Part shown: in pieces, positions 1-36,374 of the stretch
Numbering within the stretch: the first letter of the stretch is position 1
Layout: each line of letters starts with the position of its first letter
NCBI GenBank assembly: GCA_938023835.1
Contig: CALJDF010000145.1
Coordinates: forward strand, 1-36,374
DNA from: an uncultured Alphaproteobacteria bacterium
Lineage (GTDB): Bacteria; Pseudomonadota; Alphaproteobacteria; SHVP01
Length of the DNA: 36,374 bases
Reading direction: 5' to 3'
Notes under the pieces: generated by a model
Seen by the model: only the letters and a program-made list of their open reading frames with translations
Database searches by the model: none
What the model was told of the DNA's origin: nothing
Made by a program: the position numbers and the translations under genes

Positions 1-316
1 TGTTGAAAAGGCGATTACCGAGACTGACATCGATTCGCAGCGCTGTTCGCTGCATCAGTCGACTGCGGGTTTGCTTCAAAATCAGATCGAAGGCCACCAC
101 GCAGATCATGCCGATGACGAACCCCGTTAACGTAATGACCCCTTCCGAGTTGATCACCCGGTCGTAGGTCTGCATGGTGAAGATCGGCACCGCGAGGGCT
201 AGCAAGTTGATCAAAAGTGACATCATGAACACTTCGCGATAGCTCGAGCGAAGCGGCTTCAGGAGATCCTTGAGCCAAGCTTGCTTGTCGTCGTCTTCTT
301 CAACAGGCTCAGACAT
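1..316 (-). CDS. Type I secretion system permease/ATPase (LapB/HlyB-like ABC transporter), N-terminal part, truncated by window edge
   Basis: Manual minus-strand translation from ATG at 316: MSEPVEEDDDKQAWLKDLLKPLRSSYREVFMMSLLINLLALAVPIFTMQTYDRVINSEGVITLTGFVIGMICVVAFDLILKQTRSRLMQRTALRIDVSLGNRLFN, open to position 1. Typical TM1-TM2 motif of T1SS ABC permeases. Not listed in the ORF track. Confidence 0.85.
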   Translation of the reverse strand, partial: MSEPVEEDDDKQAWLKDLLKPLRSSYREVFMMSLLINLLALAVPIFTMQTYDRVINSEGVITLTGFVIGMICVVAFDLILKQTRSRLMQRTALRIDVSLGNRLFN

Positions 317-496
317 CGTGTTATCTATTAGGCCTAACACACGGATTAATTGAGGAATTCTAGGCAAAAATAAGGCGAAATGACAGCGGTCTGCGGCCCC
401 TCGCGTCAGGTCGCGCCCCATCGCGTCACCACCTATATACTGCGAGCGCCCCTTGACGGCGCACGATGCCGCGCGAAACATGAATGTGGAGAGCCC

Positions 497-1396
497 ATGA
501 GCCCCAACTTGCTGCGCACCCCGGAAGAACGTTTCACTGACCTGCCGGGCTACCCATTTGAGCCGAACTACCTGGAAGACATCGTCGGAATCGAGGGAAC
601 GCGGCTCCATTACGTCGATGAGGGGTCGGCCGATGCCAAAGATTTGTTCCTCTGCCTACACGGGAATCCGTCCTGGTCGTATCTCTACCGAAAGATGATC
701 CCGGTGTTTGCCGCGGCCGGTCGCCGCGTCGTGGCGCCGGATCTGCCGGGGTTCGGCAAATCCGATAAACCGGCCGATGACGCTGTCCACACCTTCTCCT
801 ACCATCGTGACGTGCTGCGCGCCTTCATCGAAAGGCTCGACCTCAAGAACATCACTCTTGTTTGCCAGGATTGGGGCGGCTTGCTGGGCCTTACCTTGCC
901 GATGGATCTGCCAGGACGGTTCACCCGACTGCTGGTCATGAACACCGCGCTCACAACTGGTGATGAGCCGTTGAGCAAAGGGTTCGTTGCATGGCGCGAC
1001 TGGTCGAACACCCAAGATGACCTCCATGTGCCAAAGCTCTTCACCCGCATGGCGCCGCACCTAAGCCAAGCGGAATACGATGCCTACGGCGCGCCCTTCC
1101 CCGACAAGACCTACAAAGGCGTTCTGCGCCGCTTCCCCAACATTGTCCCCGAGAAGCCCGACGACGATGGGGCCGCCGTGTCGCGCCAAGCCCGCGCGTT
1201 TTGGAAGAACGACTGGTCGGGCGAAACCTTCATGGCAGTCGGCATGCAAGACCCCGTGATGGGACCAGCCACCATGAACAAATTGCAGGCGCTCATTCGC
1301 AATTGCCCGCCGGCTTATGAAATCGCCGATGGGGGCCACATGGTTCCCGAGTGGGGCGAAGAAATCGCGAAGAAAGCGCTCGCGGCGTTCGGCTAA
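497..1396 (+). CDS. Haloalkane dehalogenase-like alpha/beta hydrolase
   Basis: HGNPSWSYLYR oxyanion motif, VCQDWGG nucleophile elbow (Asp followed by Trp), C-terminal GGHMVPEW catalytic His. The ATG at 497 (MSPNLL...) follows a purine-rich ggagag and is preferred over the track start at 380. Confidence 0.85.
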   Translation: MSPNLLRTPEERFTDLPGYPFEPNYLEDIVGIEGTRLHYVDEGSADAKDLFLCLHGNPSWSYLYRKMIPVFAAAGRRVVAPDLPGFGKSDKPADDAVHTFSYHRDVLRAFIERLDLKNITLVCQDWGGLLGLTLPMDLPGRFTRLLVMNTALTTGDEPLSKGFVAWRDWSNTQDDLHVPKLFTRMAPHLSQAEYDAYGAPFPDKTYKGVLRRFPNIVPEKPDDDGAAVSRQARAFWKNDWSGETFMAVGMQDPVMGPATMNKLQALIRNCPPAYEIADGGHMVPEWGEEIAKKALAAFG

Positions 1397-1419
1397 GATC
1401 CACAACCACACAGCCCATC

Positions 1420-1845
1420 ATGCCTAGCCCACCCCCGGGATTCGGGGCGCGCGCCCCCGACGATAGTTTCAACGACACCATGGGTCCGGTCTACGCCAGC
1501 GAGTCGGGACCGCCGTGGCGGCTCGGGCTGTGGGCCGCGCCCAAACATCAAAATCCACATGGGTTGGTTGACGGTGGTTTGATCATGGCCCTGACGGATC
1601 ACGCCATTGGCTTCAATATCTTTCGAAGCGTCGACGGCGGGACATCCTTCGTCACGGTCAGTTTGAACGTCGACTTCATCGCCGGCGGCCGTCTGGGCGA
1701 GTGGATCGAAGCGGTCCCAGAGATCGTCCGAAAGACCCGCACCTTAGTGTTCGCAAGAGCGCAGATCTTGGCAGAGGGCGATCGGCTGATCGCGACGGCA
1801 AGCGGTGTGTGGAAGTTCGTCGAGACGCGAAAAGTCGCGCGCTAA
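1420..1845 (+). CDS. PaaI/hotdog-fold thioesterase family protein
   Basis: HGLVDGGLIMALTDHAIGF and SLNVDFIAGGRLGEWIEA match the PaaI hotdog pattern; ATG at 1420 chosen over the track start at 1351, which lies inside the dehalogenase gene. Confidence 0.75.
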   Translation: MPSPPPGFGARAPDDSFNDTMGPVYASESGPPWRLGLWAAPKHQNPHGLVDGGLIMALTDHAIGFNIFRSVDGGTSFVTVSLNVDFIAGGRLGEWIEAVPEIVRKTRTLVFARAQILAEGDRLIATASGVWKFVETRKVAR

Positions 1846-2141
1846 CCCAGCAGCGACTGCAGCTTCATTGCGATTCCCATACTGCCGTCGATCTTGAGTT
1901 TCCCCATCATAAATGCAGTGGTCGGGTTGAGATCGCCATCGACAAGTTTCAAGAAATTATCCAGCGTTATAGTAATCGTGCAGTCCGCTTCGCGATCTTC
2001 GTTCGTGACGGTGTTCGGCGTGCTTTCGCCATCGAAGAAGATGATGCCGTCGTCGCCAAAGTCGAACTTGATCGTGGCATCGATGCCAGCATCATCACCG
2101 ACCCGGGTACGAAGACCTTCGGTTACCTGATCCAAATCCAT
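1842..2141 (-). CDS. SCP2 sterol-binding domain protein
   Basis: MDLDQVTEGLRTRVGDDAGIDATIKFDFGDDGIIFFDG...DCTITITLDNFLKLVDGDLNPTTAFMMGKLKIDGSMGIAMKLQSLL is typical of SCP2. Start at 2141; the track extension to 2393 runs antisense into the ECH gene. Confidence 0.88.
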   Translation of the reverse strand: MDLDQVTEGLRTRVGDDAGIDATIKFDFGDDGIIFFDGESTPNTVTNEDREADCTITITLDNFLKLVDGDLNPTTAFMMGKLKIDGSMGIAMKLQSLLG

Positions 2142-2223
2142 AGTATTCTCCTTGCCCGGATAGTGCGGTGCGACGTGCCAAGGTAGCAAACCGTGCGTAA
2201 TCAAACTACGGCGAGGTAATGAG

Positions 2224-3045
2224 ATGACGACCACCCTTCCCGAGTGCACGTGGTTGACCTTGCGGCAAGAGGGTTTCCACCTGACGATCACGCTCAACCG
2301 ACCTGATGCGCGCAACGCGATGAGTGCGGCGATGGCGTTGGAGCTGGCGGACGTCTTCAACGCCGTATCCACGCATCGCGAGATCGCAGCCATCGTCCTG
2401 CGCGGCGCCGGTAAGCACTTCTGCGCGGGCGGTGACCTAAAAGATATGACGGACGCGATCGACCCACCGCCGCCAGGCGCACCGGACCCTCTCTACGAGG
2501 TCAATCGGCGCTTCGGTGATCTGTTGACCATGGTCGACCGGGTACCGCAGGCCGTGGTTGCTGTCGTGCACGGGGCGGCGCGGGGCGGCGGGTTTGGACT
2601 GATTTGCGCCGCCGATGTCGTGATCGCCCAGAAGGACTCGACCTACGCCATGCCCGAAACCGGCTTCGGATTACCCGGCGCGCAGATCATCCCCTTTGTC
2701 TCGCAACGTCTGGGCGCCCACTACGCGCGCCGCCTTGTGGTCACCGGGGACGCCGTCGACGGTACGGAAATGCACCGCGCAGGGCTCGTGTCCCATCTTT
2801 GTGACGATGAAGAACAAGCAGAGGCAGCCCTTCGGGCCGTCTTGGATCAAATCAAAGGACGCTCGCCAACGGCGATCGCGCAGTCCAAAGCGCTCATCGG
2901 CAAGGTCGGCCAGGTTCCATTGTCGCTACTGTTGGACGAAGGCGGTCGCCTCGTCGCCGAAGGCACCCGCGACGGCGACGGTCGCGAAGGGCTCAACGCG
3001 TTCTTCGACAAGCGAAAGCCAAGTTGGACCCAACGCGAGGGCTAG
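2224..3045 (+). CDS. Enoyl-CoA hydratase/isomerase family protein
   Basis: LNRPDARNAMSAAMALEL, GKHFCAGGDLKDM, VHGAARGGGFGLICAADVVIA are crotonase-fold motifs. Confidence 0.88.
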   Translation: MTTTLPECTWLTLRQEGFHLTITLNRPDARNAMSAAMALELADVFNAVSTHREIAAIVLRGAGKHFCAGGDLKDMTDAIDPPPPGAPDPLYEVNRRFGDLLTMVDRVPQAVVAVVHGAARGGGFGLICAADVVIAQKDSTYAMPETGFGLPGAQIIPFVSQRLGAHYARRLVVTGDAVDGTEMHRAGLVSHLCDDEEQAEAALRAVLDQIKGRSPTAIAQSKALIGKVGQVPLSLLLDEGGRLVAEGTRDGDGREGLNAFFDKRKPSWTQREG

Positions 3046-3057
3046 GCCGCGTTTTGC

Positions 3058-4848
3058 CTAGAACGCCTCTTCGTCGAACGACATAAGCGGGTCAGCCCCC
3101 GACATGATCTTGGACAAAAGAGAGGACGTGTCAGGCATGACTTTCGTCATGTAGTAACGCGCGAGCTTGATTTTGTTTTCATGGAACGCCTTGTCACCTT
3201 CGCCTTCAGCGATTTTTCCGGCACTGACCTTCGCCATTCGCGCCCACATGAACCCAAGTGCGACCAAGCCGAACATCTTCAGATAGTCGGATGACGCGGC
3301 GCCGGCTTGCATTGGATCCTTGAGGCCATTCTCTGCGATCCATGCGGTCGCCTGTTGAAGACGCGCGAACGATTTTGCCAAGTTCATGACGAGATCGCCG
3401 AGCTCTTTATCTTCAGCGTTTTCTTGAATGAACTGATCGACCGGATGGAAGAACTGGCGCAGCAATCGGCCCGTACCCTGGGGTAGCTTCCGTCCGACGA
3501 GATCTAGCGCCTGGATTCCGCTGGTGCCTTCATATAGCTGCGTAATGCGCGCATCGCGAACGAACTGCTCCATGCCATGCTCGCGGATGTAGCCGTGCCC
3601 GCCAAAGCATTGAAGCGCCAGATTGACGGTCTCAAAGCCGGTATCCGTGAGAAACGCCTTCAGCACCGGCATGATCAATCCGACCAAATCGTCCGCGTCC
3701 TTGCGAACGGATTCATCGGGGTGTCTTTCCGACAGGTCGATATGTAGCGCCGTCCACATCGCGAGAGCGCGGGCCCCTTCGTTAAAGGCCCGCGCATTCA
3801 ACAACATCCGTCGAACGTCGGGATGCACAATGATCGGGTCGGCCGCTTTGTCCGGATACACGGCCCCCGAAAGCGAGCGCCCCTGAATCCGTTCCTTCGC
3901 GTACGTTGCCGCGTTCTGATAGGCGACCTCGGACAACCCCAAGCCTTGCACGCCGACGCCGAGCCGCGCCTCGTTCATCATTACAAACATCGCGCGCATA
4001 CCCTTGTTGGGTTCGCCGATAAGGTAGCCGGTCGCGCCGTCGTAGTTCATAACGCACGTCGCCGACGCCTTGAGCCCCATCTTGTGCTCAATTGATCCGC
4101 AAGTGACGCCGTTTCGGGCGCCAAGCGATCCGTCCTCGTTTACTAAGACTTTGGGCACGATAAAGAGGCTAATGCCGCGAATGCCGTCCGGCGCGTCGGG
4201 CAGACGGGCCAGAACGAGATGAATAATGTTTTCGGTGAGGTCGTGCTCCCCGGCCGAAATGAAGATCTTGGTCCCTGTAATCTTGTAGCTGCCATCGCTC
4301 TGCGGTTCGGCTTTTGTGCGCAGCAGCCCAAGATCGGTCCCGCAATGGGGTTCGGTCAAATTCATCGTGCCGCCCCATTCGCCGCTTGCGAGCTTGGGGA
4401 GGTAGAGCGCTTTTTGTGCCTCAGAGCCGGTCTTGTTGATGGCCTGGTAAGCACCACGGGCCAACCCGGGATAAGTCCCAAACGACATGTTGGCCGAGAT
4501 GATCATTTCGGAGAACGCAATGCCGAGGACATTCGGTAGGCCCTGACCCCCATGCTCCGGATCGCAGGTCAGCGACGGCCAACCGCCCTCGACAAAGGTC
4601 TGGTAGGCTTCCTCGAACCCTTTCGGGGTTGTCACCCCTTCTTTGGTCCAATGGCACCCTTCCTCGTCGGCCGGCTGGTTTAGGGGATGTAAAACCTCCT
4701 GAGTCAGGCGCGCACCCTCTTCGAGAATCGCATCGACAATGTCGTCGCTTGCCTCGGCGAAGCCAGGGAGGTTGTCGTAACGACCGATCTCTAGGACATC
4801 GTTCAACAAATATCGCATGTCGGAAAGTGGCGCTTGATAGGTCGGCAT
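3058..4848 (-). CDS. fadE: Acyl-CoA dehydrogenase (FadE-type, with C-terminal extension)
   Basis: MNLTEPHCGTDLGLLRTKAEPQSDGSYKITGTKIFISAGEHDLTENI and CFGGHGYIREHGMEQFVRDARITQLYEGTSGIQALDLVGRK. ATG at 4848 (MPTYQAPLSDM) preferred over the track start at 4962, which lies within the upstream gene. Confidence 0.9.
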   Translation of the reverse strand: MPTYQAPLSDMRYLLNDVLEIGRYDNLPGFAEASDDIVDAILEEGARLTQEVLHPLNQPADEEGCHWTKEGVTTPKGFEEAYQTFVEGGWPSLTCDPEHGGQGLPNVLGIAFSEMIISANMSFGTYPGLARGAYQAINKTGSEAQKALYLPKLASGEWGGTMNLTEPHCGTDLGLLRTKAEPQSDGSYKITGTKIFISAGEHDLTENIIHLVLARLPDAPDGIRGISLFIVPKVLVNEDGSLGARNGVTCGSIEHKMGLKASATCVMNYDGATGYLIGEPNKGMRAMFVMMNEARLGVGVQGLGLSEVAYQNAATYAKERIQGRSLSGAVYPDKAADPIIVHPDVRRMLLNARAFNEGARALAMWTALHIDLSERHPDESVRKDADDLVGLIMPVLKAFLTDTGFETVNLALQCFGGHGYIREHGMEQFVRDARITQLYEGTSGIQALDLVGRKLPQGTGRLLRQFFHPVDQFIQENAEDKELGDLVMNLAKSFARLQQATAWIAENGLKDPMQAGAASSDYLKMFGLVALGFMWARMAKVSAGKIAEGEGDKAFHENKIKLARYYMTKVMPDTSSLLSKIMSGADPLMSFDEEAF

Positions 4849-4867
4849 GGCGTTTGTCCTCGTGGGA

Positions 4868-7207
4868 TCAATTGCGGAGAGGCTTGCCGGTGGCGAGCAT
4901 GTGCTCAATCCGGTCGAGCGTCGGCGGCATTCGGAATAGTCGCGCCATCGCGGCGCGCTCAAGGTCGAGCAGGTCCTTCTCGGTGACGATGTCGGTCACA
5001 TCCGTTTCGCCACCCGACAACACCGTTGCGAGTTCGTGAGATACGGTGACGTCATGCGGCGTCGCCTTACCGGCTTTTGCGAGATCGGATACCGCCATAT
5101 CCAGGGCAACACGTGCCGTCGGCCCCGGCAGATTCAACTCGATGTCTTTTTCGGGCGGCACGTAGTCCGCAGCAAGCGACAGCGCCTTTGCTTTGGCGTC
5201 CGACAGCACGCGCCGCCGGTTCATCGTGACGGCATCGCTGTCGCGAAGGAACAAGAGGTCGCGCGCCTCTGCCGCAGACTTCGAGACCTTGGCCAGTCCA
5301 ATCGTCTGAAAGGCCTCAGCAACAGGCGGCATCGGGCCACCTGGGCGCTTCTTGTTGGCGAAATTTCGCAAGACCAGTTCCTTCGAGCCGCCCCATCCGG
5401 GGATCAGACCTACGCCGACCTCAACAAGCCCCATATAAAGTTCGGCATGTGCTTGAACGGCGTCGGCATGAAGGCAAATCTCGCAGCCACCGCCGAGTGC
5501 CATGCCGGCCGGCGCAGCCACCACGGGAAACGCGGCATACTTGAGTGCCATGTACGCGTCTTGACCTTCTTTGATGCTCATCTCGAGGACAGGCCACATC
5601 GCGGTATTCGCAGCAAACAACCCAAGACCAACATTGGCACCGACCGAGAAATTGTCGGCGTCATTATTGATCACCAAGGCTTTGAAACCTTTCTTGTCAA
5701 TCTTCGCGGCCTTCTTGACCATCTCGATCGTGCCCGAGTCGATCGAGTTCATCTTGCTGTGGAACTCTAGGCACGCAACCCCGTCGCCGAGGTCCCAAAG
5801 GCTGGCCGAGCCGTTGCCGTCGATGCGGTCCTTGCCACGCTTGATGTCAGCCAACATCCAGGCCCCATCGGGGATTTCGATATCACGATAGGTACCATCA
5901 AGGTCGAGGAACTGGCGGGCTGTCCCCTCCTCACGGTAAAGCGGCCGCCCGGCCGCGGTCTTGATGAGCGCAGGGACTTCAAGCCCGTCCCTCTCAAGCC
6001 GTTCCGCGAAATACGCGGTACCAAGCTGGTCGATCTGTTCGAAGGGCCCGAACTTCCAGGCGTATCCAGCCTTCATCGCGTTATCGACAGATACGATATT
6101 GTCGGCGATCTCCGGGATGAGATCGGCCGCATATTTCAGAACATGCGAGAGGACGGCCCAGGCGTATGCGCCGCCCCGGTCATCAAATTCAACCAAGGAC
6201 CGAAGCCCTTTTCGTCCGGCTTCGACACTTCCAAGTCGTGCTTTGACGCTGTCGCGATATTCCCCGGTCTTGAGATCTAGACCCTCTTTTTTCTTAGACG
6301 CCCCATTACGCACCAACCGGTAGAAGCCGCCCTTGCCTTTGCGGCCCGTATAGCCGTCGGCGACCATCTTGTCGGTCAACGTGTTGAGCGGATGGCTGGT
6401 GTCGAATTGACCGTGAAAAGCATCGGTGTTCGGCAAAAGGGACGCCATCGAACCCAGCACATGGTCTTTGAGATCGATCCCGGTGAGATCCATCAAGCCG
6501 AAGATACCGGTCTTGGGAATACCCATCGGACGCCCCACGATGGCATCGGCTTCTTCGACGGTGAGCCCGATGTCGTAGGCCTGCTGGGTCGCCACCATGC
6601 TCCAGAAGATGCCGAGCCGGTTGGCGATAAATCCCGGCGTGTCGTTACAATCGATAACCTCTTTGCCGAGGCGGACATCACCAAACGCGCGCAGCGTCTC
6701 GATCGCATCGGGGCGGGTCTTGGATCCAGCGACGACCTCCAGCAGCCGCATGTAGCGCGGTGGGTTGAAAAAGTGTGTCACGGCGAAGTCCACCGCAAAC
6801 GTTTCGGGCATTCCCTCGAGCAGATTGGCCAAAGGAATCGTCGAGGTGTTAGAGGTGACGATGGCGCCCTTCTTTCGATGGTCGTCAACCTTGCGGTAGA
6901 CATCGTGCTTGATATCGACGTTCTCTAGAACGGCTTCGCAAATCCAATCGCAATCGGCCAGGAGTTCAAGGTCGTCCTCGAGATTGCCCGGCGTGATGTT
7001 CTTCGCATTACGCCGATGCATCAGCGGCGCGGGGCTCGTCTTCAACAACTTTGCGATTGCGCCCTTGGCTATCGCGCTGCGATCCGTCGCCCCTTCGGGG
7101 ACGATGTCGAGAAGCACCACAGGGATACCCGCGTTGGCCACTTGTGCTGCGATGCCGGCACCCATGACGCCGGACCCAACCACCGCAACTTTCTTGATCT
7201 CACTCAT
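4868..7207 (-). CDS. fadN: 3-hydroxyacyl-CoA dehydrogenase / enoyl-CoA hydratase fusion in FadN-type order (HAD N-terminal, ECH C-terminal)
   Basis: N-terminal KKVAVVGSGVMGAGIAAQVANAGIPVVLLDIV (NAD-binding HAD); C-terminal ALGGGCEICLHADAVQAHAELYMGLVEVGVGLIPGWGG (ECH) keeps both catalytic Glu positions. Confidence 0.88.
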   Translation of the reverse strand: MSEIKKVAVVGSGVMGAGIAAQVANAGIPVVLLDIVPEGATDRSAIAKGAIAKLLKTSPAPLMHRRNAKNITPGNLEDDLELLADCDWICEAVLENVDIKHDVYRKVDDHRKKGAIVTSNTSTIPLANLLEGMPETFAVDFAVTHFFNPPRYMRLLEVVAGSKTRPDAIETLRAFGDVRLGKEVIDCNDTPGFIANRLGIFWSMVATQQAYDIGLTVEEADAIVGRPMGIPKTGIFGLMDLTGIDLKDHVLGSMASLLPNTDAFHGQFDTSHPLNTLTDKMVADGYTGRKGKGGFYRLVRNGASKKKEGLDLKTGEYRDSVKARLGSVEAGRKGLRSLVEFDDRGGAYAWAVLSHVLKYAADLIPEIADNIVSVDNAMKAGYAWKFGPFEQIDQLGTAYFAERLERDGLEVPALIKTAAGRPLYREEGTARQFLDLDGTYRDIEIPDGAWMLADIKRGKDRIDGNGSASLWDLGDGVACLEFHSKMNSIDSGTIEMVKKAAKIDKKGFKALVINNDADNFSVGANVGLGLFAANTAMWPVLEMSIKEGQDAYMALKYAAFPVVAAPAGMALGGGCEICLHADAVQAHAELYMGLVEVGVGLIPGWGGSKELVLRNFANKKRPGGPMPPVAEAFQTIGLAKVSKSAAEARDLLFLRDSDAVTMNRRRVLSDAKAKALSLAADYVPPEKDIELNLPGPTARVALDMAVSDLAKAGKATPHDVTVSHELATVLSGGETDVTDIVTEKDLLDLERAAMARLFRMPPTLDRIEHMLATGKPLRN

Positions 7208-7256
7208 AAATCCACCCTGCCGCTATAGCGGCCATTTAGTCGCACGTGATTGATTG

Positions 7257-8393
7257 CTACGCGGCTTCAAGAACGGTGGCGATCCCTTGTCCGCCACCGA
7301 TGCATTGCGTTGCTAGTCCCAGGTTTTTACCCTCGCGCTTCATCAAGCTCGCGACCTTCCCGGTGATCCGAGCGCCCGTCGCACCGAGCGGATGCCCCAG
7401 GGCGATCGCGCCGCCATCCAAATTGACTTTGGCCAGGTCCATTTCGGCTTTGTCGATTACCCCAAGGGCTTGCGCGGCAAATGCTTCGTTGAGCTCGATG
7501 ACATCAATGTCCTTGATGGTGACGCCTGCACGGTCCAAGGCCTTTTTAGTGGCCCCAACAGGACCCATGCCCATCGTTTCCGGCGCACAACCGTAAACGG
7601 CAATGCTGCGAATCCGAGCGATCGCATCGAGGCCGTTGGCCTTGGCGTAATCCTCGCTGCAGACCAAAACAGCAGAAGCCCCATCGGTGAGAGGCGAAGA
7701 CGTACCGGCCGTCACCGTACCGTTCTCGTCGAAGGCTGGATTGAGCCCGGCGAGCACGGCCGTTGTGGTCTCGGGTCGGATGCACCCATCCTCCTCGACG
7801 CGCAGACTGCCTTGCTCGATGGCAACGATTTCGTCCTTCAGTTTTCCGGCTTCGCGAGCAGAGGCTGCCTTGTTCTGGCTTTGCACCGCAAATTCTTCCT
7901 GACGCGCGCGATCGATTTTGTATTTGCGCGCCACGTTTTCTGCTGTCTCACCCATCGAAATATAGACTTCGGGATGCTCCGCGTAGAGCTTCGGACTAGG
8001 CGACGGGTTGAACCCGGCCATGGGGACACGTGACATCGATTCAATCCCCGCGCAGACAAAGGCCTCACCCGCATTCATCTGAATGGCACCCGCAGCCATG
8101 TGGATCGATTGCATGGACGAGCCGCAGAACCGGTTTACTGTTGTGCCTGCGACCGTGATCGGCAGGTCGGCGAGGAAATCGACGATGCGCGCAACGTTGA
8201 ACCCCTGCTCGCCCTCGGGAAACGCGCAGCCCATGATCAAATCCTCGATGTCCTCGGGGTTGACGCCAGACCGCTCGATCAGCGCCTTAACTACCTGCCC
8301 AGCCATTTCGTCCGGTCGCACCTTCGCAAGATCACCCTTGCGCGCGAGGTGAAACGGTGAACGCACATAGCCTGCAATCACGACATTCTTCAT
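7257..8393 (-). CDS. fadA: Acetyl-CoA acyltransferase (thiolase)
   Basis: MKNVVIAGYVRSPFH; VNRFCGSSMQSIHMAAGAIQ (active Cys); LGHPLGATGARI; QCIGGGQGIATVLE. ATG at 8393. Confidence 0.93.
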   Translation of the reverse strand: MKNVVIAGYVRSPFHLARKGDLAKVRPDEMAGQVVKALIERSGVNPEDIEDLIMGCAFPEGEQGFNVARIVDFLADLPITVAGTTVNRFCGSSMQSIHMAAGAIQMNAGEAFVCAGIESMSRVPMAGFNPSPSPKLYAEHPEVYISMGETAENVARKYKIDRARQEEFAVQSQNKAASAREAGKLKDEIVAIEQGSLRVEEDGCIRPETTTAVLAGLNPAFDENGTVTAGTSSPLTDGASAVLVCSEDYAKANGLDAIARIRSIAVYGCAPETMGMGPVGATKKALDRAGVTIKDIDVIELNEAFAAQALGVIDKAEMDLAKVNLDGGAIALGHPLGATGARITGKVASLMKREGKNLGLATQCIGGGQGIATVLEAA

Positions 8394-8421
8394 CGAGGTT
8401 CTCCTTGTGTGTATGCCACGG

Positions 8422-10140
8422 CTAGCCGACCGCGCGCAGTAGATGACGATCGGCATCGATCGACTGGTATTCGATCAACGCATTAAAGTGGCGTAGCGCC
8501 CAATCACGACCTGGTCCGATGCCGCGGCCGGTCGTTTCGGGAAAGCGTTTGTCCATGAATAGGCGCGTGATCAGCGATTTACGCGCATCACCTTGGGCGA
8601 GATCGTAAACCGCTTCATTCAGCAGTAACGCACCACCCAACGTGTCACTGAGCAAAACCATCAGGCGACGGGCATGACGCTGCGCCTCTGCCGGGTCGCT
8701 CTGTACATAAGCGACCGCATCACGACAATCCTGCAGCGCATTTTCAAGGCGCTGCGCAATATCGGCGAGTGATCTAGGTGCCGCACCAGCAGCCGCCACA
8801 ACCCGCTTGGCCATCTCCTCGAAACCCGGCGCACGGTTTCCGAGCATGCGTAGGACCTCCAGGGCCTGAATGTTTGCCGGCCCCTCCCACACGGTCAGGA
8901 CTTGGGCATCACGCAAAAGGCGTGGTGTGACGTGGTCATAGGTATAGGCGTTGCCACCGATCAGTTCGATGGCGGCACGGGCCAAGACGTTTGCATCATC
9001 GGCCGTCTGGTATTTGGCCAACGCCGTTGTCAGACGAAGCCAGGCCCGCGCCGAAGTCTCATCATCAAGATCGGTAACGTGTGCGGCATCAAACGCCTCG
9101 GCAGCAGCGAACGCCATCGCGGTCCCGGATTCCAGACGCACCAGCATCTCAAGAATCTCATCCTGCATCATCGGATAGCGCAGCACGTTCTGTCCGAATG
9201 CGTCGCGATGACTGAGGTATGAAACGGCCTCAAGAAATGCACGTCTACCAACACCGGCGGCGGCAACGGCGTTGTGGATGCGGCTAAACCCTAATGCCTC
9301 CATCATTAACTTGAACCCCAGGGGCGGAGGCGCAACTTCCAGCGCCCACGCGTCCAGCAAGTCAACCTCGCCGGTCGGCACGCCGATCGTGCCCAACTTG
9401 TCCTTCAGGCGACGAATGCGAAAAGCGTTGGGCGCGTCGTCAACATGGGTCGGGACAAGGTAGAGTCCAAGTCCTTTCGAGCCGCCGGGCGCGCCGGGTG
9501 GCCGTGCGGTCGCCAACGCCACCCCCCCATTTGTATTGCTTACGAACCATTTTAGACCGGTCAGGCGAACGTGATCGCCTTCGGTGCGGGCGACGGTGGT
9601 CGTCGCGCCAACATCGCTACCACCATGTAGTTCGGTGGCCCAAGTACCACCCGTAAGGGCGTGGCCGTCCATACGGACGAGGTCGGCGAGGTACCGATTA
9701 CGAACGGCCGCTGGCGCGAACCGATCCAGCACATAGGCGACCGCTCCGGTCATGGTCACCGGGCAGTGCAGAGACACATCTGCCTGCGACAGCAAATACC
9801 CGATCGCAAACGTGACCGTGTAGGGCGCCGGTTTGTCGCCGTAGTTGAGGCCAATGGCTCCACGTTCGTAGACCTCGGTCGCCACCCGATCCCAAAGCGA
9901 ATTGTGGCGGATATGGTTCGTGAGCTGACCGCTCGAGTCATATGGTTCTAGAACGGGAGGCGCGTGCCGGTGGGTGTGCTCTGCCTGGACATCGACGTCG
10001 TCACCGACCCAGTCGCCGAACGACTCTAACGTCGTGACCCACCGATCGAGATCATGACCGAGAGCCCGCCGCAGAACGCTCTGAAGGTTGGTGTCGAGCC
10101 GGTAAAAGTTCTGCCCGCGAACCGATTGGCGATATGTCAC
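8422..10140 (-). CDS. AidB-like acyl-CoA dehydrogenase
   Basis: GGTWATELHGGSDVGATTT, LKWFVSNTNG, LGFSRIHNAVAAAGVGRRAF, LTVWEGPANIQALEVLRML. GTG start at 10140 overlaps the MerR stop (GTGA). Confidence 0.85.
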   Translation of the reverse strand: MTYRQSVRGQNFYRLDTNLQSVLRRALGHDLDRWVTTLESFGDWVGDDVDVQAEHTHRHAPPVLEPYDSSGQLTNHIRHNSLWDRVATEVYERGAIGLNYGDKPAPYTVTFAIGYLLSQADVSLHCPVTMTGAVAYVLDRFAPAAVRNRYLADLVRMDGHALTGGTWATELHGGSDVGATTTVARTEGDHVRLTGLKWFVSNTNGGVALATARPPGAPGGSKGLGLYLVPTHVDDAPNAFRIRRLKDKLGTIGVPTGEVDLLDAWALEVAPPPLGFKLMMEALGFSRIHNAVAAAGVGRRAFLEAVSYLSHRDAFGQNVLRYPMMQDEILEMLVRLESGTAMAFAAAEAFDAAHVTDLDDETSARAWLRLTTALAKYQTADDANVLARAAIELIGGNAYTYDHVTPRLLRDAQVLTVWEGPANIQALEVLRMLGNRAPGFEEMAKRVVAAAGAAPRSLADIAQRLENALQDCRDAVAYVQSDPAEAQRHARRLMVLLSDTLGGALLLNEAVYDLAQGDARKSLITRLFMDKRFPETTGRGIGPGRDWALRHFNALIEYQSIDADRHLLRAVG

Positions 10141-10538
10141 TCTGCGGCCACCCTCGCGTCGACACCCTTTTCGGCAAGCAGACTTTCAATCTGGCGACAC
10201 CCATCCTGCAGTTCAGTCACTGCCGCATCGACGTCCTCCCGCTGGGATTCGAGCTCTCGGATTCGACGCCTCGCCTTTTCGAGAGTCACTCGAAGCTGCT
10301 CGACCCCGCCGTCGCCGAGCTCGTAGAGATCCAACATCTCCTTGATTTCGGCGAGGCTGAAACCAAGCCGCTTTCCGCGCAGGATAAGAATCAACCGACC
10401 CCGATCCCGGTGGCTGAAAACACGGTTCATCCCAACTCGGGTGGGGTGCAAGAGATCCTTGGATTCGTAGAAGCGAAGCGTCCGAGACGTGACCCGGAAT
10501 TCCTTGGCAAGCCGTTGGATTGTGTATGTTTCTTCCAT
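10137..10538 (-). CDS. MerR family transcriptional regulator (LiuR-like), first gene of the beta-oxidation operon
   Basis: YTIQRLAKEFRVTSRTLRFYESKDLLHPTRVGMNRVFSHRDRGRLILILRGKRLGFSLAEIKEMLDLY is a MerR winged-helix N-terminus, followed by a coiled coil. Confidence 0.9.
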   Translation of the reverse strand: MEETYTIQRLAKEFRVTSRTLRFYESKDLLHPTRVGMNRVFSHRDRGRLILILRGKRLGFSLAEIKEMLDLYELGDGGVEQLRVTLEKARRRIRELESQREDVDAAVTELQDGCRQIESLLAEKGVDARVAAE

Positions 10539-10555
10539 CGCCGAAACCTAGGTTC

Positions 10556-10575
10556 CCTTGACGTAAACGTCAAGG
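10556..10575. promoter_or_regulatory. Perfect inverted repeat CCTTGACGT-AA-ACGTCAAGG, candidate MerR/LiuR-like operator
   Basis: Two 9-bp arms around a 2-bp AA spacer, 18 bp upstream of the merR start codon; a 10-bp palindrome AACCTAGGTT (10545-10554) lies immediately beside it. Confidence 0.7.
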
Positions 10576-10926
10576 TTCTGATGGGATCGAGGATTTCTCA
10601 TGACCGTCAGTTTTTCGAGGTTTCTGCCGTTTTTCGTGCCTTTGCAGTTTTCCCATTGCCTCGCTGGCTCCGGTAACGACTTTGTTTCCTCGGGACCTCG
10701 CTCGGTTCGGCCCAGTGGCAACGAATGAAGCGGGATTTTTTGCCGCACGTGGCAGTGGCCCGGGGTAGGAGGGGATGCGAAGGCGCCCTTGCGCGCCGCA
10801 GCCAATCCGACGAACCGTCAAGAGCTGCTTGCTATCGAATTGACTCTGATATGAAATGTGCTGACGGGCGGGTTTCGTGACATAACCGGGTCGCGAAACG
10901 ACATTTGTACCAAGGCGCTCTCACGC

Positions 10927-12279
10927 ATGCATTCTTTCGTTTTTCGAGCGCTTCGCTTCGTTGCGCTCCTTTTTATCGGGTTCACGCTGTCCTGGGGCGC
11001 GCTGGCGCAGCAAACCACGGTCTCCGACGCCGACCTCGAGGCGGCCTACGACAAGGCGTTTCAAGAGTTATTCCGGGATCCTGGAAATCTCGACAAATCA
11101 TTCCGATTTGCCGAACTTGCGGTGCGGAAGGGCAATTTTGAGGCGGCCATCAGCGCGCTCGAGCGCATGTTGCTGATCAATCCTGATCTGCCTCGTGTGC
11201 GGCTCGAACTTGGCGTCCTCTATTTTCGAATCGGCTCGTTTGCGATTGCGCGGAGCTACCTAACCCGGGTTCTCCAGAGCCCGGACGCTCCACAGGAGGT
11301 TCAAGATCGTGTGCAAGTGTTTTTGGCGGAGATCGACAGTCGCCTAACCCGGAGCAGCCTTAGCGGCTCGGTATTCCTTGGTGCAAGGTTTTCAGACAAT
11401 GCCAACGCCGGTCCAAACAGCCCCAATGTTCTGGCAAACGGCAACGCCGCGACCCTGGACGACGAATTCACCAACAAGTCCGACCGCAACTACTTCGTCT
11501 CGGCCCAGCTGAACCACAGCTACGACCTGCTCACGCAACGGAGCGAGCTAATCGAAAGTTCGGGCACACTCTACGTGTCGGAACAAGATCGCCAAAAACA
11601 GCTTGATATTGTGTTTTTGGAAGCGCAATCGGGGATTCGAGGGCCGTTCCTTCAGGACGCCATCCCCGGTACAACACTAAAGCCCTACGTACTCGGGAAC
11701 ATGGTTTATCTCCAGGACTCTTGGTACCAGTTCAGTGTCGGATTGGGGGCCAACATGGTTCTCCCGCTTACCCAGCGTTTGCGTGCGACGATCAACCTAG
11801 AACGCAAATCTGAACACTTCCGGAATGATTCCAACCGGCTGAACGCATCACAACAAACGGGCGTCGAAAACTCACTGCGCGCCAATGCCACATACGTCCT
11901 TACCGAAACACAGCAAGTCGCGCTTCGTCTTTCTGCCACGAGCCAAGAAGCCAAAGAAACATTCAATGCCTTTCGCGAGTACCAGATCGGCACGAGTTTC
12001 ACACAGTTGGTTTCCTTTGAATCGCTTGATGCCGGCCCGGCGAGCGTCACCGCCAGCATTACCCGCTCGATGAGCCGATACAACTCGCCGAACCCGACGG
12101 TCGATCCGAACCGGAAGCGACAAGACCAGGAATGGAACTGGTCGATCACTGGCGCCGTTCCGGCATCCAAAGACTGGACAATCGTTAGCACCTTCCAGCG
12201 CTCCACCATCGACAGTTCGCTACCGAACTTCGAAAACCACTCTGCGGCAATAACGCTTGGCGCTTCACGCCGATTCTAG
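10927..12279 (+). CDS. TPR plus outer-membrane beta-barrel protein, Slam/DUF560 (type XI secretion)-like
   Basis: Signal peptide MHSFVFRALRFVALLFIGFTLSWGALAQQ; TPR-like RFAELAVRKGNFEAAISALERMLLINPDLPRVRLELGVLYFRIGSFAIARSYLTRVL; then amphipathic strands ending in ITLGASRRF (terminal Phe). Start at 10927 preferred for the signal peptide; 10858 is possible. Confidence 0.75.
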   Translation: MHSFVFRALRFVALLFIGFTLSWGALAQQTTVSDADLEAAYDKAFQELFRDPGNLDKSFRFAELAVRKGNFEAAISALERMLLINPDLPRVRLELGVLYFRIGSFAIARSYLTRVLQSPDAPQEVQDRVQVFLAEIDSRLTRSSLSGSVFLGARFSDNANAGPNSPNVLANGNAATLDDEFTNKSDRNYFVSAQLNHSYDLLTQRSELIESSGTLYVSEQDRQKQLDIVFLEAQSGIRGPFLQDAIPGTTLKPYVLGNMVYLQDSWYQFSVGLGANMVLPLTQRLRATINLERKSEHFRNDSNRLNASQQTGVENSLRANATYVLTETQQVALRLSATSQEAKETFNAFREYQIGTSFTQLVSFESLDAGPASVTASITRSMSRYNSPNPTVDPNRKRQDQEWNWSITGAVPASKDWTIVSTFQRSTIDSSLPNFENHSAAITLGASRRF

Positions 12280-12302
12280 GAAACCTTCAGGAGGCCAATA
12301 CT

Positions 12303-15074
12303 ATGGGCGGCACCACACGAATTGGATTGGCGGCGCTTTCGGTATTCTTCATCGCGCACGCAACGATCGCGCTCGCTCAGTCAAGCAAAGAAATCGGCGT
12401 CGCCGCGGCGGTCAACCCGCAAGCGCAGGGCACGCCGCCGTCATCGAAACCTCGCACCCTCAACGTCGGTGTCAACGTTCAGACCAACGAACGCATCGTC
12501 ACGTCCGAAGGCGGGCAAGCCCAAATGCTTTTCCTCGACGAGAGCGCATTTACGGTGGGCCCCAATTCGGACGTTGTCCTCGACGAGTTCGTTTTCGACC
12601 CTGATACCGGGACCGGGCGGATAGCCTTGACCGCCGCGAAAGGCGTCTTTCGCTTAGTCGGCGGCAAGATCAGCAAACGCACGCCCGTAACGCTAAAGAC
12701 ACCGACCGCCGTCATCGGCATTCGTGGCGGGATCGCGCTGGTGAACGTCGCACCCAACGGTGCGACACAAGCGACCTTCTTGTTCGGCGACCAAATGACC
12801 GTTGGCACGGCCGGCGGCAACCGCGAGGTCTCCAGGCCAGGATTCACCGTTTCTGCCGACGATCCCGACGCCCCGCCCTCTAATCCTACCCCTGCAACGC
12901 CCGCGCAATTGAATGCTGCCCTCGGTGGGCTTGAGGGTAGTGCGCCGCCGCCCGCGGATGGTGGTGATGGTGGCGGGGGCGGACAGGCGGCCGGGGGCGG
13001 CCAGGTACCCACCGACCAAAATGTTGCTGACTCCGGCATCGGTGAGTTGGGCTCGAACAACAATCCGGACGCCCTAGCGGGTGCCCCACCGCCACCGCCC
13101 GGACCGGTTGCCGGTGGTGCCCCCGGCGGAGCCCAAGACACGACCCAAGACGCCCAGCAAAACAACCAGCTTCAGAGCAGCGACAACCTGGGAACCAGCA
13201 TCGCCGGCAATTTCGTTGGGCGGATCACCCACGCCACACGCCTTGCGGGTCCAACCTCTCCCTTTGGTCTTGATTTGGAACAGAGCGGTCTCGATAAGCC
13301 GTTTCAAACCGCGTCGGTTTCGGGCGGCACGTTCACGGCGACCCCTGGATCGTCTAGCACGTTCAGTGCGCCGATCAGTTCAGGAACGACGACCGGAATC
13401 ACTGCCACTACTAACCCATTTGGTAGCGGCACCCTGACGGGCACCAGCGTTCTGTTTTCCGACAACGAGTATATTCTCTATGAACTCACCGACAACGGCG
13501 ACGGGCACAGAGTCCTCGCCTTTGCGGGCATTCCCACGACGACATTCCCGACGACCGGCGCGACATTCTATGCAGCCCGAGACGACTTCATCCTGGGCTC
13601 AAAGGTATTGGGTATTCCCGCCGCAGATGGCGGCAACCTGTCCATATCGCAAAGCGGCCCGGACGCCGCAATCTATTGGGATACTTCGCTCTCGAGCACG
13701 GCACAACGTCCCTTCGCCGCCATTTCGGGCGGCGTGAGCGGGACTGGCTCGTCACAGCAGATTGCGTTCTCCTTCTTCGTTGGCCAGGTTGTGTTCGAGT
13801 CCAACGGCGAGAAGGTCATCGAGGGTGATTTTGGCGGGTTCTCACTTCTGAACGGCGACGGCACCTCGCCACGTTTCTTTGACGGGATCTTTGGATCGGC
13901 TTGTAACTGTGACGATTCAATTTCGACCGAAACGGAGTACGACTTCTACGGCAAGGACGAACCCGATCATTTTATCCTGACTAGCGGTGAGGTAACCCAG
14001 TTCAGTTCGATCTCGCCTTTCGAACGTCGGCGCGGGATCGAAACCGTCCAGACCTATAACCCCGCCATCAATTTCAACAAGACGACCGATACGTTAGGTA
14101 CTCGAAGCGCCCATTTGGCATCTACGACGGGTACCAGCTTCAACCGCCAACTCACGGGCTGGTCGGCCGGCGTCGGTGTGGCGGTAACAAAATCGAGTGG
14201 TGCACTGGCGCCGTTCTCGTTTACGAACCGCCTCGGTGATCCGAACGGCGTCAAGATCCAGACAGACCCCAACACCAACAAAGTTGCGGCAACGTTTGAC
14301 TTGACGAAATCGAGCGGTGGCAGCGATCTCCTCTTCGTGACCCTGGGTGACAAGGACACACGCTTTGGAACGTCCCCCGCAACAAACGGCCACAGCGCAT
14401 TCTTTGACGACAAAGATTTTGCCTCGACGGTCGATTGCACCAGCTCTGCCTGCGAGAGCACCGTAACCTTCAACAGCACCACCGCCTCGGACGGTGTGGT
14501 CGGCATGGCCTCCTTAGAAGATATTCCCGGGCTGAGCGGCACCTACGCCAGTTGCAGTTATTGCTCATGGGGCATCATCGCCGGCGAAATCGAGCCGAGT
14601 TCGCCATCAACACACGAGCGCTTCATGGGCTTTTGGACCACTGGTGCCGTCCAGGACTTCGCGCAAATCCCAACGTCGGGATCAGCCTCTTACGGCGGGC
14701 ATATGGTGGCGTTTGTGGAAAACAATGGAGCTCAATACATCGAGCACGGCGACGCGACCTTTAGCGTCAATTTCGCCGGCGCAACAAGCAATGGAACCTT
14801 GACGGTCACCAATTTCGACGGGGGTGGCTTGACCGGATCGTTTAGCGCCATTGGGTCAAACGCCCCGGGTCATTCGTTCACCGGTTCGGTGACCGGAACC
14901 GGTGCTCTTTCTGGCGTGAGCGGCAGTCACGCGGGTTCGTTCTACACCAATCAGGCCGGGAACGCGGTTGCAGGCGTCGGCGGCAAGGTCTTCGGGTCTG
15001 GAACGGTGGGCGGAAACGCTTATCGATTTGCCGGCGTACACGTGCAAACCTGTTCTACGGGCGCTTGCCAGTAG
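12303..15074 (+). CDS. Secreted FecR-domain protein with Pro/Gly-rich linker and TbpB-like (Slam cargo-type) C-terminal barrel domain
   Basis: Signal peptide MGGTTRIGLAALSVFFIAHATIALAQ; FecR-type LNVGVNVQTNERIVTSEGGQAQMLFLDESAFTVGPNSDVVLDEF...TPTAVIGIRGG; linker PPPADGGDGGGGG...APPPPPGP; C-terminus IPTSGSASYGGHMVAFVENNGAQYIEHGDATFSVNFAGATSNGTLTVTNFDGG...GSFYTNQAGNAVAGVGGKVFGSG. aggagg ribosome-binding site upstream. Confidence 0.8.
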   Translation: MGGTTRIGLAALSVFFIAHATIALAQSSKEIGVAAAVNPQAQGTPPSSKPRTLNVGVNVQTNERIVTSEGGQAQMLFLDESAFTVGPNSDVVLDEFVFDPDTGTGRIALTAAKGVFRLVGGKISKRTPVTLKTPTAVIGIRGGIALVNVAPNGATQATFLFGDQMTVGTAGGNREVSRPGFTVSADDPDAPPSNPTPATPAQLNAALGGLEGSAPPPADGGDGGGGGQAAGGGQVPTDQNVADSGIGELGSNNNPDALAGAPPPPPGPVAGGAPGGAQDTTQDAQQNNQLQSSDNLGTSIAGNFVGRITHATRLAGPTSPFGLDLEQSGLDKPFQTASVSGGTFTATPGSSSTFSAPISSGTTTGITATTNPFGSGTLTGTSVLFSDNEYILYELTDNGDGHRVLAFAGIPTTTFPTTGATFYAARDDFILGSKVLGIPAADGGNLSISQSGPDAAIYWDTSLSSTAQRPFAAISGGVSGTGSSQQIAFSFFVGQVVFESNGEKVIEGDFGGFSLLNGDGTSPRFFDGIFGSACNCDDSISTETEYDFYGKDEPDHFILTSGEVTQFSSISPFERRRGIETVQTYNPAINFNKTTDTLGTRSAHLASTTGTSFNRQLTGWSAGVGVAVTKSSGALAPFSFTNRLGDPNGVKIQTDPNTNKVAATFDLTKSSGGSDLLFVTLGDKDTRFGTSPATNGHSAFFDDKDFASTVDCTSSACESTVTFNSTTASDGVVGMASLEDIPGLSGTYASCSYCSWGIIAGEIEPSSPSTHERFMGFWTTGAVQDFAQIPTSGSASYGGHMVAFVENNGAQYIEHGDATFSVNFAGATSNGTLTVTNFDGGGLTGSFSAIGSNAPGHSFTGSVTGTGALSGVSGSHAGSFYTNQAGNAVAGVGGKVFGSGTVGGNAYRFAGVHVQTCSTGACQ

Positions 15075-15110
15075 CTCACTGGTTGCAACCGCTAACTCCC
15101 TGCGAGCGCT

Positions 15111-16070
15111 CTAAACTGATTCGGCACCGTAATAGAGTGTGACTGTGTGAGTCGCCTCAGCGAAAAACAGCCAGCGCTCGACGACAATGCCGAGGTGACC
15201 GGACACGGCAGCAATGACGGCCGCCACAATCGCCGCGCCGCCTCCAGATCCCAATCCGACGATCAGCGCGAGTACCGGCACGCCTAACCCTGCGACGTAC
15301 GACACTCGTCGCAATTTGTCTCCGTGTTTTCGGGCGACGTGATAGCCCATTTCCTTTTGCAAGTAGTTTGGTTCGGTGTGGGGAAGATCGAGAGACCGTA
15401 CACGAGCGCCTTGGTCCATGCCCGTTGCTGACGCGGCCGTCACGGTCGGCAAGGCATTGCGAATACCCCGCCAGTACCGAGCCTTGATGACAAACGCGAC
15501 AATCAACCCGACCAACGCGACAGCAGAAACGAAACCTGCGGTCGCCCCTGTGATTGCTCCGATAGCGCCGAGCAGGAGAGCGCCACTTGCAAAAGACAAT
15601 GACAGATACCCTGTCGACACATCGCGTCGAAACCACTGAGGAATAGGTTTGAGACTGGCGTAGATCATCGACGTCGAGAACACGGTCGCGATGCAAAGGA
15701 GGCCCGTTGCCACCGCAAGAAGGCCTACGATCGGGCCGGGGTTCTGTGCGTCCGTCACGAAGAACAACCAGCCCAAAGCGAAAAGACCGGATGGGCCGTA
15801 CGTCGCGATCGCCAAAACGCCTTCGCGCGACAACCAAGACGACCGCCATTGGGTCAAGGCCTTGAGAAATCGTTCCGGATGACCGAGGTGCAGCAACGAA
15901 GAAAGCAACCCCAAGGTAACCAAGCCGAATGCAATGACGAACGAGGGCCACGTGAACCATGGATCAACGGATAAACGACCGATCAAGGCGAGAACCGACA
16001 TGAGAAAAAGCATGCCGTAGCCGGTCCCCGATGAAACCGTGAAGAAGATGACGGAATAAGCCGGATGCAC
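15111..16070 (-). CDS. soeC: DmsC/NrfD-type membrane anchor subunit, SoeC-like
   Basis: MHPAYSVIFFTVSSGTGYGMLFLMSVLAL, HLGHPERFLKALTQWRSSWLSREGV, multiple TM helices, adjacent to FeS and Mo subunits. Confidence 0.82.
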   Translation of the reverse strand: MHPAYSVIFFTVSSGTGYGMLFLMSVLALIGRLSVDPWFTWPSFVIAFGLVTLGLLSSLLHLGHPERFLKALTQWRSSWLSREGVLAIATYGPSGLFALGWLFFVTDAQNPGPIVGLLAVATGLLCIATVFSTSMIYASLKPIPQWFRRDVSTGYLSLSFASGALLLGAIGAITGATAGFVSAVALVGLIVAFVIKARYWRGIRNALPTVTAASATGMDQGARVRSLDLPHTEPNYLQKEMGYHVARKHGDKLRRVSYVAGLGVPVLALIVGLGSGGGAAIVAAVIAAVSGHLGIVVERWLFFAEATHTVTLYYGAESV

Positions 16071-16088
16071 GTTGCGTCCCGAAACTAC

Positions 16089-16814
16089 TTAGGAGAGGAG
16101 ACGATCAACCCACTGGAGGAACTTGCCCTCCACCGAGTCGGCCGTTGCGTTGAGGGGGCTTTGTTGCGACCGATAAGTTCGCGGCGGCAGGTACCGATTG
16201 ACGGGCGCATAGTCTAACTCAGGCATCAAAGGCCGCCCGCCCCGATCAGCGACCAAACGACTGACATCGGACTCCGGGTCGGCTAGGTCACCGAAATGCC
16301 GGGCACTCACCGGGCACGTCGAAACGCACGCCGGCACACGCTGCGCCTCCTCCAGATTCTGATTGTAGATTCGGTCAATGCACAGGGTGCATTTCTTCAT
16401 CACACCTTCGTTCGCATCGTACTCCCGCGCCCCGTAGGGACATGCCCAAGAGCACAACTTGCACCCGATGCATTTGTCCTCGTCGACAAGAACAATGCCG
16501 TCTTCTTCGCGTTTATACGATGCGCCCGTGGGGCAAACCGTAACGCAAAGGGCGTTGTCACAGTGGAGACACGACCTCGGAAAGTGTACCGTTCTTCCCT
16601 TACCGTGGGTGTCCGCTTCAAAGCTATGAACCCGGTTGAACCAGACGCCGTCGGGTTCCGCGCCGTAAGGATCTGTATCGGTCAGCGGCGCCGCAAATCC
16701 GCCACTGTTCCATTCCTTACAATTGACGGCACAGGCGTGACACCCGACGCAGGTATCCAAATCGATCACGAGACCCAACTTGCGGGCCGGCGCTTTGCTC
16801 GGAAGGTCGGTCAT
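16089..16814 (-). CDS. soeB: 4Fe-4S ferredoxin-type electron-transfer subunit, SoeB-like
   Basis: Cys motifs CVGCHACAVNC, CLHCDNALCVTVCP, CIGCKLCSWACP and CTLC...CVSTCP, consistent with four 4Fe-4S clusters. Confidence 0.88.
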   Translation of the reverse strand: MTDLPSKAPARKLGLVIDLDTCVGCHACAVNCKEWNSGGFAAPLTDTDPYGAEPDGVWFNRVHSFEADTHGKGRTVHFPRSCLHCDNALCVTVCPTGASYKREEDGIVLVDEDKCIGCKLCSWACPYGAREYDANEGVMKKCTLCIDRIYNQNLEEAQRVPACVSTCPVSARHFGDLADPESDVSRLVADRGGRPLMPELDYAPVNRYLPPRTYRSQQSPLNATADSVEGKFLQWVDRLLS

Positions 16815-19654
16815 GAATCGCCTCGAAAGTCCGCACCGTATCTCAACACCGCGGGTGCCCCGCCGTGCAACGTGTTGGTGGGCAAGGGATCAAATTGCGG
16901 CCAGCTTTCTGCCGCGTCGCCAGGAGAAGCCTTTTCAATTCGGACGCGCAAGTCGTACCAAGCCGCCTGACCGGTGACGGGATCAGCATTTGAATGCGCA
17001 TCGTTCGGCAAGGTATCGCCGATCAAATGATTCAGCAGGAACCCTTGGGTCGCCTCGTGGACGTCGGTGTCGAGCCCCCAGGCGCCCCGTCGCTTGCCAA
17101 TGGCATTCCACGTCCAGACCGTGTCGGGATTGACGCCGTCCATCAGTCGCACCTGCCCCCGAATACGACCCTGGTGGCTATAAACCCATACCCAATCGTC
17201 ATCGCCAATATCCTGGCGCGCTGCCAGCGACCGCGCCATATAGAGCCTGTTGCTCCCGAGGATCTGCCGCTGCCACGCGTTCTGAGAGTCCCAGGAGTGG
17301 TACATCACCATCGGCCGCTGCGTCAGTGCATGAAGCGGAAACGCGTCGCGATCGATCACTGACTCTTCGAACGGCATGTACCACATCGGGAGTGGATCAA
17401 AATACGCCGCAACTCGGTCTCGCTCGCTGGCCGGCGGCTGAACCGCACCGTGACCCTGGGCAGCAAGTCGAAATTTCTGAAGTACTTCCGAATAGAGCTG
17501 CACGATGACGGGGTCCGGCGTATCGAGAAAACCCATTGCCTCGCCATAAGTGCGATAGGCCTGGTTCACGTTGCGAAAGTAGACGGCATCCTCGGGGATC
17601 GCGTCGGTCCAAAAGCATCCGTTGGCAATGTAGCGGTCGATTTGGTCAGGATTAGGGGCGCCGATCCCTTTGGAGGTTCCTTCCGCGCCACGCCAGCCAG
17701 CCAACATCCCGACACCGGGCTTGCGTTCGTGTCTGAGCATGTAATCAGGCAAGCCGCCCGGATAGAGAGCGTCGCCGCGATCGTCAACCATCCCGGGCAG
17801 ACCGAGGCGCGCGCCAAGGTCCAAGAGAACATCTTGAAAGGGCCGGACGTCACGATCTGGCGTCAATACGGGTTGGCGAATTGAGTCGGCCGGACCGCCG
17901 ATCTCGGAAATCGGTCGGTCGAGGAGTGAGATACAGTCCCAGCGTTCGAGATAGGTCGTGTCGGGCAATACCAAATCGGCATAGGCCACCATCTCCGAGT
18001 CGAATGCATCCGAGTAAATGATGTGGGGAATTTTGTATTCGCCGGTGCTCGGATCTTTGTCCGTAAGCATCTGCATCGTCTCGGTGGTGTTCATCGACGA
18101 ATTCCAGCTCATGTTGGCCATGAACATGAAAAGCGTATCGATCGGATAGGGGTCCCCCGCCCAGGCATTGCGAATGACCATGTGCATCATGCCATGGGCT
18201 GCCAGCGGTGCTTCCCAGGAAAACGCCTTGTCGATCCGTTGCGCCGCGCCGACCTCATCGACCAAAAGGTCTTCCGGCCCGCGCGGGAATCCGAGCGGCG
18301 GACCAGCTAACGGGTCACCCGGAGCCGACACCGGCCCAGTCGGTAAAACGGCCGGAGGCGCTGCTTTGGGGTATGGCGGACGGTAACGCCAGCCACCCGG
18401 GCAATCGATGCTGCCAAGCAAAGCCTGAAGCACATGTAGCGCCCGGCACGTATGAAATCCGTTGGAGTGCGCCGAGATGCCCCGCATGGCGTGAAAACTG
18501 ACCGGCCGGCCGATCATGTGATCATGGTGACGACCGGCAAAGTCGGTCCAAGGCAGATCAAGTTTGATTTCTTCTTGAAATGCCGCATGGGCTAACTCGG
18601 CAGCCAAACGCCGGATCGTATCCGCTGCCAGGCCGGTTCGTTCCGCGACGGCCTCGGGCGCGTAGGCGGGATCAAGGAAACGTCGCGCCAATAGTTCAAA
18701 TGCTGGTACCGCACGACGCCCATCTGCCAACGTCCGTGCGCCAATGAGCGCGGGATTGGCGTTTTTGTCGAGTGCTGGGCCGAGCCCATCGAGGGCCTTG
18801 TCCCAGCACTGCGGGTTGCCGGCTTCATCGCGAACGAACAAGCCGTGATCTGCCGCGCCATCGTCCTGGATGACGAGCCAGCCGGCGTTGGTGTAGCGCG
18901 CGAGATATCCAAAATCGACTTGGTCCGCGAGGAGGAGTTCGCGAATGAGCGAAAACACCAAGAGCCCGTCGGTGCCGGGGCGAATGCCAACCCATTCGTC
19001 GGCGATCGCGGAATACCCGGTACGGACGGGATTGACCGAAACACATTTTGCCCCGTTCGCCTTAACCTTGCCGAGCCCGATTTTGATGGGATTGGAGGCG
19101 TGATCCTCGGCCACGCCGAACATCATGAAATACCGGGTGCGATCCCAATCGGGCTCGCCGAACTCCCAAAACGACCCGCCCATCGTGTAGAGGCCTGCCG
19201 CCGCCATATTGACTGAGCAAAACCCCCCATGGGCTGCATAGTTCGGCGTGCCGAATTGGGTGGCCCACCACCCGGTTAGCGCCTGACTCTGGTCCCGCCC
19301 CGTAAAGAAGGCGAGCTTTTTGGGATCGGTCTCCCGGATCTTGCCCAGCCATTCGGTCGCGATTTCTAGTGCTTCGTCCCACTCGATTTCAACGAAGGCG
19401 CCACGGCCTCGCTCGCCGACGCGCTTTAGCGGCTTGCGCAGCTTTGCCGGAGAGTGCTGCTTCATGATGCCGGCAGCGCCCTTGGCGCATAAGACCCCGC
19501 GGTTCACCGGATGCTTCGGATTGCCCTCGATATAGCGCAATGCGCCATCCCGCAAATGCACCCGAATCCCGCACCGGCAGGCGCACATGTAGCAGGTCGT
19601 TTCCTTGACTTCGTCGGAAACCGGTGGCGAGGTATCGATGGGGGTTGGACGCAC
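16811..19654 (-). CDS. soeA: Molybdopterin oxidoreductase catalytic subunit, SoeA-like sulfite dehydrogenase
   Basis: CYMCACRCGIRVHLRDGALRYIEGNPKHPVNRGVLCAKG 4Fe-4S motif; HGGFCSVNMAAAGLYT Mo-ligand region; no Tat signal visible. The GTG at 19654 is the likely start; the track start at 20026 lies antisense within tauE. Overlaps soeB by 4 nt. Confidence 0.82.
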   Translation of the reverse strand: MRPTPIDTSPPVSDEVKETTCYMCACRCGIRVHLRDGALRYIEGNPKHPVNRGVLCAKGAAGIMKQHSPAKLRKPLKRVGERGRGAFVEIEWDEALEIATEWLGKIRETDPKKLAFFTGRDQSQALTGWWATQFGTPNYAAHGGFCSVNMAAAGLYTMGGSFWEFGEPDWDRTRYFMMFGVAEDHASNPIKIGLGKVKANGAKCVSVNPVRTGYSAIADEWVGIRPGTDGLLVFSLIRELLLADQVDFGYLARYTNAGWLVIQDDGAADHGLFVRDEAGNPQCWDKALDGLGPALDKNANPALIGARTLADGRRAVPAFELLARRFLDPAYAPEAVAERTGLAADTIRRLAAELAHAAFQEEIKLDLPWTDFAGRHHDHMIGRPVSFHAMRGISAHSNGFHTCRALHVLQALLGSIDCPGGWRYRPPYPKAAPPAVLPTGPVSAPGDPLAGPPLGFPRGPEDLLVDEVGAAQRIDKAFSWEAPLAAHGMMHMVIRNAWAGDPYPIDTLFMFMANMSWNSSMNTTETMQMLTDKDPSTGEYKIPHIIYSDAFDSEMVAYADLVLPDTTYLERWDCISLLDRPISEIGGPADSIRQPVLTPDRDVRPFQDVLLDLGARLGLPGMVDDRGDALYPGGLPDYMLRHERKPGVGMLAGWRGAEGTSKGIGAPNPDQIDRYIANGCFWTDAIPEDAVYFRNVNQAYRTYGEAMGFLDTPDPVIVQLYSEVLQKFRLAAQGHGAVQPPASERDRVAAYFDPLPMWYMPFEESVIDRDAFPLHALTQRPMVMYHSWDSQNAWQRQILGSNRLYMARSLAARQDIGDDDWVWVYSHQGRIRGQVRLMDGVNPDTVWTWNAIGKRRGAWGLDTDVHEATQGFLLNHLIGDTLPNDAHSNADPVTGQAAWYDLRVRIEKASPGDAAESWPQFDPLPTNTLHGGAPAVLRYGADFRGDS

Positions 19655-19721
19655 AAAAACCTGAAGAAGCGAGGAGGTGCGCGCGGTAGAAACGCGCGAT
19701 GCTGGAAGGGTCTGCCCTTTT

Positions 19722-19746
19722 ATTATGCGTCGCTCCAGCGCATAAT
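19722..19746. promoter_or_regulatory. Inverted repeat ATTATGCG-N9-CGCATAAT in the soeA/tauE divergent intergenic region
   Basis: Perfect 8-bp arms (19722-19729, 19739-19746); centre is about 80 bp from the putative soeA start and about 77 bp from the tauE start; each arm carries a CATAAT hexamer resembling a -10 box on one strand. Confidence 0.6.
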
Positions 19747-19810
19747 CCAAATCCAGCTTGTAGTTCCTCGTAGCCCTGCGTCCGGCCTGGGACGTCCGGC
19801 AGGCTTGCCG

Positions 19811-20728
19811 ATGCAAATCTATTTTCCGATCGCCGAGATCTCTCTCAACATCTTCCTGGTCTTGGGGATGGGCGGCGGAGTCGGTTTTCTTTCGGGCCTG
19901 TTTGGGGTCGGCGGCGGGTTCTTGATGACACCGCTGCTGATCTTCATCGGAGTGCCACCCGCTGTCGCTGTGGCCACCGAAGCCAACCAAATTGTGGCCG
20001 CGTCGGTGTCTGGGGTTATCGCCCATTGGCGACGTAGCAACGTCGACATCAAGATGGGCCTCATCTTGGTGATCGGTGGCTTTGCTGGCTCCACCGTCGG
20101 GTCGTTCCTATTCAAACTGCTGCGCGAAATGGGCCAGATTGACCTGGTGATTTCGCTGTCCTTTGTCCTTTTCCTCGGCGTGGTGGGATCGCTCATGGTG
20201 GTCGAGAGCGTCCGACTCATCATGCGCTCCCGCAAGGGCGGTTATCGCAAAAAGGCCCATCAGCACTACTGGGCTCACGGCTTGCCCTTCAAGATGCGAT
20301 TCCAGAGGTCCAAGCTCTACATAAGCATCATTCCGCCCATTTTGGTCGGGTTCTTCGTCGGACTCTTGGCCGCGATCATGGGTGTCGGCGGCGGCTTCAT
20401 CATGATCCCGGCAATGATCTACCTCCTGGGTATGCCGACCTCGGTGGTCGTTGGCACCTCGCTCTTTCAGATCATTTTCGTGACCGCCAACGTCACGTTC
20501 TTCCACTCGATTAACACGCAAACGGTGGATGTCGTGCTGGCCGTCCTCCTGCTGGCCGGTGCGGTCATCGGCGCGCAGTTCGGCGCGCGGGTCAGCGGTA
20601 TGTTGCGAGGCGAGCAACTACGCGCCCTCTTGGGCGTGATCGTCCTGGCGGTATGCGCCAAGCTGATCGTCGATCTTATTTTTGAACCCGAAGACCTATT
20701 CTCAATCGGTCGGGCAATCGCAGAATGA
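19811..20728 (+). CDS. TauE/SafE family sulfite/anion exporter
   Basis: GGGVGFLSGLFGVGGGFLMTPLLIFIGVPPAVAVATEANQIVAASVSG and IMGVGGGFIMIPAMIYLLGMPTSVVVGTSLFQIIF are duplicated TauE motifs. ATG at 19811 preferred over 19511. Confidence 0.9.
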   Translation: MQIYFPIAEISLNIFLVLGMGGGVGFLSGLFGVGGGFLMTPLLIFIGVPPAVAVATEANQIVAASVSGVIAHWRRSNVDIKMGLILVIGGFAGSTVGSFLFKLLREMGQIDLVISLSFVLFLGVVGSLMVVESVRLIMRSRKGGYRKKAHQHYWAHGLPFKMRFQRSKLYISIIPPILVGFFVGLLAAIMGVGGGFIMIPAMIYLLGMPTSVVVGTSLFQIIFVTANVTFFHSINTQTVDVVLAVLLLAGAVIGAQFGARVSGMLRGEQLRALLGVIVLAVCAKLIVDLIFEPEDLFSIGRAIAE

Positions 20729-21471
20729 ACCGCCCCGCCTTTTTCCTCGCGCTCGGATTGGCCGCTACTGCTGTGTTACCTGCGACGGCTCAATCGTTGG
20801 TCGCCGACATGTCGGAAAGTTCGATATCGATCACGTCGAATTTCACCGGAAAAGACATTCTCTTGTTCGGCGCAGTGGACGAACCGAGTGACGTTGTGGT
20901 GGTGGTTCAGGGCCCACGTGAGGAATTGGTTGTCCGGCGCAAGGCCAAGGTTAGTGGCATCTGGATGAACCGCCGATCCGTTACCTTCCAGGGGGTGCCG
21001 GCTTACTATGCGGTGGCGTCGAACCGCCCCCTTGAAGGCATCGCCTCGCAGACCGTTCGGGCCCAATTTCGCATGGGGGGCGCCTTCCTCGACTTTGCGG
21101 TCGCAGCCAGTACCCGCCACCTCGCCGGCGCGGAACTCTTGGAGTTTCGCGAAGCCATCCTGCGCAACAAGCGGCGCGACCTGCTCTACTTCGATGTCGA
21201 GAACAGTGTCCAGTTTCGCGAGCGGCTATTCCGCACCTCGATCGTCTTCCCGGCCAGCGCACCCGAGGGCGACTATACGGTGACGACCTATTTGCTACGC
21301 GACGGTAGAGTGGTTGCCGAGCAGTCGACGCCCCTTCAAATCCGCAAAGCCGGCATCGAACGCATGATTTTCGATCTCGCAAACCAACGGCCCGCGCTCT
21401 ACGGCATCATCGCGATCCTGATCGCATTAGCCAGCGGCTGGGTTGCAGCGGCGGCATTTCGGCGCGCGTAG
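20725..21471 (+). CDS. TIGR02186 (alph_Pro_TM) family protein of unknown function
   Basis: Signal peptide, beta-rich domain (ISITSNFTGKDILLFGAVDEPSDVVVVVQGPREELVVRRKAKVSGIWMNRRSVTF), C-terminal TM helix; ATGA overlap with the tauE stop. Confidence 0.8.
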   Translation: MNRPAFFLALGLAATAVLPATAQSLVADMSESSISITSNFTGKDILLFGAVDEPSDVVVVVQGPREELVVRRKAKVSGIWMNRRSVTFQGVPAYYAVASNRPLEGIASQTVRAQFRMGGAFLDFAVAASTRHLAGAELLEFREAILRNKRRDLLYFDVENSVQFRERLFRTSIVFPASAPEGDYTVTTYLLRDGRVVAEQSTPLQIRKAGIERMIFDLANQRPALYGIIAILIALASGWVAAAAFRRA

Positions 21472-21474
21472 GGC

Positions 21475-21699
21475 TTAGGATTTCTTGCGCAGCGAATAGG
21501 TGAAGACGCCGTCCGATTCGGCCCAAGACACCAATTCGTTGCCAGTCGTCTCGCAAAAGGCCTGGAAGTCTTTGACCGAACCGGGGTCAGTCGCCAGTAC
21601 CCTAAGCATGGCGCCAGGCGCCAAAGCCTTGAGCGCTTTTTTGGCACGCAGAACGGGCAGTGGGCACTTCAAGCCCTTGAGGTCGAGGGTTTCTGCCAT
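21475..21699 (-). CDS. tusA: TusA family sulfur carrier protein
   Basis: LDLKGLKCPLPVLRAKKAL Cys-Pro motif; 74 aa. Confidence 0.9.
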   Translation of the reverse strand: MAETLDLKGLKCPLPVLRAKKALKALAPGAMLRVLATDPGSVKDFQAFCETTGNELVSWAESDGVFTYSLRKKS

Positions 21700-21737
21700 G
21701 CGCCGATTCTAGCGACGCAAGAGACCTGACAACAGGG

Positions 21738-22310
21738 CTAGCCGGAATTGTTGATAAACCACCGGAGGAGGGCCAGCGCCTCTGGCGAGTCCCATTCGGC
21801 ACCACCTTCAAGGCGCCCTACTTCTTGTCCCTGCCGATCATAGACAACCGTGGTCGGCATCACGTTGACGCCCATCGCGCGACTGGCAGATCCCCGCGGA
21901 TCGAGATAGAGGTCGAGATCGTCGATCTCCAGCCGCTTGGCAAACGGCGCGGCGACGGCTTTGCCGCCCGTATCGATGTTGATCGCGACGACAGTAAAAT
22001 CCTCGCCGCCGAGCGTTGCTTGCAAGCGATTGATCGATGGGAGTTCCCGAATGCATGGCGCGCACCAAGTCGCCCAGAAATTTACCATCACGACCTTGCC
22101 GCTAAAGTCGGCAAGAGAAACCTTGCCGCCATCGCCCGTTCGCCATTCGGTGTCAGGGCCAGGTCGATCACCAACTGCAAAGTTCTGTACCTGCCCTTCG
22201 ATCTTCAAACCTGCGGCGTCATCCCCACCGGGCAGTCCGACCAAGAGGACAACGACTACCGCTGCAACGAGGATTCCAGCTGCGGGAAGTGCAAGTTTCT
22301 TGATCGTCAT
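21738..22310 (-). CDS. TlpA-like membrane-anchored thioredoxin-fold protein
   Basis: N-terminal TM; GKVVMVNFWATWCAPCIRELPSINRLQ; SRAMGVNVMPTTVVYDRQG. Confidence 0.88.
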   Translation of the reverse strand: MTIKKLALPAAGILVAAVVVVLLVGLPGGDDAAGLKIEGQVQNFAVGDRPGPDTEWRTGDGGKVSLADFSGKVVMVNFWATWCAPCIRELPSINRLQATLGGEDFTVVAINIDTGGKAVAAPFAKRLEIDDLDLYLDPRGSASRAMGVNVMPTTVVYDRQGQEVGRLEGGAEWDSPEALALLRWFINNSG

Positions 22311-22324
22311 GGTCCGTCTCCCTC

Positions 22325-24490
22325 CTAGGAGTCATTGGCCAGCAAGTCGCTTCCGGCAGCTTGTCGAAAGGTGTCGATAACAACCCGCTCCTTGAGCAAC
22401 TCGGGGAGCGACAGGCCATTCGGTGCCACAGGCCCATAGACCACGTTGAACGGAATACCGAAGCGGCCAAAACTGGCCAGATATCGCGCAATGCCCTCAT
22501 CCGGGCTTGTCCAATCCGCCCGCATGGCGACGACGTTAGGGCTGGCAAGAAGGGTCCGCGACGCACCACGGGTTAGGACGAGTTTCTTATTCACTTGGCA
22601 GGTAATGCACCATTCGGCCGTAACGTCGACAAAAACGACTTTTCCATCTGCAACCAATTGCGGAATTGCATCGGGTTCGAAGGGTTGCCAGATGGATTCG
22701 TCACCGGCAGCTTCCTGCGATACCGCCTGGCCCAGCTGCGGCGCCGCAAATGAGCCTACGGCCAGCAAAACAACAGCTGCAACCGCCACCGGTCGAACCC
22801 GCGCCGGCAATCGGGGACGTACAAAAAGCACGGCCACGACAACCACCATCATCGCGGCCAGGAAATAGGCGGCCTCAAGACTAACCTGGAATGCAAACAC
22901 CGAGAGCAACCACACGGCGGTCCCCACGAGCGCTAGGGCAAGGACCTTCTTCACGACCAGCATCCAACGACCGGGCCGTGGCAGTTTTGTTGCCAAGTGC
23001 GGAATAGCTGCGACCAACAGAAAGGGCGCGGCCATCCCGAGGCCAAGCGCCAGAAAAATCGAGAATATCTCAACAGGTCCGCGCGCCAGAGCGAACCCAA
23101 TCGCCGTACCCAGGAAAGGCGCCGAACACGGCGTCGCCAGAATCGTCGCGAACACCCCGCTTGCAAATGACCCACTCGCACTATGGGGGTTATTCGAGAC
23201 ACCGCCCACACCACCGCCAAGCCAAGCCGGCAATCGAATCTCGAACAATCCCCACATATTTGCAGCGAACAGGGTTATGAGGACTGTCATGACGACAATG
23301 AACAACGGTTGCTGGAATTGGATACCCCAGCCCACCGCAGCGCCGCCCGCGCGAAAACCCGCCAATGCACCGGCCAATACAAGAAAGGCAAAGACAATAC
23401 CCGCGGCAGAGGCCAGGAAACTGCGTCGGACCGGTCCCCGCTCCCCGCCACCATGACTAACCACGCCCAGCAACTTGATTGAAAGGACCGGAAGAACGCA
23501 CGGCATCACGTTCAAGATGAGACCGCCGAGTAATGCAAGCGCAAGAATAGCGGCAAACGGCAAGAACGCGGCCGACTCGGCCTGGCCGAGCGTGGTGGCC
23601 AAAGTCTGTTCAACCGCCCGCTCGCCGTCGACGAGCGTGAGCGTAAGGTCACTTCCCAGGAGGACGGGCCCATCGTTCCCTGCGAGCGCGGTTCGCGATA
23701 CGGATGCCTGCAAGACCGCTCGACGACCGTTTTCTGATAGACGGAAAGTCGGCGCGGCAAATGAGAAGACATCGGGACCTTCGACATAGACGTCGGGGGC
23801 GCTGAAGGGCACATCCGAACGCGCCACAACCTGCAGAAGCTGCCCACCATTGGCATTCACCACCTCGGCACGCTCGACGGTGAGACCACGGCCCCCATCG
23901 CGTGGCGGAATTTGCGCGCGATAGGTGTTTATCAGCGGCGCGAACTCGGAAATCACCGGACCATCGGTTCCGGCCGCAGGCAAATCAAACGCCATCGAAA
24001 GCGTGTGTGGGACGCAGATTTCTCGGCAGGTTAGGAAATTGACCGCGGCCCGTAGTGCCACGGCCTCGTCTTGACGCGCTTGACGCGCAGCAATAGGCAA
24101 CACGACTTCGTCTTGGTACCCAAAGGTCTCTATTTCAAATATCTGAAACCGGTGCGGGCGCGGCCATTGCAGGATGGGCTCGTCAAGGTTTTCGGAACCC
24201 GTCCAATCTATTGTCGTTGGGAATCCCGCATCGCCCGGCGAGCGCCAGTAGACTTCCCATCCTGGCGCGATTTGGTATTGCAGGCCGAGGAGGAGATCGC
24301 CCGCCGCGTTCTGGGTAGCGGAAACGAGCCGGGCCCGACCCTGGTCGTATGTGACCCACGGCGATGCCGCGTCCTGGGCACTTGCCGGCGAGGACAGAAT
24401 CGACGCGCCCACGACGCCTGCCGACAACGTTCGCAGCGCGGGCGACAACGCCCACCGACCCCAACGGAGGATGCTCGATTCGGTCTTCAT
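22325..24490 (-). CDS. DsbD/ScsB-like thiol:disulfide interchange protein
   Basis: Signal peptide; periplasmic domain with FLTCREICVPH; TM core with VMPCVLPVLSIKLL and ATPCSAPFLG; C-terminal thioredoxin-like DVTAEWCITCQVNK. Confidence 0.87.
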   Translation of the reverse strand: MKTESSILRWGRWALSPALRTLSAGVVGASILSSPASAQDAASPWVTYDQGRARLVSATQNAAGDLLLGLQYQIAPGWEVYWRSPGDAGFPTTIDWTGSENLDEPILQWPRPHRFQIFEIETFGYQDEVVLPIAARQARQDEAVALRAAVNFLTCREICVPHTLSMAFDLPAAGTDGPVISEFAPLINTYRAQIPPRDGGRGLTVERAEVVNANGGQLLQVVARSDVPFSAPDVYVEGPDVFSFAAPTFRLSENGRRAVLQASVSRTALAGNDGPVLLGSDLTLTLVDGERAVEQTLATTLGQAESAAFLPFAAILALALLGGLILNVMPCVLPVLSIKLLGVVSHGGGERGPVRRSFLASAAGIVFAFLVLAGALAGFRAGGAAVGWGIQFQQPLFIVVMTVLITLFAANMWGLFEIRLPAWLGGGVGGVSNNPHSASGSFASGVFATILATPCSAPFLGTAIGFALARGPVEIFSIFLALGLGMAAPFLLVAAIPHLATKLPRPGRWMLVVKKVLALALVGTAVWLLSVFAFQVSLEAAYFLAAMMVVVVAVLFVRPRLPARVRPVAVAAVVLLAVGSFAAPQLGQAVSQEAAGDESIWQPFEPDAIPQLVADGKVVFVDVTAEWCITCQVNKKLVLTRGASRTLLASPNVVAMRADWTSPDEGIARYLASFGRFGIPFNVVYGPVAPNGLSLPELLKERVVIDTFRQAAGSDLLANDS

Positions 24491-24576
24491 AGCTCTTTTT
24501 ATATGGGAATTGAGGAGCGTCGTCCCACGCTACCAGCCTCACGCGGCGGTCACATTACTGTGCCGAAACCCGCGTT

Positions 24577-26214
24577 TCAGCCGCGCCTAAAGGGCATAAG
24601 AACGGCGTCGACGGCGTCCAGATCGACCTGCCAGGGCTCCAGAAACTTCTCGGCAAACCGAAGGTGGACCGACGAGTCGATAAACAAGCGGAACAGGTCC
24701 GGGTCGATATGCTGGTTGCGCACCATATCCGCCATGATGGCCATGGTCTCACTAAGTTTCTTGGCCTGCTTGTAGGGCCGGTCGGGAGAGGTCAACGCTT
24801 CAAATATGTCGGCGATCGCCATCATCCGTGCCGGCACAGACATTTCGTCGCGCTTCAAACCGCGCGGATATCCGGTGCCGTCCATTTTTTCGTGATGGCC
24901 GCCAGCGTATTCCGGCACACGCGCCAACTCCGCCGGGAACGGAAGATTGTCGAGCATATCGATCGTAACCACGATGTGGTTATTGATCATTTCCCGTTCC
25001 TCGGGCAGCAGATTACCGCGGCGGATGGTCAAATTGCGCACCTCGTCTTCGCTCAGTACCGGTCGTTGAACCCCGCTGCCATCAGTCCAGGTGCGCTCTT
25101 TCGCAATATCATGGATTCGCGCGATGTCCTCGTCAGGCATATCTTCGACGCCAAGATTCGACTGCATGACAATACGGAAATCGTCCTCGATCGCCGCTAG
25201 TTCGGCATTCAGATCTTGTTGGTAGGTTTGGGGGTCAATCCCTTCTGCGCAGGCGCGCCGTAGGAACTCAATTTCGACGTCACGCTTGATGACTTCGAAC
25301 CGCATCCGCACCGTCTCAATGCGATCATAGAGCGTGTGAAGCTTGGTTGCCTTGTCGACGACGTACTCCGGCACGGTCACCTTGCCGCAATCGTGTAGCC
25401 AGGAGGCGATATGGAGCTCGTAGCGTTCTTCTTGGGTTAGGTCGAAGTCCTCGAATGGACCGTCGGTTTGGTCACAGGCCGCATCAGCAAACAGCTCCAT
25501 GATCGCCGGCACCCGCTGACAGTGCTCGCCCGTAAATGGGGACTTTTCGTCAATGGCGGCGGCGATCAGCCGGATAAAGGAGTCAAGGAGACGTCTTTGC
25601 GCCTCCAAGAGAAGTCGGTTTTCAAGCGCTACCGCTGCTTGCGAGGCTAGCGCTTCGGCAAGAGGTTCAATATCGCTCGGGAACGCGACCACATTGCCTT
25701 GCAGGTCTTGTGCATTGATGAGCTGCAGCACACCGATCACTTCGGCCCGGCTGTCCTTGAGCGGCAACGTCAGGAAGGACACCGAGCGGTAGCCATTCTC
25801 GGCATCGAAGGCACGTGTCCCGGAAAAATCAAACGTCGTCGCACGCGCAATATCGGGAATGTTCATTGTCCGACCGCTCAACGCGACATGGCTGACGACT
25901 GTCGCGTGATTTTCGTTGCCGTCGTGGTCGCGAAGTGGGATCGCAGCGAAACCCGCTTTGACCCCGGTCGAACCACCGACGGCCGTACCGAGGGAGTTCG
26001 TGCGAACAATGGCGAAGTCGAGTTTGTCGTCTTCCGTGCGTAGGTAGAGCGTGCCACCGTCGGCGCCGCAGAAATGCATCGCCTCCAAGAGAATGCGCTC
26101 GAACAAACGGTCGCGGTTGCGCTCCGAGGAAAGCGCCGCGCCGATATCGATCAGCTTCTCAAGAAGCCCCGCACGGTCATGGCCAACCGCGGCCTGTCGG
26201 ACGTACTTGTCCAT
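24577..26214 (-). CDS. GAF domain plus HD-GYP-like phosphohydrolase
   Basis: N-terminal GAF (LFERILLEAMHFCGADGGTLYLR...GVLQLINAQD); HD motif ASWLHDCGKVTVPEYVVDK; HHEKMDGTGYPRGL; ADIFEALTSPDRPYKQAK. Confidence 0.85.
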   Translation of the reverse strand: MDKYVRQAAVGHDRAGLLEKLIDIGAALSSERNRDRLFERILLEAMHFCGADGGTLYLRTEDDKLDFAIVRTNSLGTAVGGSTGVKAGFAAIPLRDHDGNENHATVVSHVALSGRTMNIPDIARATTFDFSGTRAFDAENGYRSVSFLTLPLKDSRAEVIGVLQLINAQDLQGNVVAFPSDIEPLAEALASQAAVALENRLLLEAQRRLLDSFIRLIAAAIDEKSPFTGEHCQRVPAIMELFADAACDQTDGPFEDFDLTQEERYELHIASWLHDCGKVTVPEYVVDKATKLHTLYDRIETVRMRFEVIKRDVEIEFLRRACAEGIDPQTYQQDLNAELAAIEDDFRIVMQSNLGVEDMPDEDIARIHDIAKERTWTDGSGVQRPVLSEDEVRNLTIRRGNLLPEEREMINNHIVVTIDMLDNLPFPAELARVPEYAGGHHEKMDGTGYPRGLKRDEMSVPARMMAIADIFEALTSPDRPYKQAKKLSETMAIMADMVRNQHIDPDLFRLFIDSSVHLRFAEKFLEPWQVDLDAVDAVLMPFRRG

Positions 26215-26302
26215 CAGGCAAAAATCCCCCTATCGGATTTCCGCACACGTCACTGGCCCAGGCGGAAGTCTACCCGGTATCTCACGCGCCGTTTAGAAAA
26301 AA

Positions 26303-26327
26303 GGCGCCGCTCGAGATGAGCGGCGCC
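26303..26327 (-). terminator. Intrinsic (rho-independent) terminator on the minus strand
   Basis: Perfect 10-bp stem GGCGCCGCTC-GAGAT-GAGCGGCGCC; on the minus strand it is followed by T6 (A tract at 26297-26302). Lies 29 bp downstream of the CDS ending at 26356. Confidence 0.9.
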
Positions 26328-26355
26328 TGAGGAGAGGATGAGTAATGAGAGAGGG

Positions 26356-26601
26356 TTACACGGTCAGATCGACGAATTGGCCCAAACCAGGCGGTGCAGA
26401 TCGTTCGTCACCCGGCCGGTCGAAGGATCGCCCAGCGTTTTGCTCAGCGGCCTCTCCGGTCTGATGACGATTCTGCGACGCCAGAAGGTCGGCCGTTTGC
26501 CGAACTTCAGCAGCTGCCTTGAGAGAGCTATCAAATCCGCCAGGCTGCGATGCTTGCTTTAGCATCGCAGTAGCCAACTCAAGAGCAGGCACGCTTTCCA
26601 T
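26356..26601 (-). CDS. Small YjfB-like putative motility protein
   Basis: 81 aa; N-terminal helix VPALELATAMLKQA and C-terminus PGLGQFVDLTV resemble the YjfB pattern; followed by an intrinsic terminator. Confidence 0.5.
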   Translation of the reverse strand: MESVPALELATAMLKQASQPGGFDSSLKAAAEVRQTADLLASQNRHQTGEAAEQNAGRSFDRPGDERSAPPGLGQFVDLTV

Positions 26602-26710
26602 CTAATCCAACCTCTTTCACGAGCGAACGCGGATGAATTCCGCAAACCCGTTCTAGCGAGAGAGAGGATAGGGCCTGGCCTGTTAAGGAATGGTAAACGC
26701 CGAAAACGGC

Positions 26711-27982
26711 TCAATCCGTGGCTTGGCGAGCCACGTCGTCGCTGGGCCGAACGTCCCGAGCCCGACGGTAAATAAGAAGCGCCACAATCTGAAGGGCTGC
26801 CAGAAAGCCGAACATCGCCCGATAGGCGGCCTCAGGCGTTTCACCGGATTCGGTCATAAAGCTACCGATGATGGCGCCGGTCGCCCCCTGAATGATCGCG
26901 GCGCCTAGAAAAACGGAGGTGTTGTTGGTGGTCATGCCGCGACCAACCAAGTGTTCTGGAAAAATGGCCCGCCCGTGGGTCGTAATAATGACCGTGTACC
27001 CACTGATGAAACCAAAGCTGATAAAAACTGTTGTAACGACCCCCAACGACAGGTCTGGCACAAGCGCGACCACCAAGAGGAGCGCGATCGATGTTGCCAC
27101 ACCGAACACAATCAAGCCTTTGCGGGTGTCCAGAATGCGGTCCAGGCGCCCATAGGTTAGATGACCCAAGACCTGACCCAGGGTCATCAATAGCAATATG
27201 TTGCCGCGCCCAACCGGGCCAAGCCCATGGACCTCGGCGAGATAGGGACCGCCCCAAAGCGCCGTGATCGCGAGGACGGCGCCATAGCCCACCGAGTTCA
27301 CCGCAACGATAAACTTGAGCTGCGGATTGCGCATAACATCGCCTAGCCCTTTGAAGACCTGACGCAATCCTTCCGGCCTTCGAGCGTAATAGGCATGGCC
27401 GGGCGGGGCATCGCGGACAACCCAAAAAGCGGCTACTCCGAAGAGCAGCGTTACCCCTGCCATCAGAAAGAACGCGCTACGCCACCCTACGGCTTCCGAT
27501 ACCGCGGCAAGCGGCGTTGTCGCCAACAAAGCGCCCAACGTTCCCATCGCCACAAAGAACGAAGCAATTGCGGCGAAGCGGTCTGGTGGAAACCATCGTG
27601 TCGCAACGACCAATGACCCCATCAGGATGCTCGCCGTGCCCATCCCCATCATGGCGCGCCCGATCGTTAGCCCGACAACGGTATCGGATGCGGCAAAAAC
27701 AAAAGCCCCGGCAACAGCAAACACCAGGAGCGCTGGCACGACTTGGCGCGGGCCGAAACGGTCCAGCAAAATGCCGACCGGGATTTGAAACAATGCGAAA
27801 GAGAAGAAGAAGGCGCTAGAAAGCGCGCCCATGGACTCCGGCCCGATGCCGGTTTCGGCCATGATATCTGGCGCGATCACGCCGGTTGAAACGCGATAGA
27901 AGTGGGCCAGCACATAGATCGCGCATAAGCCGGCGATGATCGGCACCGCGCGACGCAGATTTGACGAGGACGGCGTCACCAC
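26711..27982 (-). CDS. Major facilitator superfamily transporter
   Basis: About 12 hydrophobic segments; GILLDRFGPRQVVP (MFS motif A type); GTG start. Confidence 0.88.
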   Translation of the reverse strand: MVTPSSSNLRRAVPIIAGLCAIYVLAHFYRVSTGVIAPDIMAETGIGPESMGALSSAFFFSFALFQIPVGILLDRFGPRQVVPALLVFAVAGAFVFAASDTVVGLTIGRAMMGMGTASILMGSLVVATRWFPPDRFAAIASFFVAMGTLGALLATTPLAAVSEAVGWRSAFFLMAGVTLLFGVAAFWVVRDAPPGHAYYARRPEGLRQVFKGLGDVMRNPQLKFIVAVNSVGYGAVLAITALWGGPYLAEVHGLGPVGRGNILLLMTLGQVLGHLTYGRLDRILDTRKGLIVFGVATSIALLLVVALVPDLSLGVVTTVFISFGFISGYTVIITTHGRAIFPEHLVGRGMTTNNTSVFLGAAIIQGATGAIIGSFMTESGETPEAAYRAMFGFLAALQIVALLIYRRARDVRPSDDVARQATD

Positions 27983-28034
27983 GCTGGCGTCTTCTTTCTT
28001 GCCGCGAATAAGCGCCGCGGCGACCGTTGGGTTG

Positions 28035-29633
28035 CTAGTCGAGGCCGAGCGAGCCCGGGTTCATCAATCGGGCCGGATCAACATAGTCTTTGATCGCTTC
28101 GAGAAGCGCGTAGGTATCGGGGTTGCGCCCTTCTTTGTATCGATAGGCCTTGCCGATCTGGAAATGTACCGCACCGAGTTCTTTGAACAGATCCGCGAGG
28201 CCGCTCCTGAGTTGGGTGACCGCGCGTCGTGCGGCTTCATCCGTGGGGAAGACTTTGAGCTTCGCGACGTAATCGTCTTCAAGGTAGCGCTCGTGATAGA
28301 GGTGGCGTGAGTCTTCCCAGAAGAAAACGGGCTCCATCAAAAAGGTTTGCTGGGCCACGGCGCACATCAGATAGCCCCATTCGATGCCATGCTGATCGAC
28401 CAACTCGGCGTGTTCTTCGAAATAATCATGAACTGACTGAATCAGGTTCGCAGCGCGGGAATGCGGCACCAGCGCATGAATCGGCACCCAACGCTGCCCC
28501 TCGGGGCCCAACATACTGTTCGGCGGGACGAAAGGTGTGGCGCGCATGATCTGCGGCAGACTCGCCTGGATCTCACGACCCTTGGCGTCGGCACAAATGC
28601 CCTTGGCTTCGGCAACAACCGACTCGACCGTTTTCGCATCGTAGCCGTCGATCACCAGGTGGACCGAGTACTCGACCCCCTCGAACATCCGCCGACCACT
28701 TGCGGCAACCTTGGCCGCTCCCTTGACCCCGTCGAGAATCGATTTGCCGGACCGGGCCACGTTGGCAAGCCGCTTGATATCGGTGAGCAGCCCCTCGCGC
28801 TTCAGGCGTTGGCCCTGGAGGTAGGGATCGAACGCAAAACACTCCGCCGCCAACCCGCGGCGCGAGACTTCGGACATTGCGGCTGTCACCCCATCGTAGT
28901 CGTCAAACGCGAACGATAGGTAGCGGGTCTCGGTCGGGAACGGGATGAGACGCAACACAACTTTGGTTTTGAAGCCGAGCGCGCCCGCGTCCGAAAGAAA
29001 TAGCCCGGTTAGGTCCGGACCGTAGCTGCGAAAGAAGGGTGAAGGATTGAATGGTGTTGCCCAAGAACCGGTCTTAAGAATCCGGCCATCGGCCAAAACA
29101 ACTTCAAGTCCGAGACAGCTGTCGGCGGCTGTGCCGTGGATGCCGGATCCAAAAAAGATGCTGTTCTGCGACATTGCACCGCCAACGGTGGAGTACATGC
29201 CGGACAGAGCGCCAAAGTACGGCGCCCGCAAGCCCTTTTCCTTTAGCGCATCATATACCTGTAGCCAGGTGCAGCCACTTTCGACGACGGCGTACATGTC
29301 TTCGGCGTTAATTTCGACAATGCGATTGAGGCGCTGCAGGTCGGCAACAATCGATTTCGGGGATACCGGCAGGTAACCGTCGGTGTAGGACAACCCGCCG
29401 CCACGCGGAATAACAGCGTAGCCCTCGCTCGTTGCCGCCTTCGCGGCTTCAGCAAGTTCTTCCGGTGTGCCAGGCTGAATGACGAACGCTGCCGGGTCGG
29501 CCTCCCGAAACACGTCGCTCGAGAAAAACTGACGATCCTCAAGATCAGTCAAGACATGGTCGTTACCCAAAACCTGGCGCAGACGGGCCTCAAGGGCGGT
29601 GGCCGATCCATCGGCTTCAGCGACGTTACTCAT
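28035..29633 (-). CDS. FAD-binding oxidase/dehydrogenase (GlcD / vanillyl-alcohol oxidase superfamily)
   Basis: PGTPEELAEAAKAATSEGYAVIPRGGGLSYTDGYLP; GGAMSQNSIFFGSGIHGTAADSCLGLEVVLADGRIL; C-terminal DYVDPARLMNPGSLGL. Confidence 0.87.
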   Translation of the reverse strand: MSNVAEADGSATALEARLRQVLGNDHVLTDLEDRQFFSSDVFREADPAAFVIQPGTPEELAEAAKAATSEGYAVIPRGGGLSYTDGYLPVSPKSIVADLQRLNRIVEINAEDMYAVVESGCTWLQVYDALKEKGLRAPYFGALSGMYSTVGGAMSQNSIFFGSGIHGTAADSCLGLEVVLADGRILKTGSWATPFNPSPFFRSYGPDLTGLFLSDAGALGFKTKVVLRLIPFPTETRYLSFAFDDYDGVTAAMSEVSRRGLAAECFAFDPYLQGQRLKREGLLTDIKRLANVARSGKSILDGVKGAAKVAASGRRMFEGVEYSVHLVIDGYDAKTVESVVAEAKGICADAKGREIQASLPQIMRATPFVPPNSMLGPEGQRWVPIHALVPHSRAANLIQSVHDYFEEHAELVDQHGIEWGYLMCAVAQQTFLMEPVFFWEDSRHLYHERYLEDDYVAKLKVFPTDEAARRAVTQLRSGLADLFKELGAVHFQIGKAYRYKEGRNPDTYALLEAIKDYVDPARLMNPGSLGLD

Positions 29634-29721
29634 ATCGGGCCTCTCTCCGGCGCGCTTGGCGCCAACTCCATTCGTATTCGTTGTGCCAGACCGCGGCGGC
29701 GCGCAGCCGTTCTAGGTGACG

Positions 29722-31275
29722 CTACAACGCACCTTTTTTTGCGCGGTCCCGCAACTCGGTCTTGAGTATCTTGCCGCCGGCATTCCGCGGCAAAACATCC
29801 AAGTAGGCATAAGACTTGGGAATCTTGTACTTGGCCAAATTCTCACGGCAGTAGGCGTCGAGATCAGCTTCGGTGACCTCACTGCTTGTCACCACGATGG
29901 CTTTGACAGCCTCACCCCATTGCTCGTCTGGGACTCCGATCACGCTCGCTTCGGCAACGGCCGGATGCGCCACCAAGACCTCTTCGATTTCACGGGGGAA
30001 GACGTTGACCCCGCCCGTAATGATCAGGTCTTTCTTGCGGTCCACCAGATAGAGATAGCCCTCGTCGTCGTGGCGGCCCATGTCGCCCACCGTGCACCAA
30101 CCGTCGTCGGTCAACGCTTCGGCTGTCGCCTCGGGGTTTTCCCAATAGCCGTTGAACAAGAGCGGCGAGCGACAAAACAACTCCCCGACATCCCCTTGCT
30201 GGACTTCAGCACCCTTTTCGTCGCGCAAGGAGACTTCAACCGTGGCATAGGGCAATCCAACGCATTGCTGTTTTCGTAGCTGATCGGGCGGTCTCAGGCT
30301 GGTAACGAATCCGCCTTCGGTCGATCCATACGTCTCATGCAAGAGCCCCTCGCCAAAGTAATCGACGATCTTTTCTTTGGTGTCCTGCAGCAACGGCGCG
30401 GCGTTCGAAATGATGGCCCGCAGCGTGTCCGGCCGATGCTTGTCGAGGACCTTTTTTTCCAGTGCGAACATCCGATGGAAATGCGTCGGCACAAAGAACG
30501 TGTTTGTCAGGTGCATCTCGGAGATTTTTCGAAGTACCACCTCGGGCTCGTACTTCGGCAATATTTCACAGAAGCCGCCAAAAAAGATCGGTGCCATCGC
30601 AAACGCAAATCCCGCACCGTGGAATAGCGGCGCGAGCGCCAACGCGCGATCATCCGGCCCGTAGCACCCGAACTCGACGCCCATCGTGTAGAAGGCAAGG
30701 GTTCGCGATCGATGCGACAACAGGCATCCCTTGGGCTTGCCCGTCGTGCCGGAGGTGTAGGGAATGCAGAAGACATCCCACTCCTCGAGCGGCACAGTCG
30801 GTTGTTCCGGTTTGGCGCCGGCGATCCAATCGTCATAGTCCTTGCCAATGACGATGATGCGCTCCACGGTTTCGAGCTTTGCCGCTCGGGCAACATCTTC
30901 GACACTCTCGTGGACAAACAACACTTTGGCCCCGGAGTCATTGCAAATATGCTCAACCTCGGGCGGCGTTACCGACGGCGGCACCATCGCAGCCGCGACA
31001 CCGGCATCGGCCAGCCCCGCGACAATCTCAAGAAACTCGATACAGTTGGGCGCGAATAGCGCGGCGTGATCGCCCTTCTTCAGCCCAAGGCCATGAATTG
31101 CCGCAGTTGCAACCCGGTTGAACCGTTCAACGAGGGCTGTGTATGTGAACTGACGTGGTCCCTGCGCCAAGGCCACCTTGTTCGGCGTCCGGCGCGCGGA
31201 CGATCGCACGCCGGTGGAGAGCAGAATGGGCCGGAAGTTATCGGGACGTCCCGAGATCTGGCCCTCAAGCGACAT
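29722..31275 (-). CDS. AMP-dependent acyl-CoA synthetase
   Basis: [83 protein letters not shown]. Overlaps the upstream isochorismatase-family gene by 11 nt. Confidence 0.92.
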
Positions 31276-31894
31276 TGCTGAGTTCGACCTTCCATGAGTC
31301 CAATACTTCGTCGGTGGTCAGGACGCGGGCGAAAAAGAACCCCATGGTCATCAGCGCGACCTCGGAACGGTCATCCTCAACCTCACCCACCGCATCACTG
31401 ACGACGAAGCAGCGGAAATCCCGCTGGCAAGCATCGCGAACCGTGGTCTCGACGCACATGTTGGTGGTCACACCGCAAAACACGAGGCTCTTGATCTTCA
31501 TCGCCGCAAGAACGGACTCAAGCTGCGTTGAGTAGAACGCACTCGGTCGGTTCTTTTGGATAACGGCATCGCCCGGCTGTGGCGTCAGGCTATCGATGAT
31601 CTCGGCGTCCCAGGTGCCAAGCGCGCATAAACCAACATCTTTCAACGCCGGCATGATCTCATTGACGATAAACCCGCCATCTTTGAAATCAGGCTGATAG
31701 ACGAACTGGGTATAGATGACCGGTACGCTGGCTTTGCGCGCCGCCGCCACCATGGTCTTGCACCCTGGCTCCGCTGCCGCCAACCGCTCCCACGGAAAGC
31801 CAAGCTTTTCCATCCGCCCGCCGGACCGACAGTAGCTGTTCTGCATATCCACGACGACGAGGGCGGTTTTGTCGGTGCCCAATTGCATTGTCAT
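31265..31894 (-). CDS. Isochorismatase-family cysteine hydrolase (paralog A)
   Basis: [11 protein letters not shown] (Asp), [12 protein letters not shown] (Lys), [17 protein letters not shown] (Cys) triad. Confidence 0.9.
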
Positions 31895-31906
31895 TTCTGT
31901 ATCCCC

Positions 31907-32536
31907 CTAGGCCGCGTTGCTCAGCTCGACACCCCATTCGTCGAGCACGTCGTTGACGTTCATCACTCGGGCAAAGAGATACTCCATCGCCTTCAGTGCG
32001 GTTTGGCCACGGAAATCATCAACCTCGCCCACCGCATCACGCACGACAAAGGTACGGAAGTCGCGCTGCGACGCGTCCCGGACGGTCGTTTCCACGCAGA
32101 TGTTGGTCGTGACCCCACAGACCACGACATTTTCGATGTCCTGCGATCGGAGGTAGGATTCCAGCCGCGTCGAATAGAAAGAACTTGGCCGATTCTTTTC
32201 GATGATGATGTCGGTGTCTTCAGGCTTCATATCGGGATGCAGTTCGGCATCCCACGTGCCTGAGACACAAAGGTTCACTTCCTTGAGGCCAGGCATGATC
32301 TCTTCGATCTGTACGCCACCGTCGCGAAAGTCCGGCTCGTAAACATACTGGGTCCAAAACACAGGTACGTCGGCCTTGCGCGCGCCGGCAACAAGACGTT
32401 GCACACCGGGCGACGCAGCGGCGAGTTTCTCCCAGTCGAATCCCGATTGGGCCATTGACCCCTTTGCGTCGAGGAAGCCGTTTTGCATGTCTACAACGAT
32501 GAGGGCGCAGTTCTCTTTTTGGAGTTGGATCGTCAT
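31907..32536 (-). CDS. Isochorismatase-family cysteine hydrolase (paralog B)
   Basis: [40 protein letters not shown] triad; same length (209 aa) as paralog A. Confidence 0.9.
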   Translation of the reverse strand: MTIQLQKENCALIVVDMQNGFLDAKGSMAQSGFDWEKLAAASPGVQRLVAGARKADVPVFWTQYVYEPDFRDGGVQIEEIMPGLKEVNLCVSGTWDAELHPDMKPEDTDIIIEKNRPSSFYSTRLESYLRSQDIENVVVCGVTTNICVETTVRDASQRDFRTFVVRDAVGEVDDFRGQTALKAMEYLFARVMNVNDVLDEWGVELSNAA

Positions 32537-32559
32537 CGTGTTCTCCCTGGAGGTGTCGG

Positions 32560-33537
32560 TTAGCGCGTCTTCCGCTTCTTCGCCGTCTTGCGCTTCGCTG
32601 GTGTGCGCTTGGCCGGCTTGGCCTTCGATGTCCGTTTTTTGACGGTTGCACTCAATCGCCGTAGCGACTTCATCTTTGACCGCTCGTCGAGTTTGAAAAT
32701 GCGAATAGCGTTGTCGCGCATGATCTTTTGGTAAGACTCGGGGCGGAAGTTCAGGTCGCCGACCTCCCTCACCGCACGGATGGGGTCGATCACCGGCCAG
32801 TCCGTCCCGAACAGGAACTTATGCGAGCCGTAGCTATTGGCGTAGTGCACCATTTGCTTAGGCCAGTGCTTCGGCGCATAGGCGTCGCCGCCGATAAAGA
32901 TGTTCTCGTGTTTCCACGCCATCGAGATCATCTCGTCGGTCCACGGCACGCCCAAGTGGATGCCGAGCAAACGAAGTTCCGGATAAAGAATCGATATGCG
33001 ATCAAGGGTGATCGGACGACCGACAGACGGTAGCCGGCGATCCCGCTGATACACCAAGTTGTGGCCGACCTGCATCATGATCGGAATATCGAGCTCGATG
33101 CATTTCGAATAGATCGGGAAAACGTACGGATGGTCGGGCGCCAGGTCGAACCAGTGCGGATAATAATGCGCACCGACAAACCCGAGTTCGTTTACCGCGT
33201 ATTCCAACTCGGCAAGCTGCTGCATGCCAAGAGTCGGGTCGACGCCGGCCAGGCCCGAAAAGCGATCCGGGTAGCGCTGGCACACCTGGTGAACGCGCTC
33301 ATAGGAAATGTGAAAGGAGCCTTTCACGTTCATATCGCCGGCGCGCGTGGCGATCAGGAGAGCGTGTTCAATGCCCGCCTCGTCCATCATGCGAAGATAC
33401 TCAGGCACCCCAATGCCTTTGCGCATCTTGGGGCTCATCCGGACTTGTTTCTTGAAGTGGTTATCGATCCCGGTCTGGTCGTTGCGAACTTCGACCGGCG
33501 TGTAGAGATTACAAACGATATCGATATGGCCCGACAT
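32560..33537 (-). CDS. Amidohydrolase (amidohydro_2/ACMSD-like TIM barrel) with Lys/Arg-rich C-terminal tail
   Basis: YLRMMDEAGIEHALLIA, RFSGLAGVDP, LGIHLGVPWTDEMISMAWKHENIFIGGDAY, FLFGTDWPVIDP, IMRDNAIRIF; tail KKRTSKAKPAKRTPAKRKTAKKRKTR. Confidence 0.85.
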   Translation of the reverse strand: MSGHIDIVCNLYTPVEVRNDQTGIDNHFKKQVRMSPKMRKGIGVPEYLRMMDEAGIEHALLIATRAGDMNVKGSFHISYERVHQVCQRYPDRFSGLAGVDPTLGMQQLAELEYAVNELGFVGAHYYPHWFDLAPDHPYVFPIYSKCIELDIPIMMQVGHNLVYQRDRRLPSVGRPITLDRISILYPELRLLGIHLGVPWTDEMISMAWKHENIFIGGDAYAPKHWPKQMVHYANSYGSHKFLFGTDWPVIDPIRAVREVGDLNFRPESYQKIMRDNAIRIFKLDERSKMKSLRRLSATVKKRTSKAKPAKRTPAKRKTAKKRKTR

Positions 33538-33699
33538 GCCTTCCCCTTCCCTAGATGGCGTCCGGTTTTGCGTCCCGGAACCTGTTCGTTATTGTCCGGT
33601 TAATCTACCGACTGGCCCCGCGCCAAGCAACGCGTCTTCTCTTGCCCCGGCACCCCGATATGACAGAATGCGGGAACTTTTCCCTATGAATTGGACCGT

Positions 33700-35115
33700 A
33701 TGAGCGACCTGCGAACATTTCTCAATGACGAGGCGCCGCATGTTTGGCGGCCGGAGGGCGCCGTGTCGCTGGTGCAAGAGATCACGGCGCTGCAGCAGGC
33801 GCTGGATGCGCGCCAGCAGTTCCCGGTCATCGAGATCGCCCAGCCACAGGCAGCCGACGGTGCGATCAATCCGATTTCCGTGGTGTGCAACCTCACCGCG
33901 AGTCGGGAACTCACCGCGCGAGCGCTTGGCATCCAAGACCACCGCGACTTTGCCGCGACCTACGCGCAGCGGACGGCCAATCCGATCGCACCGATAAGCG
34001 TCACCCGTGACGACGCGCCGGTGCAACAAATTGTTCTGCAAGGCGACGAGTCGTCTCTCCTCGATCTTCCGGTCTTGACGCAACACGCGCTTGATCCCGG
34101 CCCTTATCTCACCGCCGCTCATGCGACCACCTATGATCCGGACACCGGCGTCGACAACACGGCCATTCAGCGTTGCTGGGTCAAGGCGCCACGGCGGATG
34201 TCGTATTACCCCTATCCCGCGTCGCACAACACGCGAAACCTGCGCAAGTTCTGGGGCAAGGGCGAAGCCTGTCCCGTGGCGTTCTGGATCGGGCACCACC
34301 CCAAGGTTCTTCTCGGCACCCAAGCCAAACTGGCTTACCCGGAGAGCCATTGGTCAGCGTGCGGCGGCCTCCTCGGTGAACCGCTGCGTTTGGTACCGAG
34401 CATCACGCATGGCGACAAGATCATGGTCCCGGCCGACGCCGAAATCGTCATCGAAGGCTGGGCTCCTGCGGACATTTGGGAGGCCGACGGTCCATTCGGC
34501 GAATACACCGGTTACATGGGCGCCCAAGTTGCCGCCCCGGTGTGCGAGGTGACCTGTATCACCCGACGCGAGAAGGCGATCTATCACGACTACGGATCGG
34601 GCCACGCCGACATGCTGGTGCCCGACAACATGGTCATGGAGGGCAAGATCTACGGCATGATGAAGCCAATTGCACCGTCTGTGCGGCGGGTTCACGTGCC
34701 GGTATCGGGCCGTCGTTTCCACGCTTATGTCTCGTTCGAAAACCCCGGTATCGGCGAGGTGCGCGATGCCTTGATGGCCGCGTTGGCATACCGGCGAACC
34801 AAAGCGATCATTGCCGTCGACGACGATATCGACTTGTTCTCCGACAGCGACATTATGTTTGCCCTGGCCACCCGCGTGCAGTGGGAACGTGACGTCATCA
34901 CGGCCTCGGGCCTGCAAGGCTCCCTAATGGACCCCTCGTTGGCGCGCGGCGCCAAGACGGTCCAAAAAGCCGGGATCGACGCGACCCTAGCGCCCTCCGA
35001 AGTGCCGGGCGCGCCACGGCCCGTCGCCCCGCGCAATAGTGTTGGCGAGGCTGCACTCGACGCCGCGATCGCACGCCTCACCGGGCTCGACACCACCGGC
35101 TGGCCGGAACTTTGA
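33700..35115 (+). CDS. UbiD family (prenyl-FMN-dependent) decarboxylase
   Basis: ADGPFGEYTGYMG signature; INPISVVCNLTASRELTARALGI; SGHADMLVPDNMVMEG. ATG at 33700 chosen over the TTG at 33691. Confidence 0.9.
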   Translation: MSDLRTFLNDEAPHVWRPEGAVSLVQEITALQQALDARQQFPVIEIAQPQAADGAINPISVVCNLTASRELTARALGIQDHRDFAATYAQRTANPIAPISVTRDDAPVQQIVLQGDESSLLDLPVLTQHALDPGPYLTAAHATTYDPDTGVDNTAIQRCWVKAPRRMSYYPYPASHNTRNLRKFWGKGEACPVAFWIGHHPKVLLGTQAKLAYPESHWSACGGLLGEPLRLVPSITHGDKIMVPADAEIVIEGWAPADIWEADGPFGEYTGYMGAQVAAPVCEVTCITRREKAIYHDYGSGHADMLVPDNMVMEGKIYGMMKPIAPSVRRVHVPVSGRRFHAYVSFENPGIGEVRDALMAALAYRRTKAIIAVDDDIDLFSDSDIMFALATRVQWERDVITASGLQGSLMDPSLARGAKTVQKAGIDATLAPSEVPGAPRPVAPRNSVGEAALDAAIARLTGLDTTGWPEL

Positions 35116-35116
35116 G

Positions 35117-35323
35117 ATGAGTAGCGACAACACCATTCGGCTTCGCACTCATTCGCCCGCCGGCGAAAAACGCGGCAACACATCGTGGGTCCAGTGCGCC
35201 GCCTGCGAGGGCTGGTTCCATGCGACCGAAGACATCATCAATCGTGCCGTCGTGACGCTGCACTGCAACCATTGCCACACCGAATTCCTACCGGCGGACG
35301 CGAAGAAGATCGTTCTCGCCTAG
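35117..35323 (+). CDS. Small zinc-ribbon-like protein (CxxC-x~24-CxxC)
   Basis: MSSDNTIRLRTHSPAGEKRGNTSWVQCAACEGWFHATEDIINRAVVTLHCNHCHTEFLPADAKKIVLA; ATG 1 nt after the ubiD-family stop codon. Confidence 0.8.
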   Translation: MSSDNTIRLRTHSPAGEKRGNTSWVQCAACEGWFHATEDIINRAVVTLHCNHCHTEFLPADAKKIVLA

Positions 35324-35393
35324 CGACCTCGTTCGCCAAACGCCGCGCCGCCGGATACCCTAGCTCTTGCGAAGAGAAGAACTGGGTAACAGC

Positions 35394-36014
35394 ATGAAGA
35401 TCCTCTACACGCCGATGCCCGGGTTGGTGCACCGGGTCGAAGTCGTCGCCCGCGAGTTGGGGCTCTATGACGCGATTACATGGGAGCGGGCCATGCCCTA
35501 TGACCGGCCCAGCCATCTGACCGACCAGAACCCCTTGAGCAAAGTGCCGACCCTGATCACCGACGACGGGGTCGCCCTGTTCCCCGGCATGGTGATCTAC
35601 GAGTATTTGGAATCACTGGCTGGACCGAAGCTCTACCCCACGAAACCCGCCGAACGCTGGCCCGCGATGCACCTGCTCAGCCTCGGCGAAGGCCTATGGG
35701 ACATGACGGTGCAGTGGAACAACGAGCGCAAGCGGCCGGAGGCCGAGCAATCCCCCGAACAACGCGCACGCTATCTCGCGGCGATCGAACGGGTTCTTGA
35801 TCGCCTTGAAGCGCTCGCGCCGTCGTTTTCCGGATTTCACATCGGCCACATCGCCGTTGCAGGCTGTTTCAGCTTTTTCGACTTCCGCCGCGCACGCGAC
35901 CTTGAGACCAACGAGTTTGGCAGCGTGATGCCCGACTTCTACGAAGGCCGCCCCACCCTGACCAACTGGCTCACCGAGGTGCGCAAGCGTCCCTCTTTTG
36001 CGCCGACCGACTAG
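35394..36014 (+). CDS. Glutathione S-transferase-like protein
   Basis: MKILYTPMPGLVHRVEVVARELGL; NPLSKVPTLITDDGVALFPGMVIYEYLESLAG; all-helical C-terminal half with RPTLTNWLTEVRKRPSF. Confidence 0.83.
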   Translation: MKILYTPMPGLVHRVEVVARELGLYDAITWERAMPYDRPSHLTDQNPLSKVPTLITDDGVALFPGMVIYEYLESLAGPKLYPTKPAERWPAMHLLSLGEGLWDMTVQWNNERKRPEAEQSPEQRARYLAAIERVLDRLEALAPSFSGFHIGHIAVAGCFSFFDFRRARDLETNEFGSVMPDFYEGRPTLTNWLTEVRKRPSFAPTD

Positions 36015-36026
36015 GAGATCAGACGC

Positions 36027-36374
36027 ATGAGAAAAATCCTTGTCCTCGTCCCCTTTCCGATGACGCCCGAGGAACTGGCCAATCGTCAGGCCCAGTCCAA
36101 AGCGGTCAAACTCTCGCCCGATATCGAGATCGACTACCGCCCGGTTCGCGCCGCGCCGCGTACCTATACGAGCCAGCAAGATTACGTGCTGGCCGACATG
36201 TCTTTGCTTGAGGCGGGCCGCTCGGCCCAGGAAGACGGCTATGGCGCGGTATGCATCGACACGGTGAGCGACTCCGGCGTGTCAGCGCTGCGGTCGGTCC
36301 TCGACATTCCGGTCATTGGCCCGGGCCGCACCATGTCCACGACCGCGCTGATGCTGGGCGACCGTTTCTCGATG
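36027..36374 (+). CDS. Asp/Glu (hydantoin) racemase superfamily protein, truncated by window edge
   Basis: Manual translation from ATG at 36027: MRKILVLVPFPMTPEELANRQAQSKAVKLSPDIEIDYRPVRAAPRTYTSQQDYVLADMSLLEAGRSAQEDGYGAVCIDTVSDSGVSALRSVLDIPVIGPGRTMSTTALMLGDRFSM, open to the window end. Not listed in the ORF track. Confidence 0.78.
   Translation, partial: MRKILVLVPFPMTPEELANRQAQSKAVKLSPDIEIDYRPVRAAPRTYTSQQDYVLADMSLLEAGRSAQEDGYGAVCIDTVSDSGVSALRSVLDIPVIGPGRTMSTTALMLGDRFSM

Follow-up and report, generated by a model that had tools for sequence, protein, structure and literature searches.

In a 36,374-nucleotide stretch of alphaproteobacterial DNA (the window), two adjacent forward-strand genes probably encode the secretor and the cargo of a divergent branch of type XI (Slam/DUF560) secretion, in which the cargo carries an envelope sensor domain and would be translocated by its neighbour. 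We place the probability of this reading at roughly 0.64. The initial annotation had likewise taken the pair for a secretor and its cargo, and this assignment is supported by sequence comparisons and structural models. The homologies of the two proteins, their architecture and their conserved adjacency were observed directly, and cargo tails giving strong matches occurred only in genomes that also carry the outer-membrane protein (OMP). The recurrent pairing, often beside a cAMP-making receptor, suggests that this export system also serves signal sensing.

The OMP gene (10927..12279, + strand) encodes 450 aa from its ATG and was assigned to a divergent Slam/T11SS branch by its ORF call, barrel-profile homology, AlphaFold model and clade placement. 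The reading frame opens further upstream, at GTG 10858 (473 aa), but ATG 10927 is the likelier start because an ordinary signal peptide comes directly after it. This probable Sec signal peptide, MHSFVFRALRFVALLFIGFTLSWGALA-QQ (10927..11007), was recognized by eye and is a helix in the AlphaFold model. It is followed by a periplasmic TPR/helical domain (11026..11346; residues 57-163 of the 473-aa frame), delimited by Pfam matches and model helices, and by a beta-barrel (11353..12276; residues 166-473), delimited by the model and by comparison of a barrel-only family profile with SlipAM-type proteins. The Pfam matches were to TPR_19, TPR_9 and, weakly, TPR_Slam, the last of which was also found in 20 of 27 relatives. 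The model (pLDDT 93) has exactly 14 long strands, and together with the TPR matches it bears out the initial description of a signal-peptide/TPR/barrel protein. When the model was searched with Foldseek, BcsC and PelBC were among the top matches at low TM-scores (0.31-0.39); Slam structures were absent from the PDB matches, and therefore the fold was compared only with other barrels.

At the family level, profile alignments show that the OMP barrel is homologous over its full length to proteins of PF04575 (SlipAM/DUF560, type XI secretion). The barrel-only family profile matched 10 SlipAM-type proteins at 60-125 bits with an hhalign probability of 99.9%, and the alignments spanned all or nearly all of the 310 positions. 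The window OMP itself gave no PF04575 match in Pfam at E<=1, a result that reflects the limited sensitivity of a single model applied to a single sequence. PF04575 scored far above its cut-off in all nine ordinary Slams scanned, which include 8 of the 10 SlipAM-type comparison proteins, and many OMPs of the present clade lie below or near Pfam detection. One FecR-linked clade member, L107, whose cargo is a FecR-barrel protein and whose locus also includes a neighbouring cyclase, reached 35.1 bits against a cut-off of 22. In our alphaproteobacterial survey, the OMPs formed a clade separate from the ordinary Slams sampled.

The cargo gene (12303..15074, + strand; ORF call, Pfam, profiles) encodes 923 aa and is preceded by an AGGAGG ribosome-binding site (12289..12294). 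Its ATG at 12303 lies 23 bp beyond the OMP stop at 12279 on the same strand, confirming the arrangement first reported. The protein begins with a probable SPI signal peptide (12303..12377; ...ATIALA-Q), identified by eye; no lipobox cysteine was seen in it, in agreement with the earlier view that the cargo is not a lipoprotein. The FecR domain proposed at its N-terminus was recovered as PF04773 (residues 64-155, 12492..12767; 31.7 bits, cut-off 24), and a FecR match was present in all 17 proteins of the cargo alignment. A weak NCBIfam match to a LapA-type retention module (18 bits, cut-off 50; E 0.002) overlaps this domain. A low-complexity linker rich in Pro and Gly follows (about residues 185-310, 12855..13232), defined by its composition (36% P+G over 110 residues); AlphaFold gave low pLDDT in the linker, at the start of the modelled part of the cargo. 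Beyond it the model places a beta-rich middle region that is possibly a first lobe (13233..14144), at low confidence, as throughout the N-terminal half of the modelled region.

The C-terminal lobe consists of a handle/pedestal domain (14145..14681), assigned by profile and model, and an eight-strand barrel of the TbpB/NHBA/fHbp type (14682..15062), assigned by profile, model and Foldseek. Judged by profile and predicted fold, this tail matches known Slam-dependent cargos, as the initial annotation had proposed. The tail profile matched NHBA (3.6e-9), fHbp (5e-5) and LbpB (4e-4), and Foldseek gave 37 matches at E<=1e-3, every one of them to TbpB, LbpB, HpuA, fHbp, NHBA or hemophilin. The two barrels on whose presence that annotation had staked its case, a 14-strand barrel in the OMP and a TbpB-like barrel in the cargo, both appear in the models. 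Pfam gave a sub-threshold match to FHBP_C at the cargo C-terminus (788-885) and, also sub-threshold, in several relatives. The same tail profile found cargos flanking ordinary SlipAM genes (L133, L136/L156), and a recognized barrel was present in three short FecR proteins of about 410 aa (L095, L096, L098). Ahead of the barrel lies a conserved Cys motif that reads CSYCSWG in the window cargo (14553..14573); the motif, commonly C-x-C-x3-WG, was found in 35 of 40 FecR-barrel proteins. Both the Cys-WG motif and the barrel offer simple test points.

Surveying the adjacency of the two families, as had been suggested at the outset, showed a FecR gene within 1 kb of the OMP at 57 of 79 clade loci, compared with 0 of 10 ordinary Slams. 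In the same-genus genome G001, both genes are adjacent and retain about 79% (OMP) and 73% (cargo) identity, and this, together with the recurrence of OMP-FecR adjacency in the clade, argues that the pair is not a product of chance. A strong cargo-tail match was always accompanied by the OMP (35/35 genomes, against 79/387 overall; Fisher p=4e-28, a value that overstates independence because the genomes tested are related). OMP-bearing genomes also contained unlinked FecR-barrel cargos, up to six per genome. Among the 57 FecR-adjacent loci, 26 had a recognized TbpB-like barrel and up to 31 did not; therefore, the OMP-FecR partnership does not always include the barrel.

A further recurrent neighbour was a CHASE2 adenylate cyclase, found within 4.5 kb of the OMP at 37 of 79 clade loci and at none of the 10 ordinary Slam loci. 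All seven neighbour cyclases that were scanned had CHASE2 and Guanylate_cyc domains. The full three-gene set is carried, for example, by Paracoccus aminophilus pAMI5 (L072) and a Shinella sp. (L071). The branch is probably coupled to cAMP signalling in many relatives. No cyclase was found near the pair in the window or in G001, and none with a CHASE2 domain was found in genome G000 (87% complete). The initial annotation contained neither this cyclase neighbour nor the barrel-less FecR partners, nor the resemblance to the NsrA-CyaK system described below.

If the pair acts as a secretor and its cargo, Sec would carry both proteins across the inner membrane, and the OMP would form a 14-strand barrel whose TPR domain lies in the periplasm. 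These two domains may then receive the cargo by recognizing its C-terminal eight-strand barrel, and would move the C-terminal lobe, if not more of the protein, across the outer membrane. The N-terminal FecR domain, on its flexible linker of ~110 residues, would serve as an envelope sensor or relay and in many relatives would probably report to the inner-membrane CHASE2 adenylate cyclase, with cAMP as the putative output. A more specific version, which we consider less likely than not, is that the Slam-like OMP exposes the TbpB-like lobe while the tethered FecR domain stays in the periplasm and relays ligand binding outside the cell to an inner-membrane receptor such as the CHASE2 cyclase. Were this threaded-sensor arrangement correct, type XI secretion would form part of a signalling pathway. 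If confirmed, the branch would offer a compact system for testing how CHASE2 receptors learn of signals outside the outer membrane, which NsrA-CyaK has left unanswered, and would tie a family devoted to outer-membrane protein secretion to second-messenger signalling.

NsrA of Sinorhizobium meliloti is needed for plant-signal perception through CyaK (PMC7529298, PMC13001267) and combines FecR, TPR and an outer-membrane barrel in one 1219-aa chain encoded directly upstream of the CHASE2 cyclase. By analogy, the window OMP could be a surface receptor and the FecR protein a wholly periplasmic go-between for a cyclase, or some other sensor, in the inner membrane, with no translocation and with the TbpB-like barrel as a periplasmic binding or plug domain. 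FecR linkage is indeed commoner than the recognized barrel, the cyclase lies nearby irrespective of it (15/26 loci with a barrel cargo, 15/31 without), and a CHASE2 cyclase/FecR/TPR cluster exists in Campylobacterota (PMC9239204). These barrel-less partners, the frequent CHASE2 neighbour and the NsrA-CyaK resemblance weaken a reading of pure secretion. However, the NsrA barrel has no detectable homology to the OMP barrel (E=0.22), and on this negative comparison NsrA was rejected as a true OMP homologue; the window system is split into two genes, a TbpB-like domain was not found in NsrA, and the cyclase that adjoins NsrA is absent beside the pair in both the window and G001. The presence of the OMP wherever a strong cargo tail occurs, and the unlinked cargo copies, are as expected for a shared secretor. 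We consider a pure signalling receptor rather doubtful.

Two other explanations are far less probable. The BcsC and PelBC matches, together with glycosyltransferase neighbours at one Azospirillum locus, could point to a polysaccharide exporter of the BcsC, PelB or PgaA type with an unrelated FecR neighbour, but this was rejected on the strand number, the low TM-scores and the homology to PF04575. Scanning the neighbours of the window pair revealed no polysaccharide genes, and FecR and CHASE2 genes are recurrent partners, leaving an exporter very improbable. More remote still is iron regulation of the FecI/FecR/FecA type, which the PF04773 match might evoke: the cargo has a probable signal peptide at its N-terminus and lacks a cytoplasmic anti-sigma part, the OMP does not belong to the TonB-dependent receptors, and the neighbours scanned included neither a sigma factor nor a TonB receptor. 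FecR was rejected as an anti-sigma factor for want of the cytoplasmic part and the sigma factor.

Compared with known Slam/T11SS systems (DUF560/PF04575; cargos of the TbpB, fHbp, NHBA and hemophilin types), the OMP shares the signal peptide, the TPR domain and a homologous 14-strand barrel, and its partner with a C-terminal eight-strand barrel is likewise encoded next door. The window cargo differs in its N-terminal FecR domain, its apparently non-lipoprotein nature and its lack of a known ligand domain, and the branch differs in forming a separate clade with CHASE2 cyclase neighbours. The ten T11SS cargo architectures described in 2025 do not include a FecR head, in line with the initial suggestion of a new or little-described role, and the main text of two T11SS surveys does not mention FecR. 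Experimentally verified cargo is known for only seven T11SS OMPs, all in one animal-associated cluster (PMC12282271); the present branch occurs in other alphaproteobacteria. The Campylobacterota cluster (CHASE2 cyclase, phosphodiesterase, FecR outer-membrane protein and TPR protein), compared by description, resembles the branch in joining FecR and TPR proteins to a CHASE2 cyclase, with no T11SS relation or TbpB-like cargo described there. In the Burkholderia BiofilmReg operon (PMC5192318), for which neither a TPR-barrel nor a TbpB-like domain is reported, a histidine kinase replaces the cyclase, and an exported FecR protein (with LysM) again lies beside a CHASE2 sensor.

Both ORFs of the putative secretion pair were found where the initial annotation had placed them, on the forward strand with a gap of 23 bp. 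The frame of the TPR and outer-membrane barrel protein (OMP) spans 10858-12279, opening at a GTG (10858) with the ATG at 10927 as the likelier start, and that of the FecR-domain protein (cargo) spans 12303-15074, with an AGGAGG site ahead of its start. Its left-hand neighbours are a block of fatty-acid oxidation genes that includes a MerR regulator, and a DmsC/molybdopterin oxidoreductase block flanks the pair on the right; since both blocks are on the opposite strand, the pair forms an isolated two-gene unit. Full-length matches on named plasmids were alphaproteobacterial (Azospirillum, Shinella, Paracoccus).

Pfam identified TPR repeats and a weak TPR_Slam match in the window OMP, and no match to PF04575, the SlipAM/DUF560 barrel. 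An AlphaFold model based on an alignment of 70 sequences (mean pLDDT 93) nevertheless contained the predicted 14-strand barrel, with long strands C-terminal to the helices at residues 166-179, 209-223, 231-243, 251-262, 273-285, 288-302, 308-321, 335-347, 352-363, 372-385, 395-408, 422-435, 440-453 and 460-472. A barrel-only OMP profile matched ten SlipAM-type proteins along its length (60-125 bits), and hhalign of the two barrels gave 99.9%; the SlipAM-type proteins scanned with Pfam (8-9 of the ten) were all far over the PF04575 cut-off, and L107, a FecR-linked relative of the OMP, scored 35.1 bits against a cut-off of 22. Furthermore, in a tree from a quick search, with SH-aLRT as its support measure, a fully supported branch split 79 FecR-linked OMPs from 10 ordinary Slams. 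Because of this barrel homology, the L107 match and the tree split, we conclude that the OMP is a divergent branch of the type XI secretion (T11SS) OMP superfamily. The nearest solved folds were BcsC and 14-strand porins; despite these matches, the PF04575-family barrel homology and the tree argue against a generic porin or polysaccharide exporter. Across 5,456 ORFs of the loci, the barrel profile found the OMP family and one extra candidate, L067, which adjoins a cyclase, and nothing else.

The cargo has a probable signal peptide without a lipobox, a FecR domain (residues 64-155; Pfam, 31.7 bits) and a linker with 36% Pro+Gly across 110 residues. Beyond the linker, the model shows a middle part of poor quality and then a handle and a barrel of eight strands. 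A profile built from the C-terminal 310 residues of 22 long cargos matched NHBA (3.6e-9), fHbp (5e-5) and LbpB (4e-4), and all 37 Foldseek matches at E<=1e-3 were TbpB, LbpB, HpuA, fHbp, NHBA or hemophilin, supporting the TbpB-like barrel that had been proposed. The query has several domains and its model is poor over half the length, so most TM-scores were low; against the C-terminal domain of NHBA, the target-normalised TM was 0.66. This tail profile also found cargos flanking ordinary Slam genes (L133, L136/L156), which is a useful positive control. Immediately ahead of the barrel, a Cys motif with Trp/Phe-Gly is kept in 35 of 40 FecR-barrel proteins, mostly as C-x-C-x3-WG and in the window cargo as CSYCSWG. 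The smallest cargos (~410 aa; L095, L096, L098) consist of FecR, a linker of ~105 residues and the barrel. By the genome search, two FecR cargos of ~1,620 aa (L086, L089) carry two handle-barrel units each.

The OMP was found in 27 of 96 relatives and, by profile, in 79 of 387 class genomes. The suspected adjacency of the two families is conserved: a FecR gene lies within 1 kb, mostly immediately downstream on the same strand, at 57 of the 79 clade loci, versus 0 of 10 ordinary Slams. As the 96 genomes hold 129 FecR genes, chance adjacency is expected well under 1% of the time. A strong match to the tail profile (E<=1e-14) occurred in 35 genomes, spread over many families, and every one of them contains the OMP. 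Some genomes (G002, G260, G386, G326) have an OMP without a neighbouring cargo and 1-6 FecR-barrel genes elsewhere; G260 has one OMP gene and six unlinked cargo genes (L138-L143). In the genus mate G002, the OMP lies 24 bp from dmsC, the gene flanking the cargo in the window (locus L041, 6368-8728), and therefore this site has kept the OMP but lacks the cargo; two FecR-barrel cargos are encoded elsewhere (L150, L151). This arrangement is consistent with one secretor serving several cargos.

FecR is not mentioned in the main text of two T11SS surveys, nor is it among the ten T11SS cargo architectures of 2025. Full-text searches, covering the main text of open papers, returned none that links FecR to type XI secretion, to DUF560 or to the surface lipoprotein assembly modifier; an earlier listing may exist in subscription papers or supplements.

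A CHASE2-Guanylate_cyc gene (~740 aa product) occurs within 4.5 kb of the OMP at 37 of 79 loci, in some (L055, L071, L072) within the same gene run as OMP and FecR. Proximity to CHASE2 genes is common for FecR genes also where this OMP is absent (33 of 129 within 5 kb). No cyclase was found near the pair in the window or in the genus mate G001, or anywhere in the window genome (87% complete, 303 contigs). On two rhizobial plasmids, from Shinella and Ensifer (L071, L074), FecR and CHASE2 cyclase genes adjoin NHLP bacteriocin export genes. Similar sets have been described as a CHASE2/FecR/TPR cluster in Campylobacterota (PMC9239204) and an operon of FecR-LysM and CHASE2 kinase in Burkholderia (PMC5192318). 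In Sinorhizobium meliloti, signal perception through the CHASE2 cyclase CyaK needs NsrA (PMC7529298, PMC13001267), encoded directly upstream as one 1219-aa chain of FecR and TPR (both by Pfam) and a C-terminal barrel. NsrA with CyaK (L073 4229-9837, pSymB) is thus a counterpart in architecture to the split OMP/FecR/cyclase set; however, the NsrA barrel has no detectable relation to that of the OMP, so the likeness is architectural and not by descent.

Beyond the observed homology, architecture, linkage and co-occurrence of OMP and cargo, we propose that both would be exported by Sec, that the TPR domain and barrel of the OMP would capture the cargo, and that its TbpB-like lobe would pass through the OMP. 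The FecR domain may act as a sensor, with a putative cAMP output in cyclase-linked relatives. The main difficulty for secretion lies with the 57 FecR partners, of which as many as 31 lack a recognised barrel, an upper bound, as L111 was missed though present in the tail alignment. Either the OMP additionally acts as a receptor together with these barrel-less proteins, or repeated losses have removed the barrel. Because of these partners, an NsrA-like receptor without translocation remains the chief rival to secretion, albeit an unlikely one. A threaded sensor, with the cargo tail outside and FecR inside, is a rather doubtful proposal as well; if true, it would reconcile secretion with an NsrA-like receptor.

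Two further FecR-cargo type genes were observed in the window genome, L037 (124-2928, contig C219) and L038 (1-1827, cut by the start of contig C31). They contain two and one in-frame TAG stops, respectively, and otherwise hold a single frame for hundreds of codons; both genes of the window pair also end in TAG as their regular stop, and these two further genes are pseudogenes or something else. On Paraburkholderia aromaticivorans pBN1 (L077 5707-8305), FecR, OmpA and CHASE2 genes lie in a row, a FecR/CHASE2 set with a different outer-membrane partner.
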